Shown: in pieces, positions 1-64,000 of the stretch
How positions within the stretch are numbered: the first letter of the stretch is position 1
Layout of the letters: every line of letters begins with the position of its first letter
Source of the DNA: a virus
Strand: one strand, 5' to 3'
DNA: 64,000 nt
IMG/VR virus record: IMGVR_UViG_3300034061_005432
Span: 1 to 64,000 of that record
Program-made: the position numbers and the translations under genes
Notes under the pieces: model-generated
What the model saw: the letters and a program-made list of their open reading frames with translations, nothing else
Told to the model about the DNA's origin: nothing
Databases searched by the model: none

Positions 1-1
1 A

Positions 2-1063
2 AAGATTGACCCATATGAAACTGATTTTGATGGGTGTGATGGTACTGATTATTCAGACTATTATGAAGTAGGTTATGATGGTATAACTTTCACTTTCCAC
101 GATGGATTAGAAGAATACCTAAGATTTTTTTTCAAAGAAACTTATGGTGATGAAGGTTCAGATGCTTGGTATGAGGTAGGATATCTTGATTCTATGCGTA
201 GAGGTCAATGGGAATGGGATACTTGGGATAGAGCAAGTGAAGATTGGGATGAAGGTTATATACTAGAATCATTAAAAGGTGAACCTTTAAAATATTTATA
301 TGATATATTAGAAAAATACCAACCTCATTTATTAAATTCCTTTGAAGTAATTGATAATCACGTTAAGTGGAAAGATGGTAAAGAAACGGATAAAATAAAT
401 GATTTTATTGAATCTGTAAGTAGAAGGGCAAAGGACGATTTAATAGAAGCTTATGCATATGCAAATGATAGTGCAACAGATGCTGCAGTGCCAGGATATA
501 TTGATGATATATATTGTAATAGTTTATCTGTTATTGGTATTGAAAATCAATCAAAAAATTGTTATTGGAAATATTTTTTAAGTTGGGGTGATGCCATTAT
601 GTTATTTGTAAGATATGGAACTCCTGAAGATTGTTTGATGGATATAATGTTTAAAGCAATAGAAAAAGAAGTTACAAACCATGCTTCAGAATATTATGAA
701 ATTCAATATGAAGCTTGGGACAGAGGGGTATTTGATGAAGAAATTAATCGAAGAAGTATTAGAGTTTTAGAAAGTTTAATGGAAGAATTAGACGATATGG
801 TCGAAGAGGGTGGCGAAGAAAAAATGAAAAAATATTTTCAAATTTTAAACACACTAAATGAAAAAATAGGATTTAATACAAATAAAAAAATTCCAGGAAA
901 TTTTGAAATTAGAATATTTGATGTTGATAGTGACACTTTAATGGTTAATTATGGTTTACGTAAAGGAAACTCATGGGGAGAACCATTTAAAAAAGGGTCC
1001 GCCCCATTACGTCGTATCTTGGATATGTTGGAAACTCCACCGATTGTTCCTTATATTGATTAA
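2..1063 (+). CDS. 5'-truncated acidic protein of unknown function
   Basis: The reading frame is open from base 2 to the stop at 1061-1063, so the gene begins before the window. The ATG at 194 is in frame but internal, because the 64 codons before it continue the same acidic composition. The 353 visible residues are rich in Asp, Glu, Trp and Tyr, with a Trp-rich stretch (WEWDTWDRASEDWDEGY). I recognise no domain. The 3' end overlaps the convergent peptidase gene by 4 bp. It could be a virion or early protein; nothing decides. Confidence 0.6.
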   Translation, partial: KIDPYETDFDGCDGTDYSDYYEVGYDGITFTFHDGLEEYLRFFFKETYGDEGSDAWYEVGYLDSMRRGQWEWDTWDRASEDWDEGYILESLKGEPLKYLYDILEKYQPHLLNSFEVIDNHVKWKDGKETDKINDFIESVSRRAKDDLIEAYAYANDSATDAAVPGYIDDIYCNSLSVIGIENQSKNCYWKYFLSWGDAIMLFVRYGTPEDCLMDIMFKAIEKEVTNHASEYYEIQYEAWDRGVFDEEINRRSIRVLESLMEELDDMVEEGGEEKMKKYFQILNTLNEKIGFNTNKKIPGNFEIRIFDVDSDTLMVNYGLRKGNSWGEPFKKGSAPLRRILDMLETPPIVPYID

Positions 1064-2112
1064 TACTTTTTAATCAATCTTTCTTTAATAATTTCATAAA
1101 GACTTACTAAATCCTCATCGGGGATAAATAAAAATCCATCGTCATAAGCGTCACTTAATGTGATACCATCTTTTTCTTCATATGCGTCTATACTCCCTAA
1201 ACGATGAAAAGTTTCTTCAGGGTAATCAAAAACTTCTTCATCTAAATCTTCCACAAGTGAATTCATTATTAATTGAGGAGTATATTTGATAGGAGCATAT
1301 TCGTATGTGTATTTTTTAAGTCCCAATACTGCAACCATCTTCTTTCCTGCTTCAATCGCATTTTTTACATCGTCTAAGGATACAAACTCTTGAACTGAGT
1401 GCATATTGTAATAACCACAAGACATGTTAATGCAAGAAACATTGATTTTCTTTTTTAGTTGTGAAATGTCGGTGTAAGGGTGAGATTGAACTAACATTTC
1501 ATTACCAAAAGATTCCGTAATAACTTCTAATGTTTTTTCAAAGAACTCACTCTCCCTTTCAAACAAACGAACTCCCGAGCAAATCTCGGTAATTAAGTGA
1601 TTACCAGGTGCGTCATATTGAGTGATATAACCAACATTCTGTAAAAAGTTTTCATCACATTTTGATGAACCGTGACATCCTGTTTCTTCTGAAACAAAAA
1701 AACCAATTTTTACTTTGTCTAATTGTTTTAGTAACTCTAAACAAATAAAAATACCACACTTGTCATCACCACCAATACCTGTTGGGTTACCGTTAGTGTC
1801 ATAAGCCTTTAATACATCAACTGGTGTGTTGTCAAAGGATTTACCAAAAGTGTAAGGTCGAGCAAGTTTTTCTTCTTTAACTACTATTTTTTCAATCTTA
1901 CTGTGTACTGTATCTGTGTGAGCAATAAACATAGGGTAAAATTCACCTTCCTCTAACACACCTTTTGTCGCGTAGATGTTCATCATTACATCACGATAGA
2001 AAGTAACCCCTTCCATATCCCCCAACTCGTCACAAATAAACTCTACCATATCTTCTTCTTGATATGTCTTGCTTGGGACTGAAAGGAGCTCTTTAAATTT
2101 TTCTATGTTCAT
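1060..2112 (-). CDS. M20/M28/M42-like zinc aminopeptidase
   Basis: Predicted cocatalytic zinc exopeptidase of 350 residues. The metal-ligand pattern of the M20/M28 clan can be read in order: H65-T-D67 in an AHTDT motif, D116 in GGDDKCG, the catalytic base pair E142-E143 in SEETG, D167 and H238 in NMHSVQEF. Insertions such as a dimerisation lid are short. I place the start at the ATG at 2112 because the 8 codons upstream open with TTG, while this ATG follows an A-rich leader. It lies 45 bp downstream of clp on the same strand and is probably co-transcribed, so a joint role in host protein or peptide breakdown is plausible. The exact family (peptidase T-like or M42) is not certain. Confidence 0.75.
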   Translation of the reverse strand: MNIEKFKELLSVPSKTYQEEDMVEFICDELGDMEGVTFYRDVMMNIYATKGVLEEGEFYPMFIAHTDTVHSKIEKIVVKEEKLARPYTFGKSFDNTPVDVLKAYDTNGNPTGIGGDDKCGIFICLELLKQLDKVKIGFFVSEETGCHGSSKCDENFLQNVGYITQYDAPGNHLITEICSGVRLFERESEFFEKTLEVITESFGNEMLVQSHPYTDISQLKKKINVSCINMSCGYYNMHSVQEFVSLDDVKNAIEAGKKMVAVLGLKKYTYEYAPIKYTPQLIMNSLVEDLDEEVFDYPEETFHRLGSIDAYEEKDGITLSDAYDDGFLFIPDEDLVSLYEIIKERLIKKY

Positions 2113-2157
2113 TGCTGTTTTTTTACAAATGTACAAAAGTTTTTAACATTTGCAAAA

Positions 2158-4194
2158 TTATTTTTTTCTTTTAATTGGTTTTTTTATTTTAACATCAGTT
2201 TTCTTTTCCTTCTCGTTATAAGTAAGAACAAACTTTGATCCTTTTTCTGGGTTATCTGTAAGGATTTTTTCAGTGATTGCATCATCAATCCATTTCTGTA
2301 CGGTTCTTTTAAGTATTCTAGCCCCAAAACGAGTATCCATTCCGACTTCTATTAGATGTTTTTTTAGTGTCTCATCGACATCTACAGAAAACTCTAACTT
2401 AGAAATTCTTTCGTAGAATTTATTAAGTTCTAAATCAACAATTTTTAACAAATCCTCTTTATTAAGGTCTTTGAAATAAACTATATCATCAAATCTATTG
2501 ATAAACTCAGGCGGGAATTTTTTGAATAGCTCTTTTTCCAAAAGTGTTTTGATCTCATCGTCTTTTCTTTCAGTTTTTGCCGTTGTTGAAAAACCGACAC
2601 CCGTCCCAAAATCTTGTACAACCTTAGTTCCCACATTAGAAGTCATTAGAATAATACAATTTTTAAAATTTATTTTTCTCCCATGACCGTCTGTTAACAT
2701 ACCCTCATCCAACATCTGTAAAAAAACATTGAATATATCGGAATGTGCCTTTTCTATTTCATCTAATAGAATTACAGAGTATGGCTTGTTTTTGATTTTA
2801 TTCAAAAATGGTGAGCCCTCTTCAAACCCCACATAACCTGGTGATGTTCCCGTCAATTTGGATGTTGAAATTTTATCTGAAAACTCACTCATGTCTAAAC
2901 GGATTAAAGCGTCTTCACTGTTAAACATATGTTTTGCCAATTGTTTTGCGAGTTCTGTTTTCCCGACTCCCGAATTACCAATTAACAGACCACTGAAAAT
3001 AGGTTTTTTCGGATCGTTTAAACCAACTTTATTTCTCTGAATTGCCCTTGCTATTTTACTTACAGCATCATCCTGACCAATAACTTTTGTGTTCAAATTT
3101 TCTTTTAAAGAAATAAGTTGTTGTGTTTCATCTGTAGATATTTTATTCACAGGAATTTTTGTCATTAAAGAAACTACATCATAAACGACATCTTCAGTCA
3201 CTTCTCTTTTAAACATGTCACGATTCTTTTCGAATTTTTGTTTCTCATTTTCTAATTCGGCAAGAACTTTTCTTTCTTTGTCTCGTAAATTAGCCGCCTC
3301 CTCATACTTTTGTTTGTTGATGACATCTAACTTTTCTTCTTTGATTTTCAAAGCTTCTTTTTTCAAGTCCTCAATAATTTCAGGAAGTTTTACTTCCACT
3401 TGAGATCTTGCCCCAACCTCATCAATAATATCAAATGCCTTATCTGGAAATTCACGATCAGTAATATATCTATCGGCTAACTCCACACAAAGTTTCATAA
3501 TATCATCACTATAAATTACTTTGTGGTAATTTTCATAACTTTCTTTGGATTGTTGAAGAATTAGTAATGTTTCTTCTTTTGTTGATGCGTCAACAATAAC
3601 TTTTTGGAATCTTCTTTCTAATGCCCCATCCTTCTCAATATTTTTTCTGTATTCGTCTAAAGTTGTCGCCCCAATACATTGAAGTTCCCCTCTTGAAAGT
3701 GCGGGTTTAAATATGTTTGACGCATCCATAGAACCTGATGAATTACCAGCACCAATCATAGTATGTATTTCATCAATAAAAATTATAATATCGGGATTTC
3801 CATATAATTCTTCCATTATAACCTTCATCCTCTCTTCAAACTGACCTCTATATTTTGTCCCTGCCACAACTGATGTCATATCTAACGATACTATTCTTTT
3901 GTTTGCTAAATTTTGAGGACAATCACCTTCAAAAATCTTTTTTGCAAGTCCCTCAACAATTGCAGTTTTACCACAACCCGGTTCCCCTAAAATAATTGGA
4001 TTGTTTTTCTTTCTCCTTGATAAAATTTGAGCAATCCTATTGATCTCGTTTTCTCTCCCTATCACAGGGTCCAACTTCCCTTCTTCTGCCGCCTTAATTA
4101 GATCTCTTGAGAAATTATCTAATACGGGGGTTTTTGAGGAACTATCTTTAGGTTTGTTTTTTGGTTTTTCGTTTTCGTCTACGGATTCTATCAT
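2158..4194 (-). CDS. clpC-like: ClpC-like AAA+ ATPase lacking the N-terminal domain
   Basis: Two-AAA+ Hsp100 unfoldase of 678 residues. AAA1 has Walker A GEPGCGKT (K76; the family usually has Val where this has Cys) and Walker B FIDEIHT (D141-E142). A short middle region carries a UVR-like helix ([13 protein letters not shown]). AAA2 has Walker A GNSGVGKT (near 411), Walker [10 protein letters not shown] and the sensor region MTSNVG. The roughly 150-residue Clp_N domain is absent: AAA1 starts after only about 25 residues. A VGF tripeptide at 533-535 occupies the place of the ClpP-docking loop of ClpC/ClpA, so coupling to host ClpP is possible. ClpB-type disaggregases lack this loop. Its promoter is of host type, suggesting early expression. 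Confidence 0.85.
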
Positions 4195-4210
4195 AACTTC
4201 TAATTTGACT

Positions 4211-4241
4211 CAAAATTAAACATAAGTTAAATAATAATCAA
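4211..4241 (-). promoter_or_regulatory. Bacteroidetes-type sigma-A promoter for clp
   Basis: On the minus strand TAATTTTG (4218-4211) matches the Bacteroidetes -7 consensus TAnnTTTG, with a TTG (4241-4239) 20 nt upstream in the -33 position. It lies 16 nt before the clp ATG. The phage TATTTATA motif is absent on this side, although it is present for the divergent gene. Inferred from consensus only. Confidence 0.4.
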
Positions 4242-4255
4242 TTGCCAATCTGTAG

Positions 4256-4263
4256 TATTTATA
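4256..4263 (+). promoter_or_regulatory. late-promoter motif TATTTATA
   Basis: TATTTATA ends 3 nt before the ATG at 4267 (TATTTATAgttATG). First gene of the plus-strand block. A start site 5-7 nt past the motif would give an essentially leaderless mRNA. Confidence 0.6.
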
Positions 4264-4266
4264 GTT

Positions 4267-4581
4267 ATGAAAGCTTGGAGAAAATTCGTGGATACTTTGG
4301 AATTGACAAAAGATTTAGAACAGAATTATTTTGACATGAGAAAAATATTTCAAAGAGAAGGGTGGACACAAGAAGAGTTGGCAAGTCCAAGATACTTCCC
4401 CCAAGACTTATTAAAATTGCACTCCGAATTCCAACCAAAAATGCGTGAGATTTTTCAAACAATTAAGGATTATGGTTTTGATGTTGACAGAGACGAAGTT
4501 CATTATTATATTATGGATAAACTTAGTCATATAGATGACATAACCCCATTAAGAGAACCAGATGGCAATAAAAAGAACTGA
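4267..4581 (+). CDS. conserved-looking small protein, unknown function
   Basis: 104 residues, mostly helical, charged, no membrane segment or signal peptide. No family recognised. It opens the plus-strand block behind a TATTTATA motif 3 nt before its ATG, and its last 20 bp overlap the start of the KTSC gene, which implies translational coupling. Expression is therefore predicted to be late. Confidence 0.6.
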   Translation: MKAWRKFVDTLELTKDLEQNYFDMRKIFQREGWTQEELASPRYFPQDLLKLHSEFQPKMREIFQTIKDYGFDVDRDEVHYYIMDKLSHIDDITPLREPDGNKKN

Positions 4582-4810
4582 CATAGAAGGCACAAGAATT
4601 GTTTGTGAAATCGAATCTTCTAACTTGGTAAAAACCGAGTATGATACAGAATCAAAAAAGTTAATAACTACATTTAAAAACGGTTTAAGATATGAATATG
4701 AAGATGTTCCGCACAACATCTTTGCTCAATTTAGATTGTCAGAATCCCAAGGAAAATTTTTCAATTCTCAAATATCAAGAACATTCAAATATAAAAAATT
4801 AGATAATTAA
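4562..4810 (+). CDS. KTSC domain protein
   Basis: 82 residues matching the KTSC domain (named for its C-terminal K-T-S-C signature in some members): a strand-rich first half, then GLRYEYEDVPHNIFAQFRLS followed by SQGKFFNSQI. These are the family's conserved positions (G-x-x-Y-x-Y-x-x-V-P and S-x-G-x-x-x-N). KTSC proteins are common in phages and bacteria, sometimes beside RNA or lysyl-tRNA synthetase genes, and their role is not established. It overlaps the previous gene by 20 bp. Confidence 0.75.
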   Translation: MAIKRTDIEGTRIVCEIESSNLVKTEYDTESKKLITTFKNGLRYEYEDVPHNIFAQFRLSESQGKFFNSQISRTFKYKKLDN

Positions 4811-4820
4811 TTTTTTATCA

Positions 4821-4828
4821 TATTTATA
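4821..4828 (+). promoter_or_regulatory. late-promoter motif TATTTATA
   Basis: TATTTATA ends 3 nt before the ATG at 4832 (TATTTATAtgtATG), the same geometry as at 4256. Confidence 0.6.
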
Positions 4829-4831
4829 TGT

Positions 4832-5605
4832 ATGGCATCCGATAAAAAAATTATTGATAGTTTATACCTACAAAATGAGTTAAACCCAAAAATTTGGTAT
4901 TTCCCAAAAGAAAAATACATGGGAGATTCTGAGGGACAAGAAGAAAAACTTAAATCTGAAATCAGAGATCGTTTATTAAAAATCGCAAATATTTTTATAG
5001 ATTATTTGGATGTTGATTTATATGTTGAAGATGTAGTCTTAATCGGATCATTAACAGGATATAATTGGTCGGAATTTTCTGATTTCGACTTACACATCAT
5101 TTACAACATAGATAAATTAGATGGAGATGTTGAATTATACAAAGAACTTTTTAGACTTAAAAAAACTGTATTCAACGCAAAACACGATATCAAAATAAAA
5201 GGATATGAAGTAGAGGTTTATGCCCAAGCATCTACTGACCCCGAAGAGAGTGCGGGGTCCTACTCTATCTTAAGTGACAGGTGGGTAAGGTACCCCAACA
5301 AAGAAGAATTTTCAATAGATGAAAAGGTCTTAAAGGACAAGGTTGATCAATGGGAAACAATAATTGACGGTGTAATAGAAAATGCCGAAGATGAAAGTTT
5401 GGAGGATGGTTTGAATCTTTTGAAGAAATATCGAGAAAAGTTGAGGAAGTATAGAACTTGCGGACTTAAAAAAGAGGGTGAATTTTCTTATGAGAATTTA
5501 GTGTTTAAATACCTAAGAAGAAATGGGTACTTATCCAAATTAGAAGATTTCAAAAATACATTATCGGATAAAAAATTGTCCTTAGAGCAAGAAAAATCTG
5601 AATAA
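4832..5605 (+). CDS. nucleotidyltransferase-fold protein
   Basis: 257 residues. A polymerase-beta-type nucleotidyltransferase signature is visible: GSLTGYNWSEFSDFDLHII gives the G-S motif followed by the two metal-binding Asp of S-D-x-D. A third acidic position lies in the strand KGYEVEVYAQ. This fold transfers nucleotides to RNA, protein or small molecules. The substrate cannot be told from sequence, and antitoxin-like MNT proteins share the same motifs. The C-terminal third is helical and charged. It has its own late motif directly upstream, so it is probably made with virion proteins. Confidence 0.65.
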   Translation: MASDKKIIDSLYLQNELNPKIWYFPKEKYMGDSEGQEEKLKSEIRDRLLKIANIFIDYLDVDLYVEDVVLIGSLTGYNWSEFSDFDLHIIYNIDKLDGDVELYKELFRLKKTVFNAKHDIKIKGYEVEVYAQASTDPEESAGSYSILSDRWVRYPNKEEFSIDEKVLKDKVDQWETIIDGVIENAEDESLEDGLNLLKKYREKLRKYRTCGLKKEGEFSYENLVFKYLRRNGYLSKLEDFKNTLSDKKLSLEQEKSE

Positions 5606-5629
5606 TGTAAAAATTACCAATTAACAATA

Positions 5630-5637
5630 TATTTATA
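5630..5637 (+). promoter_or_regulatory. late-promoter motif TATTTATA
   Basis: TATTTATA lies 13 nt before the ATG at 5651, in the sequence aTATTTATAtagaaaaattact. It probably drives the colinear block 5651-11713, including terminase and portal, which have no closer copy. Confidence 0.6.
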
Positions 5638-5650
5638 TAGAAAAATTACT

Positions 5651-5851
5651 ATGTCTACAACTGCATGTACATCTTATTATACTACTACCGTAGTTGGTTA
5701 TCTTCCGGCTTCTGGAACTACAGTAGGTACTATTGTGACTTTCAATACTCCGAAACCTGTATGGAACGATACGGTTAAAAATGAGGCGAGTGTTGTTTCT
5801 TTACAATGTAATGGAGTTGCCTTGGGCGGATTTAATGGACTAAACAATTAA
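5651..5851 (+). CDS. small Thr/Val-rich protein, possibly virion-associated
   Basis: 66 residues, rich in Thr, Val and Gly with two Cys (C6 and C53) and no charged tail, which suggests a small beta-structured protein. Family not recognised. It sits directly behind a late motif and 14 bp ahead of a repeat-rich acidic protein gene, so a minor capsid or decoration role is possible but unproved. Confidence 0.5.
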   Translation: MSTTACTSYYTTTVVGYLPASGTTVGTIVTFNTPKPVWNDTVKNEASVVSLQCNGVALGGFNGLNN

Positions 5852-5865
5852 AAACAAATATAAAA

Positions 5866-7158
5866 ATGGGAGATTTAAGACCTCTTGGTAGTGAGAAATT
5901 AGAAGGTGTTGAAAAATTAAGAAGAATTATGGAGATTGCTCGTTATAACGAAGCACCTAAAACTGAAACTAATCCACTTTCCACAACTAACTATACTATT
6001 ACTTTGGCTGATGGTATGACTTATGGTATTGTTAAAGAAAAAACAGGATACATCCTCAAAAAAGGTTTGAACGAGTCTGAAATGGACTATAACGAACCTA
6101 TGAAACAAAGGAAATATTATAGATCATATTCTGAAGCGATGAAAAAACTTAATCTTGTCGCTGCCGAAGTCAACAGGGTAACTGGAAACGAATTTGAAAT
6201 TCCTCTTATTGGTGAACAAGAGGCAAAAAAAAAATATGTTTTAAGAACTCCTAAACCTAAATCTGAAGAAATGCCAGCACCGGAACCTGCAATGGAACCG
6301 GCACCAATGCCTTCCCCATCACCTGAACCACCAGCGGATGCTCCTATGGGATCTGAAATGGGTGGAGAAGAACCAATGGGTATGGAACCTGAAATGGGTG
6401 GAGAAGAACCAATGGGTATGGAACCGGAAATGGGTGGAGAAGAACCCGTAGATGGTGAAGAGCCAATGGGTATGGAACCTGAAATGGGTGGAGAAGACGA
6501 TGGTGACGAAGAACCACAAGGACCAGCAGGTTTGAAATCAATTCAAAGACTAACAGGTAAATTAAGTCAAAAAATTAGAGCTTTTGATAAAGATCAAGGA
6601 CTAGATTCTCAAGATATTAAGTATGTAATTAATTCTATAATATCTGCAATGGATTTAGATAGTTTAGATGAAGACGATAAAGAAGATATACTTTCTAAAT
6701 TCGACGAATCTGATGAATATGGTGCTGAAGGTGAGGGTGAGTTTGACTTGTCAGGAGAAGAAGACTTCGATATGGGAATGGAACCTGAAATGCCAGAACC
6801 GATGGACGGCGAAGAGCCGATGGGAATGGAACCTGAAATGTCTGAACCTGTAGAAACATACACTTTCAAAGAATCTGTAGAAAGTGTTTTATCAAACTAT
6901 TTTATTATTAATGAAGATGAAAAAAAAGGTTTAGAAAAAAAATCAAAAAAAGATTTTATAAAATCTAAAATTAATAAAATAGATACATTGAGGGATTTGA
7001 GAAAATTAAGTGAAAACAACACTCAATACAAAGTTAGTTTGGAATTGATAGAGGAAAATAAAGGAACCAAATTCATTGGTAAAACCAATAAGTCCAACTT
7101 AGTTTTTATTAAAGAAGGTAAACAAATTAAAGTAACACCAACAGGATCGATTATATGA
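5866..7158 (+). CDS. acidic repeat protein of the head module
   Basis: 430 residues in three parts: a globular N-terminal region (1-130), a Pro/Glu/Met-rich acidic linker with tandem 12-residue units of type GGEEPMGMEPEM (about 155-215, again near 300-325), and a basic C-terminal domain (about 335-430). Acidic low-complexity cores of this kind recall prohead core or internal proteins of T4-like phages, but I cannot assign a homologue. It precedes terminase and portal in one operon and overlaps the next gene by 4 bp (ATGA). The antisense frames over the repeats are also open and should not be read as genes. Confidence 0.5.
   Translation: MGDLRPLGSEKLEGVEKLRRIMEIARYNEAPKTETNPLSTTNYTITLADGMTYGIVKEKTGYILKKGLNESEMDYNEPMKQRKYYRSYSEAMKKLNLVAAEVNRVTGNEFEIPLIGEQEAKKKYVLRTPKPKSEEMPAPEPAMEPAPMPSPSPEPPADAPMGSEMGGEEPMGMEPEMGGEEPMGMEPEMGGEEPVDGEEPMGMEPEMGGEDDGDEEPQGPAGLKSIQRLTGKLSQKIRAFDKDQGLDSQDIKYVINSIISAMDLDSLDEDDKEDILSKFDESDEYGAEGEGEFDLSGEEDFDMGMEPEMPEPMDGEEPMGMEPEMSEPVETYTFKESVESVLSNYFIINEDEKKGLEKKSKKDFIKSKINKIDTLRDLRKLSENNTQYKVSLELIEENKGTKFIGKTNKSNLVFIKEGKQIKVTPTGSII
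6355..6490 (+). repeat. 36-bp tandem repeat encoding GGEEPMGMEPEM units
   Basis: Units begin at 6355, 6391 and 6427, the third carrying an 18-bp insertion, and a partial unit begins at 6481. A diverged cluster recurs near 6766-6840 in the same gene. All are in frame, so length changes keep the protein intact. Confidence 0.85.
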
Positions 7159-7574
7159 ATTTGATTTATGTAAATGAGCTAGGACCTAATTACAAAGGTG
7201 ATAACATTTACGAATTTATATTTTCGGATATTAATGATGTGTGGGGTGAAGATTGGGATGCAACACCATCAGGTGGAAAACCACTCCCCCCTCAAATAGA
7301 ATTTATAAAAAAGGTTGGGGTTTTAAGAAACTCAGAAATAGAATTAGAACTGATACAACAGTCTGATTATTTTGGAGTATATGATGCAGTAGATGGTGTT
7401 ATTGGGTTAGCTTGGGAAAAATCTGATTCTGACTCAGTTACATTCAACAAGTATAAAAGATTAGTTTTTCACTTTGGTGAAACAGACGAATCTGTAGAAA
7501 ACAAACTTTACGAAAGAGATGTCGTATTAAAATGGGAAAAAAATTTAGTCAAAGATGAAACACATGAATCCTAA
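7155..7574 (+). CDS. hypothetical protein of the head module
   Basis: 139 residues, acidic, mixed alpha/beta, no recognised domain. Its ATG overlaps the preceding stop (ATGA), and its own end overlaps the next gene by 20 bp, so it is embedded in a translationally coupled run leading to the terminase gene. The regular pattern of hydrophobic strands (YEFIFSDINDVW and RLVFHFGE) suggests a folded domain and not linker material. Confidence 0.55.
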   Translation: MNLIYVNELGPNYKGDNIYEFIFSDINDVWGEDWDATPSGGKPLPPQIEFIKKVGVLRNSEIELELIQQSDYFGVYDAVDGVIGLAWEKSDSDSVTFNKYKRLVFHFGETDESVENKLYERDVVLKWEKNLVKDETHES

Positions 7575-8073
7575 ATTAGTTAAACTTTTACATGAAGGTT
7601 TTTCTATGAATACATTAGAAAAACTAAACGAAAACCAGTTAAATGTTCTTTTTAAAAGAATAAATGAGCAAAAAGGTAAGGTAACAGTTTCTTCAGATAA
7701 GTTGGGGACTGTCGATCTTAAAAAAATGACAGACTCAGGTGTTGATGTTGAGGTTAAAGAAGAGGAGACTGAAGTAAAGGAGAAGTCAGTTTCCCAACAA
7801 CAACAAAAAATAATGGGATTGGCACTTTCAGTGAAAAAAGGAGATACTGCAAAATCTAAAGTTTCTAAAGAAGTAAAGAAAATGGCTAAAGACATGACTT
7901 ACAAAGAATTAGAAGACTTTGCATCGACTAAAAGAAAAGGGTTACCCAAGAAAAAAGAAACGGACGAAGAAGTTAAAAATCTTGAAGAGGGTATTCTTAG
8001 AATATTACAAAATCATTTACCTCCACATACCACAAAAGGTGAACTTCTCGATGTAATTCGTAGAAGAAATTAA
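7555..8073 (+). CDS. DUF3008-domain protein, candidate packaged protein
   Basis: 172 residues. The second half matches the DUF3008 pattern: QQQQKIMGLALSVKKGD, then KVSKEVKKMAKDMTYKELED and FASTKRKGLP, compared with the family's Q-x-x-x-x-x-A-L-S-x-K-G ... F-A-x-T-K-x-K-G-L-P. Function unknown. The N-terminus LVKLLHE followed by G fits the T4 prohead-protease cleavage consensus (I/L-x-E before A/S/G), as in capsid-targeting leaders. The gene is just upstream of terminase. An alternative ATG lies three codons downstream (7564). Confidence 0.65.
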   Translation: MKHMNPKLVKLLHEGFSMNTLEKLNENQLNVLFKRINEQKGKVTVSSDKLGTVDLKKMTDSGVDVEVKEEETEVKEKSVSQQQQKIMGLALSVKKGDTAKSKVSKEVKKMAKDMTYKELEDFASTKRKGLPKKKETDEEVKNLEEGILRILQNHLPPHTTKGELLDVIRRRN

Positions 8074-8079
8074 AAATGA

Positions 8080-9855
8080 ATGTCGTTATCGAAAGAACAA
8101 ATATTATTAGAGTATGCTAAGTGTGTAAATGATACACCTTACGCCTTAAAAACATATTTACAAACTTACGACAACACACAGTCCAAATATGTTCCATTAG
8201 AACTTTTTAATGATCAGGTTACACTTGTTAAAGATTATGACGAGTGTGAAGAAAATATCGCACTTAAATACCGACAAGCCGGTGTTTCAACCGTTACATC
8301 CGCATGGGCATCTAAAAGGTTAGTATTTGCTAAAAAATCAAAACCAGAAAAAATATTGATTATTGCAAATAAAATGGACACCGCTGTAGAGATGGCAAAT
8401 AAAGTGAGAGCTTTTGTTGAACAGTGGCCAAATTGGTTAGGTGTAACATTCTCTAACGAAAAAAATTCACAAAGACATTTTAAATTAACTAACGGATGTG
8501 AAGTAAAGGCAGTTGCAACATCTAAGGATGCTTTGCGTGGGTATACACCTACGATCTTAATCTTTGATGAGGCAGCATATATTAATGCGGACGAAGATTT
8601 CTGGTCAGCGTGTATGGCATCCCTATCTACAGGAGGTAAAGTTATAGTAATATCAACACCAAATGGATTTGATCCAATATATTATTCAATTTACAGTCAG
8701 GCGATAAAAGGAATGAATGACTTTAAAATAACAGAAATGTATTGGTTTCGAGATCCTAGATATTCTAAGGATCTGAAATTAATTAAGTGTGATGATATTG
8801 TTCACTATATGTTGAATAGGGCGGATTATAATGATTCTGAAATCATACTAGACTATACTGAAGTCAAAGTAATTAATAGAGACTTTGAAGAAATAAAGGA
8901 AAAAATTAATAAAGGTTACAAACCGTATAGTTCTTGGTTTGAGGCTATGGCCAAAAAGTTAAAGTTTGACAAAAGAAAAATTTCTCAAGAATTAGAATGT
9001 AATTTTTTAGGTTCGGGTGACAATGTTATCCCACCTGAAACGATGAAAAAAATAAAAGAAAACCACATCCAAGAACCTGTTAATAAATTTATGGGAGGTG
9101 CACTTTGGCAATGGAAAGAACCTATTGTTGGTCATAAATATATTATGGGTGTCGATGTATCAAGAGGAGATAGTGAAGATTTTAGTACTATATCAATCAT
9201 TGATTTTGACTCAAGAGAACAAGTTTTAGAATATATTGGAAAAATCCCACCCGATGTTTTAGCAGAAATTGCTTTCAAGTGGGGAACTATGTATGGTTCC
9301 CTTATCGTGACTGATATAACAGGAGGGATGGGAGTGTCAACATCAAGAAAATTACAAGAACTTGGATATAAAAATTTATATGTTGATGGGGTAAACCCTG
9401 CAGATAAATGGAAGTGGGACCCAAAGGCTAATGATAAAATTCCTGGTATTAATTTTAACGCAAAACGAGTTCTAATTATTCAATCATTTGAGGAAGCTTT
9501 AAGGTATGATTTTGTTGTCAGATCACAAAGGTTATTTAATGAATTGAATACATTCGTTTATGTAAACGGTAGACCTGATCACCAAAAAGGACAACATGAT
9601 GACTTGATAATGTCATTTGCAATAGCAATTTATGTTGCTGAAACATCTTTTGCCCAATTAGAAAAAGTAACAGAACAAACAAAGGCAATGTTAGATTCTT
9701 GGTCAGTAGAAAGTAATACTTATCATAAAGAGTATACAAGTTTTAATCCAAGTTTACCAGTATCACAGAGAGATCAAACAGGATATCAGAGAAACACGGT
9801 CACTAAAAGTGATTATGAAAAGTATTTATGGTTATTCAGTGGTAAAAGGGTTTAG
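8080..9855 (+). CDS. terminase large subunit (gp17-like)
   Basis: DNA-packaging motor ATPase/nuclease of 591 residues. ATPase domain: Walker A-like YRQAGVST (64-71), Walker B ILIFDEAAY (D163-E164), coupling motif ISTPNG (191-196). RNase H-type nuclease domain: D359 in GVDVSRGD, D412 in VTDITGG and D507-D508 in GQHDDLIM give the acidic metal-binding set. Length is close to T4 gp17 (610). It cuts concatemeric DNA and drives it through the portal, whose gene follows 37 bp downstream. No small terminase is seen beside it. Confidence 0.95.
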   Translation: MSLSKEQILLEYAKCVNDTPYALKTYLQTYDNTQSKYVPLELFNDQVTLVKDYDECEENIALKYRQAGVSTVTSAWASKRLVFAKKSKPEKILIIANKMDTAVEMANKVRAFVEQWPNWLGVTFSNEKNSQRHFKLTNGCEVKAVATSKDALRGYTPTILIFDEAAYINADEDFWSACMASLSTGGKVIVISTPNGFDPIYYSIYSQAIKGMNDFKITEMYWFRDPRYSKDLKLIKCDDIVHYMLNRADYNDSEIILDYTEVKVINRDFEEIKEKINKGYKPYSSWFEAMAKKLKFDKRKISQELECNFLGSGDNVIPPETMKKIKENHIQEPVNKFMGGALWQWKEPIVGHKYIMGVDVSRGDSEDFSTISIIDFDSREQVLEYIGKIPPDVLAEIAFKWGTMYGSLIVTDITGGMGVSTSRKLQELGYKNLYVDGVNPADKWKWDPKANDKIPGINFNAKRVLIIQSFEEALRYDFVVRSQRLFNELNTFVYVNGRPDHQKGQHDDLIMSFAIAIYVAETSFAQLEKVTEQTKAMLDSWSVESNTYHKEYTSFNPSLPVSQRDQTGYQRNTVTKSDYEKYLWLFSGKRV

Positions 9856-9892
9856 TTTATAACTAACCATATTATTTTTTAAGAAAAAAATT

Positions 9893-11713
9893 ATGTCAGA
9901 ACAAAAATTAACGGTGTGGCAAAGATTGAGTAGGACTTTTGGTCCTAATGCAACCCTTGACCAACAATCTCCCGTATTCAAATTTGATAAAAAGGAGCTA
10001 TTAAAGACAACAGATAAATCTGAGTTTGAAAAAGAAAAATTACAATCTCAGCAGACAATGTATATCGGCCAACAATGGCAAAAAGTAGAAAATAATTTAT
10101 ACCAACAAGCGGTATATTATGAACCAACAAGAATGGCGTCATACTATGATTATGAATCTATGGAATATACACCTGAAATTTCTGCGGCATTAGACATTTA
10201 TTCTGAAGAATCCACAACACCAGATCAAGATGGACTTATATTAAAAGTTTATTCTGAATCAAAAAGAATAAAATCAGTATTAATCGATCTTTTTGTTAAT
10301 AAATTGGATATTAACACCAACTTACCAATGTGGACAAGAAACACATGTAAGTTTGGTGACAACTTTGTATATCTTAAGTTAGATCCTGAAAATGGTATTG
10401 TTGGATGTCAACAACTACCAAACATTCAAATCGAAAGATTAGAAAAAGGGATGAGGTTTCAACCTGATAAGTACTCACAAGAAATGGAAAACGACGCTTT
10501 GAAGTTTACTTGGAAGGAAAAAAACATGGAGTTCAATACTTGGGAAGTAGCACACTTTAGAATTTTAGGTGACGATAGAAAACTACCGTATGGTACATCG
10601 ATGCTCGAAAAGGCTCGTAGAATTTGGAAACAATTATTACTTTCTGAAGATGCGATGTTAATCTATCGTGTATCTAGAGCACCTGAAAGAAGAGTATTTA
10701 AAGTATTTGTCGGTAACATGGACGACAAAGATGTTGACCCATATGTACAAAGAGTTGCTAATAAATTTAAAAGAGATCAAATTGTTGATCACTCAACAGG
10801 TAATGTCGATATGAGGTATAATCAAATGGCGGTAGACCAAGATTATTTCATTCCTGTTCGTGATCCGGCAGCAACCAACCCTATTGAAACATTACCAGGT
10901 GGTACGAACTTAGCTGAAATCGCAGACATTGAGTATATTCAAAAGAAATTAGTTACAGCTCTTAGAATACCTAAGGCTTATTTAGGATTCGAAGAGGCGG
11001 TAGGTGATGGTAAAAATTTATCATTATTAGATATTCGTTTTGCGAGAACTATCAATAGAATTCAAAAGTCTATGATTGCAGAATTAAATAAAATTGCAAT
11101 TATTCATCTTTTTTTATTAGGTTTTGAAGACGAATTAACAAACTTCACATTAGGTTTACACAATCCATCTAAACAATCTGAATTACTTTCAATCGAACTA
11201 TGGAAGGAAAAAATACTTCTGTATAAAGATGCAGTTACACCTATCGCAGACACAGTAGCCCCTGTTTCAGCGTCTTGGGCTAAAAAACATATCTTAGGGT
11301 TCTCAGATGAAGAAATAAGATTAGATATACAACAACAAAGGGTAGAAAGGGCAGTGGCTGCAGAACTTGTAAAAACTGCTGAGAGTATACCTAAAACCGG
11401 ACTTTTTGATACTATAGACCAACTTTACGGTAAAAAAGATGGTGAAGCAACACCTGAAGGAGGTGCGGCACCTGAAGGAGGTGATATGGATATGGGAGGT
11501 GGAGATTTAGGCGGAGGAGCCCCACCACCACCTGAAGGCTCACCATCACCTGAACCTGGAGGGGTAACACCTGAAAGTTTTAATAAAGATGGATTAGATT
11601 TAATATTGGAAGATTTGTCATTATTTAATTCTGCAGATGTTATAGAATTATCTAAAGGAAGAAACTCGTTGATTGAAATAGATGAAAGAGTTAAATCTTT
11701 ATTGAATAAGTAA
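9893..11713 (+). CDS. portal vertex protein (gp20-like)
   Basis: 606 residues, T4-type portal: the N-terminal part with ALDIYSEESTTPDQDGLILK and TRNTCKFGDNFVYLKLDPE, and the central WEVAHFRILGDDRKLPYGTS are the recognisable blocks. It forms the dodecameric ring at one head vertex, the docking site for terminase and neck. The C-terminus carries an unusual Gly/Pro/Glu-rich segment (about 520-560, repeated PEGG units) not seen in T4 gp20, followed by a short helical tail. The start follows AAGAAAAAAATT, with no SD. Confidence 0.95.
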   Translation: MSEQKLTVWQRLSRTFGPNATLDQQSPVFKFDKKELLKTTDKSEFEKEKLQSQQTMYIGQQWQKVENNLYQQAVYYEPTRMASYYDYESMEYTPEISAALDIYSEESTTPDQDGLILKVYSESKRIKSVLIDLFVNKLDINTNLPMWTRNTCKFGDNFVYLKLDPENGIVGCQQLPNIQIERLEKGMRFQPDKYSQEMENDALKFTWKEKNMEFNTWEVAHFRILGDDRKLPYGTSMLEKARRIWKQLLLSEDAMLIYRVSRAPERRVFKVFVGNMDDKDVDPYVQRVANKFKRDQIVDHSTGNVDMRYNQMAVDQDYFIPVRDPAATNPIETLPGGTNLAEIADIEYIQKKLVTALRIPKAYLGFEEAVGDGKNLSLLDIRFARTINRIQKSMIAELNKIAIIHLFLLGFEDELTNFTLGLHNPSKQSELLSIELWKEKILLYKDAVTPIADTVAPVSASWAKKHILGFSDEEIRLDIQQQRVERAVAAELVKTAESIPKTGLFDTIDQLYGKKDGEATPEGGAAPEGGDMDMGGGDLGGGAPPPPEGSPSPEPGGVTPESFNKDGLDLILEDLSLFNSADVIELSKGRNSLIEIDERVKSLLNK

Positions 11714-11721
11714 TATTTATT
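11714..11721 (+). promoter_or_regulatory. late-promoter motif TATTTATT
   Basis: TATTTATT begins at the base after the portal stop codon and lies 11 nt before the ATG at 11733. Confidence 0.5.
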
Positions 11722-11732
11722 AAATAAAAACT

Positions 11733-12464
11733 ATGAACACTTTTGGCACTATAAAAACAAAAATAGAAAAAGCATCTATCGGTTTATACGGAAAACCTGA
11801 ATTTAAATCTTTTTTGAAACAATTTAAATCAATGGTTTTAGAAAACAAAGACATTGCTGAGTTATATTATATCTACGATGATTTATCTTCTAACAAGGGT
11901 ATTAATGAATCTATCGCCGAAGATTACATAAATGAAACTGTTGAGTATTCTCAAATTTTAGTTGAAGGTAATTCAAAACATATTACAAAGGTAAGTAATT
12001 GGATTGATTCTATTGTATTGGAACATACTAATGAATACAAGGATATTGATAATACGATATATAAGAAATCAATCAAAGACCTATCCACGGTTTTAGAATC
12101 TAAAAGAAAAATTAAGTCTAATATTATTTTAGAAGAAAAGAAAGAAGATATAATAGAAAGCGTTAACTTACCAATTTCAACAATGGTTAAGGTTGCTGAA
12201 GAAAATATTAAATTAGAATTAAAAAATATTTCAGAATCAGAAAGAAAAGTTATAGAGGAGTTGTCATCTATGTCGGATGAAGAAATCAAAACCGAAATGG
12301 ACCAACTTAAAGAAAATGTTATTTCTAATTTGAAATCTACTTTGAACGAATCGACAGAATCTGATTTAAAATCAACAATAGAAAATACAATCAAAAAAAT
12401 TAATGAATCACCTTATGATAGATTCAATCTTTATAAGTTGAGGGGTTTAAGTCAAGGATTATGA
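11733..12464 (+). CDS. helical structural-module protein, unknown
   Basis: 243 residues, highly charged and almost wholly helical with likely coiled coil (about 130-235). Genes directly after a T4-like portal often encode prohead core components, so an internal head or core role is plausible, but there is no sequence match I can name. Own late motif upstream; overlaps the next gene by 4 bp (ATGA). Confidence 0.5.
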   Translation: MNTFGTIKTKIEKASIGLYGKPEFKSFLKQFKSMVLENKDIAELYYIYDDLSSNKGINESIAEDYINETVEYSQILVEGNSKHITKVSNWIDSIVLEHTNEYKDIDNTIYKKSIKDLSTVLESKRKIKSNIILEEKKEDIIESVNLPISTMVKVAEENIKLELKNISESERKVIEELSSMSDEEIKTEMDQLKENVISNLKSTLNESTESDLKSTIENTIKKINESPYDRFNLYKLRGLSQGL

Positions 12465-12697
12465 TTAGGTTTTTTAAATCAATGATGGAAGGGGCAAATG
12501 GGGGGATTTCCTCTAAAAGGTTTATTGGTCTTCTTTGTGGATTATCCCTAATTGTAGGATTATTTATATCTATGTTTAGTTGTGGAAAATACGAACCATC
12601 ATCAACTTTGGTGGATGCTGTAGGTCTGTTGGCCTTTGGGTGTTTAGGTTTGACTTCAGTCGATTTCTTTACACACAAAAAAGGTGACAACAAATAA
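12461..12697 (+). CDS. small two-helix membrane protein, holin-like
   Basis: 78 residues with two predicted transmembrane helices: about 19-40 (FIGLLCGLSLIVGLFISMFS) and 52-71 (LVDAVGLLAFGCLGLTSVDF), a short loop between, and a basic C-terminal tail (HKKGDNK). The SSKRF-IGLL lead-in followed by two helices resembles small holin-like proteins of Bacteroidetes phages. It may equally be a membrane-anchored accessory protein. The ATG overlaps the preceding stop. Its end abuts the convergent bS21 gene with no spacer. Confidence 0.5.
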   Translation: MIRFFKSMMEGANGGISSKRFIGLLCGLSLIVGLFISMFSCGKYEPSSTLVDAVGLLAFGCLGLTSVDFFTHKKGDNK

Positions 12698-12880
12698 CTA
12701 GTTATTCTTTTTTTGTAAATAAGCTGCCTTTTTCTTCTGGTCTCTTTTTGAAACTGAAGGTTTCGTAAACTCCTGTAATTCCCTCAACCTTTCGATTTGT
12801 TTTGTTTTATACACTTTAAATTTATATTGTTTAAGTGCTTGCTCAATAGAGTTAGGGTTTTTTACTGGTACTATAATCAT
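12698..12880 (-). CDS. rpsU: ribosomal protein bS21, Bacteroidetes type
   Basis: 60 residues covering the whole bS21 family pattern: N-terminal MIIVPVKNPNSIEQALKQYK, then KTKQ-x-x-x-LRELQEFTKPSVSKR and a basic Lys-rich tail. The FTKPSV-x-KR block and a Tyr at position 54 are features of Bacteroidetes bS21, in which the protein helps hold the 16S anti-SD tail in a pocket with bS6 and bS18. A phage copy could enter host 30S subunits and shift which mRNAs are translated. It lies alone on the minus strand inside the head module, behind a late motif and a perfect SD, unlike every neighbour. Confidence 0.92.
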   Translation of the reverse strand: MIIVPVKNPNSIEQALKQYKFKVYKTKQIERLRELQEFTKPSVSKRDQKKKAAYLQKKNN

Positions 12881-12888
12881 ATTTTTTT

Positions 12889-12897
12889 CCTCCTTTT
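12889..12897 (-). promoter_or_regulatory. strong Shine-Dalgarno sequence of rpsU
   Basis: On the minus strand AAAAGGAGG is followed by 8 nt (AAAAAAAT) and the ATG at 12880. I found no other start codon in the window with a comparable SD. In Flavobacterium the rpsU mRNA is a known exception that keeps a strong SD, proposed to allow autoregulation by bS21 occupancy. Confidence 0.9.
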
Positions 12898-12899
12898 GA

Positions 12900-12907
12900 T
12901 ATAAATA
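12900..12907 (-). promoter_or_regulatory. late-promoter motif TATTTATA for rpsU
   Basis: TATTTATA on the minus strand, 19 nt before the ATG. A start site 5-7 nt downstream would place the mRNA 5' end at or within the SD, so the SD itself would lie at the extreme 5' end. Confidence 0.55.
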
Positions 12908-12987
12908 TACAAGATTTTTCGATTTTTGACAACGATGTTTATTTTTATTATAATTGTATAAAACAAATAAACTTTAAGTTATGAAGA

Positions 12988-13437
12988 ATGAAAAAAGGAA
13001 AAACATCGAAATTAAATGTTTTTGATGATGCTAAATGTTACTATGGTACGGTAGATTCAAAAGAAATGAAATCCATATACATAGTACTACAGACATGGAT
13101 CCAACCATCAGATGATTATGATAATTGGGAAAAAATAACAGGTCATATTAAAAGACAAATACAACACACATTATTAGAAGTATTAGACTTCACATTCTTC
13201 GAAAAGAAACAAATAGTCGACTTAGACTTGAGAACAAGTGGGATACAAAAAGGTAAAAAGAGTTTTTTAAATTTAGAGATTACACTTTTCATTCATAATA
13301 AATTTGTAGAATTCAAATCACTTATTTTAAGAAATAAAATCAAAACACTATTAACTGCAATATACACTGACGATTTAAAAAATTGTAAGTTTTTTACACT
13401 TAATAAAACAAAAAATCCAGAAATGGTTATTTCCTAA
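12988..13437 (+). CDS. hypothetical protein between portal and prohead protease
   Basis: 149 residues, mixed alpha/beta, basic. No domain recognised. The chosen ATG (12988) competes with an ATG at 12981 in another frame that opens only a 14-codon peptide. The gene sits where T4-like genomes place small head-assembly factors, which suggests but does not prove such a role. No exact TATTTATA precedes it. Confidence 0.5.
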   Translation: MKKGKTSKLNVFDDAKCYYGTVDSKEMKSIYIVLQTWIQPSDDYDNWEKITGHIKRQIQHTLLEVLDFTFFEKKQIVDLDLRTSGIQKGKKSFLNLEITLFIHNKFVEFKSLILRNKIKTLLTAIYTDDLKNCKFFTLNKTKNPEMVIS

Positions 13438-13449
13438 TATTTATTTATT
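13438..13449 (+). promoter_or_regulatory. overlapping late-promoter motifs TATTTATTTATT
   Basis: Two overlapping TATTTATT copies (13438-13445 and 13442-13449) end 11 nt before the prohead-protease ATG. Confidence 0.55.
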
Positions 13450-13460
13450 AAAAATAGATT

Positions 13461-14168
13461 ATGAAAATTTTAGGACCGAATGATAGTGGTAAAGGAATAC
13501 TTGTAGAATGGGATGCTGGATTCATCAATCCAAATGATGAGAGAAATACCGATATAATAAAAGAATCTTACGGACAGTTAGAACACTCAAAACCTTTTGT
13601 GTTCTATGCGACATTACAAAAACACGGAGTACCTAACAGAAACGGTAGGGTTTATCCTGAAAACATATTAAGAAGAGAGGCTGATAAGTATAAAGAACTT
13701 ATTAATAAAGGGATGTCGATTTCTGAATTAAACCATCCTGAGTCTTCATTAATTGACTTAGATAGAGTATCACATCTTATTACTGACATATGGTGGGAAA
13801 ACAATGTTTTAATGGGTAAGATTAAATTATTAACCACTCCAGGTTTTCACGAAAGAGGTATAGTGTCATCCAAAGGAGATGTTGCAGCAAACATGATGAG
13901 ACAGGGTGTTACTATGGGTGTATCTTCTCGTGGTGTTGGTTCTTTGGTAAAAAAAGGTGAGCAAAATGAAGTACAGGATGATTTTGAATTAATTTGTTTT
14001 GATCTTGTTTCTTCACCGTCAACGCCAGGAGCTTACCTTTACTTAAACAAGGAAGACCGACCAAAGTATGAAGAAAAACTTGCCGAACATGATAAAAGTA
14101 ATTTTTCAGGTAGTGGTTTAGAGAAATCTGTTGACTTAATGAAAAGATTGACCGATTATTTAAAATAA
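13461..14168 (+). CDS. prohead core scaffold protease (gp21-like)
   Basis: 235 residues, T4 gp21 family serine protease. Catalytic elements: H92 in SELNHPES, Ser in GVSSRGVG (155/156) and D181 in CFDLVSSPS, in the His-Ser-Asp order of the family. Within the prohead it cleaves scaffold and capsid proteins after Glu in I/L-x-E contexts before DNA entry. IIKE-S near residues 32-36 is a possible self-processing site. It lies two genes upstream of the scaffold and three of the capsid gene. Confidence 0.93.
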   Translation: MKILGPNDSGKGILVEWDAGFINPNDERNTDIIKESYGQLEHSKPFVFYATLQKHGVPNRNGRVYPENILRREADKYKELINKGMSISELNHPESSLIDLDRVSHLITDIWWENNVLMGKIKLLTTPGFHERGIVSSKGDVAANMMRQGVTMGVSSRGVGSLVKKGEQNEVQDDFELICFDLVSSPSTPGAYLYLNKEDRPKYEEKLAEHDKSNFSGSGLEKSVDLMKRLTDYLK

Positions 14169-14179
14169 AAAAACACATT

Positions 14180-14389
14180 ATGGAAGAAAAATATTTTATT
14201 GCAAAAATTACAACAGACATGCCTGATGAGAACACAGGAAAGATTAAAAAAATTAGAGAAGAAAAATTAGTAAAAGGATATTCACCAACTGATGTTGAGG
14301 CAAAAGTTACTAAAGTATATGAATCATATACAATGGATTGGAGAATTACGGCAATAGTTGAATCAAAAATTGATGAAGTTATTGAATAA
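14180..14389 (+). CDS. DUF4494-like small protein
   Basis: 69 residues. The pattern YFIAKITTD, then KKIREEKLVKGYSPTDVEAK (an E-x-x-L-V-x-x-x-S-x-T-x-A-E-A-like core) resembles DUF4494, a small family of Bacteroidetes and their phages with no known function. The match is by eye. It lies 11 bp after the protease gene and is followed by a strong terminator, so it ends the protease transcription unit. Confidence 0.5.
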   Translation: MEEKYFIAKITTDMPDENTGKIKKIREEKLVKGYSPTDVEAKVTKVYESYTMDWRITAIVESKIDEVIE

Positions 14390-14414
14390 TTATTAATTAT
14401 TACTACAAAAATTT

Positions 14415-14442
14415 AAGGGACGCCAACAGGTGTCCCTTTTTA
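14415..14442 (+). terminator. rho-independent terminator after the protease unit
   Basis: Stem GGGACGCC / GGTGTCCC (one G-T pair) with loop AACA, flanked by AA and followed by TTTTT. It separates the protease unit from the scaffold-capsid unit. Confidence 0.9.
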
Positions 14443-14511
14443 TTTATATCTATTTTTTTTTATCTGAAAACCTTAATATAATGATTTTTTTATAATAAGG
14501 ATATATTTATC
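14441..14511 (+). promoter_or_regulatory. late-promoter motifs of the scaffold-capsid unit
   Basis: TATTTATA at 14441-14448 overlaps the T-tract of the terminator. TATTTATC at 14504-14511 lies 34 nt before the scaffold ATG. Being closer, the second is the likelier promoter. Long leaders of about 30 nt also occur before sheath and tube genes. Confidence 0.5.
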
Positions 14512-14523
14512 TGTAAAATAAAC

Positions 14524-14532
14524 GCGTAACGC
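14524..14532. other. GC-rich palindrome GCGTAACGC in the scaffold leader
   Basis: A 9-nt perfect palindrome with one central base (GCGT-A-ACGC) in an otherwise A/T-only leader, 13 nt before the scaffold ATG. It could be a protein-binding site or a minor RNA hairpin. The function is unknown. Confidence 0.4.
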
Positions 14533-14545
14533 ATTGCTTAAAATA

Positions 14546-15595
14546 ATGAGTACAGAAAAAACAGGATCGATAGTTGAACAAACCTTATTACAAATTAAGG
14601 CTGTTGAAAATGCTATCAGTGAAAATGCAAAAGGAATACTTGCTTCTACAATGAAACAAGAAATCAGCGAATTAGTTAGAGAGTCTTTAGTAGATTCAAA
14701 ACAAACAAAAAAACCCCTAAACGAACAAGAAGAGCCTGAAATGGAAGAACCTGTAGTTGCGACTGCAGATGACGAAGAAGAAGAGGCTGTAATTGATGTT
14801 GAAGACGAGGGGGGAGAACCTGAATCAGAATATGTCTTTGGTATGGATTCCGAAGATGGTGAAGAAGAAGGTGATAATGAAATGGAAATGCCTCCACTTG
14901 ACATGACTTCGGCATCACCTGACGAAGTTTTGAAAGTTTTCAAAGCTATGGGTGATGAAGATGGAATTATAGTTAAGAAGGATGATGATTATATTCACTT
15001 GATCGATGATGAAGATGAGTATTTGATTCAAACTGGAGACATGGACGATAATACAGAAGAACCAATGTTGGATTTAGAAGAAAGTGTTATCTACGAAATT
15101 GAAATGGAAGAAGGTGATTATCACATGGAAGAACAAGAATTTGAAGAAGGTGATTATCACATGGAAGAACAAGAATTTGAAGAAGGTGATTATCACATGG
15201 AAGAAATGTACATGGAAGAAGGAGACTATATGGTTGACTTGGATAATGTACAATTCGGACAAGATGATTTTTCAAATGTTGAAGAAGAATCCATTTATGA
15301 AATCGATGAAGAAGATCTTCACTCAGTAGTAGAAGCATTTAAAGCAGTAGGAATGGGAATGGGTAAAGTAGGAACAGGAATGGCTAAAACTTCAGTTAAT
15401 AACAAAGGGTTCAAAGAAGACCAACCACAAGGCACAAAAGGTGTTGGAATGGGTAAAGCAAGTAAATTTAAATATCCTAAAATTAAACATGGAGTTACTG
15501 AAACCGAAACTGAAGAGGCATTCGAAGGTTGGGATATGGAAGAAGATGTTGATTTGGTAGATATTGAAGCTACTGGAGGTATGATGGAACCTTAA
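14546..15595 (+). CDS. acidic prohead scaffold protein (gp22-like)
   Basis: 349 residues from the ATG at 14546; a longer in-frame TTG start (14534) is less likely. Position between protease and capsid genes, an N-terminal helical segment and a very acidic body match the T4 gp22 scaffold in character, though I see no direct motif. It contains three tandem units EEGDYHMEEQEF (about 189-224). The C-terminal part is Gly/Lys/Met-rich. The stop codon is followed by an in-frame open stretch running into the next gene, so the scaffold may be split in two. Confidence 0.65.
   Translation: MSTEKTGSIVEQTLLQIKAVENAISENAKGILASTMKQEISELVRESLVDSKQTKKPLNEQEEPEMEEPVVATADDEEEEAVIDVEDEGGEPESEYVFGMDSEDGEEEGDNEMEMPPLDMTSASPDEVLKVFKAMGDEDGIIVKKDDDYIHLIDDEDEYLIQTGDMDDNTEEPMLDLEESVIYEIEMEEGDYHMEEQEFEEGDYHMEEQEFEEGDYHMEEMYMEEGDYMVDLDNVQFGQDDFSNVEEESIYEIDEEDLHSVVEAFKAVGMGMGKVGTGMAKTSVNNKGFKEDQPQGTKGVGMGKASKFKYPKIKHGVTETETEEAFEGWDMEEDVDLVDIEATGGMMEP
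15110..15217 (+). repeat. 36-bp tandem repeat in the scaffold gene
   Basis: Units at 15110-15145 and 15146-15181 are nearly identical. A third at 15182-15217 diverges in its second half, and a decayed fourth follows. It encodes EEGDYHMEEQEF, the same 36-bp period as in the acidic gene at 5866. Confidence 0.9.
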
Positions 15596-15616
15596 ACAAC
15601 TGAAGCGTCAAGAACT

Positions 15617-16075
15617 ATGACATATAGAAGAAGAGCTGAAAGAGACAGAGTGGCAGCACCAAGTCAGTTAAGAAAAGAATCTGTAGAAAGAGAACTTGAT
15701 TTAATTAAAGAGAAAAACGAAGAATACAAAAAAGCTTTGAATTTCTTTAGATCTAAGTTAAATGAAGTTGCAGTATTCAATTCAAACTTGGCATATGCTA
15801 CAAGATTGTTCACTGAACATTCCACTACAAAACAAGAAAAAATAAATATTCTAAGAAGATTTGATAATGTAGAATCTATCAAGGAATCTAAAACACTTTA
15901 CAAGTCAATTAAAAATGAATTAGATGGTAAAGGTGGTGAGATGGTAACTGAGTCAGTTCAGACAAAAGTTAATAGAACACCAGCTAACGGATCATCAACA
16001 AACTTAATTGAAAGTAAAACTTATGAGAATCCTCAATTCATGAGAATGAGAGATTTGATGTCAAAAATTAAATAA
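15617..16075 (+). CDS. helical core protein, possible C-terminal half of the scaffold
   Basis: 152 residues, basic and helical (coiled coil about 15-75), ending in MRMRDLMSKIK. It is in the same frame as the scaffold gene. Only one TAA (15593-15595) and seven sense codons separate them, and the 21-nt spacer is not A/T-rich like other leaders here. It may be a separate core protein translated by reinitiation, or the remainder of a once continuous gp22. The major capsid gene follows 31 bp downstream. Confidence 0.55.
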   Translation: MTYRRRAERDRVAAPSQLRKESVERELDLIKEKNEEYKKALNFFRSKLNEVAVFNSNLAYATRLFTEHSTTKQEKINILRRFDNVESIKESKTLYKSIKNELDGKGGEMVTESVQTKVNRTPANGSSTNLIESKTYENPQFMRMRDLMSKIK

Positions 16076-16106
16076 ATAAATAAACTCTAAATTAAAAAAA
16101 AATAAA

Positions 16107-17933
16107 ATGGGAGCATTATTAGAATCAGGTCTTGTTGGTAACATCGGGTTGAAACACCTTAAAGTTATCAAAGAAGATACAATTAACAAATGGGATAAAT
16201 TAGGATTCCTAGATGGTCTTAAAGGACACATTAAAGAGAACATGGCTCAATTATATGAGAACCAAGCATCTCACCTTATTAACGAAGCGGCTTCAACTGA
16301 TAGCTCAGGTTCATTCGAAACTGTAGTTTTCCCTATCGTAAGACGCGTATTCTCTAAATTGTTAGCTAATGATTTAGTATCTGTACAAGCAATGAACTTA
16401 CCTATCGGTAAATTGTTCTACTTTGTACCTAAAATCCAAGGTTACCAAGCGGCAGCTAATAACCAAATACAACACTTTCCACCACTTGGTTCACCCGCTA
16501 CTTTAGTAGGTGATGCTACTGCAACTCAAGGACAAGGTTACGGATCAACTAGTACATACGGTGGTACTAACTTGTATGACTTATTCTATGAAGGAAATGA
16601 GCCAGGATTAGATCCTGCAGGTTTATTTGACTATTCAAAAGGAGCTTATACGGCAATTACTTCAAGTGCTGTTGGCACTGTAGTTTGGAATGGTTACAAT
16701 TTAGTGTCTTCTGGTTATTCAGCAGGTGAGTACAGAAAAGTATTAATCGGTTTATCAGGTTTCTCTAATGCGGGTGCTGGTAAATTAATTGGACCTGATG
16801 GTCAGGAAATGGATAATGAAGCATTCTTATCTGACTTACAAGTAAATGCTGTACAAGCGGGTGTTAATGGTTTCTCAGGTTTAGGTACTAGTGATATTCT
16901 TTTCAGAGTTGTTACTCAAAAATATGGTAAAGGTATTGTACAATATGGTACACAAGCAAATACAACTTGGTCATCTACAGGTAACGGAGGTTCTTATGAT
17001 AACCTTTGTTCACAAGATGGTATCATCTATTTAGAGTTGGATCTACAAGTTCCTGCAACTATCGGTACAGGTTCAATTGACGGATATTCAGGGTTCACTT
17101 TACCAATTACTGGTCTTGCCACTGCAGGAGCTGCGTTTACATGTACATTCAGAAGATACAAAGAATTGGAATTCGAAGATGAGATCGGTGAAGTATCTTT
17201 TGACCTTGAGTCAGTTACTGTATCTGTTACAGAAAGAAAACTAAGAGCACAATGGTCTCCTGAATTAGCTCAAGATGTATCTGCATTCCACAATATCGAT
17301 GCTGAAGCTGAATTAACAGCTTTATTATCTGAGCAAGTGGCGGCAGAAATTGATCGTGAAATTCTTCGTGATTTGAGAAAAGGCGCAGCTTGGACACTTC
17401 GTTGGGATTACAACGGATGGAAAAGAGGTACTACTGCAAATCCATTAACTCAGTACACTCAAAAAGACTGGAACCAAACATTAATCACTGCGATTAACCA
17501 AATTTCGGCACAAATCCACAAATCTACTTTGAGAGGTGGAGCTAACTGGATCGTAGTTTCTTCTGAAATTTCAGCTATTTTTGATGACTTAGAATACTTC
17601 CATGTATCTAACGCTTCACCGGAGCAAGATCAATACAACATGGGTATTGAAAGAGTTGGTACATTAGCTGGTCGTTACCAAGTTTACCGTGATCCTTACT
17701 TCCCACCAAACACAGTATTGTTGGGTCACAAAGGAACATCATTGTTAGACACTGGTTATGTTTACGCACCGTATGTACCTCTACAATTAACACCTACAAT
17801 GTATAACCCATTCAACTTTACACCAATCAAAGGTATCATGACAAGATACGCTAAGAAAATGGTTAACAACCGTTTCTATGGTAGAATCACAGTTGATGGA
17901 GTTAGAACATTTGACTTAAGAGAATTGAGATAA
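16107..17933 (+). CDS. major capsid protein (gp23-like)
   Basis: 608 residues. The N-terminal SSGSFETVVFPIVRRVFSKL and ANDLVSVQAMNLPIGKLFYF are diagnostic blocks of T4-type capsid proteins; the C-terminal half keeps the HK97-fold pattern with TERKLRAQWSPELAQDVSAF. The sequence HLINE-AAS gives a gp21-type cleavage site after E60 (I-N-E before A), close to the T4 site at residue 65. At 608 residues it is longer than T4 gp23 (521), with the extra length in a Gly/Ser/Tyr-rich middle region (about 130-340). A strong terminator follows. Confidence 0.96.
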   Translation: MGALLESGLVGNIGLKHLKVIKEDTINKWDKLGFLDGLKGHIKENMAQLYENQASHLINEAASTDSSGSFETVVFPIVRRVFSKLLANDLVSVQAMNLPIGKLFYFVPKIQGYQAAANNQIQHFPPLGSPATLVGDATATQGQGYGSTSTYGGTNLYDLFYEGNEPGLDPAGLFDYSKGAYTAITSSAVGTVVWNGYNLVSSGYSAGEYRKVLIGLSGFSNAGAGKLIGPDGQEMDNEAFLSDLQVNAVQAGVNGFSGLGTSDILFRVVTQKYGKGIVQYGTQANTTWSSTGNGGSYDNLCSQDGIIYLELDLQVPATIGTGSIDGYSGFTLPITGLATAGAAFTCTFRRYKELEFEDEIGEVSFDLESVTVSVTERKLRAQWSPELAQDVSAFHNIDAEAELTALLSEQVAAEIDREILRDLRKGAAWTLRWDYNGWKRGTTANPLTQYTQKDWNQTLITAINQISAQIHKSTLRGGANWIVVSSEISAIFDDLEYFHVSNASPEQDQYNMGIERVGTLAGRYQVYRDPYFPPNTVLLGHKGTSLLDTGYVYAPYVPLQLTPTMYNPFNFTPIKGIMTRYAKKMVNNRFYGRITVDGVRTFDLRELR

Positions 17934-17953
17934 TCAATTAAATAATGAATAAG

Positions 17954-17982
17954 AAAAAGGTCAGAGAAATCTGACCTTTTTT
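17954..17982 (+). terminator. rho-independent terminator after the capsid gene
   Basis: Twelve-bp stem AAAAAGGTCAGA / TCTGACCTTTTT closed by a GAAA tetraloop, with a T-tract. It ends the scaffold-capsid transcript. Confidence 0.93.
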
Positions 17983-17992
17983 ATTTTAAAGA

Positions 17993-18000
17993 TATTTATT
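17993..18000 (+). promoter_or_regulatory. late-promoter motif TATTTATT
   Basis: TATTTATT followed by GTT and the ATG at 18004: spacing 3 nt, the short-leader class. Confidence 0.55.
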
Positions 18001-18003
18001 GTT

Positions 18004-18729
18004 ATGAACCAACAAGAAAAGTTTTTTTTATTAAACGAAGTTACCTCAACAAATACAGGGTCAAGAGGAAGTTATGTCGGTCGTTTACAATCAGGAATTA
18101 GATATTTTAAAAAGAAAGATTTAGGTCCGTTTACCGAAAATGTTTCGGACTATAAAAGTCCTGATTTAGAATATGATTCATATGATGGAAAAATGGAAAG
18201 AAGTAAAAAACAAATAGGTAAGAAAGAAAAAATTGCAAAAAAAATCTATAACTATATTAAAAATAACCCCCAATCAACTTTTAGTGATACCGAAGGTAAC
18301 CCAATAAATCGGTTTCCTGGAAAAAATACAAATATAGTACCGATTAAAGAATGGGTGGAATTAGATAAAATTAATTTAAATGAAGATTTGGCGGTTTGGT
18401 TTGGAACAAAGAAAAAACCTAAAGGATCAAAACAACCAAAAGGACCATGGGTTAACATATGTAGAAAAGTAGATGGTAAACACCCACCATGTGGAAGACC
18501 TGACACATCTAAAGGTGCTTATCCTAAGTGTAGGGCAGCTGGTGTTGCTGGTAAAATGAGTGATTCGGCTAAAAAGGCCGCTTGCCAACAAAAAAGAAAG
18601 GCCGAGAAAAAAGACACCCAAACAGGTAAAGGTCAAAAACCAATTATGACATCATACAAACCAAAAAACAAAAGGACCCAAAATGAGTCCTTAGAAAAAA
18701 TTATTAAAAATATTTTAAGTTCACTTTAA
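18004..18729 (+). CDS. Cys-containing conserved phage protein (DUF5872-like), candidate packaged protein
   Basis: 241 residues. The conserved block LAVWFGTKKKPKGSKQPKGP, then WVNICRKVDGKHPPCGRPD, YPKCRAA and KKAACQQKRKAEKK has four Cys that could bind a metal. It recurs in phages of aquatic bacteria and I associate it with DUF5872, by memory only. The N-terminus MNQQEKFFLLNE resembles a capsid-targeting leader with L-N-E, and the C-terminus ends in an amphipathic helix. Its end overlaps the convergent gene by 4 bp. Function unknown. Confidence 0.55.
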   Translation: MNQQEKFFLLNEVTSTNTGSRGSYVGRLQSGIRYFKKKDLGPFTENVSDYKSPDLEYDSYDGKMERSKKQIGKKEKIAKKIYNYIKNNPQSTFSDTEGNPINRFPGKNTNIVPIKEWVELDKINLNEDLAVWFGTKKKPKGSKQPKGPWVNICRKVDGKHPPCGRPDTSKGAYPKCRAAGVAGKMSDSAKKAACQQKRKAEKKDTQTGKGQKPIMTSYKPKNKRTQNESLEKIIKNILSSL

Positions 18730-19193
18730 CAATAAGTTCCTGAACATCTTTTTTGACCATCAAGTCCTTTTATTTTTCCTTTACATACTTGTATTGCGTA
18801 CCCATTGGCATAAGCTGAAGGATACACATCATATTTTGCTTTAGCTGCCGACTTACCTCTTGCACAAAGTTTAGTCCCTGTTTTTTTTCTACCCTCAATC
18901 ATCATCATATCCTCGTCATCGATATTCATAGAAAGTTCCATACCATCTTTTTTTGATTCATTCATCAAAAAATCAAAAACTTGATCCATGTTGTTTTTAG
19001 CCTCTGCGATATGATCTTGGGCCCAATCGTGACCATTTTCTAAAATACTCTCCACCATGTTTGGGTCTAAATCTAACAATAGATCACATTGTCTTCTCAT
19101 CTGTTGTAAATTAGAAAAAAACATGTATCTTGAATTGTTCATTCTATGATCTTCATTTAATACTTTTCTTATTATTCTTTCTATGTTGCCCAT
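18726..19193 (-). CDS. conserved phage protein with C-terminal Cys/Lys motif
   Basis: 155 residues: an N-terminal amphipathic helix MGNIERIIRKVLNE (possible capsid-targeting leader ending L-N-E), a helical middle, and a C-terminal block LCARGKSAAKAKYDVYPSAY followed by ANGYAIQVCKGKIKGL and two more Cys. I recall this block from other environmental phage proteins but know no function. It shares the lead-helix and Cys/Lys-tail layout with the convergent gene at 18004, so the two may be related in role. Last gene of the minus-strand tail block. Confidence 0.5.
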   Translation of the reverse strand: MGNIERIIRKVLNEDHRMNNSRYMFFSNLQQMRRQCDLLLDLDPNMVESILENGHDWAQDHIAEAKNNMDQVFDFLMNESKKDGMELSMNIDDEDMMMIEGRKKTGTKLCARGKSAAKAKYDVYPSAYANGYAIQVCKGKIKGLDGQKRCSGTYC

Positions 19194-19195
19194 AA

Positions 19196-20674
19196 TTATT
19201 TTTTATTTACAATTTGGAACTGAAGTTCCCTTTTATATGTATCGATATTTCTATCAGAATTTACTTTTATATCCACAAAATATTCATTAGGTATCTTATC
19301 GGTTGTATCAAACATGAAATAGTAACCATCTGTTGTTTGGTTTATTCTTGTCCAATCTTGAACCTGAACCTCAGTGTTTGCTCCCTCTCTTACATATATT
19401 CTGTAATATGCTTCTATGTTATCTAATGGTTGGTTCGATGTGTAAGCCTTCTTGATGGTTATATTTACTTTTCTAACATCCGTGTTTAAAACCTTTTCGT
19501 TTTGTTTAATCCCATCAAAAGAGAACCCATATAACTTAGGGGTTTCAGTGGTAGTTCCTATTTTGATATTACCATATTTCTTCAAAAGAATAAATTCATT
19601 TTCGACATCAGGGATTTCAACATTGTTCACACTTAATCCACTCCACACATCGTAGAACACACACGGAACTGTATTCGCCGTTAACCCTGAAATAGTTACC
19701 TTGTAAACACCTTTCGTTACTAAACAGGTAGAAAGTCCTGTGAAACCACTTACAGGTTCACCAGCACCATCTATGATGTTTACAAGTGGGTCTTGGTCTA
19801 AGTTAATGTAGTTACCATTTTCATAAACATATAAAAATAGATCATTATTATTACCTGAATAGAATTGGTTTCGTTGGTCGATAATTAAATCATCATAAGA
19901 AGTCTCTAAATATGGTTCATAAAATGTTTGTGTATGAGGGGAGAAAAACCCAACAGAATAGTTTTCAGTTAATCCTGTGATATTTTCTAATTGCGGATAA
20001 AATGCAATACCCCAACCTGTAGTGCCTGTAATTGTACCATGAATAATACCATTGATTTCTTGAGTCATATCAAACTCAATGTTTTCATTTCCAAATTCAA
20101 AATGTTGTCTGTCTACTATAGTGAGACCTGAGAAATTTAAACCTGTTGTACCTGTTAATGAATTAGTATTATTATAGATTCCATTGTATGACCATCCTGA
20201 AAGTGTGGTTGTCTGAAACCAATTGGACGGTCTATCAGAAAAAGGTCTATCATTTAAATCCGTCACCCCAAAATCATAGTAATCATAACCAACACCACTG
20301 TCCCATTGTTGTGGAACACCGGTAGTTCCTGAATATTTAGGTATTCTAAATAAAACTAAATCAAATGATGTGGCCCTTCTTCTTCCTTGTGATGTTTTAC
20401 TATTTAATAACTCATTATCAAAAAATGAAGTATTTGTCATTTTTAATGTATGTGTCATTGCGGAAGTACAACCCGTAGAAATTACCGATGATTGAATATG
20501 ATTAGTCAAATTAGTAAGATCGATATCAAAAATGTATCTACTATAACCAACCGGCACACTAAGATTATCCACTCTACCATAGAATAATTCAACAATCGGA
20601 TTTCTTGCCGTATTGGTGTATGAATTATATATTAGAGTATTAGATTTACTAAAATAAGACTTATATATAGACAT
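19196..20674 (-). CDS. virion structural protein, beta-rich, probably baseplate or tail
   Basis: 492 residues, rich in Thr, Gly, Tyr and Asn with few long helices, typical of baseplate or fibre proteins. No signature recognised. The C-terminal about 120 residues have an Ig-like strand pattern (VRKVNITIKKAYTSNQP, then YRIYVREGANTEVQVQDWT). It has its own late motif 12 nt upstream and follows the gp5-like gene, which supports a baseplate role. Specific identity unknown. Confidence 0.5.
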   Translation of the reverse strand: MSIYKSYFSKSNTLIYNSYTNTARNPIVELFYGRVDNLSVPVGYSRYIFDIDLTNLTNHIQSSVISTGCTSAMTHTLKMTNTSFFDNELLNSKTSQGRRRATSFDLVLFRIPKYSGTTGVPQQWDSGVGYDYYDFGVTDLNDRPFSDRPSNWFQTTTLSGWSYNGIYNNTNSLTGTTGLNFSGLTIVDRQHFEFGNENIEFDMTQEINGIIHGTITGTTGWGIAFYPQLENITGLTENYSVGFFSPHTQTFYEPYLETSYDDLIIDQRNQFYSGNNNDLFLYVYENGNYINLDQDPLVNIIDGAGEPVSGFTGLSTCLVTKGVYKVTISGLTANTVPCVFYDVWSGLSVNNVEIPDVENEFILLKKYGNIKIGTTTETPKLYGFSFDGIKQNEKVLNTDVRKVNITIKKAYTSNQPLDNIEAYYRIYVREGANTEVQVQDWTRINQTTDGYYFMFDTTDKIPNEYFVDIKVNSDRNIDTYKRELQFQIVNKK

Positions 20675-20686
20675 TTTACTTTTATC

Positions 20687-20694
20687 TATAAATA
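20687..20694 (-). promoter_or_regulatory. late-promoter motif TATTTATA
   Basis: On the minus strand AAGTATTTATAGATAAAAG, motif end 12 nt before the ATG at 20674. The flanks AAG and GATAAAA recur at other copies. Confidence 0.65.
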
Positions 20695-20695
20695 C

Positions 20696-22285
20696 TTAAT
20701 TAATTCGAATTTTTTTATTTAAAACTTTCTCGTATGCTTCTTCTAATTTAGTTAAGACTTGATTAACTTGTATACCTGAAGCTTTACTAACAGGTGTTGG
20801 GGGTAACATTGGGTATGGGTGGTCATGGGTAACTAAAAACTTTACAATTAATTGTAATAAATCCATGAGCTCGTCACCCCTCACCATGGAGGATGTGTTG
20901 GGGTCAATGTTATTAGATACTAATTCAGGACCTATACCGTAAAGAGTATTTTCTAAATTTACCTTGTCTTTTCCTGGAATTTTTGTGTCGTGTGAAAGTA
21001 AATATAAACTATCGGCACCTATAAGATTGGTAGTATAATTTATATTTTCTACTGTAACTTCTCTTTGGTTTTCGTTAATCACCTCAGTTGGTAAGTCTTT
21101 ATCAAGATCTTTATTAATAACTAAACCATATCCTGTAATAACATCAGATGCAGAAGCATAAACTTTTGACATAAGTGTTGACATATTTGTTATTGACATA
21201 ACATCAATATTTCCCGTGAAGTTGCTTACAGTTTCTCGTATTGCAAAATCAGGTCTATAATAAAAAACAAACTGATCACCATCTTTTACACTTGTTAGTG
21301 TTTGTGGACTATCTTTGAAATCTTTTACCACTTGATTTACAGTAAGTGCAAAATTATCCATGGATTGTGCGATAATCTGTCTACTATAAATTAAATTAGT
21401 GGTTCCTGTATAGTTTGTGCCTACATCAAAAACACCCACTTTAAGTTCGTAAGGTTTTATGTCTTCAGGTATTTGGTATATGTAAACACCACCAGTGAAT
21501 ACATCAATATTCGGTGCAACATTTGGAGTTATACAATAATACTCAACAATAAATTTAATATATTCGGTTCTTTGATTTATTCTTTGTAATCTTTGCTCTT
21601 CACCAAAAGTTATTTTTTTATCAAACTTAGACATTTGAATAAAAGCCCTTTTATTATTTAATGCGGGAATCTGTCCTTTTTCGAATGGTAAATGTTTGCC
21701 GGATCTTAAAAGTAAGTCATTCTTTTTTAAAATAATATCTGATGTGTCTCTACCCTGTATTGAAATATCTATTGGTTCTGCGAAAATACCACTATTTTGT
21801 TCGGGATTTTTGTAAGTACCGTCAGGATTTTTAATAGGGGGAATACTTTGTTGTGAATTAGCATACCCATCATCTAAATGAGTTCTTGATGATTTACTAT
21901 TTTCATAACCGATAGTAAGTGGAGATGAGTAAGTGGCAACCATGTAAAATTTATTTCTACCCGTCCTTCTTCTCCTATCAAAAAAGAATAACATAACTCT
22001 CTCATTTTCTTGTGGTATTTGATTGATAAAAAATGGTAAAAACGGTAAATAAATGAAAGGATCTTCTTTTGACCAAGGACCGTTAATATCGGATAAACCA
22101 TCTGGATCAAAGTTTTTCGCAGCCTTTATTCTTTGGTCATAAGTTTCATCGAGAGCAGAAACTCGTATTCTACCTAACATCAATGGGTCGTTTGTTCCAC
22201 CAGGTAAAACTTCTCCCCAGTAAAAATTACGAGTCATCTCGTATTGGTAACTATCTGTTGTTGGTTTGAAATTTTCGTTAGACAT
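20696..22285 (-). CDS. baseplate hub OB-fold protein (gp5-like)
   Basis: 529 residues. Residues about 20-115 fit the N-terminal OB domain of T4 gp5/VgrG-type hubs: YWGEVLPGGTNDPLMLGRIR, then GPWSKEDPFIYLPFLPFFIN and ENERVMLFFFD. No lysozyme domain is visible, unlike T4 gp5. The C-terminal part has THDHPYP and a helical tail. It would sit at the tail tip around the tube. It overlaps the next upstream small gene by 8 bp. Confidence 0.65.
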   Translation of the reverse strand: MSNENFKPTTDSYQYEMTRNFYWGEVLPGGTNDPLMLGRIRVSALDETYDQRIKAAKNFDPDGLSDINGPWSKEDPFIYLPFLPFFINQIPQENERVMLFFFDRRRRTGRNKFYMVATYSSPLTIGYENSKSSRTHLDDGYANSQQSIPPIKNPDGTYKNPEQNSGIFAEPIDISIQGRDTSDIILKKNDLLLRSGKHLPFEKGQIPALNNKRAFIQMSKFDKKITFGEEQRLQRINQRTEYIKFIVEYYCITPNVAPNIDVFTGGVYIYQIPEDIKPYELKVGVFDVGTNYTGTTNLIYSRQIIAQSMDNFALTVNQVVKDFKDSPQTLTSVKDGDQFVFYYRPDFAIRETVSNFTGNIDVMSITNMSTLMSKVYASASDVITGYGLVINKDLDKDLPTEVINENQREVTVENINYTTNLIGADSLYLLSHDTKIPGKDKVNLENTLYGIGPELVSNNIDPNTSSMVRGDELMDLLQLIVKFLVTHDHPYPMLPPTPVSKASGIQVNQVLTKLEEAYEKVLNKKIRIN

Positions 22286-22499
22286 TATTCATTCTTTTTT
22301 TGTACTCTTCTTTTAATTTATTATAACTGTTTTCAGAAGAATCTAAATGTTTTGTTAGTTTCACAATTAAATCTCTTGTTTTATAAAAATCTTTTGCAAT
22401 AAAATCTAAGGCAAATTCTAAATCTTTATTTGATGAATTTTTATAATCCATCAGAATTTCTAATATTTTGTCAGAATCTTTTTTAGTATGACTTTCCAT
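22278..22499 (-). CDS. small helical protein of the tail block
   Basis: 73 residues from the ATG at 22499 (a GTG at 22529 would add 10 codons, but it lies deeper inside the upstream gene). Charged, helical, probably coiled coil. It overlaps the upstream gene by 17 bp and the downstream gp5-like gene by 8 bp, so it is translationally coupled and may be a chaperone or minor tail component. No family recognised. Confidence 0.5.
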   Translation of the reverse strand: MESHTKKDSDKILEILMDYKNSSNKDLEFALDFIAKDFYKTRDLIVKLTKHLDSSENSYNKLKEEYKKRMNNV

Positions 22500-24429
22500 A
22501 TCCTTTTGCTGGTTTTGTAGTACCTGCACCTAGAGATACTACAGTTAATGGTGGAATATAAATTTCAGTTTTTCCATTCTCAGTTTGTTCCTTATTCATA
22601 CCTTTTACTAACCCCTCTAACATTTGATTCATTAGATTTGGTGTTCCGTCGCCATTATCGTCTGTGGGTATACCTGCCTTTTGTAAATTCTCAATCGCAT
22701 TTGCGTAAGCTCGTGTGTCGGACACACCTCCAAGTAACTTGGATGCCGCTAATGCGAACATGGGTAGACCCAAATTTAATTGTGACAAACCTAAATTTAA
22801 TAGTTTAAGTATTTCATCTAAAATACTTTTACAATTTCTGAAATCAATTACCGCTTGTGCGAGTTGTAATATTACATAAACGATTGTTGAATACATCGCG
22901 ATTTGTTTGTCCTTGGCTTCATTTATAATATCCAATAAAAGTGACTCAACAAGTTTTTTAATTTCTTTTTTAATAATTGCAAATAACTCCTCAACAAATA
23001 TTGAAAAGATTCTTCTCATTGTGTTAACTACTAATTTCGAGTATTTTTTAATAAATTCAACTAAATTATTCACAGCAGTATCAAAACCATAAAGTATAGA
23101 TTTGACCATAATTAAAAATCCTAACATTACTTTTGGTGATAAAATTGTTTGAAACAGTATGTGTGGTAAATTTAAAATCAATTTTGTAAGCATTTCTGCA
23201 TTAATGTTCAATGTTGGTATATTAAACCCCTGCCAATTATTATCATTTGCAATATCACCTAAACCGTTAAGTAACCCGTTAATTTTGTCCGGTACATCAT
23301 TAAACGATACAATATCATTTAATATGTTAATGGCTGCCTGTTGGTTTACAGGTAAGAGAACTGAATCACAACTTTCAAATTCTATAAGACCTGAAGTGAT
23401 TAAATTAACACGATTTTCAATATTCCTTCTTTGTAAATTACTAACTTCAAAAAAATCTTCATTTATATTATCTAATTCAGGAATTTTTGCAGTACCGGAA
23501 ACATCTATCTTTTTAGATGGGTCGGTACATATTCCCATAATCCGTAACAAGAATGAAATGAATGTTTCTAAGTCGGTCACTTCTTCATTAGGGGATTCGA
23601 TATTGAAACACCCAAGTAAGTAGTTCAATATATTTGAACTTAAGGTATCTAAATTAAAAATTTCAATACTTGTGAAATAATCAAATAAGAAATTACTTAC
23701 TGTTTTAGTATTTGTTTGTTGTAGAAGTGTAATTTTGAAAAAATCTCCAGTTATTGTTTGCTGGTTTGTTACATAAGATGTCACATATTGTATATCAAAA
23801 AGTTGTTGTCCAGAAGATCCAATAAACCCATTACCATAATCTTGTTGAAAGCTGGTCGAGGACTGCAACCTTTTGTATAGTTCCAAATTCATAGAATATG
23901 GTATTGTACCATTTTGAGTTGCTTCCTTTTCATAAGAAAACTTTACTATAGGGTCTGTAGGGTCTTTTTTTAATATTTTAAATAAGTCTACAGATTTAAC
24001 CTCAATATAAATTGGTACATTAATATATGCATCAAATGTTTGGTTTTCAGAACACCCTAAAGTCGATAACATTTCTTCAACTAGAATTTCTACCATTCTT
24101 GATTTTGTGTTTTCTGCGGCCTGTAAAAAAACCTCCCCTAAAACGCCTAAGGACCCCAACCTGTTATTGATATTTTGAGAACTAGGTAGTACCTCTTTGA
24201 ATATTTCGAATAGGTCTTGAAGTACATTAGATAAATTATCGACAGTATCTTTAACTTTATCTTTTGCTTCGTTTACTGCCTGAGTTCTTTTAGTCTTCTT
24301 GTCTTCCCTTTCTTTGATATTGGCTAATCTCTTTTGATCCCTTTTTCTTTTTTTTTCGGCAGCGACAGTTTTATAAGCGTTTATCTTATCATTAATCTTT
24401 TCCTTATCTTTACTGTTGTCTATGCCCAT
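22483..24429 (-). CDS. large tail/baseplate protein, unknown
   Basis: 648 residues. The highly charged N-terminus (1-60, KKRKRDQKRLANIKEREDKK) is followed by a globular middle and a strongly hydrophobic helical part (about 415-590: LTKLILNLPHILFQTIL, GFLIMVKSILYGF, YSTIVYVILQLAQAVI). The hydrophobic helices recall tape-measure or membrane-inserting tail proteins. T4 gp29 is of similar length, but I cannot show homology. It belongs to the minus-strand block that begins at 24797. Confidence 0.45.
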   Translation of the reverse strand: MGIDNSKDKEKINDKINAYKTVAAEKKRKRDQKRLANIKEREDKKTKRTQAVNEAKDKVKDTVDNLSNVLQDLFEIFKEVLPSSQNINNRLGSLGVLGEVFLQAAENTKSRMVEILVEEMLSTLGCSENQTFDAYINVPIYIEVKSVDLFKILKKDPTDPIVKFSYEKEATQNGTIPYSMNLELYKRLQSSTSFQQDYGNGFIGSSGQQLFDIQYVTSYVTNQQTITGDFFKITLLQQTNTKTVSNFLFDYFTSIEIFNLDTLSSNILNYLLGCFNIESPNEEVTDLETFISFLLRIMGICTDPSKKIDVSGTAKIPELDNINEDFFEVSNLQRRNIENRVNLITSGLIEFESCDSVLLPVNQQAAINILNDIVSFNDVPDKINGLLNGLGDIANDNNWQGFNIPTLNINAEMLTKLILNLPHILFQTILSPKVMLGFLIMVKSILYGFDTAVNNLVEFIKKYSKLVVNTMRRIFSIFVEELFAIIKKEIKKLVESLLLDIINEAKDKQIAMYSTIVYVILQLAQAVIDFRNCKSILDEILKLLNLGLSQLNLGLPMFALAASKLLGGVSDTRAYANAIENLQKAGIPTDDNGDGTPNLMNQMLEGLVKGMNKEQTENGKTEIYIPPLTVVSLGAGTTKPAKGYGKSY

Positions 24430-24431
24430 TA

Positions 24432-24797
24432 TTAAAGTTTGTACTTATCAGAATCTTTACTTACATCTTTTGATATAAGAGTTTGTAAAGTGTCTTCATC
24501 CATGTCTGATAATGTGAATGAATCTTCTTTACTATTGTTTGACTTTTCCCATATAGATGATTGTAATTTTGACAAAGACAATTTCTTTTCTATGGTATCA
24601 TTAATTATTTTTTGTTGTTCTTTGATAACCGGTCCAATTACTGTCATGTCTTCGGCGTCTTTCAAAAGACCTAACATTTTATTTTGTATTCTTATCGCTG
24701 TAGATCTTTGCTCAACTAATTCGTTATAGATTTCTTGCATTAACCCCAAAACGGAGTCTTTGTTGAGTAGTATTTCTTTTTTTCTTTGTCTGTTCAT
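24432..24797 (-). CDS. small coiled-coil protein opening the tail block
   Basis: 121 residues, mostly helical with a central coiled coil (about 15-85), acidic C-terminus. First gene of the minus-strand tail block, with a late motif 3 nt before its ATG; it ends 2 bp before the next gene. No family recognised. An assembly chaperone or minor tail part is possible. Confidence 0.5.
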   Translation of the reverse strand: MNRQRKKEILLNKDSVLGLMQEIYNELVEQRSTAIRIQNKMLGLLKDAEDMTVIGPVIKEQQKIINDTIEKKLSLSKLQSSIWEKSNNSKEDSFTLSDMDEDTLQTLISKDVSKDSDKYKL

Positions 24798-24800
24798 AAT

Positions 24801-24808
24801 AATAAATA
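24801..24808 (-). promoter_or_regulatory. late-promoter motif TATTTATT of the tail block
   Basis: TATTTATT-ATT-ATG on the minus strand, spacing 3 nt. It lies in the 23 bp between the sigma gene and the tail block, so transcription of structural genes can start just after the sigma gene. Confidence 0.55.
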
Positions 24809-24820
24809 TTATTAACTTAA

Positions 24821-25564
24821 TTATTCATTATGAATCTTTTTCAGTGTCTCTAAGTATAAAACTTTGAATTTTTTCAAGTAAATTCTAATCTCTTTTGTGT
24901 TCAAATTTGTCATTTCTCTTAACGACAGCAACACTATATTTTTATTAAATTTATTGTTATCATTACCAATAAAAATATTCCCATAATTATCAAAAAGCTC
25001 TATTAGAGCGTACCCTAATTTTAGTTCGTTCTCATTATCAACATTTGTTGATACATATAATTTGAGGTCTTTTAAAAAGATCGCTATAATTTTTTCGGCG
25101 TCTATTTTTTCAAACTCCATGTAATAAACCATATCGGGTCTATTTTCTAAAGTTGAGGAAATGTCTTCATATGAAATTTTACGATTGGTTTCTTTTTGGT
25201 CTTTTAAAATTTGGCCCATTAGATAATTTTTACAAATCGTACCAAAATATGAATATGCTTTTTTATTTTTAGCGGGTTTGAATTTATCCACTTTGGTCAT
25301 TAAAAATGAATGAGTATCACTATGTACATCATTATAATCCATGTCTTTTCTATATAATTTATACCTTCGTATAATAGACTCGATCATTTTGTCGAGTGGT
25401 TCACGAAGGTATGTATTATATATTTTTTCTTTTTCCTCGTAAGTTTCGGCAACTATATAATTTTTAACCGCTTCTTCTTCACGAACATCAAAATAATTTT
25501 TATTTTTTGCTTTCGTCTTTTGCTTTTCGTCTTGTGGATTGATTGATTCAACACCTAATGACAT
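24821..25564 (-). CDS. late-transcription sigma factor (gp55-like)
   Basis: 247 residues. The N-terminal YFDVREEEAVKNYI and the region-2-like helices (RRYKLYRKDMDYNDVHSDTH, KPAKNKKAYSYFGTICKNYL) match the gp55 family of T4-like phages, minimal sigma factors that recognise only a -10 element. The C-terminal part (LSLREMTNLNTKEIRIYLKK) resembles a small helix-turn-helix. Length exceeds T4 gp55 (185). It is the probable reader of the TATTTATA motifs. Its end is 23 bp before the tail block, and its start overlaps the glycosyltransferase gene upstream by 1 bp. Confidence 0.8.
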   Translation of the reverse strand: MSLGVESINPQDEKQKTKAKNKNYFDVREEEAVKNYIVAETYEEKEKIYNTYLREPLDKMIESIIRRYKLYRKDMDYNDVHSDTHSFLMTKVDKFKPAKNKKAYSYFGTICKNYLMGQILKDQKETNRKISYEDISSTLENRPDMVYYMEFEKIDAEKIIAIFLKDLKLYVSTNVDNENELKLGYALIELFDNYGNIFIGNDNNKFNKNIVLLSLREMTNLNTKEIRIYLKKFKVLYLETLKKIHNE

Positions 25565-26376
25565 TAAACCGTTTCTGATACATATTTTATTTCTCTATCA
25601 GAAGTGAAAAAATGTTCTTTCTTTGCCGACTCTAACCAAAATTTAATTTCGTTCTCAGTCAGACTAGGTTGACCATATTTGTAATTCCAAAAAATAGACC
25701 CTTCTCTCATGTTCATATGTTTGTAACCAATTCTTGGAATTGTCATTATTTTAGCTGAGTTGTATGTCAATCTTAAAAGGAACTCATATACAAAAGTTAA
25801 CTTAATTGAAGGTTTGAAACCACCATTTTCATTAAAAGTATTTTTTCTTATAACCATACCACTTGATTGGAAGTTTTGGTATGTCATTAATAAGTCGTTA
25901 CTAAGGATTCCCATTTCCGAATTCATGCTTACTGCGAAAGTTGCTTCATTAGTAAACCCTGCGAACACCCCTTTATCGTCAATATCAATAACCAACGGAA
26001 GATACGCATCAACCTCATTACCATATGATTTTACATATCTATCTACACTTTTAAACCATATTGAGGAATACTCATCATCAAACTCTAAAATAGAAACCCA
26101 TTCACCGTTCGATTCATTAACTCCTAAATTTACCTGAGATGCAAAATCAAATGAACCATTGTTCTCTACTAATTTTACATTAATACCATTAAAATCATAT
26201 GATTGTAAAAACGACTTTAATTTTTCTTCGGTTGAGTGTACTACGATTAATTCAGTTATACCAATAATTTGGTTTTCTACTGATTTAACTGACTTACTGA
26301 ATAAGTCTTCAAAATCTTTTGTCATAGATGTATTTACTGGTAAGATTACCGAAACATCAAATTTATTTTTTTCCAT
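25564..26376 (-). CDS. glycosyltransferase family 2 protein
   Basis: 270 residues, GT-A fold: N-terminal VSVILPVNTSM, a nucleotide-binding core, FASQVNLGVNESNGEWVSIL and the acidic motif EFDDEYSS in place of the usual D-x-D. The C-terminal part has an acceptor region with MNMREGSIFW. It would transfer a sugar from a nucleotide donor; donor and acceptor are unknown. It is the last gene of the sugar cassette, directly before sigma, with a 1-bp overlap. Confidence 0.8.
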   Translation of the reverse strand: MEKNKFDVSVILPVNTSMTKDFEDLFSKSVKSVENQIIGITELIVVHSTEEKLKSFLQSYDFNGINVKLVENNGSFDFASQVNLGVNESNGEWVSILEFDDEYSSIWFKSVDRYVKSYGNEVDAYLPLVIDIDDKGVFAGFTNEATFAVSMNSEMGILSNDLLMTYQNFQSSGMVIRKNTFNENGGFKPSIKLTFVYEFLLRLTYNSAKIMTIPRIGYKHMNMREGSIFWNYKYGQPSLTENEIKFWLESAKKEHFFTSDREIKYVSETV

Positions 26377-26378
26377 AA

Positions 26379-27443
26379 TTAATTATTTTCTGATACTTTT
26401 ATTTTTTCTAATTGTTCTTCAAAGATTTGAGATCTGGTTTTTAAATACCCATCAAATAATTCAACAACAGATGATTCGAATTTATCTTGGTCTTGGTATT
26501 CTTCTCCTGTTAATGACATATTAACATGAAGAGTTTCTGATATATTATCCTCTAACCAATTTTGAGTAAAGTTTGCAACAACATCAATAATCTCATTGTA
26601 ATTATTAACCCATAACCCGTTTTCTTCAGTCATCCATGTAGGTTTTAAATTAGGGATTTTTCCAATTACAGGGGTTCCTGAAATCATAGACTCTAAAGGG
26701 AATGTACCAAACCCACTTTCATTATCAACCCAAATGGAAAGATACGATTCTTGTAAAAAGGTTGCGAAATCATCTTGTTTTATTCCTCTCATATCTCTAA
26801 ATGTGATCCATCTAAATTGTGGATATTTAAGGTAAAAACTTTTTATTATTTTTGCAGTGTCTCTTGGTTCTCTGGTGTGGATTGCGATAATTGGTTTTGA
26901 CGGTCTTTCTTTTTTCTTGAAAACTGAAGGAATATTTACATTTAATACATCAAAACTACCTGATCTCATAATTTCTGAAATGTATTTTTTTTGGAAATCT
27001 GATGTTGTGATACATTTAGTAAACCCGTATTGGGACCATGTCGTACCTGGCGATAATGTCTCTAACATATAGTCATATGCTTGACACAAAACAATTTTAG
27101 CACATGGGAAATTTTTTATTTGTTCCATCACATGTGAGTATAGTTCAGGTATAACAATAAAATCTTCAGGTGAAATTGCTAAGTTTTGACCGTCTATCGG
27201 AAGATGTGGAATTTTCATGTATTCTTCATCTAACCATTCTGATACACCTGTATAATCTGTAGTTTCGTGAATAATTGTAGGGTTGAATCCATTTTTTAAT
27301 AAAGTTAGTGCTATGTCGTAAATATATCTAACAGATGCCTTTGGATTTCCTTTGGTGTCTTGCACCATAAAGTAGATTCTCGATTTTCTTGATTTAAGGT
27401 TCTCAATCGAACCCTCAACCTTTTGTATTTTTTCTAATTCCAT
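26379..27443 (-). CDS. GT-B glycosyltransferase (GT4-like)
   Basis: 354 residues. Rossmann-type N-terminal domain (RIYFMVQDTKGNPKASVRYI) and C-terminal donor domain with GFGTFPLESMISGTPVIGK, the E-x-x-x-x-G-x-P-V motif of GT4-like retaining enzymes. It probably adds a sugar in the same pathway as the neighbouring GT2. It is 2 bp from the next gene. Confidence 0.75.
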   Translation of the reverse strand: MELEKIQKVEGSIENLKSRKSRIYFMVQDTKGNPKASVRYIYDIALTLLKNGFNPTIIHETTDYTGVSEWLDEEYMKIPHLPIDGQNLAISPEDFIVIPELYSHVMEQIKNFPCAKIVLCQAYDYMLETLSPGTTWSQYGFTKCITTSDFQKKYISEIMRSGSFDVLNVNIPSVFKKKERPSKPIIAIHTREPRDTAKIIKSFYLKYPQFRWITFRDMRGIKQDDFATFLQESYLSIWVDNESGFGTFPLESMISGTPVIGKIPNLKPTWMTEENGLWVNNYNEIIDVVANFTQNWLEDNISETLHVNMSLTGEEYQDQDKFESSVVELFDGYLKTRSQIFEEQLEKIKVSENN

Positions 27444-27446
27444 GTT

Positions 27447-27755
27447 TTATAAATGTTTTATTATTTTATTCATTAATAATGTATTAAATGCAAATTTAAA
27501 TGGTAAAGATAAATTTTTAGCACTATGAATACCTAAATTCTCATCCATTTCCTCTCTTTCAGTCAAAACGACCTCAATTAAAAATTTGAATGTGTCGTAT
27601 CTTGTAACACTTATTTGTTGTTCAGGTTCCTCTGATTTTTCTTCAGTCTCTTTTTTACCTTTTTTAGGTAAAGGTATTTTGGATTTAGTCATACTAACTT
27701 GATGTTCTAATTCATCAATGTCTATATAGTATTTTTCTCCTAAAAAATCTAACAT
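27447..27755 (-). CDS. hypothetical small protein
   Basis: 102 residues. An acidic/lysine-rich middle (KGKKETEEKSEEPEQQ) separates two short structured parts; the C-terminus is hydrophobic (FNTLLMNKIIKHL). It overlaps the HAD-like gene by 7 bp. No family recognised. Being near the sigma gene it could be a transcription co-factor like T4 gp33 (112 residues), but only size and position suggest this. Confidence 0.45.
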   Translation of the reverse strand: MLDFLGEKYYIDIDELEHQVSMTKSKIPLPKKGKKETEEKSEEPEQQISVTRYDTFKFLIEVVLTEREEMDENLGIHSAKNLSLPFKFAFNTLLMNKIIKHL

Positions 27756-28408
27756 AATTTTAATTTTTTTAGTAATTCGTCAAATTCACCTAAAGACGAA
27801 ATCTCGTAGTTACACTTAACTGATTTATTATATTCTGTAATATATTTTACAACTATTTTATCTGACGGAGCATTTGTTATATTTTCAGGATTTGATGTCA
27901 GTAACACATCGACATTATCCCACAATCTGTTTTTGGTTGACATGGAATAGAATATTACCGATTCAACTAATGACCCGAATTTTGATAAAAAAAATAATGT
28001 CGCTGGTTTAGACCTCCCTATTTCATCTGAGATTATGATCACATCACATGAATCACGGTGGTCAAGATAAAGATTATTTAACTCATTAAAAGTAAATGTT
28101 TCTGATGATCCGGCGTGACCAAATATTTGCATTACAAAATCTTCATACATGAAACTATAAAGTTCATCGTTATTTTTAAATTTAAAATGGTCCATTAAAT
28201 TTAGACTGGTTACATCTGATAATATTTCATACTTAAATTCATTTTCTTCATTATGTTCAAAAGTGTTACCGGACATGTCCAAATCAAAAGTTTTACCTAA
28301 TGATTCTGAGTCTTGCTCCTCTATAAAATGTTTCTCATACAGTTGCGTAAACTTTCCTAAAGTATCTCTTAATACACCGTTAACCTCAATTCCTACTCTC
28401 TTCGTCAT
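27749..28408 (-). CDS. HAD-fold-like protein with degenerate active site
   Basis: 219 residues. The N-terminus VGIEVNGVLRDTLGKF has the layout of HAD motif I (D-x-D-G-V), but both Asp are replaced (E-V-N). A later VIIISDEIGRSKPATLFFLS and VDVLLTSNPENI fit the rest of a Rossmann-like HAD core. Loss of the nucleophile suggests a binding rather than phosphatase role. It overlaps PhoH by 23 bp and the next gene by 7 bp. The intact HAD at 62141 is a different gene. Confidence 0.5.
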   Translation of the reverse strand: MTKRVGIEVNGVLRDTLGKFTQLYEKHFIEEQDSESLGKTFDLDMSGNTFEHNEENEFKYEILSDVTSLNLMDHFKFKNNDELYSFMYEDFVMQIFGHAGSSETFTFNELNNLYLDHRDSCDVIIISDEIGRSKPATLFFLSKFGSLVESVIFYSMSTKNRLWDNVDVLLTSNPENITNAPSDKIVVKYITEYNKSVKCNYEISSLGEFDELLKKLKLC

Positions 28409-29126
28409 ATTTTTCTAATATTTTACTAATAAGTGGATTTCTCACATTTTTAGCGTTTCTGAAATCATACACGCCGACATCGTTAATATTTTGAAATCGT
28501 TGTAATGCGTCGTACAATCCGGATTGTTTTTTATCTTTATACCTATCAGTCTGTTCTAAATCTCCCGATATAAAAAATTTACTATTAAACCCGATTCTTG
28601 TCAATAGTAGTTTCATTTGATTAGGTGTTGCGTTTTGGGCCTCTTCAAAAATTAAAATCGAGTTATCGATATTCATTCCCCTCATATATGCTAAAGCGAA
28701 TACCTCAATAATTTCAGATTCTTTTAATTTTTCTCTAGCCTCTTTTCCTATGATCTTATTAAGTAGATAGTAGGATGGAAAAATGTACGGGTCTAACTTT
28801 TCTTCTAAGTTTCCAGGTAGAGAACCTAATTTTTCCTCAGCTTCAACTGCGGGTCTTACAATGATTATCTTTTCATAAGAGTTATTTGGGTCCATAAGTA
28901 AGTCAACTGCCGCCCTCATGGAAATATAGCTTTTACCAACACCTGCAGGTCCTGAACATATGGTGATTTGGTTATTAATTAAGATATCGTAATACTCTTT
29001 TTGGTTATCTGATAAAAATTTATTTTTTTGTTTTCTTTTAATGACTGAATTAATAAAATCTTTTTTTGATATAGTTTTTGGAATTAATGATTCCTCAGGT
29101 GTTTGGATTGTTCTTTTTCTTGTCAT
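28386..29126 (-). CDS. phoH: PhoH-like ATPase
   Basis: 246 residues. P-loop ATPase of the PhoH family: Walker A SGPAGVGKSYIS (about 59-68), IIIVRPAVEAEEKLGSLPG, Walker B SILIFEEAQNATPNQMKLLL and ISGDLEQTDR. PhoH is widespread in marine phages; the role is unresolved, with links to RNA metabolism and phosphate stress. It lies within the sugar cassette between gmd and the HAD-like gene and overlaps the latter by 23 bp. Confidence 0.93.
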   Translation of the reverse strand: MTRKRTIQTPEESLIPKTISKKDFINSVIKRKQKNKFLSDNQKEYYDILINNQITICSGPAGVGKSYISMRAAVDLLMDPNNSYEKIIIVRPAVEAEEKLGSLPGNLEEKLDPYIFPSYYLLNKIIGKEAREKLKESEIIEVFALAYMRGMNIDNSILIFEEAQNATPNQMKLLLTRIGFNSKFFISGDLEQTDRYKDKKQSGLYDALQRFQNINDVGVYDFRNAKNVRNPLISKILEKYDEESRN

Positions 29127-29133
29127 TTATTTA

Positions 29134-30114
29134 TTATTTGTTTTTATAGTAGTTTAACCAATACTCAATCATTTCATCTAACATAGATTCAAAAGTGTAT
29201 TTTGGTTTCCAACCTAAATCATTTGTTAATTTTGAAGAGTCCCCCTTAAGATTTTCAAGTTCTTCGGGCCTAAAGTGTTTCTCGTCAATAACAACATAAT
29301 CTTTATATTCTAAACCTAAAGTACTAAAGGTATACTCACATAAATCTTTTACCGTGTGTGAAACTCCTGTCGCACACACATAATCATTAGGGTTGTCCGA
29401 TTGTAACATTAACCACATAGCTTCAACATAATCTTTAGCATGACCCCAATCTCTGGATGCTTCTAAATTACCTATGTGTAATTTTTCTTGTAGACCTAAA
29501 CTGATTCTAACTGCCGCCTTAACCACTTTATTTGTTACAAAATTTGTACCTCTTCTTGGTGACTCATGGTTAAATAAAATACCATTCCATATTTTCATGT
29601 TATATGCGTTTCTATAATTTCTACAAATATTATATGAGAATACTTTGGCACAACCATAAGGTGAAACTGGATTCATCGGTGTTGTTTCTCTTTGAAGTCC
29701 ATCCTTATCTATTGAATTACCGAACATCTCGGATGAAGATGCTTGATAAATTTTAATTTCAGGATTTACAAGTTTAACCGCTTCTAAAATATTCAGAGTA
29801 CCTAACCCCGTAACATTTGCAGTGTATATCGGTTGATCGAAAGAAATTCTAACATGCGATTGTGCTGCTAAATTATAAACCTCATCGGGTTTAATTTCAC
29901 TAATAACTCTTATTAGTGATGATAAATCCGTTAAGTCTGCGTAATGCAATATTAATTTGTCAAATACATTATCCAAACGAGAAGTTTGATTTTCAGAAAC
30001 AGAGTTTCTTTTTAATGTGCCATGCACTTCATATCCTTTTTCTAATAATAACTCAGATAAGTAAGATCCGTCCTGACCATTTATACCTGTTATTAATGCA
30101 ATCTTTTTACTCAT
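29134..30114 (-). CDS. gmd: GDP-mannose 4,6-dehydratase
   Basis: 326 residues, extended SDR enzyme converting GDP-D-mannose to GDP-4-keto-6-deoxy-D-mannose. NAD(P)-binding TGINGQDGSYLSELL, the substrate region YNLAAQSHVRISFDQP, catalytic YQASSSEMFG and Y-x-x-x-K in SPYGCAKVFSYN, and the family mark LFNHESPRRGTNFVTNKVV. It supplies the intermediate used by the next two genes (ColD-like and Fcl/ColC-like), which overlap or abut it. Together they form a GDP-deoxysugar pathway. Confidence 0.93.
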   Translation of the reverse strand: MSKKIALITGINGQDGSYLSELLLEKGYEVHGTLKRNSVSENQTSRLDNVFDKLILHYADLTDLSSLIRVISEIKPDEVYNLAAQSHVRISFDQPIYTANVTGLGTLNILEAVKLVNPEIKIYQASSSEMFGNSIDKDGLQRETTPMNPVSPYGCAKVFSYNICRNYRNAYNMKIWNGILFNHESPRRGTNFVTNKVVKAAVRISLGLQEKLHIGNLEASRDWGHAKDYVEAMWLMLQSDNPNDYVCATGVSHTVKDLCEYTFSTLGLEYKDYVVIDEKHFRPEELENLKGDSSKLTNDLGWKPKYTFESMLDEMIEYWLNYYKNK

Positions 30115-31261
30115 TATTTACTATGTTTGAAATTAAATTTATTTGTTCTGATGTTAGATCCTGATGGTTTGGTATATAAAACCCATACTCATTGATCAAT
30201 TGACAATTAGGTAAATTAACCTCACCATAATTTTTAATCCACATAGGTTTTTTTGACATATCACCAGCAATTAAAGGCCTAACTTCAATATTATCCTTAA
30301 TAAGTTTTTCGATGATTTTTAATCTATTTTTATTTACAATGGGATATGCAAAATTAGAAATAAAGTCTGTTGGTCTATCTGTTATATTCAGTTGGTTGAC
30401 ATTTATTGAAGATTTATACAATTGAAAATTTTTGTTCCTTTTTTCAGTATAGTCATCTAATTTATCTATTGCTCTTAACCCAATAAACGCTTGTAGATCC
30501 GTTGATCTTAGATTAAATCCTGGTAAATAAAATGTATATAGTGAATCAAATTCGCTAATTTTATTTTCGTTTCGTAATTTATTTTGGATTCTTTTTGGTA
30601 GGTCTCTATCCCAACCATGACTTCTCATCATCAATAATGAATAATAAAAATCTTCGTCGTCCGTATTAATAAACCCACCCTCTATTGTACTTAAATGATG
30701 TCCAAAATACATCGAAAAAAATGATGCAAAGCCAAAAGACCCGAGGTATTTTTCATTATACTTTGATCCCATGCTCTCGCATACATCCTCCAGTAGGATC
30801 ACATTGTATTTCTCACATAGGTCAAGAACTTTTTTCATATCAGGAACTAAACCTAATGGTGAGACTAAAATGAATGTAGATGGGTTATGTTGAATAAACA
30901 ATTTTTCCAAGTGATCTAAATCACAAGAAAGATCCTCAAGATTACAATCACATAAAATTGGTTCCATACCTAATATCATAGGTGAACTAACATCGGTTGC
31001 CCAACTTAACCCTGGTACAATTACTTTATTATTTTTTAATTTGTTGGTGTGTTGTAAAGCCGCTAACGCTAAAAGAATTGCGGAGGAACCTGAATTAAGA
31101 TAAACCGAATATTTGGTTCCTATTTTTTTCGCCCATTTAGATTCTAATTCCCAAGTTAGATCTCCTTTTGTTAGTCTCGGAATCTCGTCTTGTCCTAACC
31201 ACTCAATTAAAGAATTTATATCTTCTTTATTGATAGTGTCACTTACTAATTTTATACTCAT
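30107..31261 (-). CDS. colD-like: PLP-dependent GDP-4-keto-6-deoxymannose 3-dehydratase (ColD-like)
   Basis: 384 residues, DegT/DnrJ fold (aspartate aminotransferase type I). In aminotransferases of this family the PLP Schiff-base Lys sits in S-F-x-x-x-K-x-I-x-x-x-E-G-G. Here the motif is SMYFGHHLSTIEGG, with His188 at the Lys position. That substitution marks the 3-dehydratases ColD (also His188, 388 residues in E. coli) and E1, which remove the C3 hydroxyl instead of aminating. LLEDVCESMG supplies the PLP-ring Asp. With Gmd next door (8-bp overlap) ColD function is more likely than E1; an unusual aminotransferase is the alternative. Confidence 0.82.
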   Translation of the reverse strand: MSIKLVSDTINKEDINSLIEWLGQDEIPRLTKGDLTWELESKWAKKIGTKYSVYLNSGSSAILLALAALQHTNKLKNNKVIVPGLSWATDVSSPMILGMEPILCDCNLEDLSCDLDHLEKLFIQHNPSTFILVSPLGLVPDMKKVLDLCEKYNVILLEDVCESMGSKYNEKYLGSFGFASFFSMYFGHHLSTIEGGFINTDDEDFYYSLLMMRSHGWDRDLPKRIQNKLRNENKISEFDSLYTFYLPGFNLRSTDLQAFIGLRAIDKLDDYTEKRNKNFQLYKSSINVNQLNITDRPTDFISNFAYPIVNKNRLKIIEKLIKDNIEVRPLIAGDMSKKPMWIKNYGEVNLPNCQLINEYGFYIPNHQDLTSEQINLISNIVNNE

Positions 31262-31267
31262 AATGTC

Positions 31268-32194
31268 TTATTTTCTTAATTTATCGTAGTTTTGAATAAA
31301 CCAATCTATTGTTGTTTTAATTCCATCCGATAATGTCGTAAATTCAAAATTCGAAGGTGCGTCCGAAATTGCAGGTTTCCTCAATTGACCCGTCGGTTTT
31401 GTGTTATCAAACAGTATATCATCTTTCGAAATATTGAAGTTTTCACAAATTAAATTAGATATTTCCAAAACTGAGTGCTCATTCGGATTTACCGCCATAA
31501 AGGGATAGTCACTTTTCCAATTATCTAATGACCATAAAATTAATTTTGCTAAATCATCAGAATGAATTACTTGTCTTAATTGTGAACCATCGCCCCATAT
31601 TATCATTTTTTCTTTATTTTTTTTTGATTCATACGCTCTATGGATCATAGCTGGAATCATATGTCCACCAAATAAGTTGAAGTTATCGTGTATTCCGTAT
31701 ACATTCGTAGGTACAACTGAAACCCAATTAGATTTAAGAACCTTTTTAATAGTGTTTGTTTCGTATCCTGCTAATCTTTTAGCGTAAGCATAACCTTCGT
31801 TTGATGGATGAGGTTTACCCTTGTCAACATCCTGAGGTTTCATTGGAAACTCTATGTTTTTCTCAGGAAATATACAAGTCGAAAGTAAATTCACAAAGTT
31901 GGGAACTTCATTTCTAAATGAAGTCTCCATCACATTATTGTTTATTACGAAATTATCTATAAAAAATCCTTTATTATCGGATAGGTTTGCTTGAACACCT
32001 CCGACTTTTGCGGCACAATGAATTATTGTATCCACATTACTATGTTTTACATGATAAGAAAAATAATCATGAGTTTTTTTATAGTCTAAAAGATCCACCT
32101 CTTCTTTTGTATGGTACACATGATCGTCACCTAGTTGTTTTCTTAATGCCGAACCAACTAACCCATTAGACCCTGTAATTAATATCCTACCCAT
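31268..32194 (-). CDS. GDP-sugar epimerase/reductase, GDP-fucose synthase family (Fcl/ColC-like)
   Basis: 308 residues from the ATG at 32194; upstream codons start with TTG and overlap the next gene. NADP-binding ILITGSNGLVGSAL, AAKVGGVQAN and the catalytic set S-T-C in LLSTCIFPEKN plus Y-x-x-x-K in YAYAKRLAG are those of GDP-L-fucose synthase, a C3/C5 epimerase and C4 reductase. ColC, which makes GDP-L-colitose from the ColD product, is a member of this family. Because colD-like lies beside it, the ColC reaction is favoured, but GDP-L-fucose synthesis is not excluded. Confidence 0.85.
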   Translation of the reverse strand: MGRILITGSNGLVGSALRKQLGDDHVYHTKEEVDLLDYKKTHDYFSYHVKHSNVDTIIHCAAKVGGVQANLSDNKGFFIDNFVINNNVMETSFRNEVPNFVNLLSTCIFPEKNIEFPMKPQDVDKGKPHPSNEGYAYAKRLAGYETNTIKKVLKSNWVSVVPTNVYGIHDNFNLFGGHMIPAMIHRAYESKKNKEKMIIWGDGSQLRQVIHSDDLAKLILWSLDNWKSDYPFMAVNPNEHSVLEISNLICENFNISKDDILFDNTKPTGQLRKPAISDAPSNFEFTTLSDGIKTTIDWFIQNYDKLRK

Positions 32195-32213
32195 TTTTTG
32201 TTTTTTATTAAGT

Positions 32214-32978
32214 TTATATATCAATACCGTTAAAATATGTATTGAAGTTATTTTCCCATATTCTTGGTATGGGGGTATTATTTAATTTCATTAATTTAGT
32301 ATGTGATAAAACCATGTTCTTGTTTAGAAATCCCGCAGAAATACTAAAAGTACTTGACCCCACTATTAATATATCAGAAGTCACCATCTTTATAAAGTCA
32401 CCCATAAATTTTCCACCCGAATCAGAAGTATAATACTCAATTCTTGGGTCACTCAATTGGATTCCCGACTCACCCCAGCTGAAGATTTTTATTTTGCAAT
32501 CAGATTCTTTTTCCAAAATAAATTCTATCAACTTTTGATATGTTTCACTTTCTATCCATCTATAAGGTTTGTCTTCCTCAAAAATATCTTCACCACGCCT
32601 GATGTGTATCGATATAGTACGGGTTTGGTCCCCTCCAAAGTTAAAGGTATGTGAGGATTTAATTTTTTCTAAAAAGTTTTCTGTAAAATAATTTTCAGAA
32701 CCTTCATTATAAATTAAATCATGACAGAATGGTTTAACCGTACAATCTAAATCCTCAGTTTTAGAAATATCAATATTATTAATAATAGAAAATACAAACT
32801 CATTAGATCTAATTAAATCTTCGTTAAGAAAATTTTTTGAACTAAGTAGTTTTATGTTTTGAATAGGGGAGTGTTTATACGGTATTTTGTGTTTGTCGCA
32901 GTATGCTAAACCTGATATTATACTAAATAGTTGCGATCCGAACCCGTCTTCACCTCTACTAATTGTCAAACATTTCAT
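32214..32978 (-). CDS. fucosyltransferase-like protein (HxRRG motif)
   Basis: 254 residues. FGSQLFSIISGLAYCDKHK and SIHIRRGEDIF match the GDP-binding H-x-R-R-G motif of GT11 and related alpha-1,2/1,6-fucosyltransferases; GSSTFSISAGFLNKNMV is the C-terminal S-S-F block. Such enzymes use GDP-fucose or, in the O55-type colitosyltransferase, GDP-colitose, which suits the neighbouring nucleotide-sugar genes. Overall similarity is weaker than for the GT11 gene at 37452. Confidence 0.7.
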   Translation of the reverse strand: MKCLTISRGEDGFGSQLFSIISGLAYCDKHKIPYKHSPIQNIKLLSSKNFLNEDLIRSNEFVFSIINNIDISKTEDLDCTVKPFCHDLIYNEGSENYFTENFLEKIKSSHTFNFGGDQTRTISIHIRRGEDIFEEDKPYRWIESETYQKLIEFILEKESDCKIKIFSWGESGIQLSDPRIEYYTSDSGGKFMGDFIKMVTSDILIVGSSTFSISAGFLNKNMVLSHTKLMKLNNTPIPRIWENNFNTYFNGIDI

Positions 32979-33059
32979 ATTTTACTGTATATTTTTTTAT
33001 TTCAAAATAACATATAAACCCCATAAAATAAACACAAGTATTATCTATTTGACTTAGAG

Positions 33060-33890
33060 TTATTGAATTATGTTTACTAACCTTGCGAACGAACTTTTAG
33101 GGTTGAAATGTTTAAAGTTACTTTTTGACAGTAATACCATATCTATGTATGCGTCAATAGTAGCGTCTAAAGGTGTTACAACATTACAAGAATAGTTTGA
33201 ATTAATATCAGATTTGTAAACATTATTTTTTTGGGGTCTCACTTTGATCATTGGGTATTTTACAATTATATTTTTTTCCCAATCGGGGTCGTCGGAACAA
33301 AAAAATATATTATTACCATTTCTTAGTTCTTCATCTATTATAGGAAAGTACGATTCAAGTTTTTCATTTATGAAATCTGTACCTCTTGCGTGGATTCCTA
33401 CTGTGTCTTTATTTATTTCTAAATAACTTTGTAAATCATTTATTTTATCAATTATTTCTTTTTTAGGTTTTAACTTAAAAAAATTTTCTTTGACGGTTTC
33501 TTTATCGACATGACCAATAAGATCGTTAAAAAAAACAATAGTGTTTTGGTGACTGAGATTATTAATATTAAATAAATGTACGGGTTTAGGAAAACTTCTT
33601 TTACTCATATTCAAAAGAGAGTCTATGGAGTTAATTTTGAATTCATATTCTGACGCAATTAATCCACCCTCACTACCATGAAAATTTTCAACATCAACTA
33701 AATTATCTAATTCGGTAAAACTAAGTGACCCGATATTTTTATTTTCAAAAATATCTTGAAAATCACACATTAATCTCATGGTTTTTGGCCAAACCAACTT
33801 AATATTATAATCAAAAATGTTTTTTATGTTTAAAAACGGGCTTAACCTATTACCCAAACCTCCCGAACAATAAAATATCAGATTACTCAT
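33060..33890 (-). CDS. fucosyltransferase-fold protein (NodZ/GT23-like)
   Basis: 276 residues. N-terminal CSGGLGNRLSPFLNI and TVGIHARGTDFINEK resemble the donor-binding blocks of NodZ/FUT8-type alpha-1,6-fucosyltransferases; IFFCSDDPDWEKNI and TPLDATIDAYIDMVLLSKS complete the GT-B second domain. Substrate unknown. It is separated from the downstream gene by an 81-bp AT-rich gap in which I see no clear promoter or terminator. Confidence 0.65.
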   Translation of the reverse strand: MSNLIFYCSGGLGNRLSPFLNIKNIFDYNIKLVWPKTMRLMCDFQDIFENKNIGSLSFTELDNLVDVENFHGSEGGLIASEYEFKINSIDSLLNMSKRSFPKPVHLFNINNLSHQNTIVFFNDLIGHVDKETVKENFFKLKPKKEIIDKINDLQSYLEINKDTVGIHARGTDFINEKLESYFPIIDEELRNGNNIFFCSDDPDWEKNIIVKYPMIKVRPQKNNVYKSDINSNYSCNVVTPLDATIDAYIDMVLLSKSNFKHFNPKSSFARLVNIIQ

Positions 33891-33899
33891 TATAAAAAA

Positions 33900-34544
33900 C
33901 TATCTAGGGTCGTACCCCCATTTTGATATAAAATATCTTGTGTTATGTCCCACAATACTGTCTGATCTATCCCCATTGGCGTACATCTCAGTACCATGAT
34001 TAACCATAGTACCATTTGACCCATCAAAAGATACATAGTTCTCCTTATTGAGTCTATTACCTAAATCCTGATCTTCATGACCATAGTGACCATCAAAATT
34101 ATTATCAAAGAGACCGATTTCGTCAATAACCTTTTTTCTAATACCTAAATTTGCGGTACTAAACCATCCGGATGCTAAATCACCATTTGGAAATCTAATT
34201 TTTCCCTTACAAACATCAGATGTATTCAATACATCAACATGAGATTGTACAAAATTACTATCCACAGGAATACAATCGTCGTCTAATAAAATTATGAACG
34301 GAGAAACACATAAAGAAACCGATTCATTGAATCTGGCGACTCTATGGTACCCATCATCTTTGTTCCAAATATATTTTGTAATGATCGGATGGTCGTTGGG
34401 GTTTATAATTGTTTTATTTCCGTCATCGTTAACTATTAGATTAAAATCCGTGTTGGTTTGTTTGGATAATATATCTAAGGTCTCTATTAACCTATCATTT
34501 CTATTGTAGGTTGTAATGCAAATATCGACAGTTTTAATTTTCAT
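33900..34544 (-). CDS. glycosyltransferase family 2 protein
   Basis: 214 residues, compact GT-A: VDICITTYNRNDRLIETLDI, metal-binding LLDDDCIP (D-D-D) and the catalytic-base motif GHEDQDLGNRL. WFSTANLGIRKKV matches the galactosyl-type GT2/GT7 layout. The 1-bp overlap with the asparagine-synthetase gene upstream implies coupled translation. Confidence 0.82.
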   Translation of the reverse strand: MKIKTVDICITTYNRNDRLIETLDILSKQTNTDFNLIVNDDGNKTIINPNDHPIITKYIWNKDDGYHRVARFNESVSLCVSPFIILLDDDCIPVDSNFVQSHVDVLNTSDVCKGKIRFPNGDLASGWFSTANLGIRKKVIDEIGLFDNNFDGHYGHEDQDLGNRLNKENYVSFDGSNGTMVNHGTEMYANGDRSDSIVGHNTRYFISKWGYDPR

Positions 34545-35869
34545 TAGAATCCTATTTTTTCATTTTCCGTAAATGGAAAGTTATATTTTTTTAAATAATA
34601 ATAAAGAACTGACTTATAATGTGAATTCTTTAATTCAGGTTTCAACCAAAGAAATTCTTGCACAACCTCTAAGTCTAAAAAGGGGTACCTTGATTCAATT
34701 CCATATGAACCAGCAACATACTCTTCTTTCGCCAAATAAGATTCCATCGAACTATTAAAAAAACTTGGCCAAGGAAAAACGCTTTTTAAATCTTCAGGAA
34801 AAAGTCCACCAAAATTACTGTGGTTATATTTCTTAATACCACCAAAACCATAATCTGAAAAAATTTCATCAGCACCTTGTCCAGACAATAGAATTTTTTT
34901 TCCATCTTTAATTGCGTTACTACAAACATGTGATAAATGTTTTGCACCATTATCATCAATTAAAGATAACCAATATTCGTTGTAATCACTTGAGTTTGAA
35001 TAGGTAACAAATTTAAATGTTTCTGTATTATTTTTTATATAATTGTATGCAACATTGATCTCATCAGTGTTTTTAGTTAGAGATTGTTGCTCATTATTAT
35101 TTAGTAATGAAAATCTCTGATTAAGAATATTTGAGTTTTCTGTGCCGATTACGGTATATGATTTGAATTTTACATTTTGGTTTAGTAATTCACAACAAAT
35201 AGCCCCACTATCATAACCACCACTAAGACCTATAAATATTTTTTCTCTAATTCCGTTAGTTCTTTTTTTAATTGATTTCTCAAACGCACTAACCCAATCC
35301 TCAAAAGTATCTTTGTTTTGGTTCGACACATCAAAATTATGAACTAATCTTTTTTCCAATGGAGTCCTTGTTTTTAGGTCGACAATCAAAGTTGTGTTTG
35401 GATCCATCTTTAAGATGTTTGTGTATCCTAATTTTTTTAAAGGGTCACTATATGATGATGTTGCGATACCGTCAGTTAAAGAATAAAAAATTGGTTTAGT
35501 TTTAAATGTATCTGTTGATATTATTACTATGTTTTTATTGAAATCTACTAAAGTTATAGCAAATTCTCCATCTAGTTTTTTTATGAAGTTGTATCCGTCT
35601 TTAATGTATAGAGGTATTAGACATTCCCCATCTGAATTGTAATCACCAAATTCTTTATAGTTATATATTTCACCATTATAAAGACAAATTATGTTGTCTT
35701 GTACAAATGGCTGTGTTTTAAATTCTCCGGTTATACTCAATAAGTTGTGTAGAAATGAATATCCGTTTTTAACAAAAACATTTGTATTGTCAGGACCTCT
35801 AAACTTATTAAAGAAATTAACATAATCTACATCTGAGATTTCTTTGTTTGTGAAAATAAAACTACACAT
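34544..35869 (-). CDS. asnB-like: asparagine synthetase B-like amidotransferase
   Basis: 441 residues. N-terminal class II glutaminase domain with Cys2 exposed after Met removal and YNGEIYNYKEFG; C-terminal synthetase domain with PP-loop GLSGGYDSGA (about 214-223) and SGQGADEIFSDYGFGG. It is shorter than bacterial AsnB (about 550). Within sugar clusters such enzymes can amidate carboxyls of uronic acids or peptides instead of making free Asn. Genes on both sides are sugar enzymes, so glycan amidation is a fair inference. Confidence 0.8.
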   Translation of the reverse strand: MCSFIFTNKEISDVDYVNFFNKFRGPDNTNVFVKNGYSFLHNLLSITGEFKTQPFVQDNIICLYNGEIYNYKEFGDYNSDGECLIPLYIKDGYNFIKKLDGEFAITLVDFNKNIVIISTDTFKTKPIFYSLTDGIATSSYSDPLKKLGYTNILKMDPNTTLIVDLKTRTPLEKRLVHNFDVSNQNKDTFEDWVSAFEKSIKKRTNGIREKIFIGLSGGYDSGAICCELLNQNVKFKSYTVIGTENSNILNQRFSLLNNNEQQSLTKNTDEINVAYNYIKNNTETFKFVTYSNSSDYNEYWLSLIDDNGAKHLSHVCSNAIKDGKKILLSGQGADEIFSDYGFGGIKKYNHSNFGGLFPEDLKSVFPWPSFFNSSMESYLAKEEYVAGSYGIESRYPFLDLEVVQEFLWLKPELKNSHYKSVLYYYLKKYNFPFTENEKIGF

Positions 35870-35871
35870 AT

Positions 35872-36543
35872 TTATTGACCTTTGATTCTTACTTGAGGCA
35901 TTATCGGATTTTTTCCTAACCCACCATTAGAAAACCCCGGTAAAATTTTAATGTCAACACCTGTTTTCCAAATAACAAATGGCATACTTATCTGATCTCT
36001 TGATGAATATCTAGAAATTTGATCCCACCATCTCAAATTTAATTTTTGTACATTATGAGTATTTTTTCTAATACTTACAGGTAATTCAAACAATCCGTAA
36101 TTTTCGGGGAACCCTTGAGATCTATAGTAATTTAGTTGATTGTCGACTAAATTAATATGATCATATTTAAGTCTTTTTATTTCTTCTCCTTCTTGATAAG
36201 CACAATTTCTAGATGTGTGGACCCAAAGACCTATTTCTGAATCTCCCATGTAATTTTTTATAACTTCAGAGGGATCCATGATAAGGTCGTGAGTGGTATC
36301 CATCCAAAACCAATAATCATAGTTAGGAAAAAAAAGATTAGGCAGTACCTTATATATTTTAGCATTTCTCCTCGACTTATATTCTTCATCTAAAGAAAAA
36401 TCAATGTGAGGAATTTGTTTCCATATCTTGCAGTCGTGTTGCCTGTCAACAAATGCAAAATAATCAACCCCATCAAACTCGATTTCAGGATCCCTCAATG
36501 GGTTAGGTAATCCTATATGTGATGTTATAACTGCTATTTTCAT
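35872..36543 (-). CDS. TOD1/MUCI70-type glycosyltransferase-like protein (DUF616)
   Basis: 223 residues. The order SRRNAKIYKVLPNLFFPNYD, YWFWMDTTHDL, HTSRNCAYQEGEEIKR and SSRDQISMPFVIWK follows the DUF616/TOD1 glycosyltransferase pattern (R-x-A-K-x-x-K-x-L-P, W-x-D, H-x-x-R-x-C-x-Y-E, R-D-Q-x-S). DUF616 members are known from plants and bacterial polysaccharide loci. It overlaps the epimerase gene by 4 bp. Confidence 0.7.
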   Translation of the reverse strand: MKIAVITSHIGLPNPLRDPEIEFDGVDYFAFVDRQHDCKIWKQIPHIDFSLDEEYKSRRNAKIYKVLPNLFFPNYDYWFWMDTTHDLIMDPSEVIKNYMGDSEIGLWVHTSRNCAYQEGEEIKRLKYDHINLVDNQLNYYRSQGFPENYGLFELPVSIRKNTHNVQKLNLRWWDQISRYSSRDQISMPFVIWKTGVDIKILPGFSNGGLGKNPIMPQVRIKGQ

Positions 36544-37439
36544 AAAGTTTTTTTATATTTTTTCACCCAAGATATTACATTACCTTTAGGAATCCACCCC
36601 AACTTGTTTTTAATTTTACTGTTGTCTGCCAAAGTGATATAAGGTTCTAACCTTTGTTCATTGTAAACTTTTTCTGATTCAAATAAATCTGCAATTTCGT
36701 TAATACTATAATTGTCACCGTTACCGACATTAAATACATCACCGTTGAAAGATTCTTCATATACTCCGGCTAAATAATTTGCTTCGACAACATCCCCAAC
36801 ATATGTAAAGTCTCTTTTTTGCTCACCATCGTTGGTTATTGTTAAATGTTTAGATTGTTTATATTGATTAGCAAAGATACCAATCACAGTACAATAAGCC
36901 CCTTCATCTAACATACCTTCACCATAAACATTGAAATATCTAAGAGATACCGTATCTAAATTGTAGACTTCGGAAAAAAGTTTACAGTATTGCTCTCCAA
37001 TAAATTTTTGTAATCCATAAGGACTCATTGGGTTGGGGTTTGCAGTTTCAGGTGTTGGGAATATGTTAGTATCACCATAGACACTACTTGATGCTGAATA
37101 AATAACTCGTTTTACTTTTGACCTATGTGACGCAACTAAAATTCTCAATGTTGAATCTACATTCGCCCTATTAAAAGAAATTGGGTCTACAATCGAAGGT
37201 TGTACCCTTGCTTTGGCTGCAGTGTGGTACACCAAATCAACACCTTCCAAATAATTGACTAAAGTTTCCATATCAATTTCTGAAACATCGGATTTTATAA
37301 ATTCACAGTTATTTGGGATATTTTCTAATTTACCCGTGCTCAAGTCATCAATTACCAATACTTGATGACCTAAACTTAAAAACTTTTTTACGATATGGTG
37401 ACCAATAAATCCTGCACCACCTACTACACATACTTTCAT
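36540..37439 (-). CDS. NAD-dependent nucleotide-sugar epimerase/dehydratase
   Basis: 299 residues, extended SDR: VVGGAGFIGHHIVKKFLSLG (NAD-binding), DDLSTGK, catalytic SASSSVYGD and Y-x-x-x-K in SPYGLQKFIGEQY, then LRYFNVYGEG. This is the GalE/WbpP/RfbB-like group acting on UDP- or dTDP-sugars. Substrate and reaction (4-epimerisation or dehydration) cannot be told. It provides a second nucleotide sugar besides the GDP-linked one. Confidence 0.85.
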   Translation of the reverse strand: MKVCVVGGAGFIGHHIVKKFLSLGHQVLVIDDLSTGKLENIPNNCEFIKSDVSEIDMETLVNYLEGVDLVYHTAAKARVQPSIVDPISFNRANVDSTLRILVASHRSKVKRVIYSASSSVYGDTNIFPTPETANPNPMSPYGLQKFIGEQYCKLFSEVYNLDTVSLRYFNVYGEGMLDEGAYCTVIGIFANQYKQSKHLTITNDGEQKRDFTYVGDVVEANYLAGVYEESFNGDVFNVGNGDNYSINEIADLFESEKVYNEQRLEPYITLADNSKIKNKLGWIPKGNVISWVKKYKKTL

Positions 37440-37451
37440 TTTAAAAAATTT

Positions 37452-38234
37452 TTATATTACAATCCATTTTGTGGGATAAATGTCCTTGGTTTGTAAATGT
37501 TTATTTATTGGTCCAAACCAATCGGATGGACATATAACTTTTTTATCTTCATTTTTATTTAACCACGCTCCCCACCAACTGAATGTTGAATTTGCAATTA
37601 TGTTATGATAACACATTGACATTAAATATAGATTTTCAAAATCAGTGTCCCCTTCTATGAAATGGGTATTTTTAAGGAAACTAAAATTTTCTTTACACCA
37701 TTCTATATCATCTGAAAATATCAAATACTCACAACCCTCACCAATAATATTAGTTGCTTTTTCATAATAGTCAATTGGTTGTACCGTGTGGGAATCGCTC
37801 AACCTCACATAATCCCCCCTCCTTATGTGAATTGAGCAAGTTTTTTTTTGGAGTAAGTGGAAATATTTTGTAGTTAACTTATTTTCAATTTCATTGGTAG
37901 CTGAGAACAAATTTAAAATCTCATTCCTATAAACATTAAAATATTTTTCAGATTGGAAATATCCGTATAACATGATGTTGTTATGTGCATTAGGTATTTC
38001 ATTATAATGAAAACGGGGTTCATGGTATAACTGAATATCTGAGGGTATTGACCCAAATTCTATTCTGCTAAAAATATTATTAAAATAATTGTTTATTGGT
38101 TTATGTGATCCGTGAGATACAACTTTTGGACAGATAAACTTTTTAGAATCCCTTAAAGATGTTGCATATGCCGCTGCGATTTGAAATAGACAGTTACCTA
38201 ATCCCCCCATTAAATTTGTACTAATAATATTCAT
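37452..38234 (-). CDS. alpha-1,2-fucosyltransferase family GT11
   Basis: 260 residues covering the whole GT11 pattern: MGGLGNCLFQIAAAYA, MLYGYFQSEKYF, CSIHIRRGDYVRL (H-x-R-R-G-D), YLIFSDDIEWCKENF and the highly specific ANSTFSWWGAWLN. GT11 enzymes transfer L-fucose, or L-colitose in the E. coli O55-type branch, from the GDP sugar. This suits the Gmd/ColD/Fcl genes about 6 kb downstream. One-bp overlap with the GT2 gene upstream. Confidence 0.92.
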   Translation of the reverse strand: MNIISTNLMGGLGNCLFQIAAAYATSLRDSKKFICPKVVSHGSHKPINNYFNNIFSRIEFGSIPSDIQLYHEPRFHYNEIPNAHNNIMLYGYFQSEKYFNVYRNEILNLFSATNEIENKLTTKYFHLLQKKTCSIHIRRGDYVRLSDSHTVQPIDYYEKATNIIGEGCEYLIFSDDIEWCKENFSFLKNTHFIEGDTDFENLYLMSMCYHNIIANSTFSWWGAWLNKNEDKKVICPSDWFGPINKHLQTKDIYPTKWIVI

Positions 38235-38929
38235 TATATGATATTATATTTTTTTATGACATAGTTTATCTCATCATTAATGTCTAACCTATAGTTGGAA
38301 CTAATTTGATTTTCATGTAATCTATTCGTAATAAGAGTTTCGGGTATTATTGCGGGTAATCCGTATTTAGTGTAAAAATTATAATAAATCTCACAATCCA
38401 TGAGCATCACTAGATTATCATCAAAAAGAATGTTAGAATCTTTTCTAAAAGACAAAACGGACGGGGAACTTATTGTGTTTATCCCTCTATATATTGAGTC
38501 ATTCCAACTTGGGACCATGTAATTCCAATACTTACTGTTATTAGAATCTGTGTGATTACACCCATTGACAACCCACATTACATTATCTTCGAATTTAGAA
38601 GAGATCATTTCTAATGATTTATTGTTAAATAAAAAATCGTCTTGGAACATCACCTTAATAATTTTCCCTTTTGAATGTTTGATTGAGTTGTTGGTGTTGG
38701 ATGGGCTATTACCAATTTTTTCTTGGTTAGTGACATAAACTATATTAATATCAGAAGAGTACTTTTTAACCACATCCTGTATTAGGTTAGTTGTACTGTG
38801 GTCCGAAATCACAACTTCAAAGTCTTGGAGTGTTTGAGTTTTAATTGTGTCGAGCAATTTAGACAAATAAACCCCCCCAAAACCATTTTGCTCCCATGTG
38901 GGTATACAAATTGAAAATAAAGGACTCAT
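38234..38929 (-). CDS. glycosyltransferase family 2 protein
   Basis: 231 residues: FSICIPTWEQNGFGGVYLSK, DFEVVISDHST, NNSIKHSKGKIIKVMFQDDF with D-D as the metal motif, then SPSVLSFRKD. GT-A inverting transferase of unknown donor. The 4-bp overlap upstream and 1-bp overlap downstream indicate tight coupling. Confidence 0.82.
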   Translation of the reverse strand: MSPLFSICIPTWEQNGFGGVYLSKLLDTIKTQTLQDFEVVISDHSTTNLIQDVVKKYSSDINIVYVTNQEKIGNSPSNTNNSIKHSKGKIIKVMFQDDFLFNNKSLEMISSKFEDNVMWVVNGCNHTDSNNSKYWNYMVPSWNDSIYRGINTISSPSVLSFRKDSNILFDDNLVMLMDCEIYYNFYTKYGLPAIIPETLITNRLHENQISSNYRLDINDEINYVIKKYNII

Positions 38930-39639
38930 AACAATTTATATGGTTTCATATTTCTAATTTTATCGGCAATTTCGTTTACCAACTTAAGATCGACTTTATG
39001 ATCATTTATGGGATTTTGTTCGTTATATACATAATTTACATCAGTCATGAATCTATATCTATTTTCTCCGGACATTTCAAGCATCGGGTACATAAAAGAT
39101 AAATCACCTGTAACTTTCCAAAATTCACCATTCTCATCTTTCAGATCAGATTGATCAATTTTTCTCCATAGGAAAGCTCTCCAAGTTCTGATATGAGATG
39201 CAGTAAATCTTACATTCCTAAGATTATCAAAATTTGTTTGTTTTGAAGAAAAACCGGGTTGACCTGTAGAGTATTTAAAACTTCCATTAGCTATCCACAC
39301 ATTTGGGTTTGAGTAAACATTATATATTCTTTCCAAGGCTTTTGAATCAGGTAACCAATCATCTCCGTCTACTTCTACAATTATTTCGTTGTCTTGAATG
39401 TTTGGGTTGTTTCTAATTACTTGGTCGTAGTTTCCTGGCTGATACATCTTTTTTTCATTTTTAATTAAAAGGAATCTATCGTCACCTTTAATCATGTTTT
39501 CAACTTTAGAGACACTGTTGTCTGTAGAGATGTCATCTGTTATATAACATTTAAAATCTGTATGTGTTTGACCCATAATCGAACCAATACACCTTTCAAT
39601 ATAATTTTCAGCATTAAATAAAGTAGTTACAATTACCAT
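38926..39639 (-). CDS. glycosyltransferase family 2 protein
   Basis: 237 residues: VIVTTLFNAENYIERCIGSI, CYITDDISTDNS, EIIVEVDGDDWLPD (D-G-D-D metal site) and TGDLSFMYPMLEM as the acceptor-side acidic motif. Classic GT2 layout. Ends 4 bp inside the next GT2 gene. Donor unknown. Confidence 0.85.
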   Translation of the reverse strand: MVIVTTLFNAENYIERCIGSIMGQTHTDFKCYITDDISTDNSVSKVENMIKGDDRFLLIKNEKKMYQPGNYDQVIRNNPNIQDNEIIVEVDGDDWLPDSKALERIYNVYSNPNVWIANGSFKYSTGQPGFSSKQTNFDNLRNVRFTASHIRTWRAFLWRKIDQSDLKDENGEFWKVTGDLSFMYPMLEMSGENRYRFMTDVNYVYNEQNPINDHKVDLKLVNEIADKIRNMKPYKLL

Positions 39640-39643
39640 AAGT

Positions 39644-40435
39644 TTAGTTCATTAATAATTTTATCCATTTTTCTATGATTTCAGAATTAGTAATTGACTC
39701 TGAATCGTTGTTTGTTGCGAAGTTTCCTTTAAAAATTGTTCCAGTGGATTCGCATTCATCTTTAACAAGTGATGCAACTTCACTTTTTGAAGAAAGGTAA
39801 GCATAATTGATCATGTCGTAAATTTTTTGTTTATCCGAAACAAAACCATATTCAACAACCTTATCATTATCGATAAGAGGTTTTACTTTTTTTTCATAAT
39901 AATTTTGGTCACTAATATTTCCAAACAAATATATTTTCTCCATACCATCTTCAATTGCTCTCTCGATTGAGACATGGGTTTGTTTGTTCTCATCTATAGA
40001 TCCCACAATACCCGCAACATTTTTTACAGATTCATCCTTTTCTTTTTTTTCCAAAACTTCTTTTATGTTTGGTATTATTTCAAAAGGACCATTGTACTGA
40101 TTATGATATTCTCTCTGTTTATTATTTACAAATACAACCGTATCCCAATACTTTTTAATTTTACCAACCTCAAATAAATTTTTTTCGTGACATGATAAAA
40201 TAATCTTTTTTACATTTGGTCTATCACCTAAATTTAAAAAATGAGTTATTACAATATCATTTTCGTATAATCTAAATTTTTCATCTAAAAGTCCTGATTT
40301 GCATTTATCTAAATGCCAAGGGTGTGGACCATAAAAGGTTGTATCTATACCGCTTTCATTAAGTTTATTAGTTAAGTTGATAAATGCGAAAGTTGATCCA
40401 CCTCGGTCACTCCATCCTGAAATTATTTTAACCAT
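39644..40435 (-). CDS. GT-B glycosyltransferase (GT4-like)
   Basis: 263 residues: N-terminal GGSTFAFINLTNKLNESGI, VFVNNKQREYHNQYNGPFE, IPNIKEVL, then AGIVGSIDENKQTHVSIERA and IYLFGNISDQNYYEKKVKPL as the donor domain. Smaller than a typical GT4 (about 370) but with both lobes. It overlaps the next gene by 8 bp. Confidence 0.7.
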   Translation of the reverse strand: MVKIISGWSDRGGSTFAFINLTNKLNESGIDTTFYGPHPWHLDKCKSGLLDEKFRLYENDIVITHFLNLGDRPNVKKIILSCHEKNLFEVGKIKKYWDTVVFVNNKQREYHNQYNGPFEIIPNIKEVLEKKEKDESVKNVAGIVGSIDENKQTHVSIERAIEDGMEKIYLFGNISDQNYYEKKVKPLIDNDKVVEYGFVSDKQKIYDMINYAYLSSKSEVASLVKDECESTGTIFKGNFATNNDSESITNSEIIEKWIKLLMN

Positions 40436-41519
40436 TTATTATTTTATTGTAACAATTTATTAAATCTCCAACATTTTCAAATTTTGACTCTCTGTACATA
40501 ACATTACATAACGGGTACAAGTTAGTGGCTTCTTTTTTAGACACATCGTCAAAAACATGTATAATGTCATAGTATATTTCTTTTATTTTATATAACTTAT
40601 TAGGTTCAGCAAGAACAAAACCATTAGGTGTGTTTGACCCCCATTTACCGTCACCGATTTTAAAACCATTTGGTTCGGTTATTGGGTATAAATTAATTGA
40701 TTTCCCTTTGAAATGATTAATTGTTTTTTGGTCCAAGATACCACAGAAACTAACATTATATTTTGTTTGGTTTAAAATATCAAGTAGGGGTTTTGACGAC
40801 TCATAGTTTTTAGTATAAATTAGAACCTTTAACCTTGAATTTTTATCTAAATCCATTTTAACTTTCAACGGAAGATTTTCTTTATTATTTTCTGCAAAAA
40901 TAATTCTGTTTTGTTCCCATTGGTCATTTGTTGCTCCGATTGATTTGTGAGTTACTCTTACATCATACATAACTCCAATTTTAACACCTCTAATGAAATT
41001 TCTAAATGAAAAATCAACATCATAAAAGTGAAACCCTTTTATGTTCTCGTTAAATTTTTCTTTGATATTTTTTTTATTTAATGCGATTAAAAGTCCGTCC
41101 ACCAAAACCACATTTTCAATTTGATTCCCTAAACTCTCTGAGTATTTTGACTCCCATTTTTTTCCTCCGTGTTCGTGATTAACAATACCTTTCATTTTAG
41201 AAAAGTCTTCCCACCATTTAGCAGATGAGGGTAGTTGAGTTGACCCGGCAAGACCTAAAATACCATAGTCAGTATTTCTTTTAAAATGTTTAATAATTTT
41301 TGTACCCCAATTTTTACTATCAAAATAAATGTCATCATGACACAATACGACGATATCATTTGTCGATTGTTCCAATATCATATTATATGCTTCAGGTAGT
41401 GAATACTTACCTTCATTTTCAATTGGTATAATCTGCGGATTTGGTACTCCACATGATTTTTTTAATAGTTCAATAAAACCATCATTAATCTTTCTCGTTG
41501 AAAATCCTATAGTAATCAT
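40428..41519 (-). CDS. two-domain glycosyltransferase, GT2-type N-terminus
   Basis: 363 residues. Residues 1-215 resemble a GT-A domain of the Glyco_tranf_2_5 type: MITIGFSTRK, IVVLCHDDIYFDSKNW (H-D-D metal site), GLAGSTQLPSSAKWW and FHFYDVDFSFRNFIRG. Residues about 230-363 look like a partial second glycosyltransferase domain (LKVLIYTKNYESSKPLLDIL). Start overlaps dUTPase by 4 bp. Confidence 0.7.
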   Translation of the reverse strand: MITIGFSTRKINDGFIELLKKSCGVPNPQIIPIENEGKYSLPEAYNMILEQSTNDIVVLCHDDIYFDSKNWGTKIIKHFKRNTDYGILGLAGSTQLPSSAKWWEDFSKMKGIVNHEHGGKKWESKYSESLGNQIENVVLVDGLLIALNKKNIKEKFNENIKGFHFYDVDFSFRNFIRGVKIGVMYDVRVTHKSIGATNDQWEQNRIIFAENNKENLPLKVKMDLDKNSRLKVLIYTKNYESSKPLLDILNQTKYNVSFCGILDQKTINHFKGKSINLYPITEPNGFKIGDGKWGSNTPNGFVLAEPNKLYKIKEIYYDIIHVFDDVSKKEATNLYPLCNVMYRESKFENVGDLINCYNKIING

Positions 41520-42118
41520 TTTAAACCTGTTGACCCAAACCCATTATCATTTCTGTCTTTTTTTCCAATCTCAGAAATTTTCGTTAAATTAACCCACTTA
41601 CCATTTACTACCGGACAGAAAACTGCTTGTGCGACTTTTTGACCTTTTTCTATTTTTACCACTTCGTTTGTTGTGTTAAAAATAATAACCTTAACTTCTC
41701 CTTGGTAACCACTGTCTACAGTTCCTGGTGAGTTTAAAACCATTAATCCTTGATTAAGGGCTAAACCACTTTTAGACCTTACTTGTATTTCGTAACCATC
41801 AGGGATGTCAAATCTTATTCCCGTCGGTATTAGATTTCTACCTAATGGTTGTATCTCAATTTCTTGAGAAGCTCTTAAATCAAATCCCGAATCAGATTCA
41901 TAAGCATATTCAGGATCTTTGTTGTCGGTACTGTTAGTATATTTTAAATTAACTTTTTTTGTTAAGGAATCTTCAAAATACGAATTTAAATCGTCTTCAC
42001 TAACACCCATTGATGATAACATTTGTTCAGGGCTGCTCATATCAATTCCATTGAATTTTCCTTGCAACTCTTTCATTATCTTAACACTCTCTCTTAAATT
42101 TTTAATATTATCAAACAT
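41516..42118 (-). CDS. dut: dUTPase with N-terminal extension
   Basis: 200 residues. Trimeric dUTPase motifs in order: 1 SDSGFDLRA, 2 RSKSGLA, 3 GTVDSGYQGEVKV, 4 KGQKVAQAVFCPV, 5 NDNGFGSTG. It hydrolyses dUTP to dUMP, keeping uracil out of DNA and feeding dTMP synthesis. An N-terminal helical extension of about 55 residues (with MSSPEQMLSSMGVSEDDLNS) is not part of the normal 140-150-residue enzyme. It sits between an exonuclease and a glycosyltransferase gene. Confidence 0.93.
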   Translation of the reverse strand: MFDNIKNLRESVKIMKELQGKFNGIDMSSPEQMLSSMGVSEDDLNSYFEDSLTKKVNLKYTNSTDNKDPEYAYESDSGFDLRASQEIEIQPLGRNLIPTGIRFDIPDGYEIQVRSKSGLALNQGLMVLNSPGTVDSGYQGEVKVIIFNTTNEVVKIEKGQKVAQAVFCPVVNGKWVNLTKISEIGKKDRNDNGFGSTGLK

Positions 42119-42119
42119 T

Positions 42120-42845
42120 TTATTTTAAAGATTTTAATTTCATTATTGCTTCAATTAAAACATCAACATCCTTTTCACAATATTCTGATATTTCATTTAA
42201 CATGTTATTGCTCCAATATGCCTCGTGAACCATCCCACCATTCACAGGTCCATCTTTAGGTGTTGGGATATCTAAACACGCGCACATTAAATCTAGTGAT
42301 CCAATTGCTGTGTAAGCACCATATTGCCATACTTCTTTAGTATCAATTGCTTTGACTTCCCACGGTTTAGTGTCGTATGAAGGAAGAATTTTAGATGGCT
42401 CCAAACCATTTATGATCATTCTTTTTGCCAACATTGGGATATCAAAGTTCTTTAGGTTATGACCACAAAGATAGAAATCTAATTTGTGGGTTCTATTTAA
42501 CAAGTTTCTAACCTCAGATAAAAGTTTCTGTTCATCATCACCTGAAAAAGTTTGTTTTTTTACTTCACCATTGTCTAAAACAAATGCCATAGAAACACAA
42601 ACTATTTTTGCGAACTCAGGAACAAGAGCCGCTCGTTTTTTAAATACTATATCCATGTGTTCCTCTGTGGTCCTACCCTCTCCGAATTCTTTGTCTTCGG
42701 GAAATCTTTTTAAAAACCAATCAAAGTATTTGTCAAACTGATGTGCGACAGTAGGATTGGTTTTTATACATGATTGGTAATCAGGGCAACCACCAACAGT
42801 TTCAATATCTAAAAATAAAATTTTGGTTAAAGGTACATTTATCAT
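42120..42845 (-). CDS. DnaQ-like 3'-5' exonuclease
   Basis: 241 residues, RNase H-like DEDD exonuclease: ILFLDIETVGG (D-x-E, Exo I), YLCGHNLKNFDIPMLAKR (Exo II) and YCEKDVDVL (Exo III, Y-x-x-x-D). It matches the predicted polymerase-B-associated exonuclease family (PF10108 type) found as stand-alone genes in Bacteroidetes and phages. It is probably for nucleotide recycling or repair. It lies next to dut, with a 4-bp overlap with the glycosyltransferase gene upstream. Confidence 0.85.
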   Translation of the reverse strand: MINVPLTKILFLDIETVGGCPDYQSCIKTNPTVAHQFDKYFDWFLKRFPEDKEFGEGRTTEEHMDIVFKKRAALVPEFAKIVCVSMAFVLDNGEVKKQTFSGDDEQKLLSEVRNLLNRTHKLDFYLCGHNLKNFDIPMLAKRMIINGLEPSKILPSYDTKPWEVKAIDTKEVWQYGAYTAIGSLDLMCACLDIPTPKDGPVNGGMVHEAYWSNNMLNEISEYCEKDVDVLIEAIMKLKSLK

Positions 42846-44050
42846 TTTACAAGTGTTTTATATAGTTCAGCTCTGTCTCTTGTCACTTTATTAAGATCGT
42901 ATGTGTCCTTTACGGTCTCATATAATTTTTGACCTAAATCATAAGCCCAATTAGGGTTATCTATTAGTTTCTTCATATATTTTTGCCAATCACTATGATT
43001 TCTAACTTCATCAACCAATAACGCATTACCATCTGTAAATTCACCATTCTTCAATGCATGTTTTAAATCAATACTATAAGGACCAATGTTAGATGCGATA
43101 ATTGCCTTTTTGTAAAAACCCGCCTCAATTACCTTTAATTGTGATTTAACTCTGTTAAAAATGTGATTTTTAATTGGTGCTAACGATACATCGAATAATC
43201 TGTAATTAGAAGCATAACTAGTGACAGGTTTAGTCCATACTCTATGATAAAAAGATTCTTCATCATATGGTTTATCTTCAAATTTCATTAGGAAGTCTTT
43301 GTGGGTAGGGTCAACAAACTGATAGTTGTTTGTAAAAATTTCTTCGTACCGAGCCCAAACAGTTTCTTCAGGTCTAATAGGTCTTTGTTTTTGTTCTTTA
43401 GTTTGTTGGTTAATTTCTGTAACTGTCCCTCTGATATCAAACCCACAAAGATACATTTCAAATTTATCTTGTTGAGGTTTTAGTTTACTAATAGTTCCGT
43501 CAAGTAATTTCAAATCGTGTAAGTGAGATGACCCACCTAACCAACCAAATCTAAGTTTGTCACAAGGTTTTGTTTCGTGTTGGAATTGTGGTTCTTTTGG
43601 GTTAATTGCGTTAGGTAGCACATAAACATTTTTATTTAACTTGCTAATTTCTGCGGCAAAAACAGAAGTTGTTGTTGTCACATGTTGAGCAACTTTTAAG
43701 TTGTTCATAATTTTTTGGTGCAACTTATTTTCGATAACTAATTGGTGAACTGGATGTTCTTTTGTTGGTAACCAATAATCGTCAATATCGGCAATAGTAA
43801 CAATACCCAATAAATTTAACTTTTGTATGAGGTTCACAGAATTATCATAGTCGTGACCTATTGTTCTATGAAAATGAACTATATCGTATTGTTTCCAATA
43901 ATTTAGATCATTTACTTTAGGTTCGTAATCAATATCAACATGAAATTCATCTGAATGATTATTTTGTAGACATACATGTGGATCCACACTTCTAAATTTA
44001 CCAACACCTGTCTTATCTGATGGTAATACCAATACCTTAATTTTACTCAT
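42842..44050 (-). CDS. GT-B glycosyltransferase
   Basis: 402 residues from the ATG at 44050. An upstream GTG (44101) lies inside the terminator region and is rejected. IKVLVLPSDKTGVGKFRSVD, VHFHRTIGHDYDN, IADIDDYW, YVLPNAINP, RFGWLGGSSHLHDL and FNRVKSQLKVIEAGFYKKAI follow a GT4-like two-lobed enzyme. First gene of the sugar cassette in transcription order, just after a terminator. No TATTTATA is near; the leader is AAAATAATTTCATTT. Confidence 0.8.
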   Translation of the reverse strand: MSKIKVLVLPSDKTGVGKFRSVDPHVCLQNNHSDEFHVDIDYEPKVNDLNYWKQYDIVHFHRTIGHDYDNSVNLIQKLNLLGIVTIADIDDYWLPTKEHPVHQLVIENKLHQKIMNNLKVAQHVTTTTSVFAAEISKLNKNVYVLPNAINPKEPQFQHETKPCDKLRFGWLGGSSHLHDLKLLDGTISKLKPQQDKFEMYLCGFDIRGTVTEINQQTKEQKQRPIRPEETVWARYEEIFTNNYQFVDPTHKDFLMKFEDKPYDEESFYHRVWTKPVTSYASNYRLFDVSLAPIKNHIFNRVKSQLKVIEAGFYKKAIIASNIGPYSIDLKHALKNGEFTDGNALLVDEVRNHSDWQKYMKKLIDNPNWAYDLGQKLYETVKDTYDLNKVTRDRAELYKTLVK

Positions 44051-44090
44051 AAATGAAATTATTTTAAGTAAAAAGTAGGTATTATAAATC

Positions 44091-44117
44091 AAAAAATCCA
44101 CCCTTGTGAGGTGGATT
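44091..44117 (-). terminator. rho-independent terminator before the sugar cassette
   Basis: On the minus strand AATCCACC-TCACAAG-GGTGGATT followed by TTTT: 8-bp stem, 7-nt loop. It ends the unit 46634-44123. The loop TCACAAG is identical to that of the terminator at 63651. Confidence 0.9.
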
Positions 44118-44122
44118 ATTTA

Positions 44123-44746
44123 TTATTGTACTAATTTCTTAACTTTCGTGACCCTACCAATAAAAAGGTGATTTCCTACTTTGAATTGTATGGTATCATT
44201 TGAGTTAGTTGTTGACTCAACTAACATACCTGATTGTCGTAATTCTTCTTGGACAACATCTTTTACGGTATCTCTAACAACATCCCTAATCATAGATTTC
44301 ATTTCATTCATATTGAAATTAGATGGTGATGGTTGTTGTTGTGGATTGGTTGTTAAATTCTTAACTGACTGAGGTTGTTGATCTGATGAACTTCTGTTTA
44401 AATTCATCAGCCTTTGTGCTCCCTCAATGACATCATCACTAATTACTGATCCACCATTCATAGAACTAGGTTGAACAATTGGTTGTTCGATCATTAATTT
44501 TTTTATTTCGTCTGGTAATTTTGAATTTTTAATTCTACTCTCCTCGATAGGTTGTGATGGATCAAAACTTGACCTTTGTGGTGTTGATATTTCACTGGCA
44601 AACTCTTGAGGGATATTGTAAGACGCTTGTGGAGTTTGGAAGTTCTCTACCATTGGGGTTGATGGGGTCGCGTTACCCCTTTGGATATTACTATGAGCAT
44701 CCATTATTTTTTTTGACATTGCTAATTTCTGCATTAAATCTGACAT
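44123..44746 (-). CDS. hypothetical protein with conserved C-terminus
   Basis: 207 residues. A Pro/Gln/Ser-rich disordered middle (about 25-140) links an N-terminal helix to a C-terminal helix MIRDVVRDTVKDVVQEELRQ and a strand region IQFKVGNHLFIGRVTKVKKL. Similar C-termini occur in other T4-like phage proteins I have seen, without function. It belongs to a five-gene late unit from the promoter at 46648 and ends just before the terminator. Confidence 0.5.
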   Translation of the reverse strand: MSDLMQKLAMSKKIMDAHSNIQRGNATPSTPMVENFQTPQASYNIPQEFASEISTPQRSSFDPSQPIEESRIKNSKLPDEIKKLMIEQPIVQPSSMNGGSVISDDVIEGAQRLMNLNRSSSDQQPQSVKNLTTNPQQQPSPSNFNMNEMKSMIRDVVRDTVKDVVQEELRQSGMLVESTTNSNDTIQFKVGNHLFIGRVTKVKKLVQ

Positions 44747-44747
44747 A

Positions 44748-45149
44748 CTATGCTATATTTTCTTCGTTATTAAATTTTGCGTTAACCAAAACTTGTATCA
44801 TAGACCTATCACCATTAGGGTTATATAAAGGTCTAACTTCAGTAAAATTATCCATTGTAGGCTTAAATGTAAATATTTTATCTACTCTGAACAACCTCCA
44901 TCCTGGTAAAATATTACCTTCATTGTTTGCTGAGTATGAAGAACCTTCTCTTTCCCAAGCCCTTAAAACTAAATTGTTTTTTTTACTAAAACCTAAACAT
45001 ACGGGTTCTATGGTGCGATAACCCTTACCTCCGTTATCTTTACCATTATAATATATTGTAATAACTTTCTTATTTTTTACCGCATCAGTAATATCACTGA
45101 TCGCAGCAATTTCTGTTATTAGACCCTTAAGGTTATTTAGAAGTTTCAT
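44748..45149 (-). CDS. stand-alone WYL-domain-like protein
   Basis: 133 residues. AVKNKKVITIYYNGKDNGGK-GYRTIEPVCLGFS, then LVLRAWEREG and GWRLFRVDKIFTFKP follow the WYL domain (x-Y-x-x ... R-x-I-E-P-x-x-L ... L-x-A ... R-x-F-x-x-x-x-I). WYL domains sense ligands or nucleic acid, usually fused to HTH or CRISPR/defence proteins. Here no DNA-binding domain is attached. It might modulate a host WYL regulator or bind nucleic acid. It overlaps the next gene by 4 bp. Confidence 0.65.
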   Translation of the reverse strand: MKLLNNLKGLITEIAAISDITDAVKNKKVITIYYNGKDNGGKGYRTIEPVCLGFSKKNNLVLRAWEREGSSYSANNEGNILPGWRLFRVDKIFTFKPTMDNFTEVRPLYNPNGDRSMIQVLVNAKFNNEENIA

Positions 45150-45439
45150 TGAACAATGTAGTATGGGTTGAAAGAATTATATTTATTAACCTTTATGTCA
45201 TCTTTTCTTTCTGCGACATCGGTACTCGTACCAATATTTTGGTTGTATATATCTAATTCTACACCAGTACCTCTACCAATTTTATCTCCGTTTGCTAACG
45301 CATCAGGATGGACTGGAGAATATTGATCTTCAGTGTTGAAGTCATTTCTTGCAAACAATTTTCTTCTTTGTTCGTCAGCAACTGATGACATTGCATTGCT
45401 AGGTTGACTGAAATCTAATTTATCTGATTGTACTGCCAT
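45146..45439 (-). CDS. hypothetical small protein
   Basis: 97 residues, hydrophilic, probably partly disordered, with no cysteine or membrane segment. No family recognised. It lies 3 bp from one neighbour and overlaps the WYL gene by 4 bp, so it is part of the late unit 46634-44123 and may be a minor virion protein. Confidence 0.45.
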   Translation of the reverse strand: MAVQSDKLDFSQPSNAMSSVADEQRRKLFARNDFNTEDQYSPVHPDALANGDKIGRGTGVELDIYNQNIGTSTDVAERKDDIKVNKYNSFNPYYIVQ

Positions 45440-45442
45440 TTT

Positions 45443-45892
45443 TTAAAATCCCTTTATTAGTTTATTTATTCGTCTGATTTGATTTTCAACCTTCAATTCG
45501 TCGGATGTTGATCCGTGTTTATCGTTAAGATTAAAAGAATTCTTTTCGTGTGAATCAAGGTATTGATTGGCCATACCAGCATCAGACTTAATTTTTTTTG
45601 CTGAATTATCACCATCTCGCCACACTCTTAAAACTTCGTCACACCAAGTTTTCATTCGATCACCCCCATTCAATATGAATGGAGCGTCTTTTTTATCACC
45701 ACTATAAGAATCAAACCAATTTTTAATTCTTTTTATTTGTTGGTATGTTGCAACTTTACTTTTTTGAAACTCTTGGTTTCTATTATAACCTTCTGTATTT
45801 GAATCGGCAGACACAGAATCAAAACAAACCTTTAAGTGTTTGATTAAAGTGTCTGGCAATTTTGCAGTTTTATTATATAAGTTACTGTTCAT
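45443..45892 (-). CDS. hypothetical protein
   Basis: 149 residues, basic and helical; the core FQKSKVATYQQIKRIKNWFD, then FILNGGDRMKTWCDEVLRVW is a repeated theme in phage proteins of unknown role. The last third is polar. It overlaps the upstream gene by 11 bp. Member of the late unit from the 46648 promoter. Confidence 0.5.
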   Translation of the reverse strand: MNSNLYNKTAKLPDTLIKHLKVCFDSVSADSNTEGYNRNQEFQKSKVATYQQIKRIKNWFDSYSGDKKDAPFILNGGDRMKTWCDEVLRVWRDGDNSAKKIKSDAGMANQYLDSHEKNSFNLNDKHGSTSDELKVENQIRRINKLIKGF

Positions 45893-46634
45893 TTTTAATT
45901 AGTTCAATTAACTCTTTTACACTTATGTTATTATCCTTAGCGACTCTCTTCAAAGATTTAATATTCCTCAAAAGCAAATGGTTAATTTCCTTGCTTTTAT
46001 TTTTCAAATCATCGTCATTTGATTTGTTTACTAATGTGTCTTCTATAATGTCTTTTGATTCATCAATTTCTTTTTCTTTAAGAATAAGTCTATCTATGAA
46101 ATTTTTTAACTTGGATATTTTCTTAGGTGCTTTTTTGTCTCTACCTTTTTCTTTTCCTTGGTCTAATGTTCTTTGTGTTGCAGCATCTTTGTCTAAACCT
46201 AATTCTTTTTCAAAATACTTTTCAGTTTCCTTAGCGTCCATAAACTTGGTTTTTTTATAACCAAAGGCTTTCGACATATCTTCTTCTTTTACATGACCTT
46301 CACCATAGTAACCATACCACCCCCTCAAAAGTGGATCTCTTGGGTTTCTAGCTGCTGGCACTATTTGGTCAGTTGTTTTTGTACCGACTCCTGTACTTGC
46401 AGGATCCAAAATAGGAATACTTGACGATAACCAAGTTCCATCCGCATCGATTAATTCGGTAACTTCTTCCTCCTTAGAATCTTCTTTCTCAACCTTAGAT
46501 TTGAATATGTCATGACTTTTACAAGGCATATATTTTCTCTCACCATCTTCGTTATGATAATGAAAGCCTGAGCACCCTAAAGTTTTTGCAACTCTCTCGG
46601 CTCTTTCTTTTGTTGAGTATTTATAACTTTTCAT
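45882..46634 (-). CDS. protein with N-terminal Cys/His mini-domain
   Basis: 250 residues. The N-terminal ERAERVAKTLGCSGFHYHNE, then DGERKYMPCKSHDIF has the arrangement C-x3-H-x-H ... C-x2-H, a likely small metal-binding domain that recurs at the start of phage structural-module proteins. The middle is globular (LLRGWYGYYGEGHVKEEDMS) and the C-terminus is a long coiled coil. First gene of its unit, late motif 13 nt upstream, divergent from a tail protein gene. Confidence 0.55.
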   Translation of the reverse strand: MKSYKYSTKERAERVAKTLGCSGFHYHNEDGERKYMPCKSHDIFKSKVEKEDSKEEEVTELIDADGTWLSSSIPILDPASTGVGTKTTDQIVPAARNPRDPLLRGWYGYYGEGHVKEEDMSKAFGYKKTKFMDAKETEKYFEKELGLDKDAATQRTLDQGKEKGRDKKAPKKISKLKNFIDRLILKEKEIDESKDIIEDTLVNKSNDDDLKNKSKEINHLLLRNIKSLKRVAKDNNISVKELIELIKNEQ

Positions 46635-46647
46635 TGCAGCTTTTACC

Positions 46648-46655
46648 TATAAATA
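46648..46655 (-). promoter_or_regulatory. late-promoter motif TATTTATA (minus strand)
   Basis: GAAGTATTTATAGGTAAAAG on the minus strand, 13 nt before the ATG at 46634. It is one half of a divergent pair: the plus-strand copy starts 12 bp away. Confidence 0.65.
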
Positions 46656-46667
46656 CTTCAGTTAAAG

Positions 46668-46675
46668 TATTTATC
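46668..46675 (+). promoter_or_regulatory. late-promoter motif TATTTATC (plus strand)
   Basis: AAAGTATTTATCATAAAAAA, 10 nt before the ATG at 46686. Back-to-back with the minus-strand copy within a 51-bp intergenic region. Confidence 0.6.
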
Positions 46676-46685
46676 ATAAAAAAGT

Positions 46686-48983
46686 ATGCCAACTCAGAAT
46701 CTTAATTCATATTATTACCCAAGGTATAGATCAGTTTTGAACTTTGGTCAGTATTTTGACCTTACACTAGCGTCGGATGAAAGGAACTATAATGAGGAGG
46801 CGGTATTTTCAAACCTATTGATTGGTGAAAATGATGGTAATAGATTGCCAATCAATATTGACCTTTCTAAGTCTGATTGTAGTAGCCAACTAATTATAAA
46901 TTTTGGTCAATATCTTTCAGGTAATACCTTATTATCTAAAAATTATTACAACCCAAACGGTGTTGATATAAATTGTTTTTCTGCGTTTACAGGGGTATGT
47001 GATGTTGGTTTGGTCGCAACAGATAATGGATTGTTTACTGAGATGTCAGGAGAGACTTTGTATTACTCGATGGGTATCAGAAATGATTACAAGTTTCACC
47101 CACATTACTACGATAGAAGATTCAAAATGCATCCTGTGACAGGGTATACATCTTCACCAAATCAAGTATTTTCAGGTAGACCTAAAAATACAATTTATAA
47201 CATAGTATCTAGATACAGTAACTTTGTGGGATATTACCAAGATTTGTACGGTGGATTCTACCAAGGATTTTATAAACTTTTTGGATTTGATTATGAAGTT
47301 TTCCCAGAAAGGGTAAATCAAGGATGGACGGTAGAAATGTTATTAAGACCAAGAAATAATGAGGCATATTCCATTACCACAGGACAAACTTATTTGAATG
47401 GAATCTACAGTGGGAATGCTGGAACTTTTTTTCATTTTGGCACAAGAGCGGAAAATAAATATTATCATTTTGCTTCAGGTAGTCCAGAATCTGATTCGGG
47501 GTATACTAGAACATTTACATCAGGGTTAACTGAAATGAAAACTTGCTCGTGTTCCGATACAGGAGTCACTAATTCTGAATGTCACTACATTTACCCAAAA
47601 AGTGCAACAACTGCGTACCATAACATTGGGTGTGGGTGTGGGGCTTGTACTGAACAACTTCCCGTACCACCTTTAGATCCTATGTTTGATGTGGTATCCA
47701 ACGGACTTTCATTGAGGTTCAGTGGTTGTCCCGCAAACCCAAGAATATGTGTTAAATACATTAAAATCACGGGAGACTGTGTGACTACAGGAACATGTGA
47801 AACAACTGGTGTAACTTTTCAAACGGGATACACAATTACTGAAGTTTGCACAGAACCTATTTATGATGTCTGTGATTATGTATGTACAGCAATTACTCAG
47901 GACCGATGGGTTATGGTAAGTGCCGTTTTTGAACGATATACAGCAATTGAGGATTGTGACCTATTGAACTTAGGTGGATTGAATGATGTTAGGGTTGAAA
48001 CATACCAATCAAGTATAAATGGAACAACTTATAACTTGATAATGCCTCCAGAAACACATTCAGGTGATACGAAAGAAAATAAAGTTTACCAAGTTAAATT
48101 TGATCACAAATGGTTCGATGATGCATGGTACCGAATGGGAAGACTTAAAATTTATGCTAACGGATATCTATTTTTGGTTATTGAAAATTTTGAAGAGATA
48201 ATACCAAGAGAATTAAACACCGAAAAGGAAAAACAAATTGGAGTACCATTTAATATTTCATTTGGGGGAGGGTCTCAAGGATTACACGACCATTTAATAT
48301 TTTCATCTTCAACTTTACCATACGGACCTTATCAACAGGATCCGGAACTATTTCCCAATAACATACTTTCTGCAACAACTTTTAGTGCGTTATCGACAAA
48401 CATTTTAGTAGAACAAACTTTTGGTGGATCATTTATGGGAGGTATTTCACAATTTAGAATGTATACCGAACCTTTACAATCTCCTTCTATACAACATAAC
48501 TTTAGAATATTAGAACAACAATATCAACTTTTCAATTATTGGTGTCCTAACTGTTTGAATCCATCTACACCGACACCAACACCAGGAGCGACCCCTACAC
48601 CGACACCAACACCAACAATGACTCCTACCCCAACACCAACCCCTACGCTTAATATTCAACCAACTTTTTGGGCAAGTTACAGAATGTCAGATAATGATAA
48701 TACACCATGGAACTCATTTATTTATGTTGCAAACGCTCAAGCAGCCCAAGTAATAGTATGTAATAATAATTCGTATGCCGGAATGATAGGAACTATCACA
48801 GGCCCCCTATCTGTTGGTTCATTTGTTGGTGGGTTTTATGATTCTAGTAGTCCGTTTGGTGAGGGTAATTATATAGTAAGTAACAATGGTGTAATTGCGT
48901 ATGGCCTTTATCAATTATATTGGGTTGTAATAAATGCTAGCGGCATAGTTACTGAATATGTACCATTAAATCCACCTTGTTAA
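46686..48983 (+). CDS. large tail surface protein with Thr-Pro linker
   Basis: 765 residues. The beta-rich body (1-625) has blocks resembling lectin or LamG-type folds (WTVEMLLRPRNNEAY, MGRLKIYANGYLFLVIENFE) and a Cys-rich insertion (about 285-410; TCSCSDTG, GCGCGACTE). A Thr-Pro linker (about 630-655, TPTPTPGATPTPTPTPT) joins a C-terminal domain of about 110 residues. This layout suits a receptor-binding or baseplate-attached protein with an exposed tip. The linker is a candidate O-glycosylation site, notable beside the sugar cassette. No named homologue. Confidence 0.55.
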   Translation: MPTQNLNSYYYPRYRSVLNFGQYFDLTLASDERNYNEEAVFSNLLIGENDGNRLPINIDLSKSDCSSQLIINFGQYLSGNTLLSKNYYNPNGVDINCFSAFTGVCDVGLVATDNGLFTEMSGETLYYSMGIRNDYKFHPHYYDRRFKMHPVTGYTSSPNQVFSGRPKNTIYNIVSRYSNFVGYYQDLYGGFYQGFYKLFGFDYEVFPERVNQGWTVEMLLRPRNNEAYSITTGQTYLNGIYSGNAGTFFHFGTRAENKYYHFASGSPESDSGYTRTFTSGLTEMKTCSCSDTGVTNSECHYIYPKSATTAYHNIGCGCGACTEQLPVPPLDPMFDVVSNGLSLRFSGCPANPRICVKYIKITGDCVTTGTCETTGVTFQTGYTITEVCTEPIYDVCDYVCTAITQDRWVMVSAVFERYTAIEDCDLLNLGGLNDVRVETYQSSINGTTYNLIMPPETHSGDTKENKVYQVKFDHKWFDDAWYRMGRLKIYANGYLFLVIENFEEIIPRELNTEKEKQIGVPFNISFGGGSQGLHDHLIFSSSTLPYGPYQQDPELFPNNILSATTFSALSTNILVEQTFGGSFMGGISQFRMYTEPLQSPSIQHNFRILEQQYQLFNYWCPNCLNPSTPTPTPGATPTPTPTPTMTPTPTPTPTLNIQPTFWASYRMSDNDNTPWNSFIYVANAQAAQVIVCNNNSYAGMIGTITGPLSVGSFVGGFYDSSSPFGEGNYIVSNNGVIAYGLYQLYWVVINASGIVTEYVPLNPPC
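48566..48648 (+). repeat. degenerate 6-bp repeat encoding a Thr-Pro linker
   Basis: Repeats of ACACCN/ACNCC-type codon pairs encode (TP)n with interruptions GA and TM. Synonymous codons vary, so the protein and not the DNA repeat appears to be selected. Confidence 0.85.
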
Positions 48984-48996
48984 TTTAATATAATAT

Positions 48997-49350
48997 ATGG
49001 AATTTTTTATAAATCAAAACTCAACATTACCAATTCTAAAAATGGATGTCGTATTCGATGGAAGAACTGACGCATACAAAGAATTTTATTCAATTTTAGA
49101 TAATGCGAATATTAGATTTTCAATGACTTTAGAAAGTAACGGGGCCGAAAAAATATCAATGCAACCCGCGTATTTAGTGGAAAAAGATAAAACATCTGCA
49201 GAATCAACTCAAGAATATTACATTTATTACAAATGGAAAACTAAGGACACCAATAGACCAGGTAGATACAAAGGTGAATTTTCCATAACCTTAGATAATG
49301 GAGAATTGATAGTACCAATAAGAGAAAATCTTTACATCAATATTATTTGA
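48997..49350 (+). CDS. small beta-rich protein, probably virion Ig-like
   Basis: 117 residues with an Ig-like strand pattern: TLPILKMDVVFDGRTDAYKE, FSMTLESNGAEKISM, EYYIYYKWKTKDTNRPGRYK, GEFSITLDNGELIVPI. The run R-P-G-x-Y-x-G-x-F then V-P-I-x-x-x-L-x-I resembles baseplate-upper-protein N-termini of other phages. It follows the large tail protein by 13 bp and may be its partner. Confidence 0.5.
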   Translation: MEFFINQNSTLPILKMDVVFDGRTDAYKEFYSILDNANIRFSMTLESNGAEKISMQPAYLVEKDKTSAESTQEYYIYYKWKTKDTNRPGRYKGEFSITLDNGELIVPIRENLYINII

Positions 49351-49399
49351 CAAGGGTAAATTTTACACTTATATTTTAGACAAAGGTAAATGTTACACT
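49349..49399. promoter_or_regulatory. two 21-bp palindromic direct repeats before DNA polymerase
   Basis: GACAAGGGTAAATTTTACACT (49349-49369) and GACAAAGGTAAATGTTACACT (49379-49399) differ at 2 of 21 positions and lie exactly 30 bp apart. Each has a palindromic core, GTAAA-T-TTTAC or GTAA-ATG-TTAC. They are 39 nt or more upstream of the polymerase ATG: an operator for a dimeric repressor or a pair of RNA hairpins. T4 gp43 represses its own mRNA through a hairpin, so autoregulation is a precedent. Confidence 0.6.
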
Positions 49400-49438
49400 C
49401 ATGTGACAGCTAATACGCCAAACTTAAATATAAAAATT

Positions 49439-52267
49439 ATGGTTCCACAAGAAGAAATTGAACGCTTTTTATTAGGCGAAGACGAAGAAAAATATATCGT
49501 TTCACTCGAGTACGATTACAAAACATCAAAAATTTATAAAGTAATTCAAGACCCAATTAAAGGTAAATTATTACGCCCTGATACATTTATTCCGTTTGCA
49601 TGGGTCGGTGATTTAAAAGGTAAAAACTTTTATAAAAGTGATAAACATTCTCAAAAAAGAGCAATGAGTGAAAATGGAATTATTATTGAAAAATTAGACA
49701 CTCATGGAGACGAAAGACTCGAAAATGGATTAAAGTATATCGTAAAGACAACAAAGTCATATTCAAACCTCGTAAACTTTTTTAAGGGTGGTGGATTAGA
49801 TCCATGGGGTAGAGATAACACGGACAGTATACAAATCCTATCACCCGTAGAACAATACCTAATTCAAAAAAACAAACGACTTTTTAAAGGTTTCGAAGAA
49901 TACGATGAAATCCACAGGTTTGTATTCGATATCGAGACCACAGGACTTGACCCCAAAACAAGTAAAATATTCTTGATTGGGATGAAAGACAATCGTGGTT
50001 TCTTGAAATTATTATCAGCACAAAATGAAGATGAGGAAAGACAAATGATTGTCGATTTCTTTAAAACTATTGATGAACTAAAACCTTCTTTGGTTGGTGG
50101 TTATAACTCAGCCTTCTTTGACTTCCCATTTATTTTAAAAAGAGCCGAGATATTAAAACTTAATATCAAAAAAATCTGTAAAACCTTACACCCCGATTAT
50201 ACTCTGAAACAAAAAGATGGTATCTTGAAGTTAGCAAATGAAATGGAACCTTATGTCCAAACTCAGATGTGGGGATATAACATTGTGGATATTGCACATG
50301 CCGTTCGTAGAGCACAAGCAATCAATTCAGATATCAAGAGTTGGTCTTTGAAGTATATTACTAAGTTTATTGAGGCTGAAAAACCTAATCGTGTTTATGT
50401 TGAGGGGGATAAAATTGGTAAAATCTATTTCGATAACGAAGAGTTTTGGATGAACAAAGAAAATGGGGCATACAAAAAAGTTGGGTTTGATTCTAAAATA
50501 GATGAGATATGTAAAAGACGAGATGATGTTTATCATTTAATTACCGGATCAAAGATTATTGAAGATTACTTGGACGATGACCTTTATGAAACTATGATTG
50601 TTGACGAGCAGTTTAACCAAGCAAACTTCCTACTTTCTAAACTTGTACCAACAACATATGAAAGACTTTCAACAATGGGAACTGCAACATTATGGAAAAT
50701 GATTATGTCCTCATGGTCTTATAAACATAACTTAGCATTACCAAGAAAATTGGAAAAAAGAAAGTTTACGGGAGGTCTTTCTCGTTTGGTACAAGTTGGG
50801 TTCTCTAAAAATGTATTAAAACTTGACTACTCTTCACTATACCCATCTATTCAGTTGGTTCATGATGTCTTTCCCGCTTGTGATGTTACAGGTGCGATGA
50901 AGAGTATGTTAAAGTATTTCCGTGATACTCGTATCAAATACAAGAACTTGGCAAGTGAATTTAAAACAATAGACCCAAAACTTGCAATTTCATATGATAG
51001 AAAGCAGTTACCAATTAAAATCTTCATCAACGCTTTCTTTGGTTCATTATCAGCACCACAAGTGTTTCCGTGGGGGGATATTGATATGGGTGAACAGATT
51101 ACTTGTACAGGTAGACAATATCTTCGTCAGATGATTATGTTTTTTATGAAACGAGGTTATGTTCCACTTGTAATGGACACGGATGGTGTGAACTTTGAAA
51201 CTCCGTCAGACCGTGATGAATACAAATACATAGGTAAAGGTCTTAACGGATTGGTTAAAGAAGGAAAAGAATATGTCGGCGCTGAAGCGGATGTTGCGGA
51301 ATACAATGATTTGTTTTTGAGGGGTGAAATGGGATTGGATATTGACGGTGTTTGGCCATCTACAATTAATGTTGCTCGTAAAAACTACGCACTTCTTACC
51401 GATAAAGGAAAAGTAAAACTTACGGGTAATACAATTAAGTCTAAAAAACTTCAAACATATGTTGCTGAGTTCTTGGATAAAGGTCTTCGAATGTTATTAG
51501 ATGGTAAGGGCGGTGAGTTTTTAGATTTCTATTACGAGTATGTGGATAAGTTGTATAACCGACAAATTCCTTTGGCTAAAATCGCAAATAAGGCTCGTGT
51601 TAAACAGTCTATTGATGATTATAAAGTTCACATCACAAAAACCACAAAGGCAGGTAACATGATGTCTCGTCAAGCTCACATGGAACTTTTGATTAAGGAG
51701 GGTAAGAACCCTGGTCTTGGTGATACAATTTTTTATGTTAATAACGGTGAAAAGAAATCACACGGAGATGTTCAAAAGAAAAAAGACGAATTAGTTTTAA
51801 ATTGTTATTTGATTGATGAAAAAGAAATAGAAAGGAACCCCGATTTATTAGGTGAGTATAACATTGCAAGATATATGGCGGCGTTTAATAAAAGGATTGA
51901 ACCACTATTGGTTGTATACAAACCTGAAATCAGAGAAGATATTTTAATTGAGGACCCTAAGGACAGACCTATATTCACAAAGACACAAACAGAACTTGTG
52001 AGAGGCTACCCAATGAAAGAAGCGCACCAAGATACATTAGAGGAAGTTTTATCACTGTCAGACATGGAATTAACATTTTGGAAAAATGTTGGGATAGATC
52101 CGTATTACATGTATATTGATGACACTTTAAATTTAGTTGATGTAGAGTGGGTTGAAAAAAATAGAGTTATGATGGAGGAATATGTGAAACAAAACAAAAA
52201 AATTGACCAAGAAGAATTCTATGAGTTTGATGTGGACGGTGATCTTATGTCGTTATCGTTTGATTAG
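49439..52267 (+). CDS. DNA polymerase, family B (gp43-like)
   Basis: 942 residues from the ATG at 49439, which follows AAATATAAAAATT; a GTG at 49403 would add 12 codons. Exonuclease domain: FDIETTGLD (D164, E166), then GGYNSAFFDFPF. Polymerase motif A LDYSSLYPS (D463), motif B KIFINAFFGS (K527), motif C MDTDG (D580, D582). Motif C lacks the usual YGDTDS form, but both Asp are kept. It is the replicative enzyme with proofreading. It is the only replication-fork gene in the window; no late motif precedes it. Confidence 0.95.
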   Translation: MVPQEEIERFLLGEDEEKYIVSLEYDYKTSKIYKVIQDPIKGKLLRPDTFIPFAWVGDLKGKNFYKSDKHSQKRAMSENGIIIEKLDTHGDERLENGLKYIVKTTKSYSNLVNFFKGGGLDPWGRDNTDSIQILSPVEQYLIQKNKRLFKGFEEYDEIHRFVFDIETTGLDPKTSKIFLIGMKDNRGFLKLLSAQNEDEERQMIVDFFKTIDELKPSLVGGYNSAFFDFPFILKRAEILKLNIKKICKTLHPDYTLKQKDGILKLANEMEPYVQTQMWGYNIVDIAHAVRRAQAINSDIKSWSLKYITKFIEAEKPNRVYVEGDKIGKIYFDNEEFWMNKENGAYKKVGFDSKIDEICKRRDDVYHLITGSKIIEDYLDDDLYETMIVDEQFNQANFLLSKLVPTTYERLSTMGTATLWKMIMSSWSYKHNLALPRKLEKRKFTGGLSRLVQVGFSKNVLKLDYSSLYPSIQLVHDVFPACDVTGAMKSMLKYFRDTRIKYKNLASEFKTIDPKLAISYDRKQLPIKIFINAFFGSLSAPQVFPWGDIDMGEQITCTGRQYLRQMIMFFMKRGYVPLVMDTDGVNFETPSDRDEYKYIGKGLNGLVKEGKEYVGAEADVAEYNDLFLRGEMGLDIDGVWPSTINVARKNYALLTDKGKVKLTGNTIKSKKLQTYVAEFLDKGLRMLLDGKGGEFLDFYYEYVDKLYNRQIPLAKIANKARVKQSIDDYKVHITKTTKAGNMMSRQAHMELLIKEGKNPGLGDTIFYVNNGEKKSHGDVQKKKDELVLNCYLIDEKEIERNPDLLGEYNIARYMAAFNKRIEPLLVVYKPEIREDILIEDPKDRPIFTKTQTELVRGYPMKEAHQDTLEEVLSLSDMELTFWKNVGIDPYYMYIDDTLNLVDVEWVEKNRVMMEEYVKQNKKIDQEEFYEFDVDGDLMSLSFD

Positions 52268-52596
52268 GAATTTTTTAAACCGTCAGATGAAAGTATATAC
52301 CAAAAACCATTTATATATTTAAATTCAACACATGACCCTTTATCAAGTTCCACTTCATTAAACTCTTCATCAATTAAACTTTCAGTTTTTACTAAAACTT
52401 TGGTTAATGATTTAACAACTACATGGTCAGTGTTGTTATGATTTAAATATAATTCGTGATTTTCTTCACCTTTATAAACAATCACATATTCACCATTTGT
52501 AGTATAGTCTTGACTAATTACTACTGCGGAGTCCGATGTCTCAATTTGATTTCCATTAATAATTCTTAATGAAGGTATGGATCTAAAAACTGGCAT
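52264..52596 (-). CDS. hypothetical beta-rich protein
   Basis: 110 residues, regular strand pattern (YTTNGEYVIVYKGEENHELY, GSCVEFKYINGFWYILSSDG), like small fibre or attachment domains. Convergent with DNA polymerase, overlapping its end by 4 bp. It follows the neck-like gene by 7 bp in the same late unit, so a virion role is likely. No family recognised. Confidence 0.5.
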   Translation of the reverse strand: MPVFRSIPSLRIINGNQIETSDSAVVISQDYTTNGEYVIVYKGEENHELYLNHNNTDHVVVKSLTKVLVKTESLIDEEFNEVELDKGSCVEFKYINGFWYILSSDGLKNS

Positions 52597-52603
52597 ATTT
52601 TAA

Positions 52604-53722
52604 TTATATGACGGTATATGGACTTGTAAATGGTCTAAACTTAAGGGTTTTGTTCATATTTTCAGCCTGTAACCCTTTAATTTCCCATTGTTTTTCCGGT
52701 CTTAGTCTTTCTAAACGAGTTTTTAATTCTTCCCATAACATAGCTTTTTCATCTTTTGCTTCTGTTTGTAAACTCTGATATTCTAGTGTAAGTTCTGAAT
52801 CTGGTGTTTTTAAGTTTCCACTATATTTTCCTCTTACTCTTGCCAATGTTTCTTTACAATACGCTGTAAACCATCTTCTTACCCAAGTTTGTGCCGGTGA
52901 GTTCAATTCGTCCCATCTCATTTCATCGATAGGAACATCTGAAGGAAGTTTTACAACATCCTTATTTGCTGCTAAACAACCATCCCTATCAAATGTATCG
53001 TAGTACCAATACCATACTCTATATTTTTGGAAATTAATATTCCCAAAGTCAAATTTTCCACCAGGTACATTCATTAAATGTAATGCCTTTTTACCTTCAG
53101 GTAATGCTGTAATTCGATATGTAAGTTCACCTGTAATTATTCTTCTTTTAATATTGATGTCCGACATTCTCAAAAGGATGTCAAAGGCAGGTGTAATAAA
53201 ATAATTACCTGTCGTACCCATTTGAGAAAATCCAGCTCCCCCACCCAATCCAATACCACCGAATCCACCAAATCCACCCATGAATGGATCAAAGTAAGCT
53301 GCGTCTAATTCTGATCTTGAAAACCAAAGTAATTCATTTACTTCTCTACCTGCCGGTATTTCATATATCTGTTGGTGAGGTACTAACTCAATATAGTCTT
53401 TTTTCAATACCCAATCACCACCAGCTTGGAGACCCACGATTTTAGAATAAGCGTATGTATATTGAGTTTCCCAATCTAATGATCTTGTTGTAAAGGCTCT
53501 CGTTAGCGATTGTTCATCTAAGTTCATTCCGTAAAGTGAGGACCACTGACTTTCAATCAACCAATCATTAACATGTTGTGCGTAATCTTGTACTGATAAT
53601 TCTAAAAGTGAGTCCAACATTTCATCTTCGAGTTCGACTGAACGCAATGGTGCCCCCAAAAGATTTTTAATTCTTTTGTAAAGTTTACTTCTTTCTGGTT
53701 CTGTAATTATTGCTGTGGACAT
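52604..53722 (-). CDS. neck/head-completion-like structural protein (gp13-like)
   Basis: 372 residues. The N-terminal helices LYKRIKNLLGAPLRSVELED, EMLDSLLELSVQDYAQHVND resemble head-tail adaptor proteins. A Gly-rich loop (about 148-163, GGFGGFGGIGLGGGAGF) and a C-terminal WVRRWFTAYCKETLARVRGK are notable. Neck proteins gp13 of marine T4-like phages have similar size and organisation, but the assignment is by general likeness. Two TATTTATA copies precede it, suggesting strong late expression. Confidence 0.5.
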   Translation of the reverse strand: MSTAIITEPERSKLYKRIKNLLGAPLRSVELEDEMLDSLLELSVQDYAQHVNDWLIESQWSSLYGMNLDEQSLTRAFTTRSLDWETQYTYAYSKIVGLQAGGDWVLKKDYIELVPHQQIYEIPAGREVNELLWFSRSELDAAYFDPFMGGFGGFGGIGLGGGAGFSQMGTTGNYFITPAFDILLRMSDINIKRRIITGELTYRITALPEGKKALHLMNVPGGKFDFGNINFQKYRVWYWYYDTFDRDGCLAANKDVVKLPSDVPIDEMRWDELNSPAQTWVRRWFTAYCKETLARVRGKYSGNLKTPDSELTLEYQSLQTEAKDEKAMLWEELKTRLERLRPEKQWEIKGLQAENMNKTLKFRPFTSPYTVI

Positions 53723-53736
53723 AAGAATATTTTCTA

Positions 53737-53755
53737 TATAAATATCTTATAAATA
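53737..53755 (-). promoter_or_regulatory. tandem late-promoter motifs TATTTATA x2
   Basis: On the minus strand copies at 53755-53748 and 53744-53737, 11 bp apart (one helical turn), 25 and 14 nt before the ATG at 53722. The only tandem pair of perfect copies in the window. Confidence 0.65.
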
Positions 53756-53763
53756 AAAAGACA

Positions 53764-54849
53764 TTAAAATTTCCTTTTGGTTTGTGTGGTGTAGAGATCA
53801 TTTACGAACCCCCAATTTACAACTTTCCAAAAATTACTAATATATTTGTCTCTTTCATTTTTGTACTTGAGGTAATATGCGTGTTCCCATAAATCTAATC
53901 CTAATAGTGGATACCCCCCGTTTTTTTCAATATCCATTAATGGGTTATCTTGGTTTGCTGTAGTGACAATTTTAAGACCATTTGTTTTGGTTAAAACCAA
54001 CCAAACCCATCCTGAACCAAATCTACTTTTGGCTTCTGATTCAAATTTTTCTTTAAATTTTTCAAAAGACCCAAAGTGTTTGTCAATTTTAGTTTTAATA
54101 GGATCTATTAATTCTTGTTTTTTGGGTGAAAGCATTTTCCAAAAAAGAGCGTGATTAAAAGCCCCACCACCATTATTTCTAACTTTTGTATTAAATTTTG
54201 AAATTTTGAGTATTATTTCTTCTAAATCTAAATCTTTACCTGAAATCTTATCTAATTCTAAATTTAATTTTTCAACATACCCTTTATAGTGTTTGTTATA
54301 ATGAGTTTTCATAGTTTCAGTATCTATGAATTTTCCTAACGAATCAAAATCGTATGGTAATTTATCGATACTAATGTGTTTAATTTCACTTATAATTTTT
54401 TCATTATTAAATGAAACTATTTCCAACTTATTTTCTATCTCATTTATTTTTTTTTCAAACTTTGTATAGATAATGTCTTCTAATTTTTTGTTACTTTTTT
54501 CGAAGTTTTTAACATCTTTACCTGAAATCGCATTAGCATCATCTTCGTTTTCACCACCAATGTCTTTTCCCTTTTTTCTTTTTAAAACGGTTCTTTGGTA
54601 TTCGTGTTGCCACTCATGAGACAATGTTCTTAAAATATCACGATTTAATCTGTCTTTAACTAACACTTTTAGAACACTACTATCGGTTCTCGACCCCGTG
54701 GTCATAGTACCGAATCTTTTGTTTGTGAAAATTATTTTAACATCACCTTTAAGGGGATATTCTTTTTTAAGATAAGTAATAAATCTTTTGATTAATAATT
54801 CTTGATCTACTTTTGGCGTGATTCCTTTATATGATATTTCAACATTCAT
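53764..54849 (-). CDS. fusion of a zinc metalloprotease-like domain with Mn-type superoxide dismutase
   Basis: 361 residues from the ATG at 54849, 3 nt after a TATTTATA; a GTG 5 codons upstream is rejected. Residues 1-115: zincin-like domain with LSHEWQHEYQ (H78-E-x-x-H82) and a possible third ligand E102 in ENEDDANAIS. A coiled-coil linker follows (115-160). Residues 160-350: complete Fe/Mn superoxide dismutase with metal ligands H183 (THYNKHYKGYV), H233 (GAFNHALFW), D319 and H323 (LDLWEHAYY). G229 and Q300 (ANQDNPL) fit the Mn subtype. It would turn superoxide into peroxide and oxygen. The late motif and structural neighbours suggest virion or late-infection use. Confidence 0.9.
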   Translation of the reverse strand: MNVEISYKGITPKVDQELLIKRFITYLKKEYPLKGDVKIIFTNKRFGTMTTGSRTDSSVLKVLVKDRLNRDILRTLSHEWQHEYQRTVLKRKKGKDIGGENEDDANAISGKDVKNFEKSNKKLEDIIYTKFEKKINEIENKLEIVSFNNEKIISEIKHISIDKLPYDFDSLGKFIDTETMKTHYNKHYKGYVEKLNLELDKISGKDLDLEEIILKISKFNTKVRNNGGGAFNHALFWKMLSPKKQELIDPIKTKIDKHFGSFEKFKEKFESEAKSRFGSGWVWLVLTKTNGLKIVTTANQDNPLMDIEKNGGYPLLGLDLWEHAYYLKYKNERDKYISNFWKVVNWGFVNDLYTTQTKRKF

Positions 54850-54852
54850 ATG

Positions 54853-54860
54853 TATAAATA
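54853..54860 (-). promoter_or_regulatory. late-promoter motif TATTTATA
   Basis: TATTTATA-CAT-ATG on the minus strand, spacing 3 nt. It begins immediately after the helicase stop codon, giving the SOD fusion its own late promoter. Confidence 0.65.
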
Positions 54861-56624
54861 TCACCTTTGTTTAGAAATCATATTTAACATTTCTTCTATT
54901 GTGGATGCGTCATCCATCATATCATCACCCATTACTGTAGAAATGATCTTTTTCTTTCTATTTAGTATATCGTAGATTGCACCCTCAATTGTATTTTCAA
55001 AAATAGGATAATATACTGATGTTGAATTTTTTTGTCCAATTCTATGTGATCTATCTTCAGCTTGCGAATGTTCTGCAGGTACAAAAGATAAATCATTCAT
55101 GATTACAGCTTCCGCTGAGGTTAAAGTTAATCCAACCCCCGCTGCTTTTAAATTACCAACAAATACTTTTATTTTATCGTTCGTTTGAAATTCGTCTACA
55201 GAATTTTGTCGGTGCGGTTTCGAACAAGATCCATCTAAATAGACTGCAGACTTACCAAAGTGATTATAAATTTCTTGTAGTGTATCTGTAAAATTTGTAA
55301 AAATAATAACTTTTTTACCTTGGTCTATAATATTCTCAGCAAGTTCTATAGTGCTTTTTACTTTCTCACTTGCAATTATTTTTCTCACTTTCATTAATTT
55401 CCCAAACTGCAAAGTTAATGATGACGATTCTTCACTATTGTTGTCATACCAATCAAAATACTCACCCATCAAATCTTCATAGTCTTTTGATTTAAGTCTT
55501 AAATAGACAGGTGTGATAATTTTTTCAGGTAAATCTAAAACATCTTCTTTTAGTCTTCTGAGGATGTGAGTTTGTGTCCTATCTCTTAATTCATCTAAGT
55601 TTGAGGCTCCCGTAACATTCCAAACTTTTCTTTTCCCAACACTAAATTGGAATCCGTTACAATATCTTTTAGCATACGCCATCCAATTCATAGCAACAGG
55701 ACTGTCAACAAGATTTAAAAGATTATAATAATTCATAGGTCTGGATGTCATTGGGGTTCCCGATAATAACCACACCCTTGTTGATTTTTGTGTTATATCA
55801 TTAACTATTTTTGTCCTTTGAGCTTGGGGATTAGAGATCATATGAGCCTCGTCCATAATAATAAGATCAAAGTTAGACTTTAAAATTGTGGATTCATCTT
55901 TCTTTTTTGGGTCGTGAAAATTTTTAAGTATGTCATAATTGATGATGACAAAATCGTGTTCGTCTGAAAACTTTTTTCCTTCAGAAATATAAACAGATCT
56001 ATCTGAGTAGTTTTCAATCTCTCTTTGCCAATTTATTTTCAAAGAAGCGGGACAAACAATTAATATTTTTTTAGCTCTCGTCTCAAGTGCTGCGATAATT
56101 GTTGCAGTAGTCTTACCAAGACCCATATCATCTGCCAAAATAAACTTTTTGTTTCTAACAAGTTTTTCTATTGCTTCTTTTTGGTGATCCATCGGAGGTC
56201 TGTGATTATATTTATCATATTCAATAAGCACATTTTTAACTTCATTGTCTTTAATTAGCGCTGATTTTGGCATCCAAAAATCATGTAAAGTTTCACCTGA
56301 AAATATTTTACCCCAAATATGATAAGCTTTGTCTTTTTCAACTAATAACTTTTCTACATATATTTCTGACGGTTCTTTCGTGTACATTTTGTCCTCCATC
56401 AGTTTTTTCCCAAAGTAACTATCTAACTTGACCCACTTTTTTGCAACTTTAGGTGTTGTGTTTTTGTAAAGGTTGATGTAATCCGATTGACTTCTTGTTG
56501 GTGTAAAAGATCTACTATTTTCTTTTTTATGTTTCAAATTTAGAATATAGTTATTTGACCCGTCATAACTTTCAAGTGCGACGAGTGCTTTAGATTCGGG
56601 GGTTTTAGGAATAAAATCTTCCAT
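54861..56624 (-). CDS. SWI2/SNF2-family DNA helicase/translocase
   Basis: 587 residues. Motif I ADDMGLGKTTA (K171), Ia ILIVCPASLKINWQREI, II IIMDEAHMISN, III LLSGTPMTSRPMNYYNLLNL, IV KVIIFTNFTDTLQEIY, V AAGVGLTLTSAEAVIM, VI QAEDRSHRIGQKNSTSVYY. The N-terminal 140 residues include a HARP-like segment, so a SMARCAL1-type annealing helicase is possible; T4 UvsW is a functional parallel. It would remodel forks or recombination intermediates. No late motif upstream. Confidence 0.9.
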   Translation of the reverse strand: MEDFIPKTPESKALVALESYDGSNNYILNLKHKKENSRSFTPTRSQSDYINLYKNTTPKVAKKWVKLDSYFGKKLMEDKMYTKEPSEIYVEKLLVEKDKAYHIWGKIFSGETLHDFWMPKSALIKDNEVKNVLIEYDKYNHRPPMDHQKEAIEKLVRNKKFILADDMGLGKTTATIIAALETRAKKILIVCPASLKINWQREIENYSDRSVYISEGKKFSDEHDFVIINYDILKNFHDPKKKDESTILKSNFDLIIMDEAHMISNPQAQRTKIVNDITQKSTRVWLLSGTPMTSRPMNYYNLLNLVDSPVAMNWMAYAKRYCNGFQFSVGKRKVWNVTGASNLDELRDRTQTHILRRLKEDVLDLPEKIITPVYLRLKSKDYEDLMGEYFDWYDNNSEESSSLTLQFGKLMKVRKIIASEKVKSTIELAENIIDQGKKVIIFTNFTDTLQEIYNHFGKSAVYLDGSCSKPHRQNSVDEFQTNDKIKVFVGNLKAAGVGLTLTSAEAVIMNDLSFVPAEHSQAEDRSHRIGQKNSTSVYYPIFENTIEGAIYDILNRKKKIISTVMGDDMMDDASTIEEMLNMISKQR

Positions 56625-56671
56625 AATTAATAATTAAAAATAAGTATTAACAACTAAAAAATCAATCAAAG

Positions 56672-56679
56672 TATTTATA
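56672..56679 (+). promoter_or_regulatory. late-promoter motif TATTTATA
   Basis: AAAGTATTTATAGATATG: motif ends 3 nt before the ATG at 56683. Confidence 0.65.
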
Positions 56680-56682
56680 GAT

Positions 56683-57198
56683 ATGGCAGATAATAGAGTT
56701 CCAATTACTAGACTTAATAAGTTTTTTTCAGAACAGGACTTTGATTTGGACCTTTCGATGGGTGAAGAATGGTTATTAGGTGATATGAATTTCACACTTG
56801 TTTTGTATCGAGTAGATAGACAACGAACCGATACTGATGATGTTTACGGTGAGGCTATTTCAGATGCTATACAATTTTTACCTCCTGTTGAATTTAAGGG
56901 ATATGTCAAAATAGATACTCCTACTAATTCAGATTTAGGATCTTCAAAACTTTATCAGTCGGAACCTGGTAATCTAACAGTTAGTGTTTACCAAAAAACA
57001 TTAGTAGAACTTGCTGTGGAAATTTCTTTAGGTGATTATATTGGTTATTACGAAACAGAAAATAGAGTTAGGTATTATAGTGTTGTTGATGATGGTAGGG
57101 TTGTTTCTGATTTGAAACATTCATACGGAGGATATAAACCGTTTTATAGAACCATAAAAGCGGCTCCTGTTACGGATAACGAATTTAGAGGAATATAA
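56683..57198 (+). CDS. neck/tail-completion protein (gp14 position)
   Basis: 171 residues, beta-rich: PITRLNKFFSEQDFDLDLSM, GEEWLLGDMNFTLVLYRVDR, EISLGDYIGYYETENRVRYY and a conserved-looking end KPFYRTIKAAPVTDNEFRGI. It directly precedes the gp15-like gene (2-bp gap), where T4 has gp13 and gp14. Homology to gp14 cannot be shown by eye, so this is assigned by position only. Confidence 0.45.
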   Translation: MADNRVPITRLNKFFSEQDFDLDLSMGEEWLLGDMNFTLVLYRVDRQRTDTDDVYGEAISDAIQFLPPVEFKGYVKIDTPTNSDLGSSKLYQSEPGNLTVSVYQKTLVELAVEISLGDYIGYYETENRVRYYSVVDDGRVVSDLKHSYGGYKPFYRTIKAAPVTDNEFRGI

Positions 57199-57200
57199 TT

Positions 57201-58442
57201 ATGGCTTTACCAAAACAATTTATAAAAAAACTTCCTTTAGTCCCTCAGAAAGTTGGGGTAGAACGAAGACAGGAATTGTTGGAAGAAATAACCGACAAAG
57301 GAACTTATTTACCAAAGGGTGTTTTACATGCCGATTTGGATAGGGGGATGTTAGACTTTGTAAAGAACCAACTAAAGTTAGTTGTTGATGAAAAAAAAGT
57401 ACCGACAATAGATAGAATCATTACAAACCAAAGTTGGATTCAATTTACAGAAACTTGGGACTTTAAGGATTTAGATAGTAATATAACATTACCATTTATA
57501 TCTACTGTTAGAATGCCTGAAGTAAAATACGGAACTAATAATGCTGGTAGAGCAAATATTCCAGAAAGAAGACAGTTCTTCTATTACAGTGTCCCAACTT
57601 GGGACGGTCAAAGAAAAGGTGCGGATGTTTATAAAATACCACAACCAATTCCGGTAGATATTACTTATAATGTAAGAATATTTTGTAATAGAATGAGAGA
57701 GGTAAATGACTTCAACAAAATTATGATGAGAACATTTACTTCAAAACAAGCATATACGCAAATCAAAGGACACTACATTCCAATGACATTGGAGGATGTT
57801 TCAGATGAATCAGTAAAAGAAATAGAAAAAAGAAAATATTACATATCGACATATAAAATACTAATGATGGGTATTTTGATAGATGAAGAAGAGTTTGAGG
57901 TTACTCCAGCAATTTCAAGACAAGTTTCACTTTTTGAATTTGATACAAGAAAAAAATCAAAAAGGGCGGTTATTGAACCACCGAATCCCACAGATTTTAA
58001 TTTAGACTTTTTGTTTGTCACAGGTAATACTTCATTGACAGAGGTATTCAGATATAATGCAGATATTAGAATCTTAAGAACTGACAATGTCGAAAGTTGC
58101 TATAAAATATTTTACACATCCACAACTAATAATACTTTAAGTTACACTGTTTGTAACGGATCACCAACTACATTATCGCTTTCGCCGGGTAATACAGGAA
58201 ATGTTTGTGTACAAGGTGGGTCTACACCCACATTATCAAATACTACTGGGGGAACTATCACGACTTCATCTTCATGTACACCAGGATATTCAGTATATGT
58301 AACAAGAAATTTTGTAACATATTATTTGGGTGATGATATTGAGACAATTCAAGTAAATGCTGGAGACACTTTGAATGTGCAAGTAAATAAATTGAATTCC
58401 TCTGAGTCAGCAACAATTTATACTAATGTTACTTTAGTATAA
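57201..58442 (+). CDS. tail sheath stabilizer/completion protein (gp15-like) with C-terminal extension
   Basis: 413 residues. The first about 260 residues have the gp15 layout: ITLPFISTVRMPEVKYGTN, then IPQPIPVDITYNVRIFCNRM, VNDFNKIMMRTFTSKQAYTQ and KYYISTYKILMMGILIDEEE. The remaining about 140 residues form a Thr/Ser-rich beta extension with Cys pairs, absent from T4 gp15 (272 residues). gp15 caps the sheath and joins tail to neck; the next plus-strand gene is the sheath itself. Confidence 0.55.
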   Translation: MALPKQFIKKLPLVPQKVGVERRQELLEEITDKGTYLPKGVLHADLDRGMLDFVKNQLKLVVDEKKVPTIDRIITNQSWIQFTETWDFKDLDSNITLPFISTVRMPEVKYGTNNAGRANIPERRQFFYYSVPTWDGQRKGADVYKIPQPIPVDITYNVRIFCNRMREVNDFNKIMMRTFTSKQAYTQIKGHYIPMTLEDVSDESVKEIEKRKYYISTYKILMMGILIDEEEFEVTPAISRQVSLFEFDTRKKSKRAVIEPPNPTDFNLDFLFVTGNTSLTEVFRYNADIRILRTDNVESCYKIFYTSTTNNTLSYTVCNGSPTTLSLSPGNTGNVCVQGGSTPTLSNTTGGTITTSSSCTPGYSVYVTRNFVTYYLGDDIETIQVNAGDTLNVQVNKLNSSESATIYTNVTLV

Positions 58443-58592
58443 TTACTCACCGTATATATCTTTTACTTCTTCACAATTTTTTTTAATCAGATTTTCCAAA
58501 AATTTATATATCTTAAGTCCCTTCTTTTCACAGTACTTTTTTAGTAGTTCATGACTTTCTACTGATATTTTTATGTTTTTGATTTTTTTCAT
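58443..58592 (-). CDS. 49-residue ribbon-helix-helix-like regulator
   Basis: Short gene, ATG at 58592-58590, stop TAA at 58445-58443. It reads MKKIKNIKISVESHELLKKY, then CEKKGLKIYKFLENLIKKNC and a short acidic tail. A basic strand (KNIKISV) followed by two helices separated by KGLKI is the ribbon-helix-helix (CopG/Arc) layout of small DNA-binding repressors. A late motif TATTTATT lies 4 nt before the ATG, and an 11-bp tandem repeat lies just behind that. It is convergent with gp15-like, with no spacer. Supported by pattern only. Confidence 0.6.
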   Translation of the reverse strand: MKKIKNIKISVESHELLKKYCEKKGLKIYKFLENLIKKNCEEVKDIYGE

Positions 58593-58596
58593 TAGA

Positions 58597-58604
58597 AATA
58601 AATA
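58597..58604 (-). promoter_or_regulatory. late-promoter motif TATTTATT for the RHH gene
   Basis: TATTTATT-TCTA-ATG on the minus strand, spacing 4 nt, divergent from the sheath promoter at 58691. Confidence 0.5.
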
Positions 58605-58611
58605 TTTTATT

Positions 58612-58633
58612 AGGCAGAAAAAAGGCAGAAAAA
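58612..58633. repeat. 11-bp tandem repeat AGGCAGAAAAA x2, possible operator
   Basis: AGGCAGAAAAA occurs twice without spacing (58612-58622, 58623-58633), between the RHH gene and the sheath gene, 7 nt beyond the RHH late motif. The spacing of one helical turn and the position suit binding by tandem RHH dimers. Confidence 0.5.
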
Positions 58634-58690
58634 ATACATACTTCCTTTAAAATAATAGAATCAGAGTCAGTTTTTTACTTTTTGATGATG

Positions 58691-58698
58691 TATTTATA
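58691..58698 (+). promoter_or_regulatory. late-promoter motif TATTTATA for the tail sheath
   Basis: GTATTTATAGATAAAATAAAT, 31 nt before the ATG at 58730. Long A/T leader without SD, as for tube and scaffold. Confidence 0.65.
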
Positions 58699-58729
58699 GA
58701 TAAAATAAATCATTTATTAATAACTAAAA

Positions 58730-61700
58730 ATGGCTTCATCAACAAAAGTATTTGTGTCTCCTGGTGTGTATACATCTGAAAGAGATTTAACATTTGTTGC
58801 ACAGAGTGTGGGTGTAACAACTCTTGGTTTGGTGGGTGAGACTTTACAAGGTCCAGCTTTCGAACCAATTTTTATAACAAATTTTGATGAGTACCAAGTG
58901 TATTTTGGTGGTACTAGTCCTGAAAAATTTGTTAACACACAAATCCCTAAATATGAAACTTCATATATCGCTAAATCTTACTTACAACAATCAAATCAGT
59001 TGTTTGTGACAAGAGTTTTAGGTTTATCAGGATATGATGCTGGACCGTCTTGGTCTATTACCACTATAGGTAATATAGATCCTGCGACTTTATCGGCAAC
59101 AACTAGTACAGGACCTCAAACAGTACAGTTTACAGGTACCACAGGATCAAGTGCTAATATTACTATCACATCAGTACCTGCTGGATTAAGTTCTGATTTT
59201 TACAGTACTTACACACAATATGACGGTGGAACTTCATCTTTAAATGCTGATTTCCAATCCTACATTTCCACCCAACTCGGATACTATGTAGCAGCATCAC
59301 CACTTACGGGTACAACTTCACAATTCTGGGGTTCTGTAAGTCAATCAACCGCAAACTCAACAACAGGTGTTACATTAAACGGTTCGGGTACGGTCTCAGC
59401 ATCTACCGAAACTTTCGGAGTTCCAAGTATATTGTTTACTTCTACAAATGTTTCGGCATCCACAAACGATGCTTGGTACTATGCATTATTTGATTATACT
59501 CCAGCATCACCGACAGGTACTTATGCGGGTTATGGTTTTGGCGCATCAATGGCCACTATCACTACAGGTGCAACGGCAGGAACATATTCAGGTACTGTTT
59601 CTGTATTCTATAGTAACTATGTTGCAACCGCAAACACAACATGGGATAATGTTGTAGTTACAACATTAAGATCACGAGGTATTACCAATTATTCTTCATC
59701 ACAAAACGGACCACTTTATCAAGTAACGGGCACAACAGATGTGAGTATGGTTTGTACAGGTGCATACTCAGGTGTGTCGACAGACCCATATGCAACATTC
59801 TTAATTACCGGTACAACAAAAGATTCTGACACTTTCAGTTTTGAAACGTCGATGCTTACTTCGGATTCGGAATATATTTCTAAAGTATTCGGTAGAAGTA
59901 ATTTTGCAAAAGACAGAACAGAAGTTCCATTATTTGTTGAGGAGGTTTATAGTAGTCTTCTTTTAAATGGTTATAGACAAGGTTATGTCAGAGGTTTAAA
60001 TTGTAATTTAGTTGAATTAAATAGTGCTAAATCATTAGCTACAAACTCAATCGGGTTTTACATGGAGCAGTATCAGACTCCTGAGACACCATATGTTGTT
60101 TCTGAATTGAGGGGTAATAAAGTATACAAACTTTTTAAATTCAAATTAATTTCTGATGGTAATGCGGCAAACAGATTAGTTAAAATATCAATTGCAAATA
60201 TGTCATTTAACAACAGAACATTTGATGTGTTTGTTAGAGATTTCTACGATAATGATCAAAATGTGAGAGTAATTGAAAGTTTTACAAACTGTTCATTAGA
60301 CCCAACTCAAAACAACTTTGTTGCTAATAAAATTGGTACATCAAACGGAGAATATAACTTGAATTCAAAATATATAATGTTAGAAATGAGTGATGAGGCA
60401 CCTGAAGACGCATTACCATGTGGTTTTGAGGGTTACACCATGAGATTATATGATGATGCAACACCTCCATTCATTGTTTACAAAACTAAATATTTGAAAC
60501 CTGGTGACTTAATTTATAACCCACCTTTCGGATCTACTTCAGGGGGAGACAATTCAGTAATTTCAAATGGTGAAAACCCAAGAAAGGCATACTTAGGTAT
60601 TTCTAACATCACCGGAGTTGACTACGACTTCTTCGATTACAAAGGTAAACAACAACCTGCGAACATAGCAACAGATACTACAGGTCCTGAATGGAACTAC
60701 CAAGTTAAAGGTTTCCACATGGATAGTGGGGCCACTGTGGTAACAATCGCAGCAGGATTTAACACTTCTGGTGAAACGGCATTCGAAGTAGGTGTCGGGT
60801 CATTTAATTCTGAACCAACCGATGTAGACAACCCATACTATCGTTTGAATACTCGTAAGTTTACATTGTATCCTGCGGGTGGTTTTGACGGATGGGACAT
60901 CTATAGAGAATACAGAACAAACGCCGATACATACGCACTTGGTCAAACAGGTTATAAATTTGGTGCAGCTCCATCCACAACTTATCCAACAGCAACTGGA
61001 TGGGGAGCTTTCAAACAAATTTCAGGACCTAACCAAGAGGTTTGGGCAAACACTGACTACTACGCTTACAAATGGGGTCAAACAACCTTCAATAATCCTG
61101 AAGCGGTAAACATCAATATATTTACAACACCGGGTATCGATTATGTGAACAACTCTAACTTGGTTGAAGACGCAATTGATTTAATTGAATCAGATAGAGC
61201 AGACTCAATTTACATTTGTACTACTCCTGATTTTAACATGTTCTTACCAACATGGAATGATGTGTCAGAAGGTTTAATATACCCACAAGAAGCTGTGGAC
61301 AACTTAGAGGAGACAGGAATTGACTCTAACTACACGGCTACTTACTACCCATGGGTATTAACAAGAGATACTGTGAACAATACACAAATCTATTTACCAC
61401 CAACGGCTGAAGTTGTAAGAAACTTAGCTTTGACTGATAATATTGCTTTCCCTTGGTTCGCATCTGCAGGATATACAAGAGGTTTGGTAAATTCAATCAA
61501 AGCAAGAAGAAAACTTACACAAGAAGATAGAGACACACTTTACAAAGGTAGAATTAACCCAATTGCAACTTTCTCAGATGTGGGTACAGTAATTTGGGGT
61601 AATAAAACTTTACAAATTAAAGAGTCTGCGCTTGACAGAATTAATGTTAGAAGACTATTACTTCAAGCTCGTAAATTGATTTCGGCAGTGGCAATCAGAT

Positions 61701-61945
61701 TGTTGTTCGAACAAAATGATGATAAAGTTAGACAAGATTTCTTGGATTCAGTAAACCCAATTTTGGATCAAATTAGAAGAGACCGAGGTTTGATTGACTT
61801 TAGAGTTACAGTTTCTAACACACCTGAAGATTTGGATTCCAATACTTTAACGGGTAAAATATTCTTGAAACCTACAAGAGCATTAGAATACATCGACATC
61901 GAGTTTGTTATTACACCAACAGGAGCATCTTTTGATGATGTATAA
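58730..61945 (+). CDS. tail sheath protein (gp18-like)
   Basis: 1071 residues, the contractile sheath subunit. The N-terminus VFVSPGVYTSERDLTFVAQS, then TTLGLVGETLQGPAFEPIFI and VYFGG is the standard sheath start. The conserved C-terminal domain includes LTQEDRDTLYKGRINPIATF, TLQIKESALDRINVRRLLLQ and the tail IDIEFVITPTGASFDD. It is far longer than T4 gp18 (659): residues about 110-400 form a Thr/Ser/Gly-rich insertion, probably surface-exposed domains. The tube gene lies 1.2 kb downstream. Confidence 0.96.
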   Translation: MASSTKVFVSPGVYTSERDLTFVAQSVGVTTLGLVGETLQGPAFEPIFITNFDEYQVYFGGTSPEKFVNTQIPKYETSYIAKSYLQQSNQLFVTRVLGLSGYDAGPSWSITTIGNIDPATLSATTSTGPQTVQFTGTTGSSANITITSVPAGLSSDFYSTYTQYDGGTSSLNADFQSYISTQLGYYVAASPLTGTTSQFWGSVSQSTANSTTGVTLNGSGTVSASTETFGVPSILFTSTNVSASTNDAWYYALFDYTPASPTGTYAGYGFGASMATITTGATAGTYSGTVSVFYSNYVATANTTWDNVVVTTLRSRGITNYSSSQNGPLYQVTGTTDVSMVCTGAYSGVSTDPYATFLITGTTKDSDTFSFETSMLTSDSEYISKVFGRSNFAKDRTEVPLFVEEVYSSLLLNGYRQGYVRGLNCNLVELNSAKSLATNSIGFYMEQYQTPETPYVVSELRGNKVYKLFKFKLISDGNAANRLVKISIANMSFNNRTFDVFVRDFYDNDQNVRVIESFTNCSLDPTQNNFVANKIGTSNGEYNLNSKYIMLEMSDEAPEDALPCGFEGYTMRLYDDATPPFIVYKTKYLKPGDLIYNPPFGSTSGGDNSVISNGENPRKAYLGISNITGVDYDFFDYKGKQQPANIATDTTGPEWNYQVKGFHMDSGATVVTIAAGFNTSGETAFEVGVGSFNSEPTDVDNPYYRLNTRKFTLYPAGGFDGWDIYREYRTNADTYALGQTGYKFGAAPSTTYPTATGWGAFKQISGPNQEVWANTDYYAYKWGQTTFNNPEAVNINIFTTPGIDYVNNSNLVEDAIDLIESDRADSIYICTTPDFNMFLPTWNDVSEGLIYPQEAVDNLEETGIDSNYTATYYPWVLTRDTVNNTQIYLPPTAEVVRNLALTDNIAFPWFASAGYTRGLVNSIKARRKLTQEDRDTLYKGRINPIATFSDVGTVIWGNKTLQIKESALDRINVRRLLLQARKLISAVAIRLLFEQNDDKVRQDFLDSVNPILDQIRRDRGLIDFRVTVSNTPEDLDSNTLTGKIFLKPTRALEYIDIEFVITPTGASFDDV

Positions 61946-61954
61946 TAGAAAATA

Positions 61955-61984
61955 AAAATGGGGGATAGAAATATCCCCCTTATT
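61955..61984 (+). terminator. rho-independent terminator after the sheath gene
   Basis: GGGGGATA-GAAA-TATCCCCC: 8-bp stem (61960-61967 / 61972-61979) closed by GAAA, then TTATTATATTT. The U-tract is imperfect and runs into the next late motif. Confidence 0.85.
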
Positions 61985-61985
61985 A

Positions 61986-61993
61986 TATTTATA
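61986..61993 (+). promoter_or_regulatory. late-promoter motif TATTTATA
   Basis: TATTTATA directly after the sheath terminator, 10 nt before the ATG at 62004. Confidence 0.6.
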
Positions 61994-62003
61994 TTAAAAG
62001 ACT

Positions 62004-62141
62004 ATGAAAATAGAGAAAAAAATTATCAAAGAAAGTATAGGGGACAAGAAAATGAGTCCTGAAACTTTTTCTACACAAAAACAAAACATTATTTTAACTG
62101 AATCTCAGTTGGACACATTATTGAAGAAAATTAGAAAATAA
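62004..62141 (+). CDS. 45-residue small protein, unknown
   Basis: ATG at 62004, stop TAA at 62139-62141, sharing one base with the next ATG (TAATG), so the HAD gene is translationally coupled to it. It reads MKIEKKIIKESIGDKKMSPE, then TFSTQKQNIILTESQLDTLL and KKIRK. The N-terminus I-K-E before S fits the prohead-protease consensus, and the C-terminus is an amphipathic helix. It has a late motif 10 nt upstream. No family recognised. Confidence 0.55.
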   Translation: MKIEKKIIKESIGDKKMSPETFSTQKQNIILTESQLDTLLKKIRK

Positions 62142-63025
62142 TGAATGTAAAAAAACATGTTTACAACTATTTGAACAGAATAGTGTCGGAGGGTATTGAT
62201 GAAACAGGCACACCTGACACTAAATATTATGCATTCGATTGGGATGATAATATTGTTTATATGCCAACGCAAATTATAGTATTGACCGAAAATGATGATG
62301 AAATCGGTATGTCTACCGAAGATTTTGCAGAACACAGACACAAAATTGGAGTTGAACCCTTTTATTATAAGGGAACTACTGTTGTTGGGTTTGCAAAGGA
62401 CTCATTTAAATTTTTCAAAGAAATGGGTGACAAAAGGTTTGTTATTGACTCAATGCTTGCTAAACCAGGACCATCATGGAATGACTTTGTTGAATGTATA
62501 AACGGTGGATCAATATTTGCGATTATCACGGCCAGAGGGCATAACCCTTCGGCTTTAAGAGAAGGTGTGTATAACTTTATTGTTAGTAACCACAACGGTA
62601 TCAATAGTAAGTTACTAGTTGAAAACTTAAAAAAGTACCGAAATTTTTTCTCAGAAGATGAAATGGTGACCGAACAAATAGATGTCAATTTTTCTGACAA
62701 AGAGTTAATTGACGAATATTTGGACCTTTGTGTTTATGAACCCGTAACTTTTGGACAAGGAAGTGCTGCCAATCCTGAGAAATTAAAAATTATAGCAATG
62801 AGAAAGTTCATAAGTTACTGTCAAGGATTAGCTGATGAGATCGGGAAAAAAGCTTATTTCAAAAACGGTGTCGCTAATAATGAGATTATATTACAGATCG
62901 GTTTTTCAGATGACGATGAAGGTAATGTAAAATCAATAGATAATTTAGTGTCTCAAGAATATCCAGATGTTCCTATATCCGTATATCTAACAAAAGGAGA
63001 TGAAAAAGTTAAATATAATAAGTAA
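62141..63025 (+). CDS. HAD-superfamily phosphatase-like protein
   Basis: 294 residues. HAD motif I YYAFDWDDNIVYMP (D-W-D-D-N, nucleophile and acid/base Asp present), motif II IFAIITARGHNPSAL (T-A-R), later acidic motif GFSDDDEGNVKSIDN. It is a likely Mg-dependent phosphatase of unknown substrate; 5'-nucleotide or polynucleotide 3'-phosphate are possibilities. The N-terminal helix KKHVYNYLNRIVSE before G resembles a capsid-targeting leader. Translationally coupled to the short gene upstream; between sheath and tube genes. Confidence 0.75.
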   Translation: MNVKKHVYNYLNRIVSEGIDETGTPDTKYYAFDWDDNIVYMPTQIIVLTENDDEIGMSTEDFAEHRHKIGVEPFYYKGTTVVGFAKDSFKFFKEMGDKRFVIDSMLAKPGPSWNDFVECINGGSIFAIITARGHNPSALREGVYNFIVSNHNGINSKLLVENLKKYRNFFSEDEMVTEQIDVNFSDKELIDEYLDLCVYEPVTFGQGSAANPEKLKIIAMRKFISYCQGLADEIGKKAYFKNGVANNEIILQIGFSDDDEGNVKSIDNLVSQEYPDVPISVYLTKGDEKVKYNK

Positions 63026-63096
63026 TTAAGTAACTTTCTAGTTAAAGAATATTTTAAAAATACTTGGAAGTAAATAGAAAAATTTGAAACAAGGTA

Positions 63097-63104
63097 TATT
63101 TATA
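63097..63104 (+). promoter_or_regulatory. late-promoter motif TATTTATA for the tail tube
   Basis: GGTATATTTATAATAAAAAT, 33 nt before the ATG at 63138, with a purely A-rich leader. Confidence 0.65.
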
Positions 63105-63137
63105 ATAAAAATAAAAGAAAAAACAAAAATTTAAACA

Positions 63138-63626
63138 ATGGCTGATTTGTTAATGAAAATGCCCTTTCAGTATGAACCTAAAAGAGCTAACCGATTTATA
63201 TTGACTTTCCCAACATCTTTGGGAATCAATTCTTGGTATGTAGAAAGCACATCAAGACCAAGCATAAAAATAGAATCAAAAGATATCGCCTTTTTAAATA
63301 CTAAAACATATGTGGCTGGTAACTTCGAGTGGGAACCTATTAGTGTTAAGTTTAGAGACCCTATTGGACCATCAGCTGCACAAGCACTAATGGAGTGGGT
63401 TCGTTTACACGCTGAGTCCGTAACAGGTCGTATGGGTTACGCTGCGGGGTATAAAAAAGACATCGATTTAGAAATGTTAGACCCAACAGGAGTTGCGGTT
63501 GAAAAGTGGATATTACAAGGTTGTTTCCTAACCGATGTTAAATTTGGTGACTTAGGTTATGATAAGACTGACATCATGACTATTGATGCGACATTAAGAC
63601 CTGATCGTTGTATATTAGTTTACTAA
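63138..63626 (+). CDS. tail tube protein (gp19-like)
   Basis: 162 residues, the length of T4 gp19 (163). Blocks: PKRANRFILTFPTSLGINSW, YVESTSRPSIKIESKDI, KTYVAGNFEWEPISVKFRDP, GYKKDIDLEMLDPTGVAVEK and WILQGCFLTDVKFGDLGYD. It stacks as hexameric rings inside the sheath to form the DNA conduit. Own late promoter and terminator, so a single-gene transcript is likely. Confidence 0.95.
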   Translation: MADLLMKMPFQYEPKRANRFILTFPTSLGINSWYVESTSRPSIKIESKDIAFLNTKTYVAGNFEWEPISVKFRDPIGPSAAQALMEWVRLHAESVTGRMGYAAGYKKDIDLEMLDPTGVAVEKWILQGCFLTDVKFGDLGYDKTDIMTIDATLRPDRCILVY

Positions 63627-63650
63627 AATAAAAAATATTATTATGTTCGA

Positions 63651-63676
63651 AACCCACTCACAAGGTGGGTTTTTTG
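63651..63676 (+). terminator. rho-independent terminator after the tube gene
   Basis: AACCCAC-TCACAAG-GTGGGTT followed by TTTTTG: 7-bp stem, 7-nt loop identical to that of the minus-strand terminator at 44091. Confidence 0.92.
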
Positions 63677-63700
63677 TTTACATATAATAGATGTAAAGTA

Positions 63701-63708
63701 TATTTAAA
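63701..63708 (+). promoter_or_regulatory. variant late-promoter motif TATTTAAA
   Basis: TATTTAAA with the usual context AAAGTA-TATTTAAAATAAAA, 10 nt before the ATG at 63719. One mismatch to TATTTATA. Confidence 0.4.
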
Positions 63709-63718
63709 ATAAAAAACT

Positions 63719-64000
63719 ATGAATACAGTCGAATCATATGGACAAATGGACTTCAACTTACCACACGATGTGGTGAAGTTACCAACTAAAGGAATATTTT
63801 ATAAACCTAAAAGGGAAGCATTGAAAGTCGGGTATTTAACGGCTAGTGATGAAAACATGTTGTTGTCACCCAATTTATCGAGTGATGGGGTAATCCCCCT
63901 TTTGATGAAAACTAAAATTTATGAACCTGGATTTGACATTAATCAGCTACTAAATGTAGATGTGCAGGCAATCCTAATTTTTTTAAGAAATACTTCATTT
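63719..64000 (+). CDS. baseplate hub assembly protein, T4 gp26/gp51-like (3' truncated)
   Basis: The first 94 codons are visible and the gene runs off the window. It reads MNTVESYGQMDFNLPHDVVK, then LPTKGIFYKPKREALKVGYL, TASDENMLLSPNL and later DINQLLNVDVQAILIFLRNT. The order L-P-x-x-G-x-x-Y, G-x-L-T-x-x-D-E-x-x-L, then D-x-x-A-I-L-x-F-L-R is that of the T4 baseplate assembly family (gp26 and relatives). These proteins are needed to build the hub and are not abundant in virions. Confidence 0.7.
   Translation, partial: MNTVESYGQMDFNLPHDVVKLPTKGIFYKPKREALKVGYLTASDENMLLSPNLSSDGVIPLLMKTKIYEPGFDINQLLNVDVQAILIFLRNTSF

Follow-up and report, generated by a model that had tools for sequence, protein, structure and literature searches.

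In Bacteroidota, complete ribosomes hide the anti-Shine–Dalgarno (anti-SD) sequence behind bS21, bS18 and bS6, whereas ribosomes lacking bS21 expose it. McNutt et al. 2023 (PMC9976891) show that in F. johnsoniae ribosomes without bS21 start translation faster on the strong-SD rpsU mRNA and more slowly on SD-less mRNAs. The rpsU SD helices span 9–13 bp, and the criterion for an extended SD is set below −13 kcal/mol. The passages of that paper covered here make no mention of an SD on phage genes.

For bS21 encoded by other viruses, entry into host ribosomes is supposed (Mizuno et al. 2019, PMC6375957; Al-Shayeb et al. 2020, PMC7162821), as it is here; unlike at the locus described below, the passages of those two papers covered here describe no SD specific to bS21. 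T4-like Bacteroidetes lake phages with predicted Bacteroidetes hosts (Chen et al. 2022, PMC9723584) resemble the present phage in carrying an opposite-strand bS21 gene among the genes for the terminase large subunit (TerL), portal, prohead protease and major capsid protein (MCP), and in the product, a bS21 of Bacteroidota type whose residue 54 is aromatic. In contrast to the clade studied here, no SD on phage bS21 genes was reported by Chen et al. Our literature search, which had preprints and most subscription papers outside its scope, likewise yielded no description of an SD on a phage bS21 gene, and no paper within that scope connects the lake-phage gene to the host circuit by way of such an SD. 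Each component of the system has been described before; what appears to be new is the phage variant with an SD, together with its derived origin and recurrence.

A Bacteroidota-type bS21 gene in a conserved phage locus

The window, by which we mean the whole 64,000-nt stretch analysed, belongs to a viral record of 71,582 nt. A second record, of 166,385 nt, is 99.9% identical to the first across 71,569 nt, and is thus a longer assembly of this phage or of one almost identical to it. No tRNA genes were found in this 166-kb record. Features of the window are collected in Table 1.

Table 1. Features in and around the bS21 locus, with other elements of the window discussed in the text
Feature	Position	Strand	Remarks
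ORF adjoining the Clp-like gene	1060–2136	−	weak M42/M20 peptidase matches (E ~1e-5)
ClpA/ClpC-like double AAA+ unfoldase	2158–4194	−	678 aa; AAA_2 (E=2.8e-57), AAA_lid_9, ClpB_D2-small
Terminase large subunit	8080–9855	+	context gene
T4-type portal protein	9893–11713	+	context gene
Short imperfect direct repeats with ACACCTGAA/CACCTGAAGGAGG	11440–11575	+	3′ part of portal gene
Conserved 243-aa ORF	11733–12464	+	context gene; no assigned function
78-aa ORF	12461–12697	+	context; abuts the bS21 stop; found in some family members only
bS21 coding sequence	12698–12880	−	60 aa, Bacteroidota type (KPSV, Tyr54)
Shine–Dalgarno AAAAGGAGG	12889–12897	−	8-nt spacer (12881–12888) to ATG
−7/−10-like promoter element TATATTTATA	12900–12909	−	conserved upstream of the family's bS21 genes
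−33-like element TTGTCAAAA	12924–12932	−	20 nt from TTG to TATATTTA
Conserved 149-aa ORF	12988–13437	+	context gene; divergent from bS21
Prohead protease, peptidase S77	13461–14168	+	context gene
gp23-type major capsid protein	16107–17933	+	context gene

The 60-residue translation (MIIVPVKNPNSIEQALKQYKFKVYKTKQIERLRELQEFTKPSVSKRDQKKKAAYLQKKNN) matches Pfam PF01165 with E=1.2e-9 and 38.2 bits, above the curated cut-off of 27. Its best solved relative by sequence is bS21 of F. johnsoniae (7jil_z, E=1.6e-11), non-Bacteroidota chains giving 6e-4 or worse, and in the alignment to 7jil_z both Tyr54 and the KPSV segment of the host protein are retained. An initial annotation had described the gene as a complete, phage-encoded bS21 of Bacteroidota type with Tyr54, and the Pfam match and the alignment bear this out.

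Relatives were gathered as 80 related viral loci and 73 found from a divergent relative, the two sets overlapping. Wherever flanking genes are recognisable, these loci belong to the same phage group, and the gene order of the family is TerL, portal, 243-aa ORF, 78-aa ORF (in some members), bS21 on the opposite strand, 149-aa protein, prohead protease and MCP. The initial annotation had also considered that bS21 might be an acquired host gene. The constant opposite-strand position in this synteny speaks against it, as does the bS21 tree, in which the protein groups with phage bS21s and not with the sampled hosts; the gene is a long-resident phage gene. Recent acquisition of a host rpsU together with its leader is ruled out by synteny, trees and SD length. 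Among deposited phages, the portal–protease region found no DNA match and bS21 only distant ones. We infer a Bacteroidetes host from the bS21 type, the SD-poor genome and the host-type promoters.

The window also encodes a Clp-like unfoldase with an adjoining ORF (Table 1). McNutt et al. 2023 (PMC9976891) speculate on a phage protease acting on host bS21.

Predicted pairing of the bS21 leader with a Bacteroidota-type 16S tail

The full leader reads TTGTCAAAAATCGAAAAATCTTGTATATTTATATCAAAAGGAGGAAAAAAAT-ATG, with 8 nt separating GGAGG from the start codon. Eight base pairs of its SD (AAAGGAGG) are complementary to a CCUCCUUU 16S tail. Scored with ViennaRNA duplexfold against ACACCUCCUUUCU, a Bacteroidota 16S tail that is assumed and not taken from an identified host, the leader pairs at −12.2 kcal/mol; with a UCUCA-type tail, pairing would fail (−3.3 kcal/mol). 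Folding revealed no secondary structure of note that hides the SD, the leader being little structured. AAAGGAGG occurs a single time when both strands of the 64-kb window are counted. The SD at 8-nt spacing stands as first annotated, and so does the claim that bS21 alone in the window has a real SD. Several internal GGAGG sites of the window are explained by the direct repeats in the portal gene.

On the same scale, the SD-bearing host rpsU leaders that we sampled (L128, L130, L131, L132 and L146) pair at −18 to −21 kcal/mol, compared with 8 bp and −12.2 kcal/mol for the phage SD, all values coming from duplexfold and not from the free_scan of McNutt et al. Prevotella rpsU is without an SD.

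Upstream of the SD lies TATATTTATA, which resembles the sense-biased late-type motif of this phage; a late motif had been noted there in the initial annotation, and it is present. Upstream of genes, TATTTATA is sense-biased (20 versus 6), in keeping with a late-type motif. The distance of 20 nt between TTG and TATATTTA agrees with TTG-N18-21-TANNTTT, a pattern present in 33 of the 89 distinct bS21 leaders. In the promoter of bS21 the late-type TATTTATA occurs together with the conserved TTGTCAAAA, and among the 24 late-motif genes of the 166-kb record the two elements stand in register at bS21 alone. Since housekeeping promoters of Bacteroidota carry TTTG at −33 and TAnnTTTG at −7, bS21 may be open to the host polymerase in addition to being transcribed late. 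The earlier description of the gene as late stands only in part: such bS21 genes are transcribed at the late stage according to Chen et al. 2022 (PMC9723584), but here the late motif is joined to a host-type TTG −33 box. A start 5–7 nt after the motif would fall in the A-run. A transcript start at or in the SD is plausible, and pairing would then range from −12.2 kcal/mol (full SD) to −9.8 kcal/mol (AGGAGG only).

A candidate sensor of bS21-deficient ribosomes

Our best explanation, in which confidence and doubt are about equal, is that a convergently acquired SD lets bS21-deficient ribosomes favour the phage bS21 mRNA and so would make bS21 production self-limiting. Since complete ribosomes hide the anti-SD and bS21-less ones expose it, an SD placed on the bS21 message alone would work as a sensor of bS21-less ribosomes. 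Ribosomes short of bS21 would prefer the phage bS21 message, its product would fill the deficient ribosomes, and the repaired ribosomes would go back to SD-less phage messages while bS21 output drops. The SD-less majority of the family would make bS21 without such feedback. Besides the feedback itself, we infer for this explanation a canonical CCUCC anti-SD in the host, a transcript whose 5′ end includes the SD, and incorporation of the protein into host ribosomes; the gene, its SD, the uniqueness of that SD, its conservation in two diverged lineages, its derived origin and its recurrence in unrelated phages are shown by the data. In favour of the explanation we count the top rank of the bS21 SD in an SD-depleted genome, the unchanged SD letters of the two lineages, the excess of strong SDs on bS21 of other phages, the published host circuit with its response to an AGGAGGU leader, the retention of Tyr54 and KPSV, and the scarcity of structure in the leader.

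The phage shares with the rpsU autoregulation described by McNutt et al. 2023 (PMC9976891) an SD confined to the bS21 gene, an SD-poor genome and a bS21 that would hide the anti-SD. The host circuit with bS21 sensing, invoked in the initial annotation, is indeed published there, which makes a sensing role in the phage reasonable. The suggestion of the initial annotation that bS21 supply may favour phage mRNAs lacking an SD is in line with published in-vitro results.

The strength of the pairing bears on a plainer and rather unlikely reading, in which the SD raises bS21 translation somewhat through transiently free anti-SD and brings no meaningful feedback, because 8 bp would be too short for strong bS21 sensitivity. 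The stronger pairing of host rpsU leaders with an SD is consistent with it, as is the statement of McNutt et al. 2023 (PMC9976891) that an extended SD is required for stimulation by bS21-depleted ribosomes. However, in that work the product of a synthetic AGGAGGU leader was slightly reduced in the wild type and rose more than 2-fold in bS21 deltaC; a short strong SD is thus bS21-sensitive and no booster in complete ribosomes. An AGGA leader showed no response to bS21 mutation. Because the phage SD is longer than AGGAGGU but shorter than the host rpsU SDs, we favour a sensing role, which would be one of moderate gain.

SD usage across the genome and in unrelated phages

Genes of the 166-kb record were called mechanically (ATG starts, greedy by length), which yielded 162–164 genes, and the bS21 SD ranks first among them. 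The runner-up reaches −9.6 kcal/mol, has the core AAGGAG and is located beyond the stretch shared with the window's record. It belongs to a 282-aa ORF beginning MIETGKIINGDCVE, at 163980–164828 of the 166-kb record (region L156–L159). When any in-frame start was allowed, an SD core preceded only two genes, bS21 and this AAGGAG gene. The whole-genome scan suggested by the initial annotation, carried out over 166 kb, thus brings up one further SD-core gene. Mean leader pairing was −1.26 kcal/mol versus −2.27 kcal/mol in mock windows further upstream, placing SDs below background, and an SD as a general trait of the genome is ruled out over these 166 kb. Shuffled leaders reached −12.2 kcal/mol in 33 of 49,200 cases, or ~7e-4 per given leader, and the chance that some gene per genome does so is ~0.10. 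The single-genome evidence is suggestive, not decisive, and the case therefore rests on the identity of the gene, conservation in the sister lineage and recurrence elsewhere.

A search by alignment, aimed at more remote bS21s of phages, added 80 loci to the related ones, and clustering of all at 85% identity gave 54 clusters. A strong SD (dG below −12) was found in 4 of the 54 (the window clade, L251, L252 and L317), compared with none of the 556 other genes and one of the 556 mock windows in the same loci (Fisher 5.5e-5 for 4/54 versus 0/556), the clusters not all being independent in that L251–L254 may be one clade. Below −8, the counts were 8/54 for bS21 clusters versus 7/556 for other genes. 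Most clusters are without an SD, which rules it out as a general trait of phage bS21. In the bS21 tree, phage tips with an SD are spread over about five positions, 60-residue trees being weakly resolved.

SD-bearing contigs were chosen for the SD on bS21, so ranks within them illustrate rather than test. In two phages unrelated to the window phage, bS21 has the strongest SD on the contig: AAAAAGGAGGTAGAGTC-ATG ranks 1 of 129 (L317, IMGVR_UViG_3300012663_000707) and TTAGAGGAGGTATAA-ATG ranks 1 of 60 (L252, IMGVR_UViG_3300022555_000135). The bS21 SD is present without being the strongest on the L254 (second) and L263 (fifth) contigs, and in SD-less relatives bS21 ranks 54 (G003) and 39 (G004). 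AAAGGAGG also precedes the bS21 gene of a 735-kb phage record. In a 152-kb contig with the bS21 leader of that phage, the bS21 SD comes fifth behind four genes as strong, the top two of which look like overlapping coding sequence; because of these four, the 735-kb phage is a less clean second case than the L317 and L252 contigs. Several unrelated Bacteroidota phages may independently have re-evolved an SD solely on bS21, as a sensor-actuator that would refill bS21-deficient ribosomes, with most relatives SD-less and unregulated. This broader claim we hold tentatively, with somewhat more doubt than belief.

Origin of the SD within the phage family

Among the related loci, the SD is restricted to the window lineage and its sister lineage (L006–L012, 86–88% protein identity). 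Other family members have SD-less, A-rich bS21 leaders, except for one small group with a partial AAAAGG. An IMG/VR-wide scan for GGAGG before a MII-x-x-V-K/N start, a pattern that would miss bS21s beginning MLI, returned bS21 from those two lineages only. In a tree of the protease and the 149-aa protein, the SD clade (support 1.00) is nested inside SD-less phages, and parsimony counts one gain of the SD as against eight losses if it were ancestral. This reconstruction shows the SD of the window clade as a derived trait, probably gained secondarily in an otherwise SD-less family, which sets it apart from the host rpsU SD described by McNutt et al. 2023 (PMC9976891). The initial annotation had supposed that the phage "kept" the host circuit, a view not supported by these counts or by the lack of an SD in nearly all relatives of the same synteny.

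A neutral history, in which a few G's arose by chance in the A-rich leader of an ancestor shared by the two lineages and serve no function, is unlikely. The genome-wide chance of ~0.10 would allow for it; near relatives have A-rich leaders, that of L013 (AAAAAGAGAAA) being a few substitutions away from the SD, and leader conservation extends to parts outside the SD. Nevertheless, all nine SD letters are identical between the two lineages although their 4-fold sites are only 49–53% identical, SDs are otherwise depleted in these genomes, and bS21 has an SD in unrelated phages too. Very improbable is that the gene brought a host rpsU leader with it, which most phage lineages then lost. The frequency of extended SDs on host rpsU and the scatter of SD-bearing phage bS21s over several places of the bS21 tree are what it would lead one to expect, but it needs the eight losses in this family, and the phage SD is shorter than host SDs on a gene that is long resident in phages. 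Hardly credible is a decoy, in which abundant SD-bearing phage bS21 mRNA diverts bS21-less ribosomes from host rpsU and delays replacement of host bS21: by the published mechanism both messages would compete for the same exposed anti-SD, and McNutt et al. 2023 (PMC9976891) suggest that host autoregulation could counter bS21-swapping phages, but with an SD weaker than those of SD-bearing host rpsU leaders the competition would need a large mRNA excess.

Implications of an SD on phage bS21

Against the preferred explanation, a self-limiting bS21 supply that responds to bS21-deficient ribosomes, we count that the phage pairing is weaker than in SD-bearing host leaders, that most relatives do without an SD, that the transcript may start inside the SD, that such a leader has a ~10% genome-wide chance, and that an A-rich leader could also support ordinary SD-less initiation. 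If the explanation is true, these phages make use of a host circuit by which the composition of ribosomes is sensed, and two natural phage designs, one SD-bearing and one SD-less, exist at a single genomic site. The role of phage-encoded bS21 would then become directly testable by leader swaps in F. johnsoniae, and there would be independent evolutionary support for the view that Bacteroidota reserve SD pairing for supplying bS21.
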